This document shows positions 1 through 64,000 of a stretch of 64,000 bases of DNA, in pieces. The notes beneath the pieces are model-generated. The model searched no databases. It saw nothing but the letters and a program-made list of their open reading frames with translations, and had not been told where the DNA came from. Both the position numbers and the translations under genes were made by a program. The stretch's first letter is position 1. Each line of letters opens with the position of its first letter. The DNA is taken from contig NZ_SDZL01000005.1 of assembly GCF_004210735.1 (NCBI RefSeq), positions 1 to 64,000 of the forward strand. The letters are read 5' to 3'. Source of the stretch: Brevundimonas sp. Its GTDB lineage: Bacteria; Pseudomonadota; Alphaproteobacteria; Caulobacterales; Caulobacteraceae.

Positions 1-56
1 GTCAGCGTGCCCTCTTCCATCGTGGGGGACAGCGCCGGCATCAGAATGTCGGTCAC
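1..56 (-). CDS. pdhB: Pyruvate dehydrogenase E1 beta subunit, N-terminal lipoyl-domain start (partial)
   Basis: Reverse complement from 56 reads GTG-start V/M-TDILMPALSPTMEEGTL, the typical lipoyl-domain N-terminus; directly downstream of pdhA; runs off the window edge. Confidence 0.8.
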   Translation of the reverse strand, partial: MTDILMPALSPTMEEGTL

Positions 57-59
57 GGA

Positions 60-1091
60 TCAGGCCTCCACGTAGACGTCGGTGTAGAGCTCGGACGGAT
101 CGGGTTCCGGGCTCTCTTGAGCAAATTGCACGGCTTCGGCGACGATGGCCTTCACCTCGCTGTCGATGGCTTTCAACTCGTCCTCGGTCGCCTTGGCGGC
201 GGCCAGCAGGGTTTTCAGGTGATCGATGGGGTCGCGGGTCTTCTTGACCTCGTCGACCTCTTCCTTGGTCCGGTATTTGGCCGGATCGGACATGGAGTGG
301 CCGCGATAGCGATAGGTCTTCACCTCCAGGATGAAGGGGCCACCGCCTTCGCGGGCGCGTTTCACAGCGCGGGCCGTCGCGTCGCGTACGGCCAGCACGT
401 CCATGCCGTCGACCTGCTCGCCCGGAATGCCGAAGCTGGCGCCGCGCTGGTACAGTTCGGTCGTGGAGGACGAGCGTTCGATGCTCGTGCCCATGGCGTA
501 CTGGTTGTTCTCGATGATGTAGATGGCCGGCAGCTTCCACAGCTGGGCCATGTTGAAGCTCTCGTAGACCTGACCCTGGTTCGAGGCGCCGTCGCCGAAA
601 TAGACGAACGAGACGCTGTCATCGCCGCGGTATTTGCCGGCGAAGGCCAGGCCGGTGCCCAGCGCCACCTGGGCGCCGACGATGCCGTGACCGCCATAGA
701 AGCCGGTCGGCACATCGAACATGTGCATCGAGCCGCCCTTGCCCTTGGACGAGCCGCCGATGCGGCCGGTCAGCTCGGCCATCACTTCCTTAGGATCCAT
801 GCCGGCGGCCAGCATGTGGCCGTGGTCGCGGTAGCCGGTGATGATCTTGTCGTGGCCCTGCTTGACGCTCTCCTGAACGCCGACGGCCACGGCCTCCTGA
901 CCGATGTACAGGTGGCAGAAGCCGCCGATCAGGCCCATGCCATACAGCTGGCCCGCCCGCTCCTCGAAACGGCGGATCAGCACCATCTCGCGATAGAAGC
1001 GCAGCAGGTCCTCTTTCGAGGCCTGGGGCGTGTTGGGAATCCTGGTGTCGCCCGCTTTGGCGGCGGTCTTTTGAGCGGCGGCTTTCGCCAT
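60..1091 (-). CDS. pdhA: Pyruvate dehydrogenase E1 component alpha subunit
   Basis: Translation contains LIRRFEERAGQLYGMGLIGGFCHLYIGQEAVAVG and YFGDGASNQGQVYESFNMA, the E1-alpha TPP motif. Confidence 0.96.
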   Translation of the reverse strand: MAKAAAQKTAAKAGDTRIPNTPQASKEDLLRFYREMVLIRRFEERAGQLYGMGLIGGFCHLYIGQEAVAVGVQESVKQGHDKIITGYRDHGHMLAAGMDPKEVMAELTGRIGGSSKGKGGSMHMFDVPTGFYGGHGIVGAQVALGTGLAFAGKYRGDDSVSFVYFGDGASNQGQVYESFNMAQLWKLPAIYIIENNQYAMGTSIERSSSTTELYQRGASFGIPGEQVDGMDVLAVRDATARAVKRAREGGGPFILEVKTYRYRGHSMSDPAKYRTKEEVDEVKKTRDPIDHLKTLLAAAKATEDELKAIDSEVKAIVAEAVQFAQESPEPDPSELYTDVYVEA

Positions 1092-1205
1092 CCGGCATCT
1101 CCCGGCTGGTGCCCCGGTTTCAGGGCCTCTTATCGTTACGGAAAGGGGCTTTAGCAGCCTTCGTTCCCGAAACGCAAAGTCAGCAGCCGAGGCTGTAACA
1201 ATAGT

Positions 1206-1538
1206 TCAGGAGGCGGCGGGGCGATCCGTCGTGACCGCCGGGGTGTGGTCGATGCGGACCACATAGTCGCGCGGGTCGGCAAAGCCGATCACGGCGCGTG
1301 CGCGCTCTTCCAGCAGATCGCGCGACAGGCTGTTGGTGCGCAGGTAACGGACGCGGACCTCAAGGTCCCGGCGCTCTTCCAGCAGGTTGGCCAGCTGAAC
1401 CTCGCGTTTCAGCAGCAGTGCGTCCCGTTCGGCGCCGCTCAGCAGGCCGCGTTCCCCCGTCAGGGCCTGGATGCCCAGATAGGCGACCAGCAGCAACAGA
1501 AACACTGAGGGCAGATAGGGCTTCATCCGCTCGGGCAC
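1206..1538 (-). CDS. FtsB/DivIC-type septum formation initiator
   Basis: Short single-TM plus coiled coil (LLLKREVQLANLLEERRDLEVRVRYLR); sits between pdhA and eno. Confidence 0.8.
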   Translation of the reverse strand: MPERMKPYLPSVFLLLLVAYLGIQALTGERGLLSGAERDALLLKREVQLANLLEERRDLEVRVRYLRTNSLSRDLLEERARAVIGFADPRDYVVRIDHTPAVTTDRPAAS

Positions 1539-1632
1539 TGGGGACGCTCCTTCTGAGCGCTACGGAACACGACTGACAGATCGTGACCGAAAATGCCTAA
1601 CAAACCGTAGCTTGGCCGTAGAAGCCGAAGGA

Positions 1633-1661
1633 AAAGGGCGCCGAACCGGTCGGCGCCCTTT
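1633..1661 (-). terminator. Rho-independent-like hairpin downstream of eno
   Basis: aaagggcgccga-accgg-tcggcgcccttt inverted repeat just 3' of the eno stop. Confidence 0.7.
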
Positions 1662-1667
1662 GTTCGA

Positions 1668-3452
<1,785 letters not shown>

Positions 3453-3456
<4 letters not shown>

Positions 3457-4055
3457 CTGCAGCTCTCGACATACTGGATCGATGGGCCGCCGCCGTGGAT
3501 GGCGGTCACCTTGCCGTCCGAGCCGACTTCATAGACCAGGCCCCGCGCGGCGGCGTCGTTGACATAGGGTTCGGTGCGCGGACCGCCGCTCCACACGGCG
3601 ATGTATTCGGCCGGGGCGGATTGGTATTTGTGCGGCGACGACTGGGCCGCCGCGCCATAGGCCGCCTTCACCTCGGCCGCCGTCGCGCCCAGCTTCAGGC
3701 CCTTGTCCGTCGTGGCCGTCGCATCGCGGGTCAGGCTGATGCGGCTGACCTTGCCGTCCTCGGTCATGACCAGCACGCCCTGTGGGGCACGGGCCGGGTG
3801 GAAGACGTTGCAGCCGTTTTCATCAGTCAGGGGCCGCTCGGGCGCGCCCCAGGCCGTCGTCACTTCGGTGATGGTCTGGCCGACGCGAATCGGGCCGAAG
3901 CCTTCGGCGGTCAACGTCTCGGCCGATGCGGCCGGCGGCGGCGTGGCGGGCTGTTCGGCGACGGGTGCGGCCGGGGCCGAAGCCGGCTCTTCCGGCGCAT
4001 TGCACGCGGCCAGGGACAGGACGGCGACGGAAGCCAGGGCGGTCAGGCGAATCAT
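3453..4055 (-). CDS. Hypothetical lipoprotein
   Basis: MIRLTALASVAVLSLAACNAPEEP lipobox-like signal; start chosen internal to the ORF. Confidence 0.65.
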
Positions 4056-4098
4056 GCAGGCGTCTCCTTGCAAAGGTTCAGACGCCACAACGCACGAA

Positions 4099-4127
4099 AA
4101 CGGCGCGCGATGTCATCGCGCGCCGTT
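4099..4127 (-). terminator. Hairpin terminator downstream of rpmF
   Basis: aacggcgcgcga-tgtca-tcgcgcgccgtt perfect inverted repeat about 45 bp 3' of the rpmF stop. Confidence 0.6.
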
Positions 4128-4171
4128 AAAAATCATCGCCGCCCCTCAGATGGGCGAAGCGTCAGAAAGAC

Positions 4172-4354
4172 CTAGTCTTCCTTGGGCGTCAGAACCTGAC
4201 GGCCGCGATAGGTGCCGGTCTTCAGGTCGATGTGGTGCGGGCGCTTCAGCTCGCCGGTGTCCTTGTCCTCGACATAGGCGTTGGTGCCCAGCGAGTCGTG
4301 AGCGCGGCGCATGTTGCGACGCGAGGGAGATACTTTGCGCTTCGGAACGGCCAT
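4172..4354 (-). CDS. rpmF: 50S ribosomal protein L32
   Basis: [55 protein letters not shown]. Confidence 0.96.
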
Positions 4355-4467
4355 GTCCGTCTCAATCTCTAAGTCGGTGCGCCGTGAAGACGCGAAAACA
4401 ACAGCGGCGGCCCCTCGATGAGAGCCGCCACGCGAGCGCGGGCTTATGCCGGAAACCGGTCCGCAGT

Positions 4468-4986
4468 TCAAGCCCGTCGGCGCGCAATCCGGTCTTCGCG
4501 CGACAGAGCGTAGAAAACGCTGTCCTTCCAGACGCCGCCGACATTGTAGGTGCGTGCCTCGAACCCCGTCCGCACGAAGCCCAACCCCTCAAGCAGCCGG
4601 ATCGAGGCTGTATTCCCCGGATCGACGTCGCCACGCAACGAATCGTGGTCGTCGCCGGCGAAGACATGGTCGATGGCCGCGCTGACCGCTTCGCGCGCCA
4701 GGCCCAGCCCCCAGTGATCGGGGTGCAGGATATAGCCGACCCACGGCAGGGCGAAGAAGCCCGCCTTGCCGATCACCTGGCCCTGACGCTCTATAATGAA
4801 GTCCGGATTGTCCGATCCCATGGCGATCATGGCGGCCAGCCAGGTCGAGGTCTGCTCCAGCGACGCATGCGGCGGCGTGGACCAGAAGGTCATCGCGCGC
4901 GGATCGGACAGGATGGCGTGCAGCGGCGCCAGATCATCGTCCCGCGCCGGACGCAGCGTCAGCCGTGGAGTAGTGATCGCGACCAT
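4468..4986 (-). CDS. GNAT family N-acetyltransferase
   Basis: [31 protein letters not shown]...[17 protein letters not shown]...[17 protein letters not shown]. Confidence 0.9.
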
Positions 4987-6098
4987 CAGGTCAGCCGCTC
5001 TGCCACCGCTTCGCCGATGGCCAGGGAACTGGTCAGGCCGGGGCTTTCGATTCCGAACAGGGCCATCAGGCCATCAAGGCCATGTGTCTCGCGATCATCC
5101 AGTTGGAAGTCCGGCTGCGGTTCGCCCGGCCCATGCAGCTTGGGCCGGATGCCGGCGTAGTCGGGCGTCAGGGCGCCGTCCGGCAGGCCCGGCCAGAAGC
5201 GTCGGATATAGGTCTCGAACTCGGCCGCCTTGGCCGGATCGACCGAATAATCCTCGGTCTCGATATAGACAAGATCGGGTCCGAACACCGCCTGCCCGCC
5301 CAGGTCCTTGCGATAATGGGTGCCCAGCGCGCCGGGTATGGGCGGCGGATAGATCAGGCGGTCGAACGGCGCCTTGCCCGTCAGGCGGAAATAGACGCCC
5401 TTGCCCAGATGCCGCACGGGGATCAGGTTGGCCGGATAGCCGTCGATCCGCGCGGCGGCGTCCTGCGCCGAAAGGCCCGGCGCGGTCACCAGCAGGCGAC
5501 TGGTCAGGGTCATCGCCCCCTCCCCGCCCACGCGGATGGAGAAGCCGCCATCCGGCAGCGACGCGGCCCCCTCGAACGGCGCTGAGGTGACGACCGTGCC
5601 GCCCCCGTCCTCGATCTCGCCCTGCAGGGCCAGCATATAGCCGTGGCTGTCGAACACGCCGCTCTCGGGCGACAGGATGGCCGCATGGGCGTTCAGTTCC
5701 GGCTCCAGCGCCCGCGCCTGCGCCCCGGTCAGATGCTCCAGCCCCTCGACGTCATTGGCCAGCCCTTGCTGGAAGATGGCTTCGATCCGTTCGACCTCCG
5801 AGTCCCGGGTCGCCACGACCAGCTTGCCGCATTTCCAATGATCGACCTTGTGGCTGGTCAGGAAGTCATAAAGCGCGCGCCGTCCCTCGACGCAAAACCG
5901 GGCCTTCAGCGATCCGGTTGGATAGTACAGCCCGCCGTGGATGACCTCGCTGTTGCGCGAAGAGACGCCCTGGCCGATGGCCGCTTCCTTCTCCAGCACC
6001 AGCACCGTCAGGCCGCGTCGCGCCAGCGCCCGTCCGCAGGCCAGACCCACGGCGCCCGCGCCCACGACCGTCGCATCGAAGTCGAAGGGCGCGCCCAT
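4986..6098 (-). CDS. FAD-dependent oxidoreductase, L-2-hydroxyglutarate oxidase-like (DAO family)
   Basis: VVGAGAVGLACGRALARRGLTVLVLEKEAAIGQGVSSRNSEVIHGGLYYPTGSLKARFCVEGRR. Confidence 0.88.
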   Translation of the reverse strand: MGAPFDFDATVVGAGAVGLACGRALARRGLTVLVLEKEAAIGQGVSSRNSEVIHGGLYYPTGSLKARFCVEGRRALYDFLTSHKVDHWKCGKLVVATRDSEVERIEAIFQQGLANDVEGLEHLTGAQARALEPELNAHAAILSPESGVFDSHGYMLALQGEIEDGGGTVVTSAPFEGAASLPDGGFSIRVGGEGAMTLTSRLLVTAPGLSAQDAAARIDGYPANLIPVRHLGKGVYFRLTGKAPFDRLIYPPPIPGALGTHYRKDLGGQAVFGPDLVYIETEDYSVDPAKAAEFETYIRRFWPGLPDGALTPDYAGIRPKLHGPGEPQPDFQLDDRETHGLDGLMALFGIESPGLTSSLAIGEAVAERLT

Positions 6099-6101
6099 CG
6101 G

Positions 6102-6554
6102 CTATCTCCGTCCGTAGAGCCCTTCGGCCCGGGTCTCGAAACAGTGGATCAGTGCCCGCACTGCTCGGTCGAAATTGGCGTGCAGCATGGCGTCCAGCAT
6201 GCGCGACTTGAAGGCGAAGTCGATGAAGAATTCCAGCCGTGTGCCGCCCGGATCGGGATGGAACTCCCACCGGTTCTTCAGGTGTTTGAACGGCCCCCGG
6301 ATCAGCCCGACCTCGACCGTCGGCGCATTGCGGTCATGCCGCACCCAGGTCGAGAACCGCTCGTTCAGGAAGGCGAAGCCGACCCCCGCCTCGGCGTCCA
6401 GCATGGTTACGCCCGGCGCTTCCTCGCGCTCGTTCCAGGCGCGCATGGAGGTGATCCACGGCACGAACAGCGGATAGTCCCGCACGTTCGCCACCATGTC
6501 GGCCAGTTGTTCGGGCGCGTAAGGCAGGACGCGCGTCAGGCGATGGACGGCCAA
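6102..6554 (-). CDS. RatA/COQ10-like START-domain ubiquinone-binding protein
   Basis: LPYAPEQLADMVANVRDYPLFVPW...GPFKHLKNRWEFHPDPGGTRLEFFIDFAFKSRMLDAM; adjacent to lipA as in many alphaproteobacteria. Confidence 0.88.
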   Translation of the reverse strand: MAVHRLTRVLPYAPEQLADMVANVRDYPLFVPWITSMRAWNEREEAPGVTMLDAEAGVGFAFLNERFSTWVRHDRNAPTVEVGLIRGPFKHLKNRWEFHPDPGGTRLEFFIDFAFKSRMLDAMLHANFDRAVRALIHCFETRAEGLYGRR

Positions 6555-6558
6555 GGGA

Positions 6559-7527
6559 TCAGCGGCCGCCGCGGGTCTGGGCCTCGCGCGCCGCCTTCAG
6601 CCGGGCGAAGTCGTCGCCGGCGTGGTGCGAACTGCGGGTCAGCGGCGACGACGAGACCATCAGGAAGCCCTTGGCCCGGGCGATCGCCTCATAGGCCTTG
6701 AACTCTTCCGGCGTCACGAACCGGTCGATGGCCGCGTGCTTGCGCGTCGGCTGCAGATACTGGCCGATGGTGATGAAGTCGACGTCGGCGGACCGCATGT
6801 CGTCCATCACCTGCATGACCTCTTCCTTGGTCTCGCCCAGGCCGACCATGATGCCGGACTTGGTGAACTGGTTCGGATCGCGCTCCTTGACCATCTGCAA
6901 CAGGCGCAGGGAATGGAAGTAGCGGGCGCCCGGCCGGATCTTCAGATACAGCCGCGGCACGGTCTCCAGGTTGTGGTTGAACACATCCGGGGTCGCATCG
7001 ATCATGACCTCGGCCGCGCCGTCCTTGCGCAGGAAGTCGGGCGTCAGGATCTCGATCGTCGTGTTCGGCGCCTGCAGGCGGATCTGGCGCACCACCTCGG
7101 CGAAGTGGGCGGCGCCGCCGTCCGACACGTCATCGCGGTCCACGCTGGTGATGACGACGTGGTTGAGGCCCATCTGCTGGACCGCCAGACCGACCTTGCC
7201 CGGCTCCTCCGGATCCAACGGTTGCGGCAGGCCGGTCTTGACGTTGCAGAAGGCGCAGGCCCGCGTGCAGGTGTCGCCCATAATCATCAGGGTGGCGTGC
7301 TTCTGGCTCCAGCACTCGCCGATGTTCGGGCAGGCCGCCTCTTCGCAGACCGTCACCAGCCCCTTGGAGCGGACGATGTCTTTCGTGGCGTTGTACTGGC
7401 CCGAGCCGGGCGCCTTGACGCGCAACCAGTCAGGCTTCTTCAGCACCACCGATTCCGGGCGGTTCTGCTTTTCCGGGTGACGAAGTTCGGAGGGTTTCTT
7501 CGTCAGGGTATCGATCAGTGTGACCAT
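6559..7527 (-). CDS. lipA: Lipoyl synthase
   Basis: [39 protein letters not shown], the two Cys clusters of LipA. Confidence 0.97.
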
Positions 7528-7729
7528 GCCAGACGTCGGGCTTTCGTTCGGAAGGCGGGCGTACAGAAGGCGGTATGTCGGCTTTCCACTTCACAATGGC
7601 AACCCACGGAACGGTTTCAGTGTAACCTCACGCCGGGTAACACACCTTTTCATTCGAGCGGGACATCTCTAGTTTCCGGCCTCTTGTTAACCGAGAGGGC
7701 CGCTTGAAGCCCTCCGAAGGAGGATGCGC

Positions 7730-9286
7730 TTGCGGCCTGATCTCGATCCCTCGGCGTATGAGGAAAACCTCATCAACGCCCTGATCACGGCGCGCGACCG
7801 TTACGGCGACAAGGAGATCCTTGAAGACCAGGATCGCCATCCCCTTACCTATACCGGTCTGATCCGCGCCGCCTTTGTGCTGGGTCGCAAGGTCGCGGCC
7901 ATGACCGATCCGGGCGAGCGTGTGGGTGTCCTGCTGCCGTCAAGCGCCGGGGTGGTGGTCACCTTCTTCGGCCTGCACGCCCACGGCCGTGTCCCGGTGA
8001 TGCTGAACTTCACCTCGGGCGAGGCGAACCTGAAGGCGGCGCTGAAGACGGCAGGGGTCAAGCGCATCCTGTCGGCCAAACGGTTCGTCACCCAGGCCAA
8101 GCTGGACGACCTGGTGGCGTCCCTGGGTCAGGTGGCCGAGATTATCTGGCTGGACGACGTGCGGGCCACTATTGGCTTTGCGGACAAGCTATATGGACTG
8201 GCGGCCGGCATGGTTCCGCGCCGGTTCGCAGCGAAAACCGACCCCGGCGCGCCGGGCGTGGTCCTGTTCACTTCGGGCAGCTTTGGCGCACCCAAGGGCG
8301 TGGTGCTGAGCCAGCGCAATCTGGTCGCCAACGCGCGTCAGGTGGCGGCGCACATCGACCTTGATCCCGACTGGGTCATGTTCAACCCTCTCCCGACCTT
8401 CCACTGTTTCGGCCTGACGGGCGGGGTCATCCTGCCGCTGCTGCAGGGGTTGAAGGCGTTCCAGTATCCCTCGCCGCTGCATGCCAAGCAGATCACCGAC
8501 CTGTTGCCGCAGGTGAAGGCGTCGATCCTGTTTGCGACCGACACCTTCCTGAACCAGTACGCCCGCGTTGCCGAACCGGGCGATTTCGCCACGCTGCAAT
8601 TCGCCGTCGCCGGCGCCGAGAAGGTGCGGGAAGAAACCCGCAACCTGTTCAACACCAAATTCGGCGGCGTCCAACTACTGGAAGGCTATGGCGCGACCGA
8701 GGCGGCGCCTGTGGTTGCGGTGAACCATCCCGGCCGCAACCGCCCCGGCACCGTGGGGCAGATACTGCCCGGCATGGAGTTCCGCGTCGAAGAGGTCCCC
8801 GGCATCGACGGCGGCGGCCGCCTGTTCCTGCGTGGGCCGAACGTCATGGAAGGCTATGTCTCGGCCGACGATCCGCTGAAGATCGATCCACTGGAGAATG
8901 GCTGGCACGACACCGGCGACATCGTCGATATCGACGACGAGGGTTACATCACCATCCTGGGACGGGTGAAGCGCTTCGCCAAGATTGCGGGCGAGATGGT
9001 GTCTCTGACCGCGGTCGAGGGCATGGCCAGCGCGGTCTGGCCCGACGGTCACCACGCCGTGGTCTCGATCCCCGACAGCAAGAAGGGTGAACGGCTGGTC
9101 CTGATCACCGACAAGCAGACAGCCGAGGCCGCGCGCCTGTCGGAATGGGCGCGTGACAATGGCGCGCCCGAACTGGCCGTCCCCAAAAGGATCATGAAGG
9201 TCGGCGTCATTCCTGTGCTGGGCACCGGCAAGACCGACTATGTAACCCTTCAGAAGATGGTCGAGCAGGAACAACGCGCCGCCTGA
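7730..9286 (+). CDS. AMP-binding acyl-CoA/acyl-ACP synthetase (Aas C-terminal-like, no acyltransferase domain)
   Basis: VLFTSGSFGAPKGVVLSQRNL, LLEGYGATEAAPVVAVN, WHDTGDIVDIDDEGYITILGRVKRFAKIAGEMVSL; TTG at 7730 better spaced from the GAAGGAGG ribosome-binding site than ATG 7724. Confidence 0.85.
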   Translation: MRPDLDPSAYEENLINALITARDRYGDKEILEDQDRHPLTYTGLIRAAFVLGRKVAAMTDPGERVGVLLPSSAGVVVTFFGLHAHGRVPVMLNFTSGEANLKAALKTAGVKRILSAKRFVTQAKLDDLVASLGQVAEIIWLDDVRATIGFADKLYGLAAGMVPRRFAAKTDPGAPGVVLFTSGSFGAPKGVVLSQRNLVANARQVAAHIDLDPDWVMFNPLPTFHCFGLTGGVILPLLQGLKAFQYPSPLHAKQITDLLPQVKASILFATDTFLNQYARVAEPGDFATLQFAVAGAEKVREETRNLFNTKFGGVQLLEGYGATEAAPVVAVNHPGRNRPGTVGQILPGMEFRVEEVPGIDGGGRLFLRGPNVMEGYVSADDPLKIDPLENGWHDTGDIVDIDDEGYITILGRVKRFAKIAGEMVSLTAVEGMASAVWPDGHHAVVSIPDSKKGERLVLITDKQTAEAARLSEWARDNGAPELAVPKRIMKVGVIPVLGTGKTDYVTLQKMVEQEQRAA

Positions 9287-9382
9287 TCCCGCTTGCAGGA
9301 CCGGCTATCGCCTATAGTCTCGCTTGGTCGCCGACAGAGAGACGGTCCCCACGGCCGCCACGGCGCACGGAGGGAATACGAC

Positions 9383-9778
9383 ATGGCTGCCTTATCGGCC
9401 TGGGCGCCCCGCGTCCTCAGCGTCCTGCGTATCGTTTCGGGGCTGCTGCTGCTTCAGCACGGCACGCAAAAGGTTCTAGGCTTTCCACCCGGCGGCCAAG
9501 GCGGCGGCGTCGATCTGTCGACCGTGGCAGGTTGGTCCGGTCCTATTGAGTTGGTCGGTGGCGTGCTGATGGTTGTCGGCCTGTTCAGTCGCCCGACCGC
9601 CTTCATCCTGTCCGGCTTTATGGCGGTGGCCTACTGGATGGTTCACGCGCCTCAGAGCCCCTACCCCATCGTCAATGGCGGTGAGTTGGCGGCGCTGTAT
9701 TGCTTCACCTTCCTGTATTTGTTCTTCGCCGGTCCCGGCCCGTGGTCGCTGGATGCGGTGGTGCGCCGCAAGCGCTGA
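9383..9778 (+). CDS. DoxX family membrane protein
   Basis: LRIVSGLLLLQHGTQKVLGFP...GPIELVGGVLMVVGLFSRPTAFILSGFMAVAYW. Confidence 0.9.
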   Translation: MAALSAWAPRVLSVLRIVSGLLLLQHGTQKVLGFPPGGQGGGVDLSTVAGWSGPIELVGGVLMVVGLFSRPTAFILSGFMAVAYWMVHAPQSPYPIVNGGELAALYCFTFLYLFFAGPGPWSLDAVVRRKR

Positions 9779-9797
9779 GGCCCGATGCGCGCCCGGG

Positions 9798-10556
9798 TCA
9801 GCCGATCCGGGCGCCCGTCATCGAGATCGAGCCGCCCTCTATGACGTCGTTGAAGAAGCTCACCGCCTCGCCCGGCCGCTGCTGGGCGGCGACATAGAGC
9901 AGCGGCAGATAATGTTCGTCGGTCGGCACGCTCAACTGCGCCTGCTCGGCCAGATGCACCCAGTCGACCAGGGCGTCGTGGTCGCCCGTCGTCAGGGCGT
10001 GTTTCACCGCCTCGTTGAAGCTGACGGCCCAGTCATAAGGCTCAGCCCCGTCCATTCGTTTCCACGTCCGCAGATTGTGGACGAAGTCGCCGGACCCCGC
10101 GATCACCACGCCCTCGTCCCGCAGCGAGTTCAGCCGTTTCGCCAGCTCATAGTGGCCGCGCGCATCCAGCGTCCGGTCCAGCGACAGTTGCACGACCGGC
10201 ACGTCCGCCTCGGGCCACACATGAGCCAGTACGGACCATGTCCCGTGGTCCAGACCCCATTGCGTGGTCTCCGCCGCCCCCGTCAGATCGGCGACGCGCG
10301 CCGCCAGGGCGGGCGAACCCGGCGCCGGATAATGCATCGCGTGCAGTTCGGCCGGGAAGCCGCCGAAGTCGTGGATCGTCTCCGGCCGCTCCTGCGCCGT
10401 CACGCCCAACCCGCGCGTTTCCCAGTGAGCCGAGACCATCAGCACGCCCTTCGGCTTGCCGATCTCTGCGCCCAGCGCGCGCCACGCGTCGGCATAGGTC
10501 CCGCCCAGAGCGTTCATGGGCGAGCCGTGGCCGAAGAAAATTGCGGGTTGGATCAT
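9798..10556 (-). CDS. Class III extradiol dioxygenase, 4,5-DOPA dioxygenase-like (LigB/YgiD family)
   Basis: PAIFFGHGSPMNALGGTYADAWRALGAEIGKPKGVLMVSAHWETRG...GSGDFVHNLRTW. Confidence 0.9.
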   Translation of the reverse strand: MIQPAIFFGHGSPMNALGGTYADAWRALGAEIGKPKGVLMVSAHWETRGLGVTAQERPETIHDFGGFPAELHAMHYPAPGSPALAARVADLTGAAETTQWGLDHGTWSVLAHVWPEADVPVVQLSLDRTLDARGHYELAKRLNSLRDEGVVIAGSGDFVHNLRTWKRMDGAEPYDWAVSFNEAVKHALTTGDHDALVDWVHLAEQAQLSVPTDEHYLPLLYVAAQQRPGEAVSFFNDVIEGGSISMTGARIG

Positions 10557-10561
10557 GGCGA

Positions 10562-11164
10562 TCAGCCTTTCAGCGCCTTCGCGATCCGGGCGATATGACG
10601 CCCCTGGAAGCGCGCGCCGTCCAGTTCATTCTGGCTGGGCATGCGCGAGCCGTCGCCGCCGGTGATGGTGGTGGCGCCGTAGGGGCTGCCGCCGGTGATC
10701 TCGTCCATCGTCGTCTGGCCGGCATAGCTATAAGGCAGGCCCGACACGACCAGACCGTGGTGCAGCAGCGTCTGGATCAGGCCGATCAGGGTCGTTTCCT
10801 GACCGCCGTGCTGGGTCGCCGTAGCGGTGAAGGCGCCGCCGACCTTGCCGACCAGCGCGCCCTTGGCCCACACGCCACCGGTCTGGTCCAGGAAGTTGCG
10901 CATCTGCGACGCGACCGTGCCGAAACGGGTCCCGGCGCCGATGATGATGGCGTCATAGTTGGGCAGATCGTCCACTGTCGCGATCGGCGCAGCCTGGTCC
11001 AGCTTGTAACCCGAGGCGCGGGCCAGCTCTTCCGGCACCAGTTCGGGCACGCGCTTGATGTCCACCACGGCGCCGTCGACCTCGCGTGCACCGGCGGCGA
11101 CGGCCTCGGCCATCTGTTCGATGTGGCCATAGGTGGAGTGATACAGGACCAGGACTTTAGGCAT
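10562..11164 (-). CDS. wrbA: NAD(P)H:quinone oxidoreductase, flavodoxin-like
   Basis: [29 protein letters not shown]...[49 protein letters not shown]. Confidence 0.95.
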
Positions 11165-11268
11165 TAGGCGCTCCGCATTGAAACCAGGACACGGTTTGGA
11201 AACAGTGTCAGTGGCTGATTTAGTCGCAGCGATGCGAAATGCAACCGCCAATGATCAGATTCGGCGGA

Positions 11269-11730
11269 TCAGATCTCCATCCGCCGCGCCAGCGGACAGA
11301 CGCGATCATAAAAGGCTTGATCCGCAGGCACGAGCGCGCCGCGCGACAGCAGGAACCGATGCTCGACCACCATGGCCTGCTGCTCAATGTTCAACCGATC
11401 CCAGTCGCAGTCGGCGGCCAAGGGATAGGCGTAGGCAGCCGGGCCATCCCCTGCCCTGATCTTGCCCAGCAGCAGGCCGATCCCCTTCTGCGCCTGCCAC
11501 ACATGGACCAGTTCGTGAATGAAGACGCCCTGCAGCCGCGTCGCAGCCTCGGCGAAGTCCGCCGGGAGGTCTCTGGCGGGCCACAGGATCCAGTCGAACC
11601 CGAACCATCGCCCCGGCACGAAGGCGCGCGGGAACGGCGTCGGCAGGATGCGAATGGTGTCCAATCTCAGGGCCTCGCCAAAGGTCTCGACCGCCAGCGC
11701 CCGCTCACCCCCAGTCAGGCCCCGGATCAC
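11269..11730 (-). CDS. Hypothetical HExxH-containing protein
   Basis: Contains GVFIHELVHVWQAQKGIG (HELVH metal-binding-like motif). Confidence 0.6.
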   Translation of the reverse strand: MIRGLTGGERALAVETFGEALRLDTIRILPTPFPRAFVPGRWFGFDWILWPARDLPADFAEAATRLQGVFIHELVHVWQAQKGIGLLLGKIRAGDGPAAYAYPLAADCDWDRLNIEQQAMVVEHRFLLSRGALVPADQAFYDRVCPLARRMEI

Positions 11731-12596
11731 GGCGAACCGTCAGCCGTCTCGGGTGTGACGCCGGTCCATTCCCAGTGCCAGGGCTCGAACACATAGGGCA
11801 CGAAGCCGAAGCGCCCGGCATTGGCGACCAGCCAGCGATAAGCCGGCCCCTGCGTCTGATGCCGTCGGGCTGAGGCGTCCAGAGAATCCACGCCCATCCC
11901 GTCCAGATGCCCGACGTACAGGTCCACCGCCGTTCCGGTCCGGTGCGCCGAACAGGTCGCCCGGGCCACGCCGTCGCAGTTCCGGTCGCGCGCGCATCGG
12001 GCCGCGTCCGCCTCCGGATCGCGGAAGCCGGAAAAGATCTGCAGCAACTCCGCATCGGCCCCGATCTCGGGAACCTCGGCCCGCGCGGCGGCGACCATCC
12101 GGCGATAGGCGTGCAGCACGTCGCGCCGCAACAGGCGCGTCAGTCGGTCGGCATGCTCTTCCTCGTGAACCAGATAGCCCAGTTGCGCGATGGGCGGCGG
12201 GTCGGGGCACTCGCCCCGGATGCGCGCCAGCACGAACGGCCGCCGCTCTTGCCACAGGCCGCGGAACACCTGAAAGGTCGCCTGATCGAACAGGCCTGTT
12301 CCCGGCAGGTTATATCGCGCCTGAAACGTCGCGAGCCGCCCCGCAAACGCCGCGCTGGATGGGGCGCAACGCGTGGCCAGCTCCTGCTGGATCAGCGGCA
12401 GGTAGGTCTCCCACCCCATCTCGGTCCGATTGAACGGCGACCATTCCAGAGAATGCAGCGTCACTCCGTTCGACCCGGCCGCCGCCTCCCACTCGGGCGC
12501 GCCGACGCAGTCCTCGGCCTGGGCCGCCGCACGCGCGGCGGCGCCGGCCCACATTGTGGCCGCCATCAGTATCGCCGTAAGGAGTCGCATCGTCAT
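11727..12596 (-). CDS. Peptidase M15 / D-alanyl-D-alanine carboxypeptidase-like secreted protein
   Basis: Signal peptide; IFSGFRDPEADAARC...CSAHRTGTAVDLYVG...GRFGFVPYVFEPWHWEWTG, VanY/M15-like His motifs. Confidence 0.8.
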   Translation of the reverse strand: MTMRLLTAILMAATMWAGAAARAAAQAEDCVGAPEWEAAAGSNGVTLHSLEWSPFNRTEMGWETYLPLIQQELATRCAPSSAAFAGRLATFQARYNLPGTGLFDQATFQVFRGLWQERRPFVLARIRGECPDPPPIAQLGYLVHEEEHADRLTRLLRRDVLHAYRRMVAAARAEVPEIGADAELLQIFSGFRDPEADAARCARDRNCDGVARATCSAHRTGTAVDLYVGHLDGMGVDSLDASARRHQTQGPAYRWLVANAGRFGFVPYVFEPWHWEWTGVTPETADGSP

Positions 12597-12701
12597 TTTG
12601 CAAGGAAGCCTCACCGTCGCGCTCAGGGCAAGCTGCACGGCGAACGCGAAGATGGCATGGTGGCGTGCGGCCGACTCGCGCCGCGCTGGACGCCGCCTCG
12701 C

Positions 12702-14066
12702 ATGACCCAGGTCGCCGCCGACGCCCCTCGCCGCTCAAACGCCGTGCTGGCGGCCTTTTCCGGCCCCTGCCTGCCGCTGGCCGCGTTCGGCGTCGCCCTG
12801 CCCGTCACCCTGCCGGAATTCTATGCGACCTATGTGGGGTTAGAGCTGGGCGTGGTCGCGGCGGTGTTCATGGCGGTGCGCCTGATCGACATCGTCTTCG
12901 ACCCCTTCATCGGCTGGGGCATGGACAAGACCCGGACCCGGTTCGGGCGCTACCGGCCATGGATGGCGATCTCGACGCCGATCCTGATGCTGTCGGCCCT
13001 GATGATGTTCGTGCTGGTTCAGCCGGGCGCCGGCGCCGCCTATCTGTTCGGCTGGCTGCTGGTGCTCTACCTCGGCTTCTCGATCGGCACGCTTGGCCAA
13101 CTAGGTTGGGCCGCCGTGCTGGCGCCGCAGTACGACCAGCGCAGTCGCGTTTACGGCTGGTGGCAGGTGTTCAACATCATCGGCGTGATCCTGATCTTGA
13201 TCCTGCCGACCGTGGTGGTGAAGACGGGGGTCGGCGACTACGCCGACGGCGTGCGCATCATGGGCTGGGCAATCCTGATCGCCTTGCCCGTCACCATCGG
13301 CCTGGCGATGTTCGTCGTGCCGGAACCGGTCAACGTCGGCGCCGCACCCCACGGCGGACCCAAGGCCTATCTGGCGCTGTTCAGCATGCCGACGGTGCGC
13401 AAGCTGTTGTTCGCCGATCTGCTGCTGGGCGTCGCGCCGGGCATCACGGGTTCGCTGCTGTTCTTCTTCTTTGGTCAAATCAAGGGCTACGACCACACCC
13501 AGGCGTCGCTGTTCATGCTGTTCTATTTCGTCGCGGGACTGGTCGGCGCGCCGATCTGGGCCTGGCTGGCGACCAAGATCGGCAAGGATCGCGCCTTGGC
13601 CGTCGCCAGCCTGATCTTCGCGGTCCTGTATATCGCCGCGACGCTGGTCCCCGGCGGCAATTTCGCCCTGACGGCGGTCGTCATGTTCATCGCCGGCCTG
13701 CCCTATGCGGCGGGGTTGTTCCTGCTGCGGGCCATGATGGCCGACGCGGGCGACGAGGTGCGACTGGAGACGGGCGTGGATCGCACCGGCCTGATGTTCT
13801 CTATCCTGTCGGCGACGACCAAGATCGGTCACGTCGTGGCGCTGATCCCCTACCTGATCCTGCAAGCCGTCGGCTTCAAGGCGCTGCCGGGGACCGAGGG
13901 CAACAGCGAGATGTCGCTGCTGGTCCTGCAAATCCTGTTCATCGCCGTGCCCGGCCTGCTGCTGGCCGCCGCCGCCTGGGTGCTGAAGGGGTATCCGCTG
14001 ACCCCGAAACGTCACGACGAAATCCGCGAGGCGTTGGCCGTCCGCGACGCCCGGACCGCCGCATGA
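12702..14066 (+). CDS. MFS transporter, GPH (glycoside-pentoside-hexuronide) family-like
   Basis: DIVFDPFIGWGMDKTRTRFGRYRPWMAISTPILML, GPH signature; about 12 TM segments. Confidence 0.9.
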   Translation: MTQVAADAPRRSNAVLAAFSGPCLPLAAFGVALPVTLPEFYATYVGLELGVVAAVFMAVRLIDIVFDPFIGWGMDKTRTRFGRYRPWMAISTPILMLSALMMFVLVQPGAGAAYLFGWLLVLYLGFSIGTLGQLGWAAVLAPQYDQRSRVYGWWQVFNIIGVILILILPTVVVKTGVGDYADGVRIMGWAILIALPVTIGLAMFVVPEPVNVGAAPHGGPKAYLALFSMPTVRKLLFADLLLGVAPGITGSLLFFFFGQIKGYDHTQASLFMLFYFVAGLVGAPIWAWLATKIGKDRALAVASLIFAVLYIAATLVPGGNFALTAVVMFIAGLPYAAGLFLLRAMMADAGDEVRLETGVDRTGLMFSILSATTKIGHVVALIPYLILQAVGFKALPGTEGNSEMSLLVLQILFIAVPGLLLAAAAWVLKGYPLTPKRHDEIREALAVRDARTAA

Positions 14067-14851
14067 CCCACTCAATCGACCGCCTGAAGGACATCATGGT
14101 TCGCCTGCGCGACCCGAACGGCGGCTGCCCGTGGGACGTCGAGCAGACCTTCGCCACCATCGCCCCCTATACGATCGAAGAGGCGTACGAGGTCGCCGAC
14201 GCCATCGAGCGCGGCGACATGGGCGAGCTGAAGACCGAACTGGGCGACCTGCTGTTCCAGGTCGTCTTCCACGCCCGCATGGCCGAGGAAGCGGGCCATT
14301 TCGCCTTTGACGACGTGGCCGACGCCATGGCCGACAAACTGGTTCGTCGCCACCCTCACGTCTTCGCCGATGAGGCCGCAAAAGACACCGGCTCGGCCCA
14401 GAAGGCGCGCTGGGAGGACATCAAGGCTGCCGAGCGCAAGGCCAAGGCCCAGCACGGCGTGCTGGACGACGTACCCGTTGGCCTGCCCGCCCTGACCCGC
14501 GCGGCCAAGCTGACCAAGCGCGCGGGCCGCGTCGGCTTCGACTGGCCCTCGACCGACGAGGTGTTCGACAAGCTGGCCGAGGAGGTCGAGGAACTGCGCG
14601 TCGAAATCGCCGCCGGCGACAAGGACAAGGCGCGCGAGGAACTGGGCGACCTGCTGTTCGTCGTCGCCAACCTGGCCCGCAAGCTGGAGGTCGAACCCGA
14701 AGACGCCCTGCGCGCCGCCAACGCCAAATTCGTCCGCCGCTTCGCCTTCATCGAGGCCGAGTTGGCCAGGGACGGCCGCGCGCCGGAACAGTCCGACTTG
14801 GCCGAGATGGACGCCCTGTGGAACGCAGCCAAGACGGCGGAGCGGGCATGA
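14063..14851 (+). CDS. mazG: Nucleoside triphosphate pyrophosphohydrolase MazG
   Basis: LRDPNGGCPWDVEQTFATIAPYTIEEAYEVADAIERGDMGELKTELGDLLFQVVFHARMAEE. Confidence 0.96.
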   Translation: MTHSIDRLKDIMVRLRDPNGGCPWDVEQTFATIAPYTIEEAYEVADAIERGDMGELKTELGDLLFQVVFHARMAEEAGHFAFDDVADAMADKLVRRHPHVFADEAAKDTGSAQKARWEDIKAAERKAKAQHGVLDDVPVGLPALTRAAKLTKRAGRVGFDWPSTDEVFDKLAEEVEELRVEIAAGDKDKAREELGDLLFVVANLARKLEVEPEDALRAANAKFVRRFAFIEAELARDGRAPEQSDLAEMDALWNAAKTAERA

Positions 14852-15396
14852 GCGCCGCTCAACACGACCCCGGCGGCAAGGTCCGGCTGGCCCTGATGCC
14901 CGGCGTCAACGGCGACGCGACCTTCAGCGCCGACGGCCGCCACCGGCAACTGATGCGCCGCTGGCTGGGTCCCGTCTTCCCCGAGCGCTACATGCTGTTC
15001 ATCGGCATGAACCCGTCCACTGCCGACGCCAGCGTCAACGACCCGACCTGCGCCCGCGAATGGACGTTCGCCCGGCGCGAAGGCTTCGACGCCATGGTCA
15101 AGGCCAACGTGGGGGACTATCGCGCCACGGATCCGAAGATGCTGCTGGCGACCGGCGTCGTGGCGTCGTCACCCGACAACCTGCCGACCATCCGCAGGGC
15201 CGCCGCCGACGCCGCGCTGGTCGTGCTGTGCCACGGCAAACTGAACAAGGCTCTGGTCCCTGCCCGTCAGGCCCTGATCGCCGCCCTGCGCGAGGACGGG
15301 ATCAGGCTCTGGTGCTTCGGAACCAATGCCGACGGCAGCCCGAAACACCCGCTCTACCTGCGCTCCGATACGCCGCTGAGGCCGTTCGAGGGTTAG
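14848..15396 (+). CDS. DUF1643 domain protein
   Basis: RYMLFIGMNPSTADASVNDPTCARE...VGDYRATDPKMLL; ATGA overlap with mazG. Confidence 0.85.
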   Translation: MSAAQHDPGGKVRLALMPGVNGDATFSADGRHRQLMRRWLGPVFPERYMLFIGMNPSTADASVNDPTCAREWTFARREGFDAMVKANVGDYRATDPKMLLATGVVASSPDNLPTIRRAAADAALVVLCHGKLNKALVPARQALIAALREDGIRLWCFGTNADGSPKHPLYLRSDTPLRPFEG

Positions 15397-17021
15397 CCGT
15401 ACCGAAGCTCCTGCAGGTCGATCTCGCGGATCAGCTTGCGGGCGGTTTCGCCTTCAATCAGCCGGTCGCGGCCCAGCCGCACCAGTTCCGACCGTTCCGC
15501 GGCCAGTCCCGCCAGGCGCAGGCAGCGGTCGATCTCGTCCGTCTCTCGCGCGCGGGCCGCATCATCGCCCTCGACCGGGGTGCGGCTTTCGATGCGGTGG
15601 CGATAGATCTCCATCAGTCGCGCCGCCGTCTCGGCGTACAGGTCCGGGTTGGCCTTGCTCTCGGCCATGGCGTGCTGGGTGTCCTCGATGGCGCGAATGG
15701 CAGCCCAGGCGGCGGCGACGCGCGAGCGGTCTTCCTCAGCCAGATGATCCGGTTCCGGTGGCAGTTCGATCCCCTTCAACAGGCGCGGCAGGGCGATGGT
15801 CGCCACCACCAGCGAGACGATGATCACGCCGGCGGCCAGGAAGATCGCCAGATTCCGCGCCGGCATCGGCGTGCCGTCGCCAAGCACGAACGGCAGGGTC
15901 AGGATACCGGCCAGGGTGATGGCGCCCCGCACCCCCGCCAGAGACATCACCGCCACCAGCCGCAGGCCAACCTTGGGGGGCGCTCTATGCCCCTTTTTAC
16001 GGAACAAGGTCAGTTTCAGCGACGTCCACACCCACAGGAACCGCAGCGCCGCCAGGGCGCCCACGATGGCGAGGACGTACACCCCCAGCCACCACACTTC
16101 GCGATGCTGGGTCGTCTGGATGACCTCGGCGGCGCGCGCCATGATCGACGGCATCTGCTCGCCCAGAATGACGAAGATCAGGCCATTGGCTACGAACTGG
16201 ACCGTGTCCCACACCACGGCGCGGCGAATGCGTGTGGCCGCCAGAGCCGAGCCCTGTCGCTCGGTGAAGCTCATGGTCACGCCTGCCGCGACGGCCGCCA
16301 GAATGCCCGACGCATGGATGGCTTCCGCCGCCAGATAGGCCGCGAAGGGGATCAACAGGCTGATCAGGATCTGACCCCCGACATCCTCGCCCCAGCGACG
16401 GCTGATCCACGCCTTCGCCAGACCGATGGCCAGCGTCACCGCCACCCCCGCCGCGACACCTGCCAGCGCCAGCCAGGCGAAGGTTCCGATGGCGTTGGTG
16501 ATGGAGAAGACGCCGGTCGTCGCGGCGATCACCGCGATCCGCATGCAGGTCAGGCCCGTCGCGTCGTTCAGCAGCGACTCGCCTTCCAGAATGTGCATCA
16601 GCCGCTTGGGAATCGGCGCGCGCGAGGCGATGGCCGACACCGCGATCGGATCGGTCGGTGACAGGATGGCCGCCAGGGCGAACGCCACGGCCAGCGGCAT
16701 GGCGGGGATCATCCAGTGGATCAGGAAGCCCAGGCCCACGACGGTGAACACCACCAGACCCAGCGCCAGCTCCAGGATCACCACCCGGTCGCGGAACAGC
16801 GCCTCTTTCGGGATCCGCCATCCATCCACGAACAGCAGCGGCGGCAGGAACAGCAGGAAGAAGATATCCGGCCGCAGATCGACCGCCTCGCCCGTGATCA
16901 GCACCACGCCCGCACCCAGCGCGATCTGCACCAGCGGCAGCGCGATCCGCGTGATCCGCGCCACCCATCCCGACAGCACCACGGCCAGCAACAGGAACAG
17001 GATGGTCTCGATCAGGTGCAT
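15393..17021 (-). CDS. Na+/H+ antiporter (CPA1 family)
   Basis: LIETILFLLLAVVLSGWVARITRIALPLVQIALG...AILSPTDPIAVSAI...LEGESLLNDATGL. Confidence 0.93.
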   Translation of the reverse strand: MHLIETILFLLLAVVLSGWVARITRIALPLVQIALGAGVVLITGEAVDLRPDIFFLLFLPPLLFVDGWRIPKEALFRDRVVILELALGLVVFTVVGLGFLIHWMIPAMPLAVAFALAAILSPTDPIAVSAIASRAPIPKRLMHILEGESLLNDATGLTCMRIAVIAATTGVFSITNAIGTFAWLALAGVAAGVAVTLAIGLAKAWISRRWGEDVGGQILISLLIPFAAYLAAEAIHASGILAAVAAGVTMSFTERQGSALAATRIRRAVVWDTVQFVANGLIFVILGEQMPSIMARAAEVIQTTQHREVWWLGVYVLAIVGALAALRFLWVWTSLKLTLFRKKGHRAPPKVGLRLVAVMSLAGVRGAITLAGILTLPFVLGDGTPMPARNLAIFLAAGVIIVSLVVATIALPRLLKGIELPPEPDHLAEEDRSRVAAAWAAIRAIEDTQHAMAESKANPDLYAETAARLMEIYRHRIESRTPVEGDDAARARETDEIDRCLRLAGLAAERSELVRLGRDRLIEGETARKLIREIDLQELRYG

Positions 17022-17025
17022 GGGT

Positions 17026-18339
17026 TCAGTCGATGATGTCGGGGTACAGGCGCTCCAGCCGTCCCAGCGCCGATGGATGCAGACGCACGACCAGATAGGT
17101 CCTGCCCTCGGCGTCCGTGTCGCGGAAGGTGACGCGGCCGTTTTCATACAGCCAGGCCAGGGCCTCGCCCTGATGCGGCGCCAACGTCAGCTGCGTTTCG
17201 GGGTCATCGTCTATCAGGCTGGCGATGGTTTCGCGCAGGGCTTCGATGCCCTCGCCTGTCCAGGCCGAAACCGCGACCGCCTTGCCCTCGATTTTCAGAC
17301 GGTCGGCCTGGCCCAGAACCGCCGCGCGGACGTCGGCGTCCAGCAGATCGATCTTGTTCCAGACTTCCAGGATGCGGCGGGTCTTGCCCTCGGGTGTCGG
17401 AATCTGGTCCAGCACCGCCTCGACGTCCCTGGCCTGGGCGGCGCTGTCGGGCGATGCGATGTCGCGGACGTGCAGGATCAGATCAGCCTCGCCCACCTCT
17501 TCCAGCGTGGCGCGGAAGCTTTCGACCAGTTCGTGCGGCAGATCGGAGATGAAGCCCACGGTGTCGGCGATGATGGCCGGTCGGCCCTGCGGCAGACGGA
17601 TGGTGCGCTGGGTCGTGTCCAGGGTGGCGAACAGCAGGTCCTTGGCGAAGACCTCGGACCCGGTCAGCCGGTTGAACAGCGTCGACTTGCCCGCATTGGT
17701 GTAGCCCACCAGCGCAACCGATGGGAAAGGCACCTTCTTGCGCGCCTTGCGGTGCAGGCCGCGCGTCCGGCGCACCTCTTCCAGTTCGGCCTTAAGGCGC
17801 ACGATGCGGTCGGCGATCAGGCGCCGGTCAAGCTCGATCTGGGTCTCGCCCGGACCGCCGGTCGAGCCAGTGCCGCCGCGCTGTCGTTCCAGGTGCGTCC
17901 AGGTGCGGACCAGACGCGAGCGCTCATAGTCCAGCCGCGCTAATTCGACCTGAAGCCGGCCTTCCTTGGTTCGCGCGCGGCGTCCGAAAATCTCCAGGAT
18001 CAGGCCGGTGCGGTCGATGACCTTCACCTCCCACGCCTTCTCCAGATTGCGCTGCTGGACCGGCGACAGGTCGTCGTCGATGACCACCGCTTCGGCGTCG
18101 GCGGCGCGGACCAGAGCCGCCAGTTCGTCCACCTTGCCCGATCCGAACAGGGTCGCGGGCGTGGTCGAGCGCAGTCGCACGATCTCTTCGGCGCGCACGT
18201 CAAGGTCCAGCGCGCGGGCCAGGCCCGCCGCTTCCTCCAGTCGTTCGGTGGCCAGCCGGGGGCTGTCCGAACGACGATCAGGATGGATGACGACTGCCCG
18301 GATCAGCGGGACGGAATGGTCGATAAGTTTGCTGGTCAA
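17026..18339 (-). CDS. hflX: GTPase HflX
   Basis: VIDRTGLILEIFGRRARTKEGRLQVELARLDYERSRLVRTWTHLERQRGGTG...VALVGYTNAGKSTLFNRLTG. Confidence 0.97.
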   Translation of the reverse strand: MTSKLIDHSVPLIRAVVIHPDRRSDSPRLATERLEEAAGLARALDLDVRAEEIVRLRSTTPATLFGSGKVDELAALVRAADAEAVVIDDDLSPVQQRNLEKAWEVKVIDRTGLILEIFGRRARTKEGRLQVELARLDYERSRLVRTWTHLERQRGGTGSTGGPGETQIELDRRLIADRIVRLKAELEEVRRTRGLHRKARKKVPFPSVALVGYTNAGKSTLFNRLTGSEVFAKDLLFATLDTTQRTIRLPQGRPAIIADTVGFISDLPHELVESFRATLEEVGEADLILHVRDIASPDSAAQARDVEAVLDQIPTPEGKTRRILEVWNKIDLLDADVRAAVLGQADRLKIEGKAVAVSAWTGEGIEALRETIASLIDDDPETQLTLAPHQGEALAWLYENGRVTFRDTDAEGRTYLVVRLHPSALGRLERLYPDIID

Positions 18340-18585
18340 TCAGTCTTCTTCGGCGTCGGGCTCGTACAGTTGCACGGGCGCGGACGGCATGATGGTCGAG
18401 ATGGCGTGCTTGTACACAAGCTGCGATTGGCCATCGCGACGCAGCAGCACACAGAAGTTGTCGAACCAGGTCACGATACCCTGCAGCTTGACGCCATTGA
18501 CCAGGAAAATGGTCAGCGGGGTCTTGGTCTTGCGGACGCTGTTGAGGAAGGTGTCCTGAAGGTTCTGTCGTTTGTCTTGCGACAT
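18340..18585 (-). CDS. hfq: RNA chaperone Hfq
   Basis: [67 protein letters not shown]. Confidence 0.97.
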
Positions 18586-18689
18586 GGCAGGTTGGTCCTG
18601 TTCTTGATTTTTCGCGCCGGGAGGCAGCGCGGCGGAGCGTTCGCTCTCGTCAAAGAGCTTAGACCCCGCCACCGGATCGCGGCAACGCC

Positions 18690-19553
18690 CTAAATGGCGT
18701 CGCGGCGCGCCCTTTCAAGATAAAGCGTGCGCAGACGGGTGGTGATCGAGCCTGGTTTCCCGTCGCCGATCTTGGCGCCGTCGATCGACACGGCCGGCGT
18801 CACAAAGGCGCCGGCGGCGGTGAAGAAGGCTTCCCGGGCCCGCTTCGCCTCGTCGACAGAGAACGGGCGTTCGTCCAGTTCGATGCCCTGTTCCTGGATC
18901 AGGTCCATCAGGGTCGTGCGGGTGCAACCGCGCAGGATGTTGGCCTGGGTGTCGCGGGTGCGCAGCTTGCCGTTCTCGTCGATGATCCAGGCGTTGGTGG
19001 ACGAGCCCTCGGTGATCAGACCCATGTCATCGACCATCCAGCACTCATAGGCGCCGCGTTCACGGGCCGCCTGTTTCGCCAGGACGTTGGGCAGCAGGCC
19101 GACGGTCTTGATGTCGCAACGCCCCCAGCGGATGTCGGGCTGGGTGACGACCGCCACGCCCTTCTTCGCATTGGCCTCGCCCTTGGCCGGGTCCAGCGAC
19201 TTGGCCGTGACGACGACGCTGGGCGGCGTGCCCTCGGCCGGAAACGGGTGATCGCGCCGGGCCGTGCCGCGCGTGACCTGCAGATAGACGATGCCGTTCC
19301 TTACCCGGTTGCGCCTCAGGGTCTCTTTCAGCACGCGGGTCAGCGCCTGCTTGGTCATGGGCACGGGAATGCGCAGTTCGGTCAGGCTGCGAACCAGCCG
19401 GGTCATGTGCCCGTCGTAGTCGGCCAGCTTGCCGTCAAAGACGGACCACACCTCATAAACGCCGTCGGCGAACTGAAAACCGCGATCCTCGACGTGGATC
19501 ACAGCATCAGCGTGAGGCCGATAGACGCCGTTCACATAGGCCACGCGTGACAT
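18690..19553 (-). CDS. dat: D-amino-acid transaminase (class IV aminotransferase)
   Basis: [33 protein letters not shown]...[15 protein letters not shown]. Confidence 0.9.
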
Positions 19554-20962
19554 CAGACCGGGGTTCCTTCTTCGTCTTCGCCGCCGCGGGCCGGGGATAC
19601 GCCCAGCGACTTCAGTTTCCGGTGCAGGGCCGACCGTTCCATGCCGATGAAGGCCGCAGTCCGCGAGATATTGCCGCCGAAGCGCATGATCTGGGCGGCC
19701 AGGTATTCCCGCTCGAACACCTCACGCGCCTCGCGCAGCGGCAGGGCGATGATCCGCTCGGCGCCCAGGGCGCTACCCGAGTTGGACGAGGCCACTTCCT
19801 GCGGCAGCATCTCGGCCGAGATCGGTTCATTGGGATCGCCCGTCGCCAGGATCAGCAGGCGTTCGACATTGTTGCGAAGCTGGCGGACGTTGCCGGGCCA
19901 TGGGTGCACCTGCAGCACGGCCACCGCATCGTCACCGATCTGGCGACGGGGGAAGCCCTGGGCCGCGCTGATGGTGTCCAGGAAGAACTCGACCAGTTCG
20001 CCGATATCCTCGCGCCGTTCGGACAGGGCCGGCACGCGGATAGGCACGACGTTCAGGCGGTGGAACAGATCCTCACGGAAATGACCTTCGGTGATTTCCT
20101 GCTTCAGATCGCGGGAGGTCGAGGTGACGACCCGCACGTCCACCTGCACGTCCTGTTCGCCGCCTACGCGGCGGAAGCGCTGTTCGACCAGAACACGCAG
20201 GATGCGGCTCTGGCTCTCGCGCGGCATGTCGCCGACCTCGTCCAGGTACAGGGTGCCGTTGTGGGCGCGCTCGAAGACGCCGATCTTGCGGGGGCGGCCG
20301 TCGCCGCCCTCCTCCCCGAACAGTTCGACGTCCAGGCGTTCGGGCGTCATACCGGCGGCCGATATGGCGACGAACTCGGCCCGGCTGCGCGGGCTGTTCT
20401 CATGGATCTGCCGCGCGACCAGTTCCTTGCCCGAGCCCGGCGGACCCGAGATCAGCACCCGGCTGTTGGCCGGCGCGACCTTGGCGATGGTGTTGCGCAG
20501 GGCCTGGGCCGCGGCGGATTTGCCGATGAATCCGGTCGGCGCCATCGTCTGGGCGCGCAGGCGTCGGTTCTCGCGCCGCAGGGTCGCCGCCTCCAGCGCG
20601 CGGTCGATGACGACCACCAGCCGGTCCGACTTGAACGGCTTCTCGATGAAGTCATAGGCGCCGCGTTTCAGGGCGCTGACCGCCGTTTCGATGTTGCCGT
20701 GGCCCGAGATCATGACGACCGGCAGGTCTGGGTCGATCTCCTTGACCACGTCCAGCAGCTCCAGCCCGTCCAGGCCGCCGCCCTGCATCCAGATATCCAG
20801 GATGGCCAGTGACGGTTTGCGCGCGCGGATGGCGGCCAGGGCCTCATCCGAGTTCGCGGCCACGCGCACGGCGTGCCCCTCGTCCTCGAGCAGGCCCGAA
20901 ACCAGTTCGCGGATATCGGCCTCGTCATCGACAACGAGAATGTCGGCTCCGGTGGATCGCAT
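19553..20962 (-). CDS. ntrX: NtrX-type response regulator (REC-AAA+-HTH)
   Basis: DILVVDDEADIRELVSGLLEDEGHAVR...LISGPPGSGKELVARQIH...GTLYLDEVGDMP...C-terminal Fis-like HTH; paired with ntrY. Confidence 0.95.
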   Translation of the reverse strand: MRSTGADILVVDDEADIRELVSGLLEDEGHAVRVAANSDEALAAIRARKPSLAILDIWMQGGGLDGLELLDVVKEIDPDLPVVMISGHGNIETAVSALKRGAYDFIEKPFKSDRLVVVIDRALEAATLRRENRRLRAQTMAPTGFIGKSAAAQALRNTIAKVAPANSRVLISGPPGSGKELVARQIHENSPRSRAEFVAISAAGMTPERLDVELFGEEGGDGRPRKIGVFERAHNGTLYLDEVGDMPRESQSRILRVLVEQRFRRVGGEQDVQVDVRVVTSTSRDLKQEITEGHFREDLFHRLNVVPIRVPALSERREDIGELVEFFLDTISAAQGFPRRQIGDDAVAVLQVHPWPGNVRQLRNNVERLLILATGDPNEPISAEMLPQEVASSNSGSALGAERIIALPLREAREVFEREYLAAQIMRFGGNISRTAAFIGMERSALHRKLKSLGVSPARGGEDEEGTPV

Positions 20963-20968
20963 ATCTCT

Positions 20969-23227
20969 TTACTCCACGACCGCGCCGATGGCTCGCGAGG
21001 CTGGCTCGCGAGCGCCGGACTTCACGGTCGGCGTCAAGGGAAAGATCAGGCACACGCGAGCGCCTGAAAGGGTTTCGGCGTCGGCCAGCTTCAACTCGCC
21101 GCCGTGGTCTTCACAAATGCGCTTGACGATAGCCAGGCCCAGACCCGTGCCCTTCTCGCGCGTCGTTACATAGGGTTCGATCAGGCGATCGCGGTCCTTG
21201 GCCGGCAAGCCCACGCCGTCGTCCTCGATCACAAAGGTCGCCAGATCTCCTTCGACCTGAAGCGCGGCGCGTATGGCGACCATCGTGGTATCGTCTTCGC
21301 CCGTCGCCGCACGCTGCGCCGTCACCGCTTCGCCCGCATTCTTCAGGATATTGGTCAGCGCCTGACCGACCATTCGTGCGTCGCAGTTCAGGGTGGCGAC
21401 CGGCAAGGGCTCGGTTATTTCAACCATCACATCAGGCGCCGCCACGCGCTGGGCGAAGACTGCCTCACGCAACATTTCGGCGGGATTGGCGGCGGCGAAG
21501 CGCGGTGCAGGCATGCGGGCGAAGGCCGAGAACTCGTCCACCATCCGGCCGATGTCGCCCACCTGGCGGATAATGGTTTCGGTGCAGCGATCGAACACCT
21601 CAACATCATCGCCGACGCGCGCCCGGTATTTCCGGCGCAGGCGTTCGGCCGACAGCTGGATCGGCGTCAGCGGGTTCTTGATCTCATGGGCGATGCGGCG
21701 CGCCACATCGCGCCAGGCGGCGTTACGCTGGGCTGTGACCAGACGCGTGATGTCGTCGAAGGTCAGCACCATCTCACCGCCGACACCGCCTTCGATGCGA
21801 ACCCGCAACTGGCGGGAGTCGCCGTTGCGACTGACGTCGATGTCTTCCTCGATATGGGCCTGGCCGCGTTGCAGCAGGGCGCTCAGTTCGGGCGAAATCT
21901 TCGCCAGAGCCTTGCCGCGCACATCCTGTGACCCGATGCCCAGAAGCTCGGCTGCGCTGTCATTGATGGCCGAGATGCGGCCCTTTCGGTCCAGGCCGAT
22001 CACGCCGGCACTGACACCGGACAGCACCGTCTCGATGAACAGGCTCCGTGCCTGTGCATCGTCGCTGGCGGCTTTCAGCGCCGTCTGTTGTGCTTGAAGA
22101 TCGGCCGTCATCCTGTTGAAAGCGTTGGACAGAACGGCGATTTCAGCGGGATCGTTGCGACTGTCCACCCGCGCGTCCAGATTGCCCGCCGCTACCTGGC
22201 CGGCGGCCTCGACCAGTCGTCCGATGGGCCGAGAAATCGCGCTGGCCGCTGACATGCCCAGCCAGACCGCGCCGACCAGAACCAGCAGGGCCGTCTCCAG
22301 ATAGCTGAGGGCGAAGGCGGCCTGGATACGAGCGCGGCTTTCCTCGGCCTCGCGATAAGATCGGATCGATTCCTCGCCGTTGCGAAGTCGCTGGATCAGG
22401 CCGGGCGCCAGCGGACGCACGACATACAGATAGGCGTCGCCATAGTCGGGCAACGGATAGACGGCGCGAACGACATCGGGGTTCTCGGTCACCTCGACCG
22501 GCGCATTTTCGCCCTCGGCCGCGATCTCGAAGGCGCTGCGCGGCGGGGCCAGATAGGGCGGCGCTTCCGGCAATTCCCCGCTGGCCAGCACATTGCCCTG
22601 CCCGTCCAGAATATAGAGCGCCGGATAGCCGAAGAAATCTGCGATCTGCGCCAGGGCGCTGGAGAACTGGATGCGGCTGTCGAAAATCTGCCGAACGCCA
22701 CCCAGTTCGGTCGACATGGTGGCCAGATCGGCTTCCAGCCCCTCACCCACATCCTGGACATAGGCGCGGCCGATATCAGCGCCGTTCTCGACCGCCGAAC
22801 TGACGTTTTGGCTGAACCATTGATCGACGCCCCGATTGACCAGCACCCCAAAGACGAGGGCGATCAGGACGGCCGGCACGACCGCAACCAGCGAGAACAC
22901 CGTCACGAACCGCAGGTGCAGACGCGCCGCCGCCTCGTCCCGCCGTCGCGCCAGCCGGATCACCCGGGCGCCGATGACGGCAGCCAGCCCACTGATCAGG
23001 ATCAGATTGGCCAGAAGAATGAACAGAACGGCCTGGCTGGCGGCCGCCCGGCCTCCACCGCCGACAGCGCCCGGCGCGACTGCCACGACCCAGATAGCGG
23101 CGGCCGTGACCAGCAGGGCGACGCCATAGCAGACGGCGAAAAGCGTCCTTACCCGATCATCGGACAGGCGGCCCCAGAGCGAAGGCTCTGGCGCGGCGGT
23201 TGTCAGCGATCCGGTCTTGTCCGTCAT
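20969..23227 (-). CDS. ntrY: NtrY-type sensor histidine kinase
   Basis: N-terminal TM/HAMP, PAS, DVARRIAHEIKNPLTPIQLSAERLRRKY, LATFVIEDDGVGLP...GTGLGLAIVKRICEDHGG. Confidence 0.95.
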   Translation of the reverse strand: MTDKTGSLTTAAPEPSLWGRLSDDRVRTLFAVCYGVALLVTAAAIWVVAVAPGAVGGGGRAAASQAVLFILLANLILISGLAAVIGARVIRLARRRDEAAARLHLRFVTVFSLVAVVPAVLIALVFGVLVNRGVDQWFSQNVSSAVENGADIGRAYVQDVGEGLEADLATMSTELGGVRQIFDSRIQFSSALAQIADFFGYPALYILDGQGNVLASGELPEAPPYLAPPRSAFEIAAEGENAPVEVTENPDVVRAVYPLPDYGDAYLYVVRPLAPGLIQRLRNGEESIRSYREAEESRARIQAAFALSYLETALLVLVGAVWLGMSAASAISRPIGRLVEAAGQVAAGNLDARVDSRNDPAEIAVLSNAFNRMTADLQAQQTALKAASDDAQARSLFIETVLSGVSAGVIGLDRKGRISAINDSAAELLGIGSQDVRGKALAKISPELSALLQRGQAHIEEDIDVSRNGDSRQLRVRIEGGVGGEMVLTFDDITRLVTAQRNAAWRDVARRIAHEIKNPLTPIQLSAERLRRKYRARVGDDVEVFDRCTETIIRQVGDIGRMVDEFSAFARMPAPRFAAANPAEMLREAVFAQRVAAPDVMVEITEPLPVATLNCDARMVGQALTNILKNAGEAVTAQRAATGEDDTTMVAIRAALQVEGDLATFVIEDDGVGLPAKDRDRLIEPYVTTREKGTGLGLAIVKRICEDHGGELKLADAETLSGARVCLIFPLTPTVKSGAREPASRAIGAVVE

Positions 23228-24279
23228 GCCGCTCCAGCTTTGACTAACTGTGGCGGATATTCAACACCGGAGTTGCGCGATAGCGGCACATCCAGGCGCC
23301 ACAAGGCTGTGAGCGCCCGTTCAACCTCTTCGGGCGTGTCTATCCGGCATAGGCGGCTTTTTTCGGCGCGCCGCTCGGTTGGATCTGCGGGCCACGGGGC
23401 CTGTTCGATATACCAGCCCAGATGCTTGCGAAACATCTTCAGCCCCAGCGGCAGGCCGTAAAAGGCGACAGACGCGCGAAGATGTTCGATGACGATGTCC
23501 AGTCGTTCGTCCCGATCCGGCTCCTCAGTCGCCGCCTCGCCCCGCAGGGCGCGTTCCAGATGCGCCGCCAGCCACGGGCGGCCATAGACGCCGCGTCCCA
23601 GCATCAATCCGTCCGCGCCCGACTGGCGCAGCGCTTCTCGCGCCTGATCGGGCGTGATGATGTCGCCGTTGACGATGACCGGAATATCGACAGCCGCCTT
23701 GACCGCGCCCACGGCGCCCCAGTCGGCCTGTCCTGTATAGAACTGCTTGCGGGTCCGGCCGTGCACGGTGACAGCCTTTACCCCCAGATCCTGAGCGCGG
23801 CGGGCCAGATCGGATGCGTTGCGGCTGTCGTCGTCCCAACCCAGCCGCATCTTGACCGTGACGGGCCGCGAGGTCGCCTTTACCGCCGCTTCCATCAGGC
23901 GGGCCGCCAGATCGGGCGTTCGCATCAAGGCTGAACCGCAGGCTGCGCCGGTGACTTCCTTGGCCGGACAGCCGAAATTCAGGTCGATAATGTCGGCGCC
24001 GGCCTGTTCGGCCATACGCGCGCCCTGGGCCATCGTCTCGGGATCGCGCCCGACCAGCTGGATCACCGTCAGGGGTAATCCCGCGCCGACCGCCGCGCGC
24101 CGCACCACGTCGGGTCGTCCGCGCGCCAGCTCCGCCGAGGCCACCATTTCCGTCGCCACATAGGGCGCGCCCAGCCGGGACGCCAGCACACGGAACGGCA
24201 GGTCTGTGACGCCCGTCATGGGCGCCATCAGGACCCGGCCCGGAATGGTCACGTCGCCGATCTGAAGGCTGTTGCTCAT
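23224..24279 (-). CDS. dusB: tRNA-dihydrouridine synthase (NifR3/DusB)
   Basis: VLMAPMTGVTDLPFRVLASRLGAPYVATEM...IDLNFGCPAKEVTGAACGSALM...TVHGRTRKQFYTGQADW. Confidence 0.95.
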   Translation of the reverse strand: MSNSLQIGDVTIPGRVLMAPMTGVTDLPFRVLASRLGAPYVATEMVASAELARGRPDVVRRAAVGAGLPLTVIQLVGRDPETMAQGARMAEQAGADIIDLNFGCPAKEVTGAACGSALMRTPDLAARLMEAAVKATSRPVTVKMRLGWDDDSRNASDLARRAQDLGVKAVTVHGRTRKQFYTGQADWGAVGAVKAAVDIPVIVNGDIITPDQAREALRQSGADGLMLGRGVYGRPWLAAHLERALRGEAATEEPDRDERLDIVIEHLRASVAFYGLPLGLKMFRKHLGWYIEQAPWPADPTERRAEKSRLCRIDTPEEVERALTALWRLDVPLSRNSGVEYPPQLVKAGAA

Positions 24280-24343
24280 GGTTTCCTTACGGCCGTCTTC
24301 CTGGCCCCTCGTCAAGCGCAACCACGGCCCTTAGAAGGCGGAC

Positions 24344-25480
24344 ATGGAATTCTCTGCGATTGTCGTGGCGGCCGGTTCAGGTTCGCGGGCCGGAGGCGGC
24401 AAGCAATGGCGGCTGCTGGGCGGCCAGCCGGTAGTCCGCCGATCCGTAGCCGCCTTGCTGGACTCGGGCGCAGGCGAAGTCGTGGTTGTGATCGCACCGG
24501 GTGACGAAGCACTGGTCAACACCGCCCTGGACGGCCTGTCCGGCTGGCGCGCGGTTCACGGTGGGGACCAACGCGCGGATTCGGTCCGCGCCGGGCTGGC
24601 GGCGCTTGATGATGAACCGCGTCGCTCGGTGCTGGTGCACGACGCGGCTCGTCCATTACTGCCGCCCCAAGTCATTGACCGTCTGCTGACGGCCCTGTCC
24701 GATGCTGACGGCGCCCTGCCCGCCCTGCCCGTGGCCGACAGCCTTCGTCGCGGCGCTGACGGATTCGTCGCCGGAGCCGTCGAGCGTGAGGGCCTGTGGC
24801 GCGCCCAGACACCGCAGGCCTTCCGGCTTGGCGTCCTACGCGACGCCTATGCCGCCTGGCCGACGGCCGAGGCCGCCACCGACGAAGCAACAGTTGTCGA
24901 ACGCGCCGGCGGACGTGTCCGGATCGTCGAGGGCGACGCCCGCCTGATGAAACTTACCTATCCCGAGGATTTCGCCATGGCCGAGGCCCTGCTTCCACGT
25001 CAGATCCGGGTGGGTCAGGGGTATGACGTGCACCGCTGGGGCGACGGTTCGTCCGTCTGGCTGTGCGGGCTGGAGATCGCCCACGACCAGACCCTGATCG
25101 GCCATTCGGACGCCGACGCCGGCCTTCACGCCCTGACCGACGCCATTCTGGGGGCCATCGGCGAGGGCGACATCGGTGATCATTTTCCACCCACCGATCC
25201 GAAATGGAAGGGCGCGGCCTCGGACCAGTTTCTGCTTCACGCGGTTGGCCTTGTGACGGCGCGAGGCGGCCGGCTGGTCAACGTCGACGTGACCCTGATT
25301 TGCGAACGGCCCAAGGTTAAGCCGCACCGCCAGGCCATGCGCGAACGGCTGGCGACCTTGCTGGGCCTTCCGCTGGACGCCGTCAGCGTCAAGGCGACGA
25401 CGACCGAGGGGCTGGGCTTTACCGGGCGCGGTGAAGGACTGGCGGCCCAGGCGGTGGTGCTGGTCGAACTGCCCGCCTGA
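24344..25480 (+). CDS. ispDF: Bifunctional IspD/IspF
   Basis: Isp[29 protein letters not shown] fused to Isp[23 protein letters not shown]...[32 protein letters not shown]. Confidence 0.97.
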
Positions 25481-25485
25481 CCCCT

Positions 25486-27753
25486 TTACTGCATGTGCCG
25501 GACCATGGAGCCGAACAGGTTCACATAGTCGTCGGTCCAGGGCTTCACCTCGGTCGGCGCCAGGGTGCGCCAGCGGCCATCGGCGCGGAAATCAGCCAGC
25601 CCCGCCTCGGTCGGAGAGATCGCCAGCGCTTCGGTTGAGGCCTCGGCCATCTCTGGCGCGTCCTTTCGCTTGATATAGACTTGGTGCTGGTCGCTGGCGC
25701 CCAGGGCGCGCGCGGCCGCCACCGCCGGCAGGGTGATCTCGAGGTTGCGGTTCGACAGGTGGAGCAGCACCACGCCGTCCGGCTTCACCACACGCAGATA
25801 GCCCTTCAGCGCCTCTTCCGTCAGCAGGTGCGTCGGCACCGCGTCGGACGAGAAGGCGTCGACCACGAGCAGATCATAAGTCCCCGAGGGTTCCTTCTCC
25901 AGCGTCAGGCGCGCGTCGCCCAGCACGGTCTTCACCGGTCCCACGGCGCAGTTCGAAATATAGGTGAACCACTGCGGATCCCGCGACAACCGGTCCACCA
26001 TCGGATCGATCTCGAAGAAGGTCAGGGTGTCGCCTGCCCGCTTGTAGGCCGCCATGGCGCCCGACCCCTGCCCCACCACGCCGATGACAGCCGAGGGTCC
26101 ACGCGCCTGGATACGCTGGGCCGCCTGACCGATTGGCGTCGCGGGCGCGTAATAGAGCGTCGGCATACAGGCGTGCTCAGGTGCGCGGGCCTGGGCGCCG
26201 TGCAGCGTCGTCCCATGCATCAGCACATGCACCGCTCCGCCCAAGCGCGGTTCGGGCGTATCGGCAACACGCATGACACCAAAGAAGCTGCGCTCGCTCA
26301 GTTTCCAGTCATAGCCACGCGCGATGTAGTGCGCCGACAGCGACATCAGCCCCAACGCCACGGTGAACAGCAGGGCCCGATCCCGCAGCAGGAAGGCGCA
26401 GATCGCCGCAAGCCCCAGCACGACCTGGGCGATCTGCACCATGGCCGTATCACCGAAGCTGGCGCGCAGTTCGCTGTTGTAACGCACGATCTCCAGCGCA
26501 ACCGGCGGAGCGATGGCCACCACGGCGACCAGACCCAGCAACGCCAGTTCCTTGTAGCCGTAACGGTCTCCGCCCCAGGGCCGGGCCAGCCCGACAAGAA
26601 CCAGAATCAGCGGGTATTCCCACACCATGTTGAAGATGACGGGTGCGATCAGGGCGTTGAACGCTCCGCCCACCACGCCGCCCAGCGACATCAGCAGATA
26701 GAATTCCGTCAACCGATCGGGCGCGGGCCGCCGCGCCGCCAGCAACTGGTGGCACATCAAGGCGGTGAAGAAGAAGGTCGCCAGATGCATGCCGAACAGC
26801 AGCAGCCACTCGCCCGTCTGGAACGCGACCAGGCTGATGCAGGCGGCCGCCAGCGCACCCTGGATCGTCAGCGTCACCCACAGCGGAATCGCCGGCTTCG
26901 TCTGGAAGGCGATGACGAAGGTCAGCAGATACAGCGCCAGCGGAATGACCCACAGGAACGGGGCCGAGGCCACATCGGTCGACAGGTGCGCCGTCACGCC
27001 CAGCATCAGGCTGGACGGCGCGGCCGCCAGCAGCACCAGAATGATCTTGTTCTTCCAGCTTATCGGGGCGCTGCGGCTCAGCGGCGGCGCCTCGACCACC
27101 TGTTCGCGGCGGGCCGCGACGACAAAGGCCAGAGCCGCGACCATGACCACGAACAGGGCGTAACCGATGCTCCAGGTGATCCGCTGCCCCGACAGGGTCA
27201 TCAGCGGCTCGATCGCCACCGGATAGGCCAGCAGCGCCAGGAAACTGCCCAGGTTCGAGGCTGCGTAAAGGACATAGGGGTTCTTGCCATCCGGCTTGCC
27301 CGCCCTCACCCGTGCGTACCAGGCTTGCAGCAGCGGCGCTGTCGCGGACAGCACGGCGAACGGCGCGCCGACCGACAGCGCCAGGGTCGCCAGTAGCCAG
27401 GCCACCGGCGCGGCCGGATCGGGATCGCCCAGCAGGCCGTTGACGGTCAACGGCAGAAACAGCGCCGCCGCCAGCAGCAGGGCCAGATGGATGCCGACCT
27501 GCACCCGCAGTGATTTTACCCGCTGCAGTCCGTGCGCATAGGCATAGCCGGCCAGTAACGCAGTCTGGAAGAAGACCATCGAGGTGTTCCACACCGATGG
27601 CGAGCCGCCCAGCATGGGCAGGACCAGCTTGGTCACCATCGGCTGGACCAGGAACACCAGAGAGGCGGAGGTGAAGATGGCCACCGCGAACAGCAGGGGC
27701 ACGACCGGCACGCGCGCGCTGTCCTGTTCGGCGGTCAGGGTGGTCTCGGTCAT
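25486..27753 (-). CDS. Fused membrane / spermidine-synthase-like protein
   Basis: N-terminal multi-TM transporter-like half plus C-terminal SAM/spermidine synthase-like domain (AVIGVVGQGSGAMAAYKRAGDTLTFFEIDPMV...YDLLVVDAFSSDAVPTHLLT). Confidence 0.88.
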   Translation of the reverse strand: MTETTLTAEQDSARVPVVPLLFAVAIFTSASLVFLVQPMVTKLVLPMLGGSPSVWNTSMVFFQTALLAGYAYAHGLQRVKSLRVQVGIHLALLLAAALFLPLTVNGLLGDPDPAAPVAWLLATLALSVGAPFAVLSATAPLLQAWYARVRAGKPDGKNPYVLYAASNLGSFLALLAYPVAIEPLMTLSGQRITWSIGYALFVVMVAALAFVVAARREQVVEAPPLSRSAPISWKNKIILVLLAAAPSSLMLGVTAHLSTDVASAPFLWVIPLALYLLTFVIAFQTKPAIPLWVTLTIQGALAAACISLVAFQTGEWLLLFGMHLATFFFTALMCHQLLAARRPAPDRLTEFYLLMSLGGVVGGAFNALIAPVIFNMVWEYPLILVLVGLARPWGGDRYGYKELALLGLVAVVAIAPPVALEIVRYNSELRASFGDTAMVQIAQVVLGLAAICAFLLRDRALLFTVALGLMSLSAHYIARGYDWKLSERSFFGVMRVADTPEPRLGGAVHVLMHGTTLHGAQARAPEHACMPTLYYAPATPIGQAAQRIQARGPSAVIGVVGQGSGAMAAYKRAGDTLTFFEIDPMVDRLSRDPQWFTYISNCAVGPVKTVLGDARLTLEKEPSGTYDLLVVDAFSSDAVPTHLLTEEALKGYLRVVKPDGVVLLHLSNRNLEITLPAVAAARALGASDQHQVYIKRKDAPEMAEASTEALAISPTEAGLADFRADGRWRTLAPTEVKPWTDDYVNLFGSMVRHMQ

Positions 27754-27836
27754 CTTGCGGCCCCGCGATGTTCCATTCGGCGTGCGATCATGCGATCCGG
27801 CACGCTAGACCGACTCGCGACGATGGACAGGCCGAC

Positions 27837-28334
27837 ATGTTTCCTGCCGACATAGAAACGCGGTGCGTTAAAATTCTGCATTCGGCCCGTGACGCGGGCG
27901 TGATGTTGTCCACGGCAGAGAGCTGTACCGGCGGCCTGGTCGCGGCGGCGCTGACGGCTGTGGCGGGATCGTCTTCGGCCATCGACCGGGGCTTCGTTAC
28001 CTACAGCAACGCCGCCAAGAGCCGGATGCTGGGTGTGCCGACAGCGATGATCGAAGCACACGGCGCGGTGTCTGAACCTGTGGCGCGGGCCATGGCCGAG
28101 GGCGCTCGGCGCGAATCCGAAGCCGACGTCACAGTGTCCGTCACAGGCGTCGCAGGCCCCGGCGGTGGCACGGCGGACAAGCCGGTCGGCCTGGTGCATT
28201 TCGCATCCGCCGGGCCGCAAGGCATCATCCATGTCGAGCGCCGCTTCGGCGACATCGGGCGCGAGGCAGTGCGTCTGGAAAGCGTGCGTCAGGCGCTGGA
28301 TCTGCTCCTTGACCAACTGACGGCGCAGGGATGA
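27837..28334 (+). CDS. CinA C-terminal domain protein / nicotinamide-nucleotide amidase
   Basis: MLSTAESCTGGLVAAALTAVAGSSSAIDRGFVTYSNAAKSRMLGV...VSVTGVAGPGGGTADKPVGLVHFA. Confidence 0.94.
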   Translation: MFPADIETRCVKILHSARDAGVMLSTAESCTGGLVAAALTAVAGSSSAIDRGFVTYSNAAKSRMLGVPTAMIEAHGAVSEPVARAMAEGARRESEADVTVSVTGVAGPGGGTADKPVGLVHFASAGPQGIIHVERRFGDIGREAVRLESVRQALDLLLDQLTAQG

Positions 28335-28573
28335 GCCAGCCCATTCGCATCGACGCGCGTGGCCATCGGTGCCCCGTACCCAGCCTGCGCCTGCGTCGCG
28401 CGATGGCGGGTCATGTCCCGGGCGCCGTGTTCGAGCTTCTGGCCACCGATCCTATGGCCCGGATCGATGTCCCTTATCTGATGCAGGAAGCCGGCGGCGA
28501 GGTTCTGTCGCTCACCGAGGTCGACGGCGTTCTGACGATCACCGTCCGCTCAGGCGTTGGCCCGGCAGTTTGA
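28331..28573 (+). CDS. TusA-family sulfurtransferase
   Basis: IRIDARGHRCPVPSLRLRRAM (CPxP motif). Confidence 0.9.
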   Translation: MSQPIRIDARGHRCPVPSLRLRRAMAGHVPGAVFELLATDPMARIDVPYLMQEAGGEVLSLTEVDGVLTITVRSGVGPAV

Positions 28574-29435
28574 TCACCTCGCCACGTTCGGGGACCTGCG
28601 CCGTTTCACGTGCCCTGGCCTCGATCTCGAGTTCGGTCGCCAGCGCCCCGCCATAGAAGACGGCGTTGACGTTCCACGACAACCAGATCAGCAGCACCAC
28701 CACGGCGCCGACCGAGCCATAGGTCGCCCCCAACTGGGCGATCTGTTCGACATAGACGGCGCACAGCCACGACGAGATCATCGACAGCAGCGTCGCCGCC
28801 GCGCCGCCGACAGCGGACGGAATCCACGCCACCGGCGTCCGGTGGGACATGGCGTAGCGATAGAGGAAGGTCAGTCCCAGCACGAGGCCCAGCGCCGGCC
28901 ACAGATTGTCCAGCGGCACACGCAACCCCTGCCCGCCGGCCTCGGCCGCCACCGTGCTGGCATGGCTCAGCAGGCGCGAGGTGACTACGGCGCCGGAAAC
29001 CACGGTAAACAGGGCGAAGGCAATGACGGCCACGAACGCCGCCAGCAGATTGAATTTCACGAACCCATGCGGGTCGGTTTCGTCATGGATCAGATTAAGT
29101 CCGGCCAGCAAGGCCTTGAAGCCACGATGCGCAGCATAGGCGCCGATGATCAAGGCAAAGGCGCTCTGGGCCGAAACAGTACGCGCCGAAGCGTTGGCCA
29201 GTCGGTCGATCTCGGCCAGGAAGATGCCTCGCGCCGCATGCGGCATGACATCGGCCAGCGCCGCCGCCTGCTCGCTGACCTGCCCGATGGTCATGACGGC
29301 CTTGTAGAAGCCGATCAGGATGGCGATCGCGGGAAACACGGCCAACAGGGCGAAGAACGAAACGCCGCCCGTATAGAGCATGACGTCGCGACCCCAGCTT
29401 CTTGTGAACGCCCGCACGGCAAGCCGCCCCCACAT
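28539..29435 (-). CDS. YihY/BrkB-family membrane protein (start approximate)
   Basis: MLYTGGVSFFALLAVFPAIAILIGFYKAV...RGFKALLAGLNLIHDETD, YihY-type. Confidence 0.88.
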   Translation of the reverse strand: MWGRLAVRAFTRSWGRDVMLYTGGVSFFALLAVFPAIAILIGFYKAVMTIGQVSEQAAALADVMPHAARGIFLAEIDRLANASARTVSAQSAFALIIGAYAAHRGFKALLAGLNLIHDETDPHGFVKFNLLAAFVAVIAFALFTVVSGAVVTSRLLSHASTVAAEAGGQGLRVPLDNLWPALGLVLGLTFLYRYAMSHRTPVAWIPSAVGGAAATLLSMISSWLCAVYVEQIAQLGATYGSVGAVVVLLIWLSWNVNAVFYGGALATELEIEARARETAQVPERGEVIKLPGQRLSGR

Positions 29436-29629
29436 AAGGGGCGACGCCAAACTCGTAGTCGTCTCGGTCAAACCGGAATCCGTCACAGCCAGGCGGCGGA
29501 CCCTAACGCAATTCGTCGCCGGGGGAAGTATCGCAACCGCAGCGATTGCGTGAACCGTTGCCTCGCGCCCGTCCACCTCGCTATGGTCGCCATCCCGAAA
29601 GGGGTCGCGGCGGACGTCGCCGCGGGGGC

Positions 29630-30952
29630 ATGGAGACGTCGCGTTTGGTATCCGATCCTCGCGTTCTGGTCGTCGCAGCAAGCGACGAGCGGGTGGACTC
29701 GCTTTGTGTTGGGCTCGATTCCCGGGGCTGGAGCACGATCACGGCCCGGTCGGCGGACGGCGCCGTCGCCGCTCTGGGCGACTTCCGGGTCGAGGCTGTA
29801 ATTATCGACGCCGCAGGCTTTGATCTGCGCGCCCTGTGCGGCGCCTTGCGGATCGCCGATCGACCCCGCCGCCTGCCGATTCTGGCCCTGTGCGCCCCCG
29901 GTGTGGATTCCGTCGCGACGGGCGCCGACTTCGTCATGACCACGACGCCGCATCCGGTTCAGGCCGCCAATCGGCTGGAGCAGATGGTGCGCGCGGCCGT
30001 GGCTGAGGATGAAGCCGAACTACGCCGCGACACCTTCCGACTGCGCGGTATAGAGCCCCCGGTCGCAGCGCTGGATCGCACGCCCCTTCGTATCCTGGCC
30101 GCCGGCGCGGCGGACCGTCGTTTCCTGGCCCTGTCCAACGCGTTGACCGGACGTGGCTGCGAAGTCGTGGCTGCGCCTACGCCCTACACCGCCTTCGACT
30201 ATCTGCATGAACAGCCGTTCGATGCGGCGGTGCTGTGGGGCGCCGACGATCACGCCCCGGCCCTTTCCATCGCGGCGGGGATGAAACGCAACACCCGCCT
30301 GTATCACATCCCCATCGCCCTCTATCTGCGTGGCGAGCCCGGTGATCTGGGGGAACTGTACGGCCGGGGATTCGCCGAAGTCGCGCCCCGCGACACCTCC
30401 GAACTGGAACTGGCCGACCGCGTCCACACCCTGGCGATCTGGCACCGCCGCCTGCAGGATGTTCGTGCGACCCTGGACGCCGCAGAGGGCACGGAACTGA
30501 CCGACGGCACGACCGGCCTGTTCAAGCGGGATGTCTTTGCCGGACATCTGGCGCGACTGTCCGACGCCATGCAGGCCCGGCGTCAGCCCCTGTCGGTGTG
30601 CGTCCTGCGCATCGTCGAAACCGAAGCGCTGACCCAGGCCCGCGAGGGCGGCTGGCTGGAGAAGGCCCTGCCCCAGATCGGCGCCATGGTTTCGCGGCTG
30701 GTGCGCGCCGAGGACATGCCGGCCCGCCTGGGCGCCGAGGTCTTCGCCCTGGCGCTGCCCGCCACCATCGCCGCTGAGGCCCGAGTAGCCGCCCAGCGGA
30801 TCGCCGCCGTGATCGGCTGCACCGCCTTTGACGCCGGCGCCGACCGCTCGCCTTTCGTGACCGAATTCACCGTCGGCTGCGCCCAGATGCAGGACGGCGA
30901 AGGTCCCGCCGCCCTGCTGGAACGAGCCTCGGCCGACCTGGATCGGGGTTAG
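29630..30952 (+). CDS. popA: PopA-like REC-REC-GGDEF protein with degenerate catalytic site
   Basis: PleD-like layout; RAEDMPARLGAEVFALALP aligns with PleD RAIDLPCRYGGEEFVVIMP: I-site RxxD kept, GGEEF changed to GAEVF. Confidence 0.7.
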   Translation: METSRLVSDPRVLVVAASDERVDSLCVGLDSRGWSTITARSADGAVAALGDFRVEAVIIDAAGFDLRALCGALRIADRPRRLPILALCAPGVDSVATGADFVMTTTPHPVQAANRLEQMVRAAVAEDEAELRRDTFRLRGIEPPVAALDRTPLRILAAGAADRRFLALSNALTGRGCEVVAAPTPYTAFDYLHEQPFDAAVLWGADDHAPALSIAAGMKRNTRLYHIPIALYLRGEPGDLGELYGRGFAEVAPRDTSELELADRVHTLAIWHRRLQDVRATLDAAEGTELTDGTTGLFKRDVFAGHLARLSDAMQARRQPLSVCVLRIVETEALTQAREGGWLEKALPQIGAMVSRLVRAEDMPARLGAEVFALALPATIAAEARVAAQRIAAVIGCTAFDAGADRSPFVTEFTVGCAQMQDGEGPAALLERASADLDRG

Positions 30953-33900
30953 GCGGCCCCGGCCACCCTCGCCAGATCGGCGGTGATGCGTTCGGCCACC
31001 TTCAACCGCTCTTCCGGGGTCGGCCACTCGCCCTTCACGACGATCTTCTGATCCGGCCGAATCTTCCAGAAAGCCTGGTTCTTCTGGATCAGACCGACCA
31101 GACCGATGGGGTTCGGGAAGCTGTTGTCGCGCAGGGTCAGCACCGCGCCCTTGGGGCCGATGTCGATCTTTTCGATACAGGCCGTCTTGCAGTTGGCCTT
31201 GATGCCGACGATCCGCAGCAGTTGCTTCGCCTCGTCCGGCAGGGGGCCAAACCGGTCGATCAGTTCGGCGGCCAGCGCCTCGCGGCTCTCGGTGTTCTCG
31301 GCGTCCGACAGGCGGCGATACAGGCTCAGGCGGACGTTCAGGTCCGGCACATAGTGTTCCGGGATCAGCACGGCCGCGCCGACATTGATCGACGGCGACC
31401 AGCCGCGATCGGGCGCTCCGCCCTCGCCTCTTTCCTTCAGTTCGGCGACGGCGTCTTCCAGCATCTGTTGATACAGTTCGACGCCGACCTCGCGGATGTG
31501 GCCCGATTGTTCGTCGCCCAGCAGATTGCCTCCGCCGCGCTGGTCCAGATCGTGGCTGGCCAGCTGGAAGCCGGCGCCCAGATTATCCAGTGACTGCAAC
31601 ACCTGCAGCCGCCGCTCTGCCGACAGGGTCAGCGGCTTGACCGGATCCGTCGTCAGATAGGCGAAAGCCCGCGCCTTGGCCCGGCCGACGCGGCCCCGGA
31701 TCTGATACAGTTGCGCCAGACCGAACATGTCGGCCCGATGAACGATCAGGGTGTTGGCCGTCGGGATGTCCAGCCCGCTCTCGACGATGGTGGTCGAGAC
31801 CAGCACGTCATATTCACCGTCATAGAAGGCGCTCATCACGTCTTCCAGCTGGGTCGCGCTCATCTGGCCGTGGCCGACGACGAATTTCACCTCCGGGACC
31901 TGCTCCCTCAGGAACCGCTCGATATCCGGCAGGTCCTTCAGGCGCGGCGCGACATAGTAGGCTTGGCCGCCCCGATACTTCTCGCGCAGCAGCGCCTCGC
32001 GCACCGTCACCGGATCCCACGGCAGCACATAGGTCCGCGTCGCCAGGCGATCGACCGGCGGCGTGGCGATGATCGACATTTCGCGAATGCCCGACAGCGC
32101 CATCTGCAGCGTGCGCGGGATCGGCGTCGCCGTCAGGGTCAGCAGGTGCACGTCGGCGCGCAGGGACTTCAGCTTCTCCTTATGCTTGACGCCGAAATGC
32201 TGCTCCTCATCGACGATCACCAGGCCCAGATCCTTGAATCCAACCTGTTCGGCCAGCACCGCATGGGTGCCGACGACGATCTCGACCGAGCCGTCCTTGA
32301 GGCCCGCACGCGTCTCGTTCGCCTCCTTGGCGCCGACCAGGCGCGACAGCTGCCGCACCTTGACCGGCCAGCCGGCGAACCGCTCGCTGAAGGTCTTGTA
32401 GTGCTGCCGCGCCAGCAGGGTCGTGGGACAGACGATGGCCACCTGTTGACCGGTCAGGGCGACGACGAAGGCCGCTCGCAGCGCCACCTCGGTCTTGCCG
32501 AAACCGACGTCACCGCAGATCAGGCGATCCATCGGCGTGCCCTTGCCCAGGTCTTCCAGCACGTCGCCGATGGCGTTCAACTGGTCGTCGGTCTCCTCGT
32601 ACGGGAAGCGGGCGCAGAACTCGTCGAACAGGCCGTGCGGCGGGGTGATCGCGTCGGTTTCGCGCATAGCCCGCTTGGCGGCCAGGGCGATCAACCCCTC
32701 GGCCATGGCGCGCAGGCGTTCCTTGGCCTTGGCCTTGCGCGCCTGCCAGCCCGCGCCGCCCAGTCGGTCCAGCTGAACCCCCTCCGACTCCGCGCCATAG
32801 CGGGTCAGAAGGTCAATGTTTTCCACGGGTAGATAGAGCTTGCTCTCACCGCCGTAGAGAAGTTCGAGGCAGTCGTGCGGCGCCTCCTGGATCTCCAGCG
32901 TCTTCAGGCCTTCATAGCGGCCGATGCCGTGATCCAGATGGACCACCAGATCGCCGGTCGTCAGCGAGGCCGCCTCGGCCAGGAAGTTCGACGCCCGCCG
33001 CTTTTTCTTCGGGCGCGCCAGCCGGTCGCCCAGAATGTCGGTTTCGGAAATGACCGCCAGATCGTCGGTGACAAAGCCATGCTCTACCGGCAGGACCGCC
33101 CGCAGATACAGATCCCTGGGCGCCGCCTGCACGTCCTTCCAGTCGCGCACGGCCACGACGTGGGTCAGGCCGTGGTCGCCCAGCATGGAGGCCAGCCGCT
33201 CTGACGATCCCTCGCTCCATGACGCGAACAACACCCGCTTGCCGTCCGCCTTCATCGCCTCGGCGTGTTTGGCGACGGCCTCGAACAGATTGACGCTGTC
33301 CTGCGCGCGTTCGGCCGCAAAGCTGCGGCCCAGACGCCCGCCGGCGTCCTGGGCCGCGCCGGACAAGGACGACAGCCGGCGCACATTCCGCCCGGCCAGG
33401 GCGGAGTTCCACGCCTCTTCGTCCAGATACAGGCGGTCCGGCGGCAGGGCGCGATAGGCTGCACCACCCTTGCCTTTCGCCGCCTCGGCCCGCGCCGAAT
33501 AGGCGTCTGCCGTCAGCGTCCAGCGTTCCGTGCGCGCTTTTTCGACCTGGCTGTCCAGAAACACCGGCGCGTCGTCGGGCAGATAGTCGAACAGCGTGCC
33601 CAGCCGGTTGTAGAACAGCGGCAGCCAGTGCTCCATCCCCTGCCGCCGGGCGCCCTCGCTGATAGCAACATACAGGGGGTCATCACCCGGCGCGCCGAAC
33701 AGATTCAGATAGCCACTACGGAACCGCGAGATCGCGTCGGGGTCCAGCAACACTTCGGAAACCGGCGACAGCGACACCGATTTCAGTTGGCCGGTCGACC
33801 GTTGGCTTTCCGGATCGAAGGTGCGGATCGATTCCAGTTCACTGCCGAACATGTCCAGACGCACAGGTTCTTCGAAGCCCGGCGGATAGACGTCGATGAC

Positions 33901-34398
33901 ACCGCCCCGCACTGCATATTCGCCGCGCTCCGACACGGTGGACGCGCGCATGTAGCCGTTGGCGCCGAAGTATTTCTCCAGCGCAGCCGTATCCAGATCG
34001 GCTCCGACACTGGCGTCGAAGCCTGCCGCGGTGGTGATCTCGTGCGGTGGAGTTCGCTGGGTCGCGCCCGCCACAGTGGCCACTACCAGCACAGGACGAT
34101 CCTTGCCGATCCGGTGCTGGGCCAGCCGCGTCAGGGTCGCCATGCGCTGGGCCCCGACCGAGGCGCTGGGGCTCAATCGATCATAGGGCAAGCAATCCCA
34201 CGACGGGTAATCCAGGATCTCGATATCATCCGAGAAAAATCTGAAATCCTGAACAAAAACGCCGACGCGTTGATAATCGCGCGCAATGAAAAGCCCGATC
34301 CCGCCGGCTGCCTTCAGGCGCTCGGCGATAATCAGGGCGTCCAGTCCTTCGGGTGCGCCGCCCAGATCCTGATCGTCACGCGTGACTTGAATGTCCAT
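30949..34398 (-). CDS. mfd: Transcription-repair coupling factor
   Basis: LICGDVGFGKTEVALRAAFVVALTGQQVAIVCPTTLLARQH...HLLTLTATPIPRTLQMALSGIREMSIIATPP. Confidence 0.98.
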   Translation of the reverse strand: MDIQVTRDDQDLGGAPEGLDALIIAERLKAAGGIGLFIARDYQRVGVFVQDFRFFSDDIEILDYPSWDCLPYDRLSPSASVGAQRMATLTRLAQHRIGKDRPVLVVATVAGATQRTPPHEITTAAGFDASVGADLDTAALEKYFGANGYMRASTVSERGEYAVRGGVIDVYPPGFEEPVRLDMFGSELESIRTFDPESQRSTGQLKSVSLSPVSEVLLDPDAISRFRSGYLNLFGAPGDDPLYVAISEGARRQGMEHWLPLFYNRLGTLFDYLPDDAPVFLDSQVEKARTERWTLTADAYSARAEAAKGKGGAAYRALPPDRLYLDEEAWNSALAGRNVRRLSSLSGAAQDAGGRLGRSFAAERAQDSVNLFEAVAKHAEAMKADGKRVLFASWSEGSSERLASMLGDHGLTHVVAVRDWKDVQAAPRDLYLRAVLPVEHGFVTDDLAVISETDILGDRLARPKKKRRASNFLAEAASLTTGDLVVHLDHGIGRYEGLKTLEIQEAPHDCLELLYGGESKLYLPVENIDLLTRYGAESEGVQLDRLGGAGWQARKAKAKERLRAMAEGLIALAAKRAMRETDAITPPHGLFDEFCARFPYEETDDQLNAIGDVLEDLGKGTPMDRLICGDVGFGKTEVALRAAFVVALTGQQVAIVCPTTLLARQHYKTFSERFAGWPVKVRQLSRLVGAKEANETRAGLKDGSVEIVVGTHAVLAEQVGFKDLGLVIVDEEQHFGVKHKEKLKSLRADVHLLTLTATPIPRTLQMALSGIREMSIIATPPVDRLATRTYVLPWDPVTVREALLREKYRGGQAYYVAPRLKDLPDIERFLREQVPEVKFVVGHGQMSATQLEDVMSAFYDGEYDVLVSTTIVESGLDIPTANTLIVHRADMFGLAQLYQIRGRVGRAKARAFAYLTTDPVKPLTLSAERRLQVLQSLDNLGAGFQLASHDLDQRGGGNLLGDEQSGHIREVGVELYQQMLEDAVAELKERGEGGAPDRGWSPSINVGAAVLIPEHYVPDLNVRLSLYRRLSDAENTESREALAAELIDRFGPLPDEAKQLLRIVGIKANCKTACIEKIDIGPKGAVLTLRDNSFPNPIGLVGLIQKNQAFWKIRPDQKIVVKGEWPTPEERLKVAERITADLARVAGAA

Positions 34399-34709
34399 CA
34401 GCCGATGCCCCGGGCGACAGCCGCCGCGACATGCTCGCGCATGAAGGCCCGGATTCGAGCCATCATCGGACCGTCATGCTCGGGCGGCGTCGGCTCTCGC
34501 TCGATGATCCAGGCGTAGAGATACTGATCCTCAACATCCAGCAGCGCTTCGAAGGCGTCCAGCTCAGCATCGCTCAGCGTCGGCGCGATCTGATCTGCGA
34601 ACGGTCCCAGCACCATGTCGGCTTCCCGGAAACCCCGGCGCCAGGCGCGAAAATTGATCCGCCCAAGACGGATTTTCCGGTCGTCAGCGCACGCGTCGAT
34701 GTCGGCCAC
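34398..34709 (-). CDS. sdhE: Succinate dehydrogenase assembly factor 2 family
   Basis: RINFRAWRRGFREADMVLGPFADQIAPTLSDAELDAFEALLDVEDQYLYAWI (RGxxE/D-type motif). Confidence 0.9.
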   Translation of the reverse strand: MADIDACADDRKIRLGRINFRAWRRGFREADMVLGPFADQIAPTLSDAELDAFEALLDVEDQYLYAWIIEREPTPPEHDGPMMARIRAFMREHVAAAVARGIG

Positions 34710-34803
34710 TCGGTTTCCCCGGTCCGGTCTTCAGAACAAGGCGGTTCAGATAGCGTTCCAGAGCGCGTTTCGCCAGCTATGCCGCGCGACTATGCTGTCG
34801 CCG

Positions 34804-36894
34804 ATGCGGCCCCAGATTCTCTTTCCCCTGTTTGCAGAGGCCACGACCCTAAAGGGCGTGGGGCCGCGCGTCGCGCCTTTGGTGGCCAAGGTGGCGGGTC
34901 CATTGGTTCGCGACCTGCTGTTCCTGACCCCGTCGAACCTGATCCTGCGCCGCCGCACCACGGCCGCCGCCGCGGTCGAGGGCGAGATCGGCATCTTCGA
35001 GGTCACGATCGATCGGCTCATTCCACCGCACAAGATCGGCGCCCCGATCAAGGTGCGGGCGCAGGACGAAACGGGCTTCGTCCACCTGATCTGGTTCGCG
35101 GGCTCTCCCCGCCATATCGAAAGTCTGGCGCCGCGCGGTCAGGTCCGTCTGGTCACGGGCAAGGTTGAGCGATTCAACGGCGAGGCGCAGATCCCGCACC
35201 CCGACTACATTCTGCCTCTGGACAAGGCGGACGAGATTCCTTTGTCGGAACCCGTCTATCCGGCCACGCAGGGCCTGACGTCCCGCGTCGTCAGAAAACT
35301 GGCGCAACAGGCGCTGGCCGCCGCCCCCGATCTGGCTGAATGGCAGGACGCCGCCTGGCTGGCCAAGCAGCGCTGGATGGGCTGGCGTGTGGCGATCGAG
35401 GCCCTGCACAATCCGGTGGCCGAACCCGACCTTTCGCCGGATGCCCCCGCCCGCCAGCGGTTAGCCTATGACGAACTGCTCGCACACCAGCTGGCCCTGG
35501 CCCGCCGCCGCCGCGTCCGTCAGATCACCCCTGCGCCCCACATCGAACCGGGCGAGGCGTCGGAACACCTTTTGGCCACCCTGCCCTTCAACCTGACCGG
35601 GGCCCAGGCCCAGGCCATCGCCGAAGTTCGCCGCGATCTGGCGTCCGGCGAACAGATGGGGCGGCTGCTTCAGGGCGACGTGGGGTCGGGCAAGACGGCG
35701 GTCGCTGCACTGGCCTTGGCCGACGCGGCCGCCAGCGGTTTCCAGTCCGCTCTGATGGCGCCGACCGAGATATTGGCCCGCCAGCATTATCAGCGCCTGT
35801 CGCCGATGCTGGAGGCCGCTGGCGTTCGAACCTTGTTGCTGACGGGCCGCGACACGCCCGCCGAACGGCGAGAGCGGCTGACGGCGCTAGCTTCGGGAGA
35901 AGCGCAGGTCGCCATCGGCACCCACGCCCTGTTTCAGGACGCCGTGCGCTTTGACCGGCTGGCTCTGGCCGTCATCGACGAACAACACCGGTTCGGCGTC
36001 AACGAACGCCAGCGGTTGCAGGCCAAGGGCGATCCCCGGATCGGCGCCGTCCATCTGCTGACCATGTCGGCCACGCCCATCCCCCGCACGCTGGAGCTGA
36101 CCCAGTATGGCGAGCTGGAGGTTTCGCGCCTGACCGAAAAGCCTCCGGGTCGCACGCCGGTCACCACGGCCGTCCTGCCTCAGGCCCGGATCGGCGAAGT
36201 GGCGAAACGTCTGAAGACGGCGGTCGAGGCTGGCGCCCAGGCGTACTGGATCTGCCCGCTGGTGGCGGAGTCCGAGGCCATCGATCTGGCGGCGGCCGAA
36301 GCGCGGGCTGTGGATCTGCGCCGTCTGCTGGGAACGGACGTCGGCCTGGCCCACGGCCAGATGCCGGGCGCCGAGCGCGAACGCGTCATGGCCGATTTCG
36401 CGGACGGTCGATTGCCCGTGCTGGTCGCCACGACCGTGGTCGAAGTCGGGGTCGATGTGCCCAACGCCACCATCATGGTGATCGAACACGCGGACCGCTT
36501 TGGTCTGGCGCAACTCCATCAGTTGCGCGGTCGGGTTGGCCGCGGATCAAAGGCCAGCACCTGCCTGTTGCTCTATGGCGGCGATGACGGCGGTCTGGGA
36601 GAAACGGCGCGCGAGCGACTGGAGACCCTGCGCCGCACCGAGGACGGATTCGAGATCGCCGAGGAGGATTTCCGCCTGCGCGGCGGCGGCGATCCGCTGG
36701 GTTTGAAGCAGAGCGGATTCCCCGCCTATCGCTTCGCCGATCCGGTGAAACACCGCGCCCTGATGCTGGCCGCGTCCGACGACGCCCGACTGATCCTGGG
36801 CCGTGATCCCGATCTGACATCGGAGCGTGGCCAGGCCGTCCGCGTGCTCGAGGCGCTGTTCGACTGGCGCGTTGAGCGCCCGACGCTGGACTAG
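34804..36894 (+). CDS. recG: ATP-dependent DNA helicase RecG
   Basis: LQGDVGSGKTAVAALALADAAASGFQSALMAPTEILARQHY...LTMSATPIPRTLELTQYGELEVSRL. Confidence 0.97.
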   Translation: MRPQILFPLFAEATTLKGVGPRVAPLVAKVAGPLVRDLLFLTPSNLILRRRTTAAAAVEGEIGIFEVTIDRLIPPHKIGAPIKVRAQDETGFVHLIWFAGSPRHIESLAPRGQVRLVTGKVERFNGEAQIPHPDYILPLDKADEIPLSEPVYPATQGLTSRVVRKLAQQALAAAPDLAEWQDAAWLAKQRWMGWRVAIEALHNPVAEPDLSPDAPARQRLAYDELLAHQLALARRRRVRQITPAPHIEPGEASEHLLATLPFNLTGAQAQAIAEVRRDLASGEQMGRLLQGDVGSGKTAVAALALADAAASGFQSALMAPTEILARQHYQRLSPMLEAAGVRTLLLTGRDTPAERRERLTALASGEAQVAIGTHALFQDAVRFDRLALAVIDEQHRFGVNERQRLQAKGDPRIGAVHLLTMSATPIPRTLELTQYGELEVSRLTEKPPGRTPVTTAVLPQARIGEVAKRLKTAVEAGAQAYWICPLVAESEAIDLAAAEARAVDLRRLLGTDVGLAHGQMPGAERERVMADFADGRLPVLVATTVVEVGVDVPNATIMVIEHADRFGLAQLHQLRGRVGRGSKASTCLLLYGGDDGGLGETARERLETLRRTEDGFEIAEEDFRLRGGGDPLGLKQSGFPAYRFADPVKHRALMLAASDDARLILGRDPDLTSERGQAVRVLEALFDWRVERPTLD

Positions 36895-37688
36895 AAGCCG
36901 ACCCTGCGCTTCACAGCGGCCCTCAGCCGATCGCCGCCGATCTCGCCCAGACGTTTCAATTCAAAGGCCATGCGCGATGACGGCGCGCCATCCATCGGCG
37001 TCGGCCGCGCATGATCCGCCGCACGCCAGATCTGGGTGATGTCAGACGCGCCTTCAATCTGCAGGGCCAGAGGCGGCGCACACATCATCACGGTGAAGCG
37101 CCGACCAATCTCGCGGCGGTACCAGCGATCGACCGCCCGTTCCCGCGCGATCCACGGCCACAGGTTCGCCTCGTCCGGCATGCGTTCGATCAGCCAGTCG
37201 CGCAAAGTCGCCGTCACCACATAGGCATGGGCGTCCAACGCGCCGTGAATGCCCATCAAGCCGTCGCCTGCCGGACGGAACGGCCCCATCGGCTCATGAC
37301 AGCCCAGATACAGCAAGCTCCAGTCACTACGGGCCAGAACGGCGGTCATGGCGCCGGATGTCATACCTTCTGTCGGAACGGCGTCATCCTCCAGGATCAG
37401 GACGCGGTCCCAGCCGCGCGCCGCCGCCTCACGCAACGCCCGGACGTGTGAGAGGGCGCAACCTCCGCGTCCTGCCCAGGTCCGGTCGCGCTTGCGGCCA
37501 CGAAACCACGGCGACTGGCCATAGCCGGTCAGTTGCGTCCCGTCCGACGCCGACAGCCGCACGACCCGCTCCCACGGCAGATGGTCGCGCCAGATGTCCT
37601 GAAACGCGGTCCAGCGATCCGGTCGCCGGTCCAGATTGATGACGATGACGCCGTCCACGCCCGACAGGCAATCGCCCTTATCCGCCAT
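36891..37688 (-). CDS. Glycosyltransferase family 25
   Basis: VIVINLDRRPDRWTAFQDIWRDHLPWERVVRLSASDG...GCALSHVRALREAAARGWDRVLILEDDAVP. Confidence 0.9.
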   Translation of the reverse strand: MADKGDCLSGVDGVIVINLDRRPDRWTAFQDIWRDHLPWERVVRLSASDGTQLTGYGQSPWFRGRKRDRTWAGRGGCALSHVRALREAAARGWDRVLILEDDAVPTEGMTSGAMTAVLARSDWSLLYLGCHEPMGPFRPAGDGLMGIHGALDAHAYVVTATLRDWLIERMPDEANLWPWIARERAVDRWYRREIGRRFTVMMCAPPLALQIEGASDITQIWRAADHARPTPMDGAPSSRMAFELKRLGEIGGDRLRAAVKRRVGF

Positions 37689-38781
37689 GAGCGACGCTCC
37701 ACGCAGCCACTCGCGCCAGCGCATCGGCCTCAATGTCAGCATAGAACAGGTTATAGGGCGGCGCCTTGCGCTGATCGGCCCAGGCGCCCTGTCGGCGGAA
37801 GGACTCCGAGTCTGGCCGCACATAGCGCAACACGCCATCCCGGCACTCGGCCGAGACCGCGCGGCTCTGCACTGGCGGCCGCACGCCCCATTCCAGATTG
37901 GTGGCGTTGGTGGCGCCCCGACTGTCGCGGGCGGCGGCCATCGGCTGATCGGCCGAGCCGGTGATGGGATTGACGCAGGCGGTGGGCGCCTCGGCCACAT
38001 TAATCAGCCGGCCTCGCGTATTCCATGTCAGGGCCCGCCGTTCGCGTCGGCTGGATTCGGCCTCGTCACCGTCTTCCACGGCGCCCCAGGCCACCACACA
38101 GCCCGCCTGATTGCGCTGTCGGCAGATCGGGAAGGTGGTGAACCGACCGATCGGGGTCAGCACGTCCATCAGATAGACCGCCACCACCCGATCGCGCAGC
38201 GCCGGGTCAGGCAGTATGCGATCATGCAGCAGACGGTCGGCCAGTTCGCCGCCCTGCTCGCTGCCCGCCAGGATGATGGGACCCGTGGGGTGTCGCGTCA
38301 GCCAGACATCAAAGGCCCGCAAGATGTCGCCATAGGCGAACTCACGCGCTTCACGCGCATCGTCACGCAGGGTGAGACGGGTATACAGGCTGCCTTGGCG
38401 ATAGCGCGGGGCGCTGATCGCGCCACTGCGTGCGAACGGCCCGGCATGGTTGGGCAGGACGACATGGCGCAGATAGGCATCCGCCTTCACGTCATCGATG
38501 GGTCCGTTCCAGTGCGGGCCGCCATCATAGGTGGTCGAGTGGATGAAGAAGATCTGCGCCCTGCCCGCGTCGGCCGACCGGTTGTCCAGCAGGGCCCAGG
38601 ACGACGCCTTGGGGTAGTCCGGCGCAGGCGGCGGCTCATAGGTCTGGAACGGCACCTGGGGGTCCAGCATGGCCCGCAGGATATCGCCCCGCCATACCGC
38701 CACGGCGGACAGCAGCACGAAAATCATGGCGAAGCCCAGCCATCCGGCCCATTGCCGGAACGTTAGCCGGGGCGTCTTCAT
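37678..38781 (-). CDS. DUF3089 (alpha/beta hydrolase-like) membrane-anchored protein
   Basis: N-terminal TM; AQIFFIHSTTYDGGPHWNGPIDD...LRAFDVWLTRHPTGPIILAGSEQGGELADRLL. Confidence 0.8.
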   Translation of the reverse strand: MKTPRLTFRQWAGWLGFAMIFVLLSAVAVWRGDILRAMLDPQVPFQTYEPPPAPDYPKASSWALLDNRSADAGRAQIFFIHSTTYDGGPHWNGPIDDVKADAYLRHVVLPNHAGPFARSGAISAPRYRQGSLYTRLTLRDDAREAREFAYGDILRAFDVWLTRHPTGPIILAGSEQGGELADRLLHDRILPDPALRDRVVAVYLMDVLTPIGRFTTFPICRQRNQAGCVVAWGAVEDGDEAESSRRERRALTWNTRGRLINVAEAPTACVNPITGSADQPMAAARDSRGATNATNLEWGVRPPVQSRAVSAECRDGVLRYVRPDSESFRRQGAWADQRKAPPYNLFYADIEADALARVAAWSVAHGG

Positions 38782-39779
38782 CGATAGGGGTCCGGCTGTG
38801 AAAGATAGTCCTGAACGTACCGGCGCACGCCTTCTTCCAGCGGCGTGGACTGGCCACCGAAGCCCAAGGCGCGAATGCGATCCATGCTGGCCTCGGTGAA
38901 ATACTGGTACCGGTCGCGGATCGTTTCCGGCATGTCGATATAGCCGATGGACGGCGTCTTGCCCGCCGCCGCGAACGTCGCGCTCGCCAGGTCGGCGAAG
39001 GATCGCGCCTGACCCGAACCCGCGTTGAACACCCCCGACACGTCCGGTGTGTTCAGCAGCCATTCGACGATATCGACCACGTCGTCGACATAGACGAAGT
39101 CCCGCAACTGACCGCCATCGGGATAGTTCGGGTTATGGGACCTGAACAGGCTGACCGTTTCGCCCGCCTGAACCTGGGGCCAGATCTGGGCCACAACCGA
39201 TTTCATCCCGCCCTTGTGACCCTCGTTCGGGCCATAGACATTGAAGAATTTCAGACCCGCCCACTGGAGCGGCGCCTCGCCACGATCGGCGTGCCGCACC
39301 GCGTACTGATCAAACAGGTATTTCGAGAATCCATAGGCGTTTAGTGGGCGAAGCACATTCAAGCTCTCAGGATCATCGCGATCCTCGAACCCCTGTTGTC
39401 CATCACCATAGGTTGCCGCCGATGACGCGTAGATCATCCGCGCGTCCCGAAGCGCGCACCAGTCCCAGATGTCGCGAGACAGGCTGAAGTTGGTGCGCAT
39501 GATCAGATCGACGTCGGCCTCGGTCGTCGAGGATATGGCGCCCATGTGGATCACCGCCTCGATCCGCTCGGCGTGTCGTTCCAACTGATCGAACAGGTCT
39601 TCGGGCGCCCAGACATCGGCGACCGGGTGTTTGGCGATGTTCTTCCACTTGCCCAGTTCAGCGGTCTCGAACCGGTCGCAGACGACGACGTCCCAAGCTT
39701 CCGTAGCGCACAGGCGCGCGACGATGTTCGAGCCGATGAAGCCCGCCCCCCCGGTGACCACGATTATGCGCGGGATCAT
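38778..39779 (-). CDS. hldD: ADP-L-glycero-D-manno-heptose-6-epimerase
   Basis: MIPRIIVVTGGAGFIGSNIVARL...IYASSAATYGDGQQGFED...FFNVYGPNEGHKGGMKSVV. Confidence 0.95.
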   Translation of the reverse strand: MIPRIIVVTGGAGFIGSNIVARLCATEAWDVVVCDRFETAELGKWKNIAKHPVADVWAPEDLFDQLERHAERIEAVIHMGAISSTTEADVDLIMRTNFSLSRDIWDWCALRDARMIYASSAATYGDGQQGFEDRDDPESLNVLRPLNAYGFSKYLFDQYAVRHADRGEAPLQWAGLKFFNVYGPNEGHKGGMKSVVAQIWPQVQAGETVSLFRSHNPNYPDGGQLRDFVYVDDVVDIVEWLLNTPDVSGVFNAGSGQARSFADLASATFAAAGKTPSIGYIDMPETIRDRYQYFTEASMDRIRALGFGGQSTPLEEGVRRYVQDYLSQPDPYR

Positions 39780-41236
39780 TGCTCGGCCCCCGTCATCTTC
39801 TCGATGGTCCTGGTCGTGGAATAGCCGTCCGCGAAGTCGGCCAGACGCACCACACCGCCCCAACTTTCGACCAGGTCGCCACCGACCACGCCCTCGCGCG
39901 TATAGTCGCTGCCCTTGATAAGAACGTCCGGCCGCAGCCGCTCGATCAGGGACAGCGGCGTCGGATCGTCAAAGGCCGTAACGCGATCCACGCTGGCCAG
40001 GCCGCCGATCACGGCCGCGCGGCTGTCCAGATCGTTGACCGGACGGCCCTCGCCCTTCAGCCGGAGGACCGAGGCGTCGGTGTTCAATGCGACGATCAGC
40101 CGATCGCACCAGCCGCGCGCCTGGGCCAGATAGGCGACATGGCCGCGGTGCAGGATGTCGAAGCAGCCGTTGGTGAAGCCGACCTTCAGGCCCTGACGCT
40201 TCCACGCCTCGACCTGTTCGGCCAGTTCGTCCAGCGGCGTGACCTTGGATTGGGCCAGGGCCGCGTGCTGGCTCATCTCGGCCTCGATCAGCTCTGTCGG
40301 GGTGACCACGGCCGTGCCGCTTTTCCCAACGACCACACCCGACGCCAGAATGGCGAACTGCACCGCCGTTTCCAGTGTCGCGCCCGCCCCCAGCGCCAGT
40401 CCCACCGCCGCCAGAGCAGTGTCGCCGGCGCCAGACACGTCGAACACTTCACGGGCTCGCCCGGGGAAATGGGTGATACCGCCGTCCCGACGCGCCAGGG
40501 TCATGCCTTTGCCTGCGCGGGTCACGACGATGGCCTTGGCTGTCGTGGCGGCCAGCAAGGCCCTCAGCGCCGCCTCGACCTCTTCGTCTGTCTCGACCGG
40601 GAGGCCCGTGGCCCCCGCCAGTTCGCTGGCGTTCGGCTTGATCAGATCGACCGCCCCATAGCGGGCGAAGTCCCGCCCCTTGGGATCGACGATCACCGGT
40701 ACGCCATACTCACGTCCGGCCCACAACGCCGCCGCGATCAGGTCGTCATCCACCACGCCTTTCGCGTAATCTGATAAAAGAATGGCTGAGGAATTTGAAA
40801 AGACAACGCGATCCAGTTTAGCGCCCGCCAGCCACTTTTCATCGTCCAGCCGCAGAAGCTGCTGCCCGGCGGCGACGAAACGCGTCTTGACGATGGTCGA
40901 CGACCCGGCCGGTCTGGCGACGGCGTCCTCGACCCGATCCTCGGCGGCGATCAGGGCCGTCAGCTCCGCTCCGGCGACGTCGTCCCCCGCAACCGCGCCC
41001 AGCCGGGCTACGGCGCCGAGGGCCGCAACATTGCGCGCCACATTGCCCACCCCGCCTGGCATGGCCACGGTGCGGCGGGTCTTCAGAACCGGTATCGGCG
41101 CCTCGGGCGAGATACGGCTGACTTCGCCATAGACATAGCGATCCAGCATCAGGTCGCCGACACAGGCCACCGTCTGGTCGCGGATGCGCTCCAGCAGCAA
41201 CTGCAAGGCGCCGAGGTCGAGTGTGCGTTCAGCCAT
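39776..41236 (-). CDS. hldE: Bifunctional heptose-7-P kinase / heptose-1-P adenylyltransferase
   Basis: VACVGDLMLDRYVYGEVSRISPEAPIPVL...FDVSGAGDTALAAVGLALGAG...VGFTNGCFDILHRGHVAYLAQA. Confidence 0.96.
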   Translation of the reverse strand: MAERTLDLGALQLLLERIRDQTVACVGDLMLDRYVYGEVSRISPEAPIPVLKTRRTVAMPGGVGNVARNVAALGAVARLGAVAGDDVAGAELTALIAAEDRVEDAVARPAGSSTIVKTRFVAAGQQLLRLDDEKWLAGAKLDRVVFSNSSAILLSDYAKGVVDDDLIAAALWAGREYGVPVIVDPKGRDFARYGAVDLIKPNASELAGATGLPVETDEEVEAALRALLAATTAKAIVVTRAGKGMTLARRDGGITHFPGRAREVFDVSGAGDTALAAVGLALGAGATLETAVQFAILASGVVVGKSGTAVVTPTELIEAEMSQHAALAQSKVTPLDELAEQVEAWKRQGLKVGFTNGCFDILHRGHVAYLAQARGWCDRLIVALNTDASVLRLKGEGRPVNDLDSRAAVIGGLASVDRVTAFDDPTPLSLIERLRPDVLIKGSDYTREGVVGGDLVESWGGVVRLADFADGYSTTRTIEKMTGAEQ

Positions 41237-41254
41237 GACGCCGAACTACCGGAT

Positions 41255-42133
41255 TCACGCGGCCTGCGCCATTTGCGCCTTCGCCCCGATCTTGATGGCC
41301 AGGTCATCAAAGGCGATCAGGTCACGGGCCAGCGCCTCGAACTGGTTCAGCGGCACCATGTTCGGGCCATCGGATGGCGCGTTGTCCGGGTCCTGGTGGG
41401 TTTCCATGAAGACGGCGTCGACACCGACCGATACGGCGGCCCGCGCCAGCACCGGCACGAACTCGCGCTGACCGCCCGACGACGTGCCCTGCCCGCCCGG
41501 TTGCTGGACGCTGTGGGTGGCGTCGAACACGACCGGACAGCCGATCTCGCGCAGGATCGGCAGGGCCCGCATGTCGCTGACCAGGGTGTTGTAGCCGAAG
41601 CTGGCCCCGCGCTCGCAGGCCATGACGTTGGGATTGCCCGCGCCGACGACCTTGGCGATGACGTTCTTCATGTCCCAAGGGGCCAGGAACTGGCCCTTCT
41701 TGATGTTGATGACCTTGCCAGTGGCGGCTGCGGCCAGCAGCAGGTCCGTCTGACGCGACAGGAAGGCCGGGATCTGCAGCACATCCACAACCTCGCCCAC
41801 CGGTCCGCACTGGGCCTCGGAGTGGACGTCCGTCAGGGTCGGCAGGCCGGTCACTTCGCGGATTTCGGCAAAGATCGGCATCGCGTCTTTCAGGCCGATG
41901 CCCCGCGCGGCGCTGGCGCTGGTGCGGTTCGCCTTGTCGAAGCTGGTCTTGTAGATAATGCCGACATCCAATCGGTCGCCGATTTCCTTCAGCGCGTGGG
42001 CGGTCTCCAGCGCATGCTGGCGGCTTTCCATCTGGCAGGGGCCAGCGATGAAAACGATGCGGGCGCCGCCGCCGATGACGACGGGCTTGCTCAGGCCTTC
42101 GGAGATTTCGATGACGGCGTTCGGACGGTTCAC
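41255..42133 (-). CDS. kdsA: 3-deoxy-8-phosphooctulonate synthase (GTG start)
   Basis: [45 protein letters not shown]...[24 protein letters not shown]; cac at 42131-42133 = GTG. Confidence 0.96.
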
Positions 42134-42247
42134 GGCAGGGCTTTCGATCGATGTCAGGGCTTGCGACGCATCCTCTGACGCGCCTATGCGGCGATCAGGT
42201 GGCGTCGCACACTGTTCCGCGCAAGCTTTAGCACGGAGGTCCGAGTC

Positions 42248-43078
42248 GTGACCAACCCGCTGATCGACACCGCGACGCTGGCCGATCATCTCGACGATCC
42301 GGACCTGCGCATCATCGACGGCAGCTGGCATCTGGATGGCCGGGATGGGCGGGCTGAGTTCGAGGCGGCTCGACTGCCCGGCGCACGGTTCTTCGATCTG
42401 GAGGCCAGTTCCGAACAGGACAGTCCGCTGCCCCACATGATGCCGTCTGCAGAAGCGTTCGCGGCACAGATGGGCGCCCTGGGGCTAGGCGTTGATGATC
42501 ATATCGTCGTGTACGACACCGTCGGAATTCGCTCTGCGCCGCGGGTCTGGTGGATGCTGCGCACGATGGGCGCCGAGCGGGTTCAGGTTCTGGACGGCGG
42601 CTTGCCGAAATGGCGCGCCGAGGGCCGCCCTGTCGAGACCACCCCCTCCCTGCCGCCGCAGCCCGCCCGGTTCCGGGCGCGCCTTCATGCCGACGCCGTG
42701 GTCGATCTGGATCAGGTGCGGCGGGCGCTAGGTGGATCAACCCAGGTGCTGGACGCGCGCGCGGCCGTCCGCTTCCGGGGCGAGGTGGCTGAGCCCCGTC
42801 CCGGCCTGCGATCCGGCCACATGCCCGGCGCGCTCAATCTGCCGTTCGGCGAGCTGCTGAACGCGGACGGCACGATGAAGCGCGGCATGGCGCTGGAACA
42901 GGCGTTCCGGATGGCCGGCGTTGATCTGGACCGGCCTGTCATCACGACCTGCGGATCGGGTGTGACGGCGGCCATCCTGACGCTGGGCCTTGCGATATTG
43001 GGCCGTTCGAGCCGCCTTTACGACGGCTCGTGGGCGGAATGGGGCGCGCGCGATGACGCGCCCGTCGCCGCCGGCTGA
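42248..43078 (+). CDS. sseA: Thiosulfate/3-mercaptopyruvate sulfurtransferase
   Basis: Tandem rhodanese; [33 protein letters not shown]...[20 protein letters not shown]. Confidence 0.93.
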
Positions 43079-43081
43079 CGA

Positions 43082-44407
43082 TCAGACCGCAGGCGGCGCC
43101 ACAGGAACGGGTTCGCCCGGCGCCAGCGGTTCGTCCACCTCGCCGCGCGAGACGACCGTCGCGGCGACCAGATCGCCGGTGACGTTCAGCGTGGTGCGGC
43201 ACATGTCCAGGAAGCGGTCGACCCCCAGGATCAGGCCGATGCCTTCGGCCGGCACGCCCACCATCACCAGGATCATCGCCACAACCGGCAGCGATCCGGC
43301 CGGCACGCCCGCCGTGCCGATGCCGCCCAGCACGCAGACCAGCATCACCATCACCTGCTGACCGATCGACAGGTCGATGCCGAAGAACTGGGCCAGGAAC
43401 AGCACCGTCACACCCTCGAACAGGGCCGTGCCGTTCTGATTAGCCGTCGCGCCGACCGTCAGCACGAAGCGCGCGATCTTGCGCGGCAGATGCAGTTGCT
43501 CCTCCGCCGCGCGCAGCGACACCGGCAGGCTGGCGTTCGAGGAGGCCGTGGCGAAGGCCACGACCATCGGCTCGCGCACGCCCTTGAAGAAGGCGATCGG
43601 CGACATGCCGCCCAGCCCCCAGACCGCCAGCGGATAGACGATGAACATATGGATCGCCATCGCGCCGACGGCCACGCCGACATAGGCCGCCAGCCGGATC
43701 AGCAGGTCCCAACCGAACAGGGCGGCCAGGTTGAACATCAGGCAGGCGATGGCGATGGGCGCCAGACGGATCACGAGGTTGATGAGCTTCATCGTCACCT
43801 CGAACAGCCCCTGAATCACTTCTTGCAGGCGGTCCGTCGCACGGCTGCGGGCCATGACCAGACCGACGCCGAACAGCAGGGCGAACACCATCACGGGCAG
43901 GATCTGGTTCTCGGCCGCCGCCGTGAAGACGTTGGACGGGATCAGGTCCAGGAAGAACTGCCCGAACTGGATCGACTCCGGCGCATTGCCGACGATGGAG
44001 GCGGCGCCCGCCGAACCCTCGGCCAGCAACCGCTGGGCCAGGACCGGATCGACGCCCGCGCCCGGCTGGAAGATGTTGACCATCACCAGGCCGATGATGA
44101 CGGCCACGGCCGAGATCACGACGGTAAAGGCCAGGGTCTTGCCACCCGCGCGACCCAGCACCTTCAGGTCGCCCATTTCCGCCACGCCCATGACAAGCGC
44201 CGAGAACAGCAGCGGGATCACCAGCATGAAGATCAGGCGCAGGAAGATTTGCCCCGCCGGCCCGGTGACGTTGGTGGTCAGCCATTGCACCCAGCCCGCA
44301 TCCGCCCCCTGGGTCACGTGAACGATCATGCCCAGGGTCAGACCGACCAGAAAGCCAATCAGCATCCAGACGTGGAGCGGCAGGCCGCGCTTCTTCGTTT
44401 CCATCAA
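43082..44407 (-). CDS. Dicarboxylate/amino acid:cation (Na+/H+) symporter, DAACS family
   Basis: [35 protein letters not shown]...[19 protein letters not shown]...[18 protein letters not shown]. Confidence 0.93.
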
Positions 44408-44432
44408 TCCCCCGGGGGTTCTTCTGTCGGCT

Positions 44433-45545
44433 TCAGCGAATCGGCAGAGCGTAGATCAGACCGCCGGGTCGAGCATTCCATTGTGCGTTCAACCCACGCG
44501 CCAGGTCGAGCGTCGATTGCGAGCCAAGGTTCTTGTCAAAGATCTCGCCGTAGTTGCCCACGGCCACGACGGCGTTGCGGGCCCACCGCCGGTCCAGCCC
44601 CAGCTCGGCGCCCATGTCGCCTTCCTCGCCCAGCAACCGCCGGATGCGGGGATCGCGCGAATCCTTGCTCAAGGCCTCAGCATTGGCGCGTGTGACACCC
44701 AGTTCCTCGGCCAGGATGACGGCGTTCAGGGTCCAACGCACCAGCGCGGTCCATTGCTCGTCGCCGCGCCGCACGACCGGGCCCAACGGCTCCTTGGACA
44801 CCACATCGGGCAGGATGGCGTGGGCCTGTGGGTCGGACAGGGTCGTCCGGATGGCCGCCAGAGCGGAAATGTCGGCGCTGTAGGCGTCGCATTGTTCTCG
44901 GGAATAGGCCTGTCGGGCCTCCTCCTCATTGCGCAGAACCACGGCGCGATAGTCGATACCGCGCGAGCGGAAATAGTCTGCGGCGTTTAGCTCGGTCGTG
45001 GATCCGGCCTGCACACATATCCGCGCGCCGTTCAATTCGCTGGCGCTGTTCAGGTTCAGGGATCGCCGGACCAGAAAGCCCTGACCGTCATAATAGTTGA
45101 CCCCAGCGAAGCTGAGCCCATCGCCGGCGTCCCGCGTCATCGTCCAGGATGTGCTGCGCCACAGGACATCGATCCGCTGGGCCGCCAGCGCGTCAAACCT
45201 CTGCTCCGCGTTCAACGGCACAAAGCGCACAGCATTGGGGTCGTTAAGGATGGCCGCCGCCATGGCGCGGCAGAAGTCGACGTCGAACCCGCGCCATTGC
45301 CCACGATTGTCAATAAAGGCGAACCCGACCAGCCCCTCATGCACGCCGCAGTTCAGCCGTCCACGCGCCTTCACCGCCTGAAGCGTCGGGCTGGGCGGCG
45401 GGCCATCAGCCTGTTTGCGCGAAGGCATTGTGACAGGGGCCTGGGTGTCGACGCCGTCCTCCGGCGCCTGCGACCGGCCGCAGGCGGCCAGCGTCAGCGC
45501 CATGATCATGGCCGTTATCAATCGTCCGTTCGCCCGTGCCGCCAT
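44433..45545 (-). CDS. Amino-acid ABC transporter substrate-binding protein (AapJ-like), putative lipoprotein
   Basis: MIMALTLAACGRS lipobox; LQAVKARGRLNCGVHEGLVGFAFIDNRGQWRGFDVDFCRAMAAAIL. Confidence 0.88.
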   Translation of the reverse strand: MAARANGRLITAMIMALTLAACGRSQAPEDGVDTQAPVTMPSRKQADGPPPSPTLQAVKARGRLNCGVHEGLVGFAFIDNRGQWRGFDVDFCRAMAAAILNDPNAVRFVPLNAEQRFDALAAQRIDVLWRSTSWTMTRDAGDGLSFAGVNYYDGQGFLVRRSLNLNSASELNGARICVQAGSTTELNAADYFRSRGIDYRAVVLRNEEEARQAYSREQCDAYSADISALAAIRTTLSDPQAHAILPDVVSKEPLGPVVRRGDEQWTALVRWTLNAVILAEELGVTRANAEALSKDSRDPRIRRLLGEEGDMGAELGLDRRWARNAVVAVGNYGEIFDKNLGSQSTLDLARGLNAQWNARPGGLIYALPIR

Positions 45546-45595
45546 TCAGCGCCTCACCTGCTTGCGTCATCAGGGGGTTTAGAGGCCTTTAGGAC

Positions 45596-46780
45596 GTGAT
45601 CCAAGCGTCAGGAGCCCCGATGCCCTCGTTGACCGACAGAACACGCCTGATCGCCGGCGCCACGAGACGGGGCGGTGGCCGTCGTCCCGTCAATCCGCCA
45701 ATCGAACGCGCCTCGACCATGCTCAGTGACCGTGTGGCGGACATGCGCGATCCGTCGCTGGGCCCGCTTTACGGCCTGGATGGAACCAGCGCTGCGCGTG
45801 AGTTGCGCGCCGCCGTCGCCGATCTGGAGGGCGCGGCCGACGCCTGGCTGACACCCTCGGGGCTGTCTGCTGTCACCGTCCCCCTGCTGGCTCTTGCCCG
45901 GCCGGGCGACGAAATATTGACGACCGACGCCGCCTACGGTCCCACGCGCCGTTTTCTGACGCGGCATATGGGTCAGCGTGGTGTCGCCTCGCGATTTCAT
46001 CCCGCCGCCGCCTCTGCCGCCGACATCCTGTCGATGCTAACGGAACGCACCCGGGTGTTGCTGATCGAATCGCCCGGCTCGCTGACATTCGAAATGCTGG
46101 ATGTTTCCGCCTTGGCCGCTGCCTGTCGCGAGCGGGGCGTTCTGACCGTCATGGATAACACTTGGGCGGCGGGTCTGGCGTTCCGCCCCCTGGCGCAAGG
46201 CGTCGACATCAGCGTTCAGGCCCTGACCAAATACGCTGCGGGCCATTCCGATCTGCTGATGGGTTCTATCGCGCTCAGTGATCCCGAACTGAACCGGGCG
46301 ATCTGCGAGACGATTGAGGACCTGGGCTGGCATGTCTCGCCCGACGACGCCTGGCTGGCGCTGCGCGGACTGCGGACGCTGCCTCTGCGTTATGAACAGC
46401 AGGCCCGATCCGCGCTGACGATCGCCGAATGGCTGACCGCCCGGCCCGAAGTCGCGACGGTCCTTTATCCCGCCCTGCCCGGCTCTGTGGGGCATGACCT
46501 ATGGGCGCGAGACTATACGGGTGCGGCGGCGCTGCTGGGGGTCGTGCTCAAGGATGGCGCCATGGCCCAGGCCCATCGCCTGCTGGACGCCCTGACCCTG
46601 TTCGGCCTGGGCTATTCGTGGGGCGGATTTGAAAGTCTGGCGACGTATGAGACGCCGCAGCTGGCTTTCCGCCAGACGCGGCCCGACCTGCCCGGCTCGC
46701 TTCTGCGACTGCACATTGGGCTGGAAGACCCTGTCGACCTGATCGCCGACCTGGAGCAGGCGTTCGCGGCTTTGGCATAA
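45596..46780 (+). CDS. metC: Cystathionine beta-lyase (PLP Cys/Met metabolism family)
   Basis: YGLDGTSAARELRAAVADLEGAADAWLTPSGLSAV...VMDNTWAAGLAFRPLAQGVDISVQALTKYAAGHSDLLMG. Confidence 0.93.
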   Translation: MIQASGAPMPSLTDRTRLIAGATRRGGGRRPVNPPIERASTMLSDRVADMRDPSLGPLYGLDGTSAARELRAAVADLEGAADAWLTPSGLSAVTVPLLALARPGDEILTTDAAYGPTRRFLTRHMGQRGVASRFHPAAASAADILSMLTERTRVLLIESPGSLTFEMLDVSALAAACRERGVLTVMDNTWAAGLAFRPLAQGVDISVQALTKYAAGHSDLLMGSIALSDPELNRAICETIEDLGWHVSPDDAWLALRGLRTLPLRYEQQARSALTIAEWLTARPEVATVLYPALPGSVGHDLWARDYTGAAALLGVVLKDGAMAQAHRLLDALTLFGLGYSWGGFESLATYETPQLAFRQTRPDLPGSLLRLHIGLEDPVDLIADLEQAFAALA

Positions 46781-46786
46781 GGGCGG

Positions 46787-46835
46787 CGCGCCCAGCAGGA
46801 CTCGAACCTGCACCCCCCTGCTGAGAAGGCAGGTG
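46787..46835 (-). pseudogene. 3' half of split tRNA-Arg(TCT)-type gene
   Basis: RC: CACCTGCCTTC-TCAGCAGG-GGGGT-GCAGGTTCGAGTCCTGC-TGGGCGC-G; no acceptor/D-arm upstream. Confidence 0.82.
46825..46835. repeat. Left copy of duplicated 11-bp att core GAAGGCAGGTG
   Basis: Identical to 49292-49302. Confidence 0.8.
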
Positions 46836-46858
46836 AAAATGAATAAAAACAACGCCGT

Positions 46859-46922
46859 CGTCCAACTGTTCTGCCAATGTTCGCTATCGTAGAATCAATG
46901 GGTTACAGGTCGAGTTGGACGG
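46859..46922. repeat. Left-end candidate integrase arm sites: CGTCCAAC (46859-46866) and GTTGGACGG (46914-46922)
   Basis: Same motif as repeats at 49208-49216 and 49231-49245, just inside the other end. Confidence 0.5.
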
Positions 46923-46969
46923 ATTTAGTGGGTCTTCACACGCGGGGTTTAGATGGATAGCGTCACGGT

Positions 46970-48079
46970 ATGAACAAGCCCGTCATCGCCTGCTTGGGGA
47001 ACTGTCAGAGCGGGGCTATCCGTGGGATTCTGCTTGCGATTCCTGAGGTCAAGGAACGCTTCGATGTTCTGTTCACGCGGCGGCCGCAGGATTTCGCCGC
47101 AATGCGCGACCGGGTTGCCGTTGTTGTCCAGCAGGCGACGCATAGCTGGGACGACTTCACCGTTGCCGACTTGCCGACCGGCGCGACCCACATTCGCTAC
47201 CCGGCGGCGCTGATCAACTACCCTTGGCCCCTCATCCCGTTTCAGCGTCGGGTCAAGGAGAGGACGGCTAGGGATGCACACTTTCCCTACACCATCTGCG
47301 ACGCCCTGGTTGATGAGTTGAGGGCCAAGGGCGTCCCTAAGGAAAGCCTGCTGGATGCCTACTTTTCGGTGGACGTGACCAAGCGGTTCCCGCTGGAGCG
47401 CCTCAGACGCATAAATGAGGCCAAGGCTCGCCAGATCGATGCCCTTTCCGACTTTCCGATTTGGGACCAAATGCAGGTGGGCCAGAGCATGAGGACCGCC
47501 AATCACCCCAACGGCCCGCTCCTGTCCTATATGGTAGCGCAGATCATCGAGCGGCTTCCACTTGCTGACGTAGCGGCGGCTCAGGAGGAGGCGGCAGCGC
47601 GAGTGACCGATTACGGCATTCAGCCTGTCGAGGCGCCCGTGCACCCACAAGTGGCCGATGCCTTGGGTCTGGAGTGGGCAAAAGAACGAAAATGGACCTT
47701 CTGGCTAGAGGGCGACTTCACGTTCGAGGAGCGCCTGCTGCGTCTGTACGACATGTCCTACAACGAGGCGTTTCAGGAGGGACGGGACAAGCTGGCTAAA
47801 GGTGAGGAGGCGATACACTCGTTTGAACAGGCCTCCCGCGAGTTGCCCGACAGCGCCATGGTTCACGCGTTCTATGCAACGGCTCTAATCAAGGCCGGCA
47901 GATGGAGCGAGGCGGCTGATGTGCGCGGACGGATATGGAAGCTTGATCCTAGCGACACCAATCGCACTCGTTATTGGACTGCTCTTCGGCGTGCGAAGCG
48001 GATGGATGAGGCCGACGCCATCCTTGCCGCAAATGACGGCTCGCCCTCACAAACTAATGCAATAGCCCCGGTCTCATGA
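46970..48079 (+). CDS. WcbI-type polysaccharide biosynthesis protein with C-terminal TPR repeats
   Basis: MNKPVIACLGNCQSGAIRGILLAIPEV N-terminus; C-terminal TPR-like SYNEAFQEGRDKLAKGEEAIHSFEQASRELPDSAMVHAFYATALIKAGRWSEAADV. Confidence 0.7.
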   Translation: MNKPVIACLGNCQSGAIRGILLAIPEVKERFDVLFTRRPQDFAAMRDRVAVVVQQATHSWDDFTVADLPTGATHIRYPAALINYPWPLIPFQRRVKERTARDAHFPYTICDALVDELRAKGVPKESLLDAYFSVDVTKRFPLERLRRINEAKARQIDALSDFPIWDQMQVGQSMRTANHPNGPLLSYMVAQIIERLPLADVAAAQEEAAARVTDYGIQPVEAPVHPQVADALGLEWAKERKWTFWLEGDFTFEERLLRLYDMSYNEAFQEGRDKLAKGEEAIHSFEQASRELPDSAMVHAFYATALIKAGRWSEAADVRGRIWKLDPSDTNRTRYWTALRRAKRMDEADAILAANDGSPSQTNAIAPVS

Positions 48080-48232
48080 ACTCCTTCCAAAAGAGCATCC
48101 TTAGTATTGCCCCCAACACGGCGATTACCGAGGACAACGAGATCCAGGCCATCTGGTTATGTGCTCCTGCGGGGGCCAGTGCTGCTGTCCCGCGACACCA
48201 AGTTCCGAAATGGAAATCTTGCTGCTATATAC

Positions 48233-49036
48233 TCACTTCTCGTGGCTGAGGACTTTCTCGTCCGTACGGTAGAACTCCCGCTTGGGAGACGCCCTTCTAC
48301 ATATCGTTTTACCTTCACGCCGAAGGGATGCGGTCGCCGCCTGTTCCGGCGTGACGGCGCGGATGACCTGAAGACTCGTCCTCCAGGTGGGCAGGTCGGT
48401 AAGCGCGCGCCCGCCAGCCAAGTCGGCCTTCGTCGCCCCCACCACTTCAGCAGCAGCCTCGCCCGCCGCGGCCCCCGCTGCTTGACCAGCAATGGCCCCC
48501 GCAACAGCGGCGTCACCGTCCGCGTCCTGTGCCGCCTGAATGGCCGCACCGATGTCTGCAAGGACTTGTTGCGCGTCGGTCTTCGCCGCCTCCGCGCCGT
48601 CGCGCTCGGTTCCAGCCGCCTGGGCCCACCCCTGCGCCTCGGTTTCCGCCGCGATGGCGCCGGACTCGGCCGCTTCCGCGCGGTCGGCATCGGCTGCAAC
48701 AGCACCGGCGACTACCGCCGCCGCCTCCGTCACCACGGCGGCGAAGTCATCTTCGATCCGGTCCAGATCGCGGCGCATGTCCTGGTCGACGGCCGTCAGA
48801 CGGTTGAACGCCATATCGATGGCGCGCACCGGCACATTGTTTCGCCGGGCATAGTTGCTGGTCCGCGCCGGCGCGATATGGCGACGGATAAGCACCGTGC
48901 CGGTCGCGGGCGTGTTCAGCGTGACCGTCCCGCCCTGATAGCCGCCACCCTCCAGCAGCGTGCCGCTGAACGTGAACTGGCTCTGCGTCAGCCAGACGTC
49001 ATCGACCCGCACCTCCAGGTCCGCTTTCGCGAACAT
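48233..49036 (-). CDS. Phage tail-fibre N-terminal-like protein, likely truncated
   Basis: FAKADLEVRVDDVWLTQSQFTFSGTLLEGGGYQGGTVTLNTPATGTVLIRRHIAPARTSNYARRNNVPVRAIDMAFNRLTAVDQDM, the T7-like tail-fibre head-domain pattern, followed by Ala-rich repeats. Confidence 0.75.
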   Translation of the reverse strand: MFAKADLEVRVDDVWLTQSQFTFSGTLLEGGGYQGGTVTLNTPATGTVLIRRHIAPARTSNYARRNNVPVRAIDMAFNRLTAVDQDMRRDLDRIEDDFAAVVTEAAAVVAGAVAADADRAEAAESGAIAAETEAQGWAQAAGTERDGAEAAKTDAQQVLADIGAAIQAAQDADGDAAVAGAIAGQAAGAAAGEAAAEVVGATKADLAGGRALTDLPTWRTSLQVIRAVTPEQAATASLRREGKTICRRASPKREFYRTDEKVLSHEK

Positions 49037-49111
49037 CTAGCCCGCGACACAACCGTCGCCAGGAACGCCCAGATCAAGCGCGGCATCGTGACGGATAACG
49101 CCGCGTGAAGA

Positions 49112-49188
49112 TGGCGCGCCCTGCAGGACTCGAACCTGCAACCGTTCGCTTAGAAGGCGAGTGCTCTATCCGGTTGAGCTAAGGGCGC
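49112..49188 (-). tRNA. tRNA-Arg(TCT), intact, element-borne, CCA encoded
   Basis: RC folds: GCGCCCT TA GCTC AACCGGATA GAGC A CTCGC CTTCTAA GCGAA CGGTT GCAGG TTCGAGT CCTGC AGGGCGC G CCA (77 nt). Confidence 0.95.
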
Positions 49189-49207
49189 GGAACTTCTCAG
49201 AAACAAA

Positions 49208-49245
49208 GTTGGACGGGCTACCGCCTGAAAGTTGGATGGACGGGT
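49208..49245. repeat. Right-end candidate arm sites GTTGGACGGG and GTTGGATGGACGGG
   Basis: Direct repeats near the right junction; motif shared with 46859-46922. Confidence 0.5.
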
Positions 49246-49291
49246 AAAATGCGTTGTATTTCAGCGACATAGAGAACGGGAAAACTGCTTG

Positions 49292-49302
49292 GAAGGCAGG
49301 TG
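49292..49302. repeat. Right copy of duplicated 11-bp att core GAAGGCAGGTG
   Basis: Identical to 46825-46835. Confidence 0.8.
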
Positions 49303-49327
49303 CTCTATCCGGTTGAGCTATGGGCGC
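49292..49327 (-). pseudogene. 5' half of split tRNA-Arg(TCT)-type gene
   Basis: RC: GCGCCCA TA GCTC AACCGGATA GAGC A CCTGC CTTC, then diverges (CAAGCAGTTTTCCCG); acceptor GCGCCCA pairs with TGGGCGC of the 3' half. Confidence 0.85.
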
Positions 49328-49340
49328 CCGAACTGGACGA

Positions 49341-49646
49341 TCAGTGCGTCCAGGACTGTTTGCGGTTGGTGGCGAAATTGTCGGCATAGGCCTTGATGAT
49401 CGCCGGCGCCTCGTTCGGCTCGTGCAGGCGGAACGGAATGCCGTGACGCTCGGCGTATTCGACAGCTTCTTCCTTGCTGTCGAAGGTCAGACGCACCTGG
49501 CCGTTCATGTCGCTGGAACTGGTCCAGCCCATCAGGGGATCGATGGTGCGGGCCGATGCGGGCTCGAATTCCAGACGCCAGTCGCGGCTCTTGGCCTTGC
49601 CCGACTGCATGGCGGTCTTGGCGGGGCGATAGATGCGCGCGAGCAT
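49341..49646 (-). CDS. ETC complex I subunit (NDUFS4-like)
   Basis: MLARIYRPAKTAMQSGKAKSRDWRLEFEPASARTIDPLMGWTSSSDMNGQVRLTFDSKEEAVEYAERHGI. Confidence 0.93.
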   Translation of the reverse strand: MLARIYRPAKTAMQSGKAKSRDWRLEFEPASARTIDPLMGWTSSSDMNGQVRLTFDSKEEAVEYAERHGIPFRLHEPNEAPAIIKAYADNFATNRKQSWTH

Positions 49647-49712
49647 GCCGAACTCCTGCTTTGTCTCGGTGGCGGTGCATAGCCCGGCGGCCCGGGCCGG
49701 TCCAGCGCTCGC

Positions 49713-50819
49713 TCAGCTCACTGGCAGGAAGATTGACGCGGAGAAGCCGTTGCCCATGACCTGTGTCTCCAGCCGTCCCGCATCGCCGTACAGGCCCGCC
49801 AGGCGCGATCGGATGTTGGCCAGACCTGTTCCGGTGCCTTGCGCCGGCCGCGCATCCAGACGCGCCAGCCCCTGGGCCTCGTTGACCACGGTGATCGACG
49901 CCACCCCCGCCTCAAGACGCTCGGCTTTCAACCGGATCGTCACCGGATCAATTGATCGCGCCAACCCGTGCTTGACGGCGTTCTCAAACAACGGCTGCAG
50001 CAATAGCGGCGGTATGGTCAGGGACAACAGGTCCTCGGGCACGTCAAAGAACACCGACAACCGGTCCCCGAACCGGATCTGCTCGATATCCATATAGGTC
50101 GCCACGGCGTCGATTTCCTGGCCCAGGGTGACCAGCATCGAGGGGTCGATCTCCAGCGACGCGCGCATGAAGTCGGCCAGGGTCGTGCTGGCCCGCTCCG
50201 CCTCCGCATTACGCCCGGAAGAGATAAGCGATGTCACCGCGTTCAACGCATTGAACAGGAAGTGCGGATTGATCTGAAACCGCAGCGCCGCAAGCTGCGC
50301 CTCCTGGGCTGCGGCCTGCGACCGGGCCAGGACCTGATCCTTCTGTCGCAGGGTAGCATTCGAATAGATCAGCGCCGCGCCGACGATGAACAGCATATAG
50401 ACTTGGGTCAGCGATAGAATGTTGGTGACCACGCCCATCGTCAGCGGCGGGGCCTTGATGCTCGGCATGATCAGCGGCCAGAGCAACTGCTGAAGCACTA
50501 CGTCCAGAACGGAATGGATCAGCATCATGCCGATCGCCGCCACACTGATCACAAGCCAGCGCCATCGGTCCAGCGCCTTCAGGTGATCGATCAGCGCATG
50601 CAGCGCCAGACAACCGCAGAACCCGAAGAGCAGGCTCAGGATCGAATAGACCCCGAGATGCACGGACATGTAGCCCATGACGAAACCCTGCCCCGTGAAG
50701 GTGGCGAAGGTTGCTGTCCACAGGACAAGATTCAGAAGCACGATGTTTCGCTTCGGGGTCGTCATTCTGTCCGACACGGTCGCTTGAACTGGACCGTCTG
50801 TAACACGACCAATACGCAC
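49713..50819 (-). CDS. LytS/AlgZ-type membrane sensor histidine kinase
   Basis: AALRFQINPHFLFNALNAVTSLISSGRNAEAE...PPLLLQPLFENAVKHGLAR...[17 protein letters not shown]. Confidence 0.9.
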   Translation of the reverse strand: MRIGRVTDGPVQATVSDRMTTPKRNIVLLNLVLWTATFATFTGQGFVMGYMSVHLGVYSILSLLFGFCGCLALHALIDHLKALDRWRWLVISVAAIGMMLIHSVLDVVLQQLLWPLIMPSIKAPPLTMGVVTNILSLTQVYMLFIVGAALIYSNATLRQKDQVLARSQAAAQEAQLAALRFQINPHFLFNALNAVTSLISSGRNAEAERASTTLADFMRASLEIDPSMLVTLGQEIDAVATYMDIEQIRFGDRLSVFFDVPEDLLSLTIPPLLLQPLFENAVKHGLARSIDPVTIRLKAERLEAGVASITVVNEAQGLARLDARPAQGTGTGLANIRSRLAGLYGDAGRLETQVMGNGFSASIFLPVS

Positions 50820-50924
50820 ACTGTTTCAAAACGCGACGAATATCCGGCTAACTGCAGGACTTGGGGCGAAATGTGCGGGGCTGTCCGGACGCCCTCATGG
50901 GCGGTCTTCGGTTATCGCTTAATC

Positions 50925-51003
<79 letters not shown>

Positions 51004-51060
51004 GACCGACGGACGGGTCTCTTGCCACGGCTTGGCCGCCGTCACAACAGGCGGTTGCTG

Positions 51061-51540
51061 TCAGGGACGAAAGAAGGTGTGCCGCACTTCGTCACCGGGC
51101 GCTGCGCCGATCTCGTCGGCCCTACCGGCGCGCAATTCCAGCACGCCGTTGGCGGCGCCGTTCGACGGCACAGGCGCATCCGACATGGGCGTCGTATGCT
51201 TGGCGATCGATACGATTCGTCCCTTGGGGTCGATGTAGATAATGTCCAGCGAGCTGGGCGTGTTGTGCATCCAGAACGAACGCTCCGAGACATCCGGGAA
51301 CTGGAACAGCATGCCCCGGTCATCCTCAAGTGGCGGTCGGTACATCAGTCCGCGCTGACGTTCCGCCTCGTCGTCGGCGATCTCGACCATGAACTTATGC
51401 TCGCCGGTCCTGGTGACGATCATCAGCGGCTCCAGCGCCCGCCCTGTGGCGTCCACTGGCGTCCGCTGGGCGCACGCCGCGCCTGAAACACTCAGGAAAA
51501 CGGCGACGACAGCGCCCAGGGCGATCCTGCGGTTCAACAT
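51061..51540 (-). CDS. DUF192 family secreted protein
   Basis: Signal peptide; [55 protein letters not shown]. Confidence 0.92.
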
Positions 51541-51566
51541 GACTTCCTCGCCTCATGGGGCGGGGG

Positions 51567-52157
<591 letters not shown>

Positions 52158-52302
52158 TCATGCTTAACACGGTTCTGCGAAACCGGGAAAAGTGAAAAAT
52201 GACTATTTTAAGGGGTGTGGCTGACACGCACGCAACAGTCCCCAACCCGCAGCAAAGGGTGTCGGCAGGGACGTAATAGTGATGTCAGGGGGAAACTCCG
52301 CG

Positions 52303-52377
52303 TGGCAGTCCCTAGGGGAGTCGAACCCCTCTTTTCAGGTTGAAAACCTGACGTCCTAACCGATAGACGAAGGGACC
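52303..52377 (-). tRNA. tRNA-Glu(TTC)
   Basis: RC: GGTCCCTTCGTCTATCGGTTAGGACGTCAGGTTTTCAACCTGAAAAGAGGGGTTCGACTCCCCTAGGGACTGCCA. Confidence 0.95.
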
Positions 52378-52465
52378 GCTGCGCGGAGGACCGGGGTAAT
52401 AGCCGCCGATTCCTGAGCTTGCAAGCGCCAAGCCTGCAGTTTTTTCGAATGACGTGCGAACAGCG

Positions 52466-54283
52466 TTACGGCTGGGCCATTCGGGGGTCCGCGACGTCCT
52501 CAATCTCGAACTGGACGCCGCGCCGACCGTTCCAGTCGTCGGCCTTCAGACGACCGGTGACACTCAGTCCGCCCTGCCCCGACAGCAGCGCCTGCCCGGT
52601 CGGCAGATCGGCGCAGCGCCAGGCGATGGCGCGGACCGAGGAGCCGTCAGCCCCCACCAGCCGGCACCGGACGTGGCCGCCATTCATCGCCACAGGCTCG
52701 CGCGCCTGCACGCTATGCAAGGCGAACAGCGGCTCCGGATTAGCGGGTCCGAATGGAGCCAGTCGCTCGAACGCCTCAAACAGATCCCGCGTCGCTGCGC
52801 GGGGATCGATCAGCACGTCCACATCGACAAGATCCTGTTCGACCGCCAACTGATGCTCGTCCGCCAACCGTTCGGCCAGGAAGGCGCGCAGGGCATCGAT
52901 CCCGTCGCCGCGCACCGTCAGGCCCGCCGCCATGGCGTGGCCGCCGCCGGCCAGCAGCAGGTCCTGCTCCCATGCCGCCTGAACCGCCCGGCCCAGATTC
53001 ATGCCGGGTTGCGACCGGCCAGAGCCCTTGCCGATGCCCGTCACCGGATCCAGCCCGATCACCACGACCGGCTTGCGCCAGCGTTCGCGCAGCCGCCCGG
53101 CGGCGATGCCGACCACGCCGGGGTGCCAGTCCTCGCCCACCACCACGACAATGGGCGAGCCGTCGTCATGCGCCCGCGTCATCTCGACCCGGCGCATGGC
53201 TTCTTCGGTCACCAGTCGTTCGACTTCGCGACGCTCGACATTCAGCCGGTCCAATTCGGCGGCCAGTGTCCGGGCCTCGGCTTCGTCATCCGTGGACAGA
53301 AGGCGTGCGCCCAGATCCGAGCGGCCGATCCGCCCGCCGGCGTTGATACGCGGCCCCAGGATGAAGCCCGCGTGATTGACCTTGGCCGGTCCCGGTTCGC
53401 TGCCCGCAACGGCCAGCAGCGCGCGCAGGCCGGGATTGTTCCAGTCGGACATGACCTTCAGACCCAGCTGCGTCAGCGCCCGGTTGAAACCGGTCAGGCC
53501 CGTCACGTCGCAGATGGCGCCCAAGGCGGCCAGGTCCAGCCATTGGCGGATGTCCGGCTCTTTCGTCTCGGCGAACAGGCCCCTGCCCCGCGCCTCGCGG
53601 TTCAGCGCCGCCAGCAGCACGAACACCACGCCCGCCGCCGCCAGATTGCCCTGACCCGAGTTGCAGCCCGGCCGATTCGGGTTGACCACGGCGGCGCAGA
53701 CGGGCGGCTCCTCGCGCATCATGTGGTGGTCGATGACTACGACCTTCAGGCCGATGGCCGCCGCATGGGCCACGGCCTCGTTCGCCGCCGCGCCGCAATC
53801 CACGGTGATGACCAGATCGGCGCCGGACGCCTTCAGCGTGTCAAACGCCGCGGCGCTGGGGCCATAGCCTTCCTTCATCCGGTCGGGGACATAGATCGGC
53901 AGTTCCGCCCCCAGCGCCCGGAACCAGCGCACCAGCAAGGCGGCGCTGCTGGCGCCGTCGACGTCATAGTCGGCAAAGACATGGATGCTCTGGCCCGCCT
54001 GCATCGCGTCCAGAATGGCTGCTGCCGCCGTATCCATGTCCATAAAGCTGGACGGATCGGGGAACAGCGCTCTCAATGTCGGCGTCAGGAAATCCTCGCC
54101 CTGCCCGACCTGCACACCGCGCGAGGCCAGCGCCCGCGCCAGCGGCTCGTCCAGCCCCAGCGCCTGCATGTGGCCGCGCACGACAGCGGGCTCGGCGGGA
54201 CGCTGTCGCCACGCCCGGCCCGACAAGGATCGCTCGACGTTCAGAAAGGCCGGCGCGGCGCCCGTGATCGGCCCGTCCGCCAT
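52466..54283 (-). CDS. recJ: Single-stranded-DNA-specific exonuclease RecJ
   Basis: IHVFADYDVDGASSAALLVRWFRALGAELPIYVPDRMKEGYGPS...VVIDHHMMREEPP...GGHAMAAGLTV. Confidence 0.96.
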   Translation of the reverse strand: MADGPITGAAPAFLNVERSLSGRAWRQRPAEPAVVRGHMQALGLDEPLARALASRGVQVGQGEDFLTPTLRALFPDPSSFMDMDTAAAAILDAMQAGQSIHVFADYDVDGASSAALLVRWFRALGAELPIYVPDRMKEGYGPSAAAFDTLKASGADLVITVDCGAAANEAVAHAAAIGLKVVVIDHHMMREEPPVCAAVVNPNRPGCNSGQGNLAAAGVVFVLLAALNREARGRGLFAETKEPDIRQWLDLAALGAICDVTGLTGFNRALTQLGLKVMSDWNNPGLRALLAVAGSEPGPAKVNHAGFILGPRINAGGRIGRSDLGARLLSTDDEAEARTLAAELDRLNVERREVERLVTEEAMRRVEMTRAHDDGSPIVVVVGEDWHPGVVGIAAGRLRERWRKPVVVIGLDPVTGIGKGSGRSQPGMNLGRAVQAAWEQDLLLAGGGHAMAAGLTVRGDGIDALRAFLAERLADEHQLAVEQDLVDVDVLIDPRAATRDLFEAFERLAPFGPANPEPLFALHSVQAREPVAMNGGHVRCRLVGADGSSVRAIAWRCADLPTGQALLSGQGGLSVTGRLKADDWNGRRGVQFEIEDVADPRMAQP

Positions 54284-54284
54284 C

Positions 54285-55238
54285 TCAGACCGGGCGGATC
54301 ATGCGGATGCGACGCACCGTCTTGGTGCTGGAATCCATGACCAGCGTGTGGGTGCTGATAAAGCCGCGCTCGACCTTCACCCCATCCAGCATGGCGCCCT
54401 TGGTCACCCCGGTGGCGGCGAATACGGCGTCCTTCGACACCAATTCGTGCAGATCGTATTTGCGGTCGAAGTCGGTGACGCCGGTGCGGCGGGCGCGCTC
54501 ACGCTCGTCCTCGTTGCGGAACACCAGACGGCCCTGGAACTGACCGCCGACGCATTTCAGCGCCGCCGCCGCCAGCACGCCTTCCGGCGCGCCGCCCTGG
54601 CCGATGTACAGATCGATGCCGGTTTCCGGCTCGGCGGTGTGGATCACGCCCGCCACGTCGCCGTCGGTGATCAGCAGCACCTTGGCCCCGACCGAGCGCA
54701 GGGCCGCGATCAACTCGGCATGGCGCGGCCGGTCCATGACGCAGACGGTGATCTCGTCCGGCCGCACGCCCTTGGCCCTGGCCAGAGCCGTGACGTTCTC
54801 CTGCGGCGTGCGGTCCAGATCCACCAGACCCGGCGCATAGCCCGGCCCGATGGCGATCTTGTCCATATAGGTGTCCGGCGCGTGCAGCATGCCGCCGCCC
54901 GGCGACATGGCCAGCACCGCCAGGGCATTGGCCATGGCCTTGGCGGTCAGGGTCGTGCCTTCCAGCGGGTCCAGGGCGATGTCGATGGCCGGGCCTTTGC
55001 CGGTGCCGACCTTCTCGCCGATATACAGCATCGGCGCTTCGTCGCGCTCGCCCTCGCCGATCACGATCTTGCCGTCGATATCCAGGCTGTTCAGCGCCGT
55101 GCGCATGGCGTCGACCGCCACCTGATCGGCGGCCTTCTCGTCGCCCCGCCCGATCTGGGCATAGGCGGCGATGGCGGCCAGTTCGGTGACGCGGGCCGCA
55201 TCGGCGGCGAGCGAGGAAGAATAGGGCTGATCAGCCAT
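54285..55238 (-). CDS. glpX: Class II fructose-1,6-bisphosphatase
   Basis: IVIGEGERDEAPMLYIGEKVGTGKGPAIDIALDPLEGTTLTAK...YIGQGGAPEGVLAAAALKCVGG. Confidence 0.97.
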   Translation of the reverse strand: MADQPYSSSLAADAARVTELAAIAAYAQIGRGDEKAADQVAVDAMRTALNSLDIDGKIVIGEGERDEAPMLYIGEKVGTGKGPAIDIALDPLEGTTLTAKAMANALAVLAMSPGGGMLHAPDTYMDKIAIGPGYAPGLVDLDRTPQENVTALARAKGVRPDEITVCVMDRPRHAELIAALRSVGAKVLLITDGDVAGVIHTAEPETGIDLYIGQGGAPEGVLAAAALKCVGGQFQGRLVFRNEDERERARRTGVTDFDRKYDLHELVSKDAVFAATGVTKGAMLDGVKVERGFISTHTLVMDSSTKTVRRIRMIRPV

Positions 55239-55301
55239 GGGCGAGGTCTCCTGAGACGATGATCCCCGGATTCTGTCGCCCGGGCGATGGTTTGAAGGGT
55301 G

Positions 55302-55769
55302 TCAGCGGCGATCTACGGGCGGCGGCGCCTTGCCCCTCTGCCGCAGGGATTCCGCAAAGGCCTCGATCTCGGCCAGGGTTTGGGCGGAGGTCGGGTCGAT
55401 GGGAGTCGAATCGATCTGGCGCATCACGTCCGCCGCGAACGCATCGGGATCGGCCAGGGTCCACTCTAGCCCCGCCACTTCGGCCGCCAGAGCGATGCTG
55501 GTCGTGTTCAGCCCGGCCACGCGCCCCGCGATCTGGGCCGGCGGCGTCAGCGCGGTCGCCGTGGGGAAGTCGGCCCAGCGCGGATAGGTCCGGTTAGCGG
55601 CCACCAACGCCTCGACGCGGGGGGCCAGAGGCGATTCAGGGTCGGTCCGGGGCGCGAATGATCCGGCGCATCCGGCCAGCGCCAGACCCGAAAGGCCCAG
55701 GGCCAGCGGCGTTGAACGGCGACCGAATGTCTTTTTGCGCTGCAGAGCGTTCATTTCAGCCCCGGTCAT
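55302..55769 (-). CDS. Hypothetical lipoprotein
   Basis: LALGLSGLALAGCAGS lipobox-like; no further family recognised. Confidence 0.6.
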   Translation of the reverse strand: MTGAEMNALQRKKTFGRRSTPLALGLSGLALAGCAGSFAPRTDPESPLAPRVEALVAANRTYPRWADFPTATALTPPAQIAGRVAGLNTTSIALAAEVAGLEWTLADPDAFAADVMRQIDSTPIDPTSAQTLAEIEAFAESLRQRGKAPPPVDRR

Positions 55770-55839
55770 ATGCCATCATCCGCTTCGGCGGAAGGGTGAC
55801 CGCCCTCGCCCCGCTCCGGAAACGCCCGCAGGAAGCCTC

Positions 55840-57783
55840 ATGTCCAAGCCTCCGACCAAGGTCGCCGCCCCGACCGCGCCGCGCAAGCCGGGCCGCCCGA
55901 CCTCGGCCAAGCGCCCGGCCAAGCCCCGCGTCGCCAAGGCCCCGGCGCCTGAGATGGCTGCTGATCCTGTAATGCCGCCGCAAACCCCGCCGCCCGCGCC
56001 GCCCGCCCCCGGCCTGGGGCTGGAGCAGCAGCAGGCGCTTGAGACCCTGTCCCTGAATCTGGCCAAGGCGGCCATGATCGCCCAGTCGGCCATCGCCGAG
56101 GCGGCCCTGTCCCAGGCCGACCGTCCCGCCGCCCTTTCGCCCGATCCGCTGAACGTCGCGCCGGCGATGAGCGCGGTCATGGCCGGGTTGGCCTCGCGTC
56201 CGGAAAAACTGTTCCAGGCCCAGGCCGACCTGTTCGGCCGCTACATGGACCTGTGGGCTGTCACCACCCGCCGCGCCATGGGCGAGGACACGCCCGCCGC
56301 CCCGTCCGCCGACAAACGGTTCAAGGATCCCGCCTGGAGCGAGAACCCGCTGTTCGACGTGATGCGCCAGTCCTATCTGGTCACTGCGGACTGGATGAAC
56401 GGCCTGATTTCGGGTGTCGAGGATGTGGACCCGTCCGTGCGCCGCCGAGCCGAATTCTTCACCAAACTGCTGACCGACGCTTTTTCGCCGTCGAACTTCC
56501 TGGCCTCCAATCCCGCCGCGCTAAAGGCGTTGGCCGAGAGCAACGGCGAGTCGCTGGTCAAGGGGATGCAGAATTTCGCCGCCGACATCGAACGCGGCGG
56601 CGGCAAACTGTCGATCAGTCAGGCGGACTACGGCCGGTTCAAGGTCGGCGAGAACGTCGCCACCGCCTCGGGCCAGGTCGTCTGGCGCGACGAACTGTTT
56701 GAACTGATCCAGTTCGACCCGGCCACCCCGACCCAGCACGCTATCCCGCTGCTGATCTTCCCGCCGTGGATCAACAAATTCTACATTCTGGACCTGCAGC
56801 CCGGAAACTCGATGATCCGCTGGCTGTCAGCCCAGGGGTTCACCGTCTTCGTCTGCTCCTGGGTCAATCCGGATCGGGACAAGGCCGATTACGGCTTTGA
56901 CGACTATCTGGAAAAGGGCCTGTTCCGCGCCATCGACAAGGTGCGCGAGCAGACCGGTCAGGATGCGATCAACACCGTCGGCTACTGCATCGGCGGCACG
57001 CTGATGGGCGCCGGCCTGGGCCATATGGCGGCCAAAGGCGACACGCGGGTCAACGCCACCACCTTCTTCGCCGCCCAGCACGATTTCGAACAGGCGGGCG
57101 ACCTGCGCCTGTTCACCGACGAACACTGGCTGGCCGAGATCGAGCGAAAGATGGATCAGGCGGGCGGCGTCCTGCCCGGCGCAGCCATGGCCGACACCTT
57201 CAACGCCTTGCGCGCCAACGATCTGATCTGGTCCTTCTTCGTCAGCAACTATCTGCTGGGCAAGGATCCGCCCGCCTTCGACCTGCTGTTCTGGAACGCC
57301 GACCAGACCCGCATGCCCAAGCGTCTGCACCTGGATTATCTGCGCCGGATGTACGGCGAGAACGCCCTGGCCAAGGGCGAGTTCGAGATCGGCGGCGTCA
57401 CCGTCGATCTGTCCAAGGTCAAGACCCCCCTCTATTTCCAGGCGTCCAGGGAAGACCACATCGCACCGATGAACTCGGTCTATCGGTCGGCCAAATTGTT
57501 CGGCGGGCCGGTCACCTACACCCTGGCTGGGTCGGGCCATATCGCCGGGGTGGTCAATCCGCCGGACGCGAAGAAGTATAACCACTGGACCAACGACGCC
57601 CTGCCCGACGCCCTGGTCGACTGGCAGGCCGGAGCGGTCGAACATTCCGGCAGCTGGTGGCCGCACTGGGCCGCGTGGCTGCATGAGCGGTCCGGACCGA
57701 TGGTCCCAGCGCGCGATCCGTCCGCGGGGCCGCTGAAACCCATTGAACCGGCCCCCGGCGCCTATGTGAAAGTAAAGTCTTGA
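55840..57783 (+). CDS. phaC: Class I poly(3-hydroxyalkanoate) synthase
   Basis: VVWRDELFELIQFDPATPTQHAIPLLIFPPWINKFYILDLQPGNSMIRWLSAQGFTVFVCSWVNPD...VGYCIGGTLMG lipase-like box. Confidence 0.96.
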   Translation: MSKPPTKVAAPTAPRKPGRPTSAKRPAKPRVAKAPAPEMAADPVMPPQTPPPAPPAPGLGLEQQQALETLSLNLAKAAMIAQSAIAEAALSQADRPAALSPDPLNVAPAMSAVMAGLASRPEKLFQAQADLFGRYMDLWAVTTRRAMGEDTPAAPSADKRFKDPAWSENPLFDVMRQSYLVTADWMNGLISGVEDVDPSVRRRAEFFTKLLTDAFSPSNFLASNPAALKALAESNGESLVKGMQNFAADIERGGGKLSISQADYGRFKVGENVATASGQVVWRDELFELIQFDPATPTQHAIPLLIFPPWINKFYILDLQPGNSMIRWLSAQGFTVFVCSWVNPDRDKADYGFDDYLEKGLFRAIDKVREQTGQDAINTVGYCIGGTLMGAGLGHMAAKGDTRVNATTFFAAQHDFEQAGDLRLFTDEHWLAEIERKMDQAGGVLPGAAMADTFNALRANDLIWSFFVSNYLLGKDPPAFDLLFWNADQTRMPKRLHLDYLRRMYGENALAKGEFEIGGVTVDLSKVKTPLYFQASREDHIAPMNSVYRSAKLFGGPVTYTLAGSGHIAGVVNPPDAKKYNHWTNDALPDALVDWQAGAVEHSGSWWPHWAAWLHERSGPMVPARDPSAGPLKPIEPAPGAYVKVKS

Positions 57784-58157
57784 AGCGTCTCGAACCCAAC
57801 CTGCTGCTGGCGATCTCGACCCTGATCCCGCTGATCCTGCTGGTCATGACCGCTAGCTTGTATGGAGAGCCGGGTCATACCGCCAAATATGTGATCCTGG
57901 CCGTCGTCTGTTCGGTATTCTTTGTGCTGTTCAATGGCGTCTGGGCCAAGCGCGCGGGCGTGGTTCGCCCGCCCATGATTCATGCGGACGCCCCGGCCAC
58001 GGCTGCCTGGGCGGGCCTGTTTCCGATGCTGCTGATCCTGGCGGCCGGCATCCCGATCCTGTGGCCGGGTCACGACTATGGCCTGCTGATCATCATCGCG
58101 GCCGTTTGGTTCGGCGTGACGGCGGAATCGGCGCTCAAGGCCCGCCGCGCCGGTTAA
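57780..58157 (+). CDS. Hypothetical membrane protein
   Basis: Four-TM-like hydrophobic ORF overlapping phaC by 4 nt. Confidence 0.65.
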   Translation: MKRLEPNLLLAISTLIPLILLVMTASLYGEPGHTAKYVILAVVCSVFFVLFNGVWAKRAGVVRPPMIHADAPATAAWAGLFPMLLILAAGIPILWPGHDYGLLIIIAAVWFGVTAESALKARRAG

Positions 58158-58161
58158 GGCG

Positions 58162-59112
58162 TCAGGCCAGGCCCGTCGCCTCGTCCAGGCCCAGCATAAG
58201 GTTCAGGTTCTGCACCGCCGCGCCCGACGCGCCCTTGCCCAGATTGTCCAGCAGGGCGACCAGCCGCGCCTGCTCGCCATTCCGGTCGCCAAAGACATGC
58301 AGCCGCATGCTGTTGGTGCCGTTCAACCCTTCGGGCTCCAGCCCGGTCATCGCCTCGGTCACCTCCAGATCCGCCACCTCGACGAACCGCGCGCCAGTGT
58401 AGTGTTCGACCAGTGCGCCGTGGACCACCTCGATCGACGGCGAACCCGGCAGGGCCGACAGATGTAGCGGAACCTCCACCAGCATCCCCTGGCGATAGGC
58501 GCCGACCGCCGGGGCGAACAGGACGTCACGCTCCAGCCCCGTGTGCCGCGTCATCTCGGGCACATGCTTGTGCTGCAGGCTCAGCCCATAGGCGCGATAG
58601 GCGGTCGATGCGCCCTCAGCTTCGAACTCGGCGATCATGGCCTTGCCGCCGCCGGAATAGCCGGACACGGCGTTGACCGTCACCGGCCAGCCCGCCGGAA
58701 TGAGCCCCGCGCTGACCAGCGGCCGCACCAGGCCGATAAAGCCGGTCGGATAGCAGCCGGGGTTCGACACGCGGGTCGAGCCGGCGATCCTTTCGCGCTG
58801 ATCTGCCGCCATCTCGGCGAAGCCATAGGTCCAGTCCGGATCAACCCGATAAGCGGTCGAGGCGTCGATCACCCGCACCGCCTGATTGTCGATCATCGAC
58901 ACCGCTTCCTTGGCCGCATCGTCCGGCAGGCACAGGATCACCGCATCGGCCGTATTCAGCGCCTCGCGCCGCGCCTCCACATCGCGCCGCCGGTCGCCCA
59001 GCAGCATCAACTGCAGATCCTGGCGCGCCTCCAGCCGCTCGCGGATCTCCAGCCCCGTGGTCCCGGCCTCGCCGTCGATGAAGATGGTGTGGGTCAAAGA
59101 CCTGCCTCCCAA
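58162..59112 (-). CDS. argC: N-acetyl-gamma-glutamyl-phosphate reductase
   Basis: TIFIDGEAGTTGLEIRERLEARQDLQLMLLGDRRRD...RVSNPGCYPTGFIGLVRPLVSAGLI; next to rpsI/rplM. Confidence 0.95.
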   Translation of the reverse strand: MGGRSLTHTIFIDGEAGTTGLEIRERLEARQDLQLMLLGDRRRDVEARREALNTADAVILCLPDDAAKEAVSMIDNQAVRVIDASTAYRVDPDWTYGFAEMAADQRERIAGSTRVSNPGCYPTGFIGLVRPLVSAGLIPAGWPVTVNAVSGYSGGGKAMIAEFEAEGASTAYRAYGLSLQHKHVPEMTRHTGLERDVLFAPAVGAYRQGMLVEVPLHLSALPGSPSIEVVHGALVEHYTGARFVEVADLEVTEAMTGLEPEGLNGTNSMRLHVFGDRNGEQARLVALLDNLGKGASGAAVQNLNLMLGLDEATGLA

Positions 59113-59357
59113 TAGCCAATCAGATGGCCGGTCAACAAAACCGCCAGATAGATCGTCCCGACAATCATCAAGCCGGAGATCGCCATGGCCAGCCAGAAGC
59201 CGAATGGTTTGCTTTCGCGGGTAACAGGCACTCCGTCGGGGGGGCGACTATCAATCAGCCGGCCGGTTCGTAGGCCCGTAGCCAGCATTCGTCCAAAGTA
59301 CCAGAAGGACCACGCCGCCATAGCAAGCAGCAGACAATATCGAACCCAAGTCGGCAT
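59094..59357 (-). CDS. Small hypothetical membrane protein
   Basis: Two TM segments (YCLLLAMAAWSFWYFGRM; FWLAMAISGLMIVGTIYLAVLLTGHLIG). Confidence 0.55.
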   Translation of the reverse strand: MPTWVRYCLLLAMAAWSFWYFGRMLATGLRTGRLIDSRPPDGVPVTRESKPFGFWLAMAISGLMIVGTIYLAVLLTGHLIGYWEAGL

Positions 59358-59372
59358 GCTGACCTCAAAAGA

Positions 59373-59405
59373 AAAAGGCGCTCCGGGTTTCCCCGAAGCG
59401 CCCTT
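59373..59405 (-). terminator. Rho-independent terminator downstream of rpsI
   Basis: RC aagggcgcttcggggaaacccggagcgcctttttc: stem with T-run. Confidence 0.75.
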
Positions 59406-59428
59406 GTATTCCCACTCGCGGTGGCGAG

Positions 59429-59917
59429 TTAGCGCTTCGAGAACTGGAACGAACGGCGAGCCTTGGCGCGGCCGTACTTCTTGCGCTCGACGACGCGGCT
59501 GTCGCGGGTCAGGAAGCCGTGCGGCTTCAGGACCTTGCGCAGTTCCGGCTCATAGTGAGTCAGGGCGTGCGACAGGCCGTGGCGGATGGCGCCGGCCTGG
59601 CCCGACAGGCCCGAGCCTTCGACGGTGCAGATCACGTCATACTGGGTGGCGCGGTCGGCCACGTTCAGCGGCTGGGCGACCATCATCTGAAGCACAGGGC
59701 GAGCGAAGTAGGCGTTCAGCTCCTTGCCGTTGACGGTGATCTTGCCGGTGCCGCGCTTCACCCACACGCGGGCGATGGCGTTCTTGCGCTTGCCGGTCGA
59801 GTAAGAGCGGCCAAGGGCGTCGATCTTCGGCTCGCGAACGATCTCTTCCGAGACGGCGGTGCCCATGCCCTTCAGGGCGTCGAAGCCGGTGGCTTCCGTA
59901 GCAGTCACGTCGGTCAT
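59429..59917 (-). CDS. rpsI: 30S ribosomal protein S9
   Basis: [52 protein letters not shown]...[20 protein letters not shown]. Confidence 0.97.
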
Positions 59918-59919
59918 GC

Positions 59920-60396
59920 TCAGACGCTCCGGGTGTTCTTGGCCGAGGCCGACTTGAAGTCGATGGTCTCGGGCTGTTGGGCTTCGTGGTCGTGCGCGGC
60001 GCCGGCGAACAGGCGCAGGTGCGTCATCTGCTTGCGGGCCAGCGGGCTTTCCTTCGGCAGCATGCGCTCGACGGCCTTTTCCAGGACGCGCTCGGGGAAG
60101 CGGCCGCCCAGCACCTTGGCCGGGGTTGTTTCCTTGACCCCGCCCGGGTGGCCGGTGTGACGGTAGTACACCTTGTCGGTGTTCTTCTTGCCGGTGAACA
60201 CCACCTTGTCGACGTTGGTCACGACGACGTAGTCGCCCATGTCAACGTGCGGGGTGTAGGTCGGCAGGTGCTTGCCGCGCAGGCGGTTGGCGATGAAGGT
60301 CGCGAGGCGGCCCACCACGACGCCTTCGGCGTCGATGTGGATCCACTTCTTTTCGACCTCTGCCGGCTTCATCGAAGCCGTGGTGGTCTTCAACAT
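59920..60396 (-). CDS. rplM: 50S ribosomal protein L13
   Basis: [65 protein letters not shown]. Confidence 0.97.
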
Positions 60397-60504
60397 GGTC
60401 AGGTTCCAGAGACGATGATCTGGCCCATCCCGGAGACCGGAACGAGCGGAAGGCGTGCTGATAGGGGATGCTGCGCCCAAGGTCAATGCCATTGTGCGTC
60501 GCTT

Positions 60505-60526
60505 ATTTGCGCTAAGATACGCAAAT
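60505..60526. promoter_or_regulatory. Inverted repeat ATTTGCG-N8-CGCAAAT in the rplM/phoX divergent intergenic region
   Basis: Exact 7-bp arms. Confidence 0.4.
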
Positions 60527-60545
60527 CACGCGTGTTTTTTAATAC

Positions 60546-60559
60546 GGTATTAAAATACC
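60546..60559. promoter_or_regulatory. Inverted repeat GGTATT-AA-AATACC
   Basis: Exact 6-bp arms, AT-rich island in a GC-rich context. Confidence 0.35.
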
Positions 60560-60596
60560 ACGCCTCTTCGTGCGATCAGACGTCGCAGATTGCCGT

Positions 60597-60618
60597 TCGT
60601 CGTCCAATCGTCATCCAA
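60597..60618 (+). promoter_or_regulatory. Candidate Pho box (two 11-bp direct repeats) upstream of phoX
   Basis: TCGTCGT-CCAA-TCGTCAT-CCAA: 7-mer pair on an 11-bp period about 62-83 bp before the phoX ATG. Confidence 0.4.
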
Positions 60619-60679
60619 TCATAGTTGCCGCGTTACGAACGCCCGGTCTAAGCGGAACCGCAGATCGGGAGTCCAACTC

Positions 60680-62080
60680 ATGCGTTTCCACCGTCGCGGA
60701 CTGATGACCGCGGGCGCAGCCGCGCTGGCCTTCTCCGGCCTGTCGCGTCATGCCCTGGCGTCCGAGGAGACGTACCTTAATCAGGTCGAGGGTTACGGGG
60801 ATCTTGTCCGTGATCCCAGCGGTCTTCTGGATCTGCCTCAGGGGTTCTCGTACCAGATCATCTCCCAGGCAGGCGAAACGATGACCGATGGCCTGCTGGT
60901 CCCGGGCGCCATCGACGGCATGGGTTGTTTTGCCCTGGGTGGTTCGCAGATCGCCCTGGTCCGCAATCACGAGCTGAAACCCAAGAGTATCACCCATCGC
61001 AATCAGGGGCCCGCCGGTATTCGTCAGGAACGGATCGGGCTGATCGACGCCTCGCGCGCCTACGACACCTTCAAGGATGGCCGTCCCCTGCCCGGCGGCA
61101 CGACGACCCTGATCTATGACTTGGAGACCCGCCGCACCGTGCGTCAGCACCTGTCCCTGGTCGGCACCAGCACCAACTGCTGCGGCGGCGTCACGCCTTG
61201 GGGCAGTTGGCTGACCTGCGAGGAGACGGAAGAGACCCCGGCCGACGCCGACGTGACCCGCGAACACGGCTATGTCTTCGAGGTCCCCGCCCGCGCCATG
61301 GGCTTGGTCGAGGCCGTGCCGCTCAAGGCCATGGGCCGCTTCGAACACGAGGCTGTCTGCATCGATCCGCGCACCGGCATCGTCTACCTGACCGAAGACA
61401 AGGTCGACAGCCTGTTCTACCGCTTCATCCCCGAAACGCCGGGCGAACTGACCAGGGGCGGACGGCTTCAGGCCATGGCGTTCCGGGGCCACAAGGGCGC
61501 CGACACCACCAACCACAAGAACCGTGCCTGGGCCGTCGGCGACTGGCGCGAAGTGGTCTGGATCGACGTGGACGACGTCGAAAGCCCGAACGGCGACCTG
61601 CGGATGCGCGGCCACGCCGACGGCGCGGCCCTGGTGGCGCGGGGCGAGGGTATCGTCTGGGGCGACGGCGAGATGTGGCTGACCGCGACCTCGGGCGGCC
61701 CGCTGCAACGCGGCCAGATCATGCGCTACGTCCCCTCGCCCCAGGAAGGCCGTCGCGGCGAGGCGCGTCGTCCGGGGCGCATCCAGCTGTTTGTCGAAAG
61801 CGCCGACGAAAAGACCCTGAACATGGGCGACAACCTGACGGTCGCACCGTGGGGTCATCTGGTGGTGTGTGAGGACAATTACTCCGACACTGTCCGCAAT
61901 CACATCAAGGGCGTGACGCCGGATGGCCGCGTCTACACGATCGGCCGCAACGTCTTCACGGGAAACGCCGAGTTCGCGGGGGCCACCTTCTCGCCCGATG
62001 GGCAGGTGCTGTTCGTGAACATCATGTACCCCGGCCTGACGATCGCGATCAGAGGGCCGTGGTCCTCGGTCCGGACATGA
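60680..62080 (+). CDS. phoX: PhoX-type (DUF839) alkaline phosphatase, Tat signal
   Basis: [22 protein letters not shown] Tat-like; LVRNHEL...[20 protein letters not shown]...[21 protein letters not shown]. Confidence 0.9.
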
Positions 62081-63116
62081 ACAGCCGGGGCTGGGACCGC
62101 AGCACCAGCCACAGGTTCAGCGTCGCCAGCGCCAGCACGACAGCGGCGCCCGCCTGATGCAGGCCGCCCAGCCACGCCGGCACGGCGTGGACCAGGGTAA
62201 CGATCCCCAGCCCCGCCTGCAGCCACACCGCGACCGCCAGCACAAACGCTGCGAACCCCAGCCCCTCGGCCAGCCGCCAGCGCCACGCCTGGAAGGCATA
62301 GACCGTGGCGAACAGCATCAGCGCATAGGCCGTCATCCGGTGATTGAACTGCACCAGCGCCTGATCGTGCAGGAAGGTCAGTCCGCCCTTTGACCAATCG
62401 GCCGGCGGCAGGAAGTCACCGTTCATCAGCGGCCAGTCCGTATAGATGAAGCCGGCCTTGGCCCCGGCCACCAGTCCGCCCAGCAAACACTGCATGAACA
62501 CCAGGCCCAGCAGCACGGCCGCGCCGCGGGTCCAGCCCCTGGGCGATCGCCCGTGCGCCTCGCCGTTCAGGGCCTCCAGCCCGGTCCAGATCAGGCCCAT
62601 GAAGATCACCAGCGCCAGCCCCAGGTGGATCGTCAGCCGCTCCGGCGCCACATCAACCCGTTCCGACAGGCCACTGGTCACCATCCACCAGCCGATCAGC
62701 CCCTGCAGCCCGCCCAGCCCCAGCAGCACCACACACCGCAGCATCAACCGCTGCGGCAGTCGGCGCAGAACGACGAAGATCAGGAACGGCACGGCGAAGG
62801 CCACGCCGATCAACCGCCCCAGCAGCCGGTGGAACCACTCCCAGAAGAAGATGCCCTTGAATTCGCCCAGCGTCATGCCGGCGTTCACCTGGGCGTACTG
62901 GGGGATCAGCTTGTATTTCTCGAAGGCGTCGTTCCAGTCGGCCGCGTTCATCGGCGGCAGCGCGCCCATGATCGGCTTCCATTCCGTGATCGACAGGCCC
63001 GAGCCCGTCAGGCGGGTGACACCGCCCACCACCACCATGGCGAACACCAGGGCCGCACAGGTGAACAGCCAGATTGCGACCGCGCGACTGCGGTCCCTGC
63101 TGACAAAACGGTTCAT
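62049..63116 (-). CDS. ctaA: Heme A synthase (COX15/CtaA)
   Basis: [74 protein letters not shown]. Confidence 0.96.
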
Positions 63117-63251
63117 TCGACGCCCGACGCTGGTCCGGATAAGGTGACGCCGCCTTTGATCCGGCGACGACCGGGGCGGTATGCCCCTCTCTCGTGGCAA
63201 GATCGAGTCGCATTCCGCGGACTTTACGCCGCAACCCATCCGGAGCCGGGC

Positions 63252-63503
63252 GTGCAATACACCGAAATCCTCATCGCCTTGGTCGGCGTGGTCATTCTGG
63301 CGGTCATCGCCGATCAGTTATCCGGTCGGCGGGGCGTGGCGGCCACCCTGCTGGTGTCCGGCGTCGGCGCGGCCTGCGGCGCCTTTCTAGCCATTCGCGT
63401 CTTCGCCATCTCGACGCTTGAGGACTGGACCTGGTTGCTGTGGGCCCTGGTCGCCTCGGTCATCTGCCTGGTCGCCTACTTCCTGTTCAGGAACAAGCGC
63501 TGA
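63252..63503 (+). CDS. Small hypothetical membrane protein (GTG start)
   Basis: [51 protein letters not shown]; coupled to next ORF. Confidence 0.65.
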
Positions 63504-63709
63504 TGGGCGCGCGCAGCCGCCGCTTCATCGCCACCATCGGCGTGGTTCTGTTCCTGATCTTCTTCGTCTGGGCGGTCGTGTCGATCGGCGCGATCCTGCC
63601 CAAATCGCCCTGGATCGACCTGCTGTTCTACGGCGTCGCCGGTATCGCTTGGGGCGTGCCCATCATCCCGCTGCTACGCTGGGCTGAACGTGGGTCAAAG
63701 GGCGGCTGA
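63503..63709 (+). CDS. DUF2842-like small membrane protein
   Basis: [60 protein letters not shown]. Confidence 0.75.
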
Positions 63710-63717
63710 CAAAAGCG

Positions 63718-63753
63718 AACGGGCGGCCCGATCGCTCAGGGCCGCCCGCTGCA
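63718..63753 (+). terminator. Possible terminator hairpin
   Basis: gggcggccc-gatcgctca-gggccgccc; weak T-tract. Confidence 0.35.
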
Positions 63754-63779
63754 AAACCAAACGAACCGAGCGGTTCAAA

Positions 63780-63856
<77 letters not shown>

Positions 63857-63916
63857 AAGGCGCTCCCTATAGACGGCGTCCCGTCGCCCCGCAAACCCTA
63901 AAAGCAGGCATTGCGC

Positions 63917-64000
63917 TTATCTTTGCAGAACGGCCTCAAGGCGCGCTTGGGCGCCTTCCAGTTCGATCAGAATGGCGGCCAGCCGATCATCATCTGCGGC
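63917..64000 (-). CDS. C-terminal fragment of an ORF running off the window
   Basis: RC reads ...AADDDRLAAILIELEGAQARLEAVLQR* in open frame to the window edge. Confidence 0.4.
   Translation of the reverse strand, partial: AADDDRLAAILIELEGAQARLEAVLQR

Follow-up and report, generated by a model that had tools for sequence, protein, structure and literature searches.

A tRNA-Arg(TCT) gene divided by the probable remains of a prophage in Brevundimonas sp.

When a tRNA gene is found cut through its anticodon arm, two questions arise: what divided it, and whether the function of the tRNA was lost to the cell. Such a case is present in the window (the whole stretch of 64,000 nucleotides of Brevundimonas sp. 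DNA that was analysed), in which a sequence-only reading had described a tRNA-Arg(TCT) gene split in two by a 2.4-kb element in the anticodon loop. The split was confirmed, with both halves found where that reading had placed them, and the insertion does lie there; the inserted DNA, however, is no intact 2.4-kb mobile unit but, very probably, what is left of a podovirus-like temperate phage that lysogenised its host in the tRNA-dependent manner and later decayed, its tRNA being kept. This explanation is based on sequence, namely on the split itself, the empty site in relatives, a unique complete tRNA inside the element, matched attP arms, remnants of integrase and tail genes, and parallel cases.

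The divided gene and its empty site

The two halves of the host gene and the host genes that flank them are located in the window as follows.

45596-46780, plus strand: Cys/Met-metabolism PLP enzyme, host flank, the downstream neighbour of the tRNA in relatives (Pfam; synteny)
46785-46835, minus strand: host tRNA-Arg(TCT) gene, 3' half, with the attR core at 46818-46835 (CACCTGCCTTCTCAGCAG); matches the intact genes of relatives with two substitutions
49285-49327, minus strand: host tRNA-Arg(TCT) gene, 5' half, with the attL core at 49285-49302 (CACCTGCCTTCCAAGCAG); 43-nt match to the intact genes of relatives
49341-49646, minus strand: NDUS4, host flank, the upstream neighbour of the tRNA in relatives (Pfam; synteny)

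Over its 43 nt the 5' half is like the tRNA-Arg(TCT) genes of relatives except for a single T-to-C substitution at position 37 of the gene, which falls within the anticodon, and it breaks off within the anticodon arm at 49285 (minus strand), while the 3' half is like them from the anticodon arm to the end of the gene, with substitutions at positions 38 and 48. Both halves are therefore altered in or beside the anticodon, as would be expected of dead sequence. The core that they have in common comprises 11 identical base pairs, the length previously proposed; if the whole anticodon arm is counted, it extends to 18 bp, of which two adjacent ones are mismatched. ARAGORN calls no tRNA on either half alone and a tRNA-Arg(TCT) on the in-silico excised junction of the two, a check for which the sequence-only reading had named tRNAscan or ARAGORN. 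Because neither junction scores as a tRNA and the core gives way immediately to an attP arm at both ends, the target gene is regenerated at neither junction and the locus departs from ordinary tRNA-gene integration, in agreement with the earlier proposal of site-specific integration in the anticodon arm that left the host tRNA unrestored.

An empty site with an uninterrupted tRNA, the comparison by which the split was to be judged, is present in at least seven other genomes of the genus, none of the same species (L009, L010, L011, L016, L027, L034 and L038), where the intact gene is immediately flanked, as the divided gene is here, by NDUS4 and the Cys/Met-metabolism gene. Closest in sequence are the genes of L009-L011, which have the same CCTGC/GCAGG anticodon stem; a match to the tRNA-Arg(TCT) gene, or to part of it, was obtained in 126 of 131 genomes of the genus.

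Since they are complementary and oriented alike, the halves might be taken for a functional split tRNA whose parts are separately transcribed and joined as RNA, but we consider this vanishingly improbable given the substitutions in or beside the anticodon in each half and the presence of a complete copy of the tRNA. To our knowledge, moreover, the joining of separately transcribed tRNA halves at the RNA level is not established in bacteria.

Contents of the inserted element

Between the two halves the following features were recognised.

46836-46969: distal attP arm, with CGTCCAACT at 46859-46867 and AGTTGGACG at 46913-46921, spacing 54 bp; motif and spacing as in phages L169, L176, L178 and L184
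46970-48079, plus strand: polysaccharide gene of the WcbI type with TPR, probably cargo of the phage (Pfam PF18588 and PF14559)
48233-49036, minus strand: tail-fibre gene without its 5' end, a remnant; tail fibres of prophages and phages are 55-64% identical to it in a stretch of about 90 residues
49037-49108, plus strand: C-terminal 23 codons of a tyrosine integrase gene (LARDTTVARNAQIKRGIVTDNAA) and stop codon; 13 of 19 residues identical to the C-terminus of the G110 integrase; placed beside attP as in relatives
49112-49188, minus strand: complete element-borne tRNA-Arg(TCT) (ARAGORN; whole-genome searches)
49189-49284: integrase-side attP arm, with direct repeats (AAAGTTGGAYGG) at 49205-49216 and 49228-49239, spacing 23 bp; motif and spacing as in phages L169, L176 and L178

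An intact tRNA-Arg(TCT) had been noted nearby by the sequence-only reading, and it does exist (ARAGORN, 49188-49112), but that it sits inside the element was missed. It has the orientation of the broken gene and starts 96 bp past the broken 5' half. In the host assembly, a draft of 165 contigs that is 95.7% complete and on which uniqueness was judged, it is the sole full-length match and the sole match to a TCT-anticodon pattern, and it thus appears to be the cell's only gene for tRNA-Arg(UCU). Its acceptor stem has the pair T7-A66 where the broken gene has A7-T66, and its anticodon stem also differs; these differences, with the acceptor pair compensated, indicate that it came in whole and is no repaired copy of the broken gene. 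Its nearest relatives are tRNAs of other members of the genus (97% identical).

It had been concluded that the target gene was destroyed, which is correct in that the gene is cut and neither half scores as a tRNA. Its function, however, was probably not lost to the host, since the element brought with it a complete tRNA-Arg(TCT) that is now the only one found in the genome. The codons AGA and AGG are rare but used in the nearby genes (6 of 2956 codons), and the element's tRNA would be essential to the host. It is probably expressed by read-through from the old promoter, which would be the simplest source of a transcript because the complete tRNA lies just downstream of the 5' half and in the same direction; a promoter scan of the element, of a kind ill-suited to this bacterial group, recognised none.

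The arms show how the two ends of the element belong together. Phages L169, L176 and L178 have a single uninterrupted attP with the same repeat motif, spaced by 23 bp on the integrase side and by 54 bp on the distal side (22 and 54 in L184), and the distal arm of the element aligns with those of these phages and with that of the G128 element. In the G110 and G288 elements the arm motifs are different, yet the spacing is again 23 bp. A shuffle test on the 9-mers common to both arms of the window element gave 43 of 5000, of moderate significance only; conservation of the spacing is stronger evidence. The matched motif and spacings indicate that the ends of the element, when joined, make up one attP with no more than the anticodon arm as its core; the L169-L178 phages have a tRNA-Pro 3' half between arm and core, and the window element is without one.

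A model in which two nested elements, one restoring the 3' half of the gene and the other the 5' half, entered in turn, left a hybrid tRNA between the stranded halves and then both decayed was considered seriously after the G110 and G128 elements were examined. Elements of both kinds do exist at tRNA-Arg(TCT) in the genus (3'-restoring in G001, G023 and G015, 5'-restoring in G110), and the integrase remnant adjoins the complete tRNA as it does in 3'-restoring elements. The model was nevertheless dropped on arm geometry, since the repeats of both ends are one motif, spaced by 23 and 54 bp as within a single attP, and the arm found beside the integrase in 3'-restoring elements would not fit into the 3 bp between integrase and complete tRNA; the acceptor stem of the complete tRNA is, in addition, self-consistent and no hybrid. 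We regard the model as largely refuted and very unlikely.

As remains of a single prophage, the element also retains traces of phage genes. The integrase C-terminus, on the strand opposite to the complete tRNA and next to its 3' end, contains TVARNAQIKRG, identical to the C-terminus of the G069 integrase, and its match to that of G110 is short (23 codons only, E about 0.06 in a small local search). In relatives of the element the integrase is full-length, whereas here the C-terminal 23 codons alone are left, with the arm sites clear. Upstream of these codons the frame is no longer that of an integrase and the tail-fibre gene begins, on the minus strand and without the first residues of its homologues (MARLTIPDEPTFATFTASAQAVFPISFSL or similar), from which a deletion that fused the integrase end to the tail-fibre gene can be deduced. 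Homologues of the tail fibre occur in prophages of the genus and in IMG/VR phages that also encode the related integrase, and it is from these that the identity of the ORF was derived; taken alone, the ORF had no match in PHROGs or Pfam (standard thresholds), annotated phages or IMG/VR. The group looks podovirus-like, as one integrase-bearing phage, L176, has genes for an internal virion protein, for a tail needle-like protein and for a Sak4-like annealing protein. The WcbI-type/TPR gene, without relatives in the other phage loci searched, is probably phage cargo and possibly serves to alter the cell surface. With the integrase C-terminus fused to a truncated tail-fibre gene and both tRNA halves diverged, the element can be read as prophage remains of about 2.4 kb that would be unable to excise by their own means.

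Proposed course of events and known systems

The proposed order of events is that the host gene was killed, that the phage tRNA rescued the cell and that a later deletion spared this tRNA. A tyrosine integrase would have recombined an attP core consisting of the anticodon arm only with the host's single tRNA-Arg(TCT) gene, which would thereby have been cut, neither junction rebuilding it. A complete phage tRNA-Arg(TCT) located between the integrase gene and the attP arm would have kept the lysogen alive. A deletion that brought the integrase C-terminus and the tail-fibre gene together would then have taken away nearly all of the phage, with the broken halves gathering substitutions and the phage tRNA being retained because it was now the host's only copy. 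The window copy would accordingly represent a fossil of tRNA-dependent integration and no active phage.

Three characteristics of tRNA-dependent lysogeny are found here: an attB in a host tRNA gene with a short core (11 to 18 bp, neither half being called by ARAGORN), an element-borne complete tRNA whose isotype is that of the target (tRNA-Arg(TCT), 49112-49188), and a disrupted host tRNA that is otherwise unique (no other TCT tRNA in the 95.7% complete assembly). This kind of lysogeny was described and named in 2024 in actinobacteriophages (Fionnbharth, LeBron, Gaia and others), was shown by phage and plasmid genetics and is proven in mycobacteriophages, its spread elsewhere having been left open (PMC10865867). 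The window element resembles those phages in having a short core in a tRNA gene that neither junction regenerates, a phage-borne complete tRNA of the same isotype and paired attP arm sites (PMC10865867). It differs from them in phage group, host phylum and target, here tRNA-Arg(TCT), and in that the phage has decayed while its tRNA remains as the host's gene (PMC10865867).

Also in Alphaproteobacteria, Lo5R7ANS-like prophages are reported to disrupt the central part of tRNA-Leu(UAG) in Sinorhizobium meliloti AK21 and RU11/001 and to contribute a similar tRNA; in contrast with the window element they lie in another tRNA and are intact, and a remnant stage is not described in the part of that report concerned with them (PMC11476347). 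Ordinary integration, as catalogued by Islander, likewise has a tyrosine integrase target in a tRNA gene and displaced fragments that mark the ends, but there one junction restores the target gene and here neither does (PMC4383910).

Parallel cases in Caulobacteraceae and phage contigs

A second remnant is found in Phenylobacterium sp. E19_concoct.bin.116 (G347, L156), where a 5' half is followed by arm repeats 24 bp apart, a complete divergent tRNA-Arg(TCT), a degraded integrase and a 3' half. This independent genome with the same layout is one reason why an artefact of assembly or binning, by which phage and host sequences were wrongly put together, seems to us even less likely than nested elements, although the draft is in 165 contigs; the other is the consistency of arms, cores and halves at the two junctions. 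In G065, of the same genus as the window, the order is integrase C-terminus, complete tRNA-Arg(TCT) in the orientation opposite to that in the window, arm repeats, core and 3' half (L061, 7380-7760); no 5' half is left after NDUS4.

What looks like the phage form of the full-tRNA scheme is seen in three IMG/VR contigs (L190, L191 and L192). Each has a full integrase and a complete tRNA-Arg(TCT), followed by arm repeats and a core-only attP, in which the anticodon arm (CCGCCTTCTAAGCGG) stands by itself and is flanked by neither tRNA half. Relative to the tRNA of these contigs the core runs in the opposite direction, which makes them cousins of the window element and not its parent phage. In the integrase tree L190 and L191 are placed next to G110, which has a 5'-restoring element; most of the others are of the 3'-restoring type.

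A family-wide pattern for tandem copies demanded a G before TAGCTC and missed the window itself, so that its count is no estimate of frequency; one of its hits, G274, was rejected as a chance match before a tRNA-Arg(ACG). The corrected pattern, run over the genus, found the window only, and a mirrored case such as G065 would escape it. A direct pattern for the phage layout found nothing in IMG/VR although L190-L192 show that layout, the pattern having been too strict or its spacing wrong, and this zero is uninformative.

The window locus, the two further remnants and several phage contigs indicate that tRNA-dependent lysogeny occurs in phages of Caulobacteraceae, and their value lies both in the apparent end state, in which the host has taken over the tRNA gene of a decayed prophage, and in the recurrence within one bacterial family. 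It is rather probable that in this family the essential tRNA-Arg(UCU) gene of the host has been replaced by temperate phages more than once and for good, the phage decaying while its tRNA cannot be lost; if true, this would constitute a one-way route for the exchange of single-copy tRNA genes between lineages. As related integrases there are associated with a tRNA rebuilt from the 3' side, rebuilt from the 5' side or carried as a full copy, the switch between these solutions is open to study.

Several further loci were observed. Elements of the mirror type, which restore the 5' half of tRNA-Arg(TCT), are present in G110 (L059:1819-1868, L060:11474-11550) and G288 (L151, L157), and both bring a similar upstream stretch with CTTATCC about 32 nt before the tRNA, which may be a promoter. 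Phage L182 has a related integrase and a tRNA-Pro(TGG) 5' half after its arm repeats and is probably of the 5'-restoring type. Related integrases are also encoded by L121 (G333; also L160) and L205, with putative attP arms beside a radC-like gene, apparently a non-tRNA target. The IMG/VR contig L081 contains, at 2846-2884, the first 39 nt alone of a tRNA-Arg(TCT)-like gene, possibly a further split, and L165, a record named Brevundimonas, has a tRNA-Lys(CTT) element like that of G034.

Follow-up and report, generated by a model that had tools for sequence, protein, structure and literature searches.

A prophage remnant that very probably supplies the only AGA-decoding tRNA of its Brevundimonas host

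An insert that splits the tRNA-Arg(TCT) gene of a Brevundimonas sp. is very probably a fossil left by a temperate phage that relied on tRNA-dependent lysogeny, and the tRNA that it carries would now be the host's only AGA-decoding tRNA. The insert lies in the window, the whole 64,000-nucleotide stretch of contig NZ_SDZL01000005.1 that was analysed.

The split host gene and its replacement

The broken gene, its flanks and the intact tRNA are marked by the following features:

45596-46780, + strand: host flank, a PLP-dependent cystathionine/methionine-gamma-lyase-like gene, which in several insert-free relatives (L035, L036, L044, L045, L053) adjoins tRNA-Arg(TCT) on the left
46784-46835, - strand: displaced 3' half of the host tRNA-Arg(TCT), with 3 substitutions relative to the intact allele, including CCA to CCG; 20.8 bits, under the RF00005 cut-off
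46818-46835, - strand: left copy of the att core, 18 bp of the anticodon arm
49112-49188, - strand: intact element-borne tRNA-Arg(TCT), called by ARAGORN; the only TCT tRNA found in the genome
49285-49302, - strand: right copy of the att core
49285-49327, - strand: 5' half of the host tRNA-Arg(TCT), with 1 substitution, T to C at the third anticodon position
49341-49646, - strand: host flank, an NDUFS4-like (ETC complex I subunit) gene, whose place upstream of tRNA-Arg(TCT) is conserved in the genus

The host gene is split in the anticodon arm, its 5' half adjoining the NDUFS4-like gene and its 3' half adjoining the PLP-dependent lyase gene. The core common to both halves, CTGCTKRGAAGGCAGGTG, is 18 bp long with 2 mismatches and is the anticodon arm itself; no tRNA is called at either junction, and the host tRNA is not rebuilt with this core. 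Relative to the intact allele, the broken halves hold four substitutions in total. Insert-free relatives possess a single intact tRNA-Arg(TCT) directly after NDUFS4, and in two of them (L036 and L053) an intact allele identical to the split one sits between the same two flanking genes. The element tRNA is absent from these relatives, which settles in its favour one of the two points on which the original prediction was said to depend. At L046, L050 and L069 the distance between NDUFS4 and the tRNA is larger, but no tRNA is split there and these loci were set aside.

The intact, CCA-encoded tRNA-Arg(TCT) proposed to lie inside the insert is borne out by the ARAGORN call, by an RF00005 score of 66.7 bits over the full model (Rfam), and by the cloverleaf fold obtained for its sequence. 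The sequence differences described earlier also hold, the element tRNA departing from the split host allele at 8 of 77 positions, which are confined to the anticodon stem, the variable loop and the 7-67 pair. It is, however, identical at 75 of 77 positions to the L034 allele, which is common in other species of the genus, and the two differences form one compensated anticodon-stem pair (C-G to T-A). The intact tRNA lies on the same strand as the broken 5' half and about 100 bp from it, as might be expected had the host tRNA been duplicated before the insertion and the element landed in one of the two copies. That history is scarcely credible, given the distance from the split allele and the closeness to the allele of other species, the location of the tRNA, with the integrase end on one side and the att arm sites on the other, just as in related viral contigs, and the finding of a tandem second copy in none of the insert-free relatives read.

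The second point on which the prediction depended was the presence of another functional tRNA-Arg(TCT) elsewhere, and none was found by covariance model or by pattern in the assembly, which comprises 2.83 Mb in 165 contigs and is 95.7% complete. The covariance model yields 38 tRNA genes, of which ARAGORN assigns TCT to one; the pattern for a tRNA with a CTTCTAA loop matches once; and the other arginine tRNAs are CCG, ACG and CCT. The assembly is without tRNA-Trp, -Tyr, -Gly(TCC), -Ala(TGC) and -Ile(GAT), and it is, strictly speaking, conceivable that an unassembled stretch contains another TCT copy, yet the pattern of the genus is one copy: the CTTCTAA-loop pattern matches in 123 of 131 genus genomes, nearly always exactly once, and the genomes without a match include two with divergent TCT copies (G056 and G116). 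Within the window, 22 AGA codons occur in 16 of the 36 non-overlapping ORFs of at least 200 aa, and the host is therefore expected to need an AGA-decoding tRNA.

These counts also bear on the reading of the insert as an ordinary prophage remnant, in which the tRNA-Arg served phage codon usage and the host reads AGA with another tRNA. Although tRNAs are common in phages and a few tRNA genes are missing from the assembly, this reading is very unlikely: no other TCT tRNA was recovered by either method, nearly all members of the genus have exactly one, at this site, and the isotype of the element tRNA equals that of the disrupted gene here and in two further genomes (G074 and G678). As for tRNA(CCT), it would be expected to decode AGG rather than AGA.

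The prophage remnant and related viral contigs

The insert measures 2.4 kb between the cores, and the following features lie within it:

46858-46867, - strand: putative integrase arm-type site, AGTTGGACGA
46913-46922, + strand: putative integrase arm-type site, AGTTGGACGG
46970-48079, + strand: cargo ORF of 369 aa with a WcbI polysaccharide-biosynthesis domain and TPR (PF18588, E 9.7e-15)
48233-49036, - strand: tail-fibre-like ORF fragment, the first ~98 aa of which are 58-64% identical to L250, L253, L254, L256-L259 and L265
49040-49108, + strand: tyrosine integrase remnant, the last 22 codons (ARDTTVARNAQIKRGIVTDNAA) and the stop codon, with the same C-terminal motif as in G128, G084, L233 and L234
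49207-49216, + strand: putative integrase arm-type site, AGTTGGACGG
49230-49239, + strand: putative integrase arm-type site, AGTTGGATGG

The element had been described as persisting without an integrase, which requires correction, as the 22 C-terminal codons of one survive; their end lies 3 bp from the element tRNA and faces it. Four putative arm-type sites resembling AGTTGGACGG lie two beside each core, against a window-wide rate of 0.67 per kb at no more than one mismatch, for a consensus drawn partly from this element. Phages of the same integrase family have similar arm-like sites by attP, and the matches to the tail-fibre fragment are themselves phages with that integrase family. The flanking arm-like sites and the tail-fibre match together identify the insert as a prophage remnant, which, judging from its sequence, appears to have been cut down to its two ends by a large internal deletion. 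With 2.4 kb left and both the integrase and the tail fibre truncated, it falls short of a living prophage. A tail-fibre query against the phage records gave no match, and weak Rfam matches to Plastid-ycf2 and RAGATH-25 fell under the cut-off and were dismissed. The remnant in G074 (L068) holds apparent sugar/FkbM-type methyltransferase genes, and these, with the WcbI-TPR gene, suggest that surface-modifying cargo is located near the ends of these prophages.

The arrangement is also present in phage DNA. Three viral contigs (L233, L234 and L235, of which L234 comes from a 40.5-kb contig and is near-identical to L235 in this part) encode a same-family integrase and, 224-338 bp downstream of it and convergent with it, an intact tRNA-Arg(TCT); arm sites are present as well. 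Their core is 15-16 bp of the anticodon arm, CCGCCTTCTAAGCGG(G), without other tRNA sequence around it, whereas in phages of the same family with long cores (~40-48 bp; Pro-TGG and Pro-GGG) no intact tRNA adjoins the integrase. Carriage of the tRNA before integration is thus seen in related viral contigs rather than in this very phage. These contigs were found with a family alignment of the integrase, whereas the G128 integrase alone as query found no viral contig; scans of the viral contigs for an attP-like site in the core context of this element, and for the pattern of an integrase end with a convergent tRNA, gave no match, and the L234 integrase retrieved only weak Roseobacter and Paracoccus phage matches from the phage records. 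The core is oriented oppositely in L233-L235 and G074 to its orientation in this element, G678 and G605, for which different integrase specificities are offered as a tentative explanation. By eye only, a promoter-like stretch (TTCACAA or TTCCCAT ... TGCTATC) was picked out upstream of the phage tRNAs (L233 6103-6180, L234 7498-7560, L068 3930-3990), and it is absent upstream of the element tRNA in the window.

Three outcomes at one attachment site

The tRNA-Arg(TCT) site exhibits three outcomes of integration: rebuilding on the 3' side, rebuilding on the 5' side, and replacement by a separate full tRNA. Replacement, which combines a broken host gene with a full tRNA within the element, is found in this genome, in G074 and in G678. 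The last belongs to another Caulobacteraceae genus, is 100% complete by tool estimate, and carries a remnant of ~2.9 kb at the same locus, in the order host 3' half, remnant with an integrase pseudogene, intact foreign tRNA-Arg(TCT), arm-like sites, 15-bp core and host 5' half. The TCT pattern in G678 matches the element tRNA and the displaced 3' half only. The G678 tRNA matches that of this element at just 63 of 77 positions and so was acquired separately. Two further genes, of 235 and 389 aa (L298 3776-4483 and 5012-6181), lie beside the integrase pseudogene. In G074, the integrase C-terminus is followed by a convergent tRNA-Arg(TCT) and then by the host 3' half; the host 5' half has been lost, and the pattern revealed no other TCT tRNA. 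Between the anticodon loop and the T arm, inclusive, the host 3' half of G074 does not differ from the element tRNA (L068 3854-3930 and 4064-4112), which suggests gene conversion or a longer phage core. The pattern of an integrase end with a convergent tRNA was found only in this genome among 398 members of the order, a sample without G074.

Prophages that rebuild the tRNA occupy the same attB gene. G128 (45 kb) and the Phenylobacterium MAG G605 (49 kb) have intact integrases of the same family, with the C-terminal motif of the remnant, and a tRNA rebuilt from a phage-borne 5' half; the 5' half is duplicated in both (L063/L064 and L221-L223), that of the rebuilt tRNA being phage-derived, as its promoter region probably is too. 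A second 3'-half copy lies 37-39 kb away in G001, G023 and G015 and 0.7 kb away in G109, as expected from reconstruction on the 3' side. Reconstructing prophages at this attB, unlike this element, carry no separate full tRNA, the host tRNA being rebuilt from a phage-borne half. A 2.1-kb remnant in G068 (L066), comprising a methyltransferase gene and, ahead of an intact tRNA, a 5' half that is truncated and mutated, is a decayed element of the 5'-side reconstructing type. In the genomes, all three replacement elements are decayed, whereas several reconstructing prophages at the same site measure 37-49 kb, although the numbers are small; an intact integrated prophage of the exact type described here was found in none of the genomes searched.

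Reconstruction by G128 and G605 within the same family, together with the rearrangements that remnants do undergo, lends some plausibility to a history in which this element was a normally reconstructing prophage and a rearrangement subsequently brought the rebuilt tRNA inside. Such a history is nevertheless most improbable, since both att junctions are in place with only the 18-bp repeat, the intact tRNA is a foreign allele, and the same layout occurs independently in G678 and, before integration, in the phage DNA of L233-L235.

Known systems, proposed history and lock-in

In tRNA-dependent lysogeny, the core at which the integrase cuts a tRNA gene is not long enough to restore that gene, and the missing tRNA is provided by the phage; actinobacteriophages including Fionnbharth, LeBron and Gaia use this strategy with cores of 8-17 bp, some related integrases have a long core and others a short one combined with a phage tRNA, and loss of the phage tRNA has been shown to prevent normal lysogeny (PMC10865867). 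The requirement was shown experimentally for tRNA-Lys(TTT), the other listed cases use Lys, Ile2 or Leu, and the authors left open how frequent the strategy is outside Actinobacteria (PMC10865867). This element shares with the actinobacteriophages a tyrosine integrase, an attB in a tRNA gene, a short non-rebuilding core, a cognate phage tRNA and related integrases that rebuild. It differs in that those are live phages of Actinobacteria with a demonstrated requirement, whereas this is a decayed remnant in Caulobacteraceae, specific for Arg(TCT), with a requirement deduced from gene content. In Sinorhizobium meliloti, two prophages resembling Mesorhizobium phage vB_MloP_Lo5R7ANS break tRNA-Leu(UAG) and carry a replacement (PMC11476347); the alphaproteobacterial host, the central disruption and a replacement closer to the tRNA of another species are all shared, but those prophages are intact in two strains, whereas here the prophage is dead and its tRNA fixed. 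As far as it is described in PMC10865867, prophage Lj965 of the Firmicute Lactobacillus johnsonii is similar in its non-rebuilt junction tRNA and cognate prophage tRNA. The mechanism is therefore already known, also in Alphaproteobacteria, and the new point is the repeated fixation of the phage tRNA. No earlier report of tRNA-dependent lysogeny with Arg(TCT) in Caulobacteraceae was found in the literature searched, and the present case extends the strategy to that tRNA and family.

In the proposed history, a tyrosine integrase would have recombined attP with an attB situated within the anticodon arm of the host's sole tRNA-Arg(TCT) gene, and, the shared core being only ~18 bp, the host tRNA would have been cut in two and not rebuilt. 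The phage would have kept its lysogen alive with a complete tRNA-Arg(TCT), acquired from a related bacterium and located between the integrase gene and the integrase-proximal attP arm. A later internal deletion would have removed nearly all of the phage and reduced the integrase to its 3' end, after which the broken host halves would have accumulated mutations and the phage tRNA, as sole AGA decoder, would have been kept by purifying selection; this order of decay is the one that we infer. Counting against this history are the brevity of the integrase remnant, the opposite core orientation in L233-L235 and G074, and the finding of intact versions only as viral contigs, never integrated in the genomes searched. 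The element tRNA has the orientation of the host gene and follows the broken 5' half at a distance of about 100 bp, and so could be expressed by read-through from the host side, both here and in G678. From the gene complement, it is predicted to be both expressed and essential.

Compensation for the disrupted tRNA by an element-encoded isoacceptor, as originally predicted, is strongly supported by the single TCT copy, the split native copy, and the same layout in viral contigs and two other genomes. Its retention as an addiction mechanism survives in part. A live prophage would not be addictive with respect to excision, as a working integrase could excise it precisely and restore the host gene. 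Once the integrase had been lost and both halves had been mutated, by four substitutions in all, there would be no simple route back, and loss of the element tRNA, including its deletion alone, is expected to be lethal. The present state is thus an evolutionary lock-in rather than an addiction module. More broadly, tRNA-dependent lysogeny probably acts as an evolutionary ratchet, in which the tRNA of a dead prophage stays as the host's only copy and phage alleles repeatedly and permanently take the place of essential host tRNA genes, a reading based on three fixed cases that arose independently at a single locus within one family (this genome, G074 and G678).

The end state of the mechanism would thus be a phage that dies while its tRNA becomes an apparently essential host gene, which makes it possible to test with what frequency core translation genes are replaced by phages and what keeps certain very small remnants from being lost. 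Shifts between the two strategies are likewise open to study, since one integrase family includes reconstructing and tRNA-carrying phages at the same attB: the L234 and G128 integrases are 65% identical over the aligned part, and G128 uses the same tRNA gene but rebuilds it.

Further replacements were considered where tRNA-Lys(TTT) lies beside an integrase in several Caulobacteraceae, and were rejected for the closely read L197, L199 and L201, in which the tRNA is at its native place with host sequence after it, as in ordinary reconstruction. Integrase relatives (L227-L231 and L273-L277) adjoin tRNA-Lys(TTT) or tRNA-Lys(CTT), and those that were closely read are native, rebuilt tRNAs.
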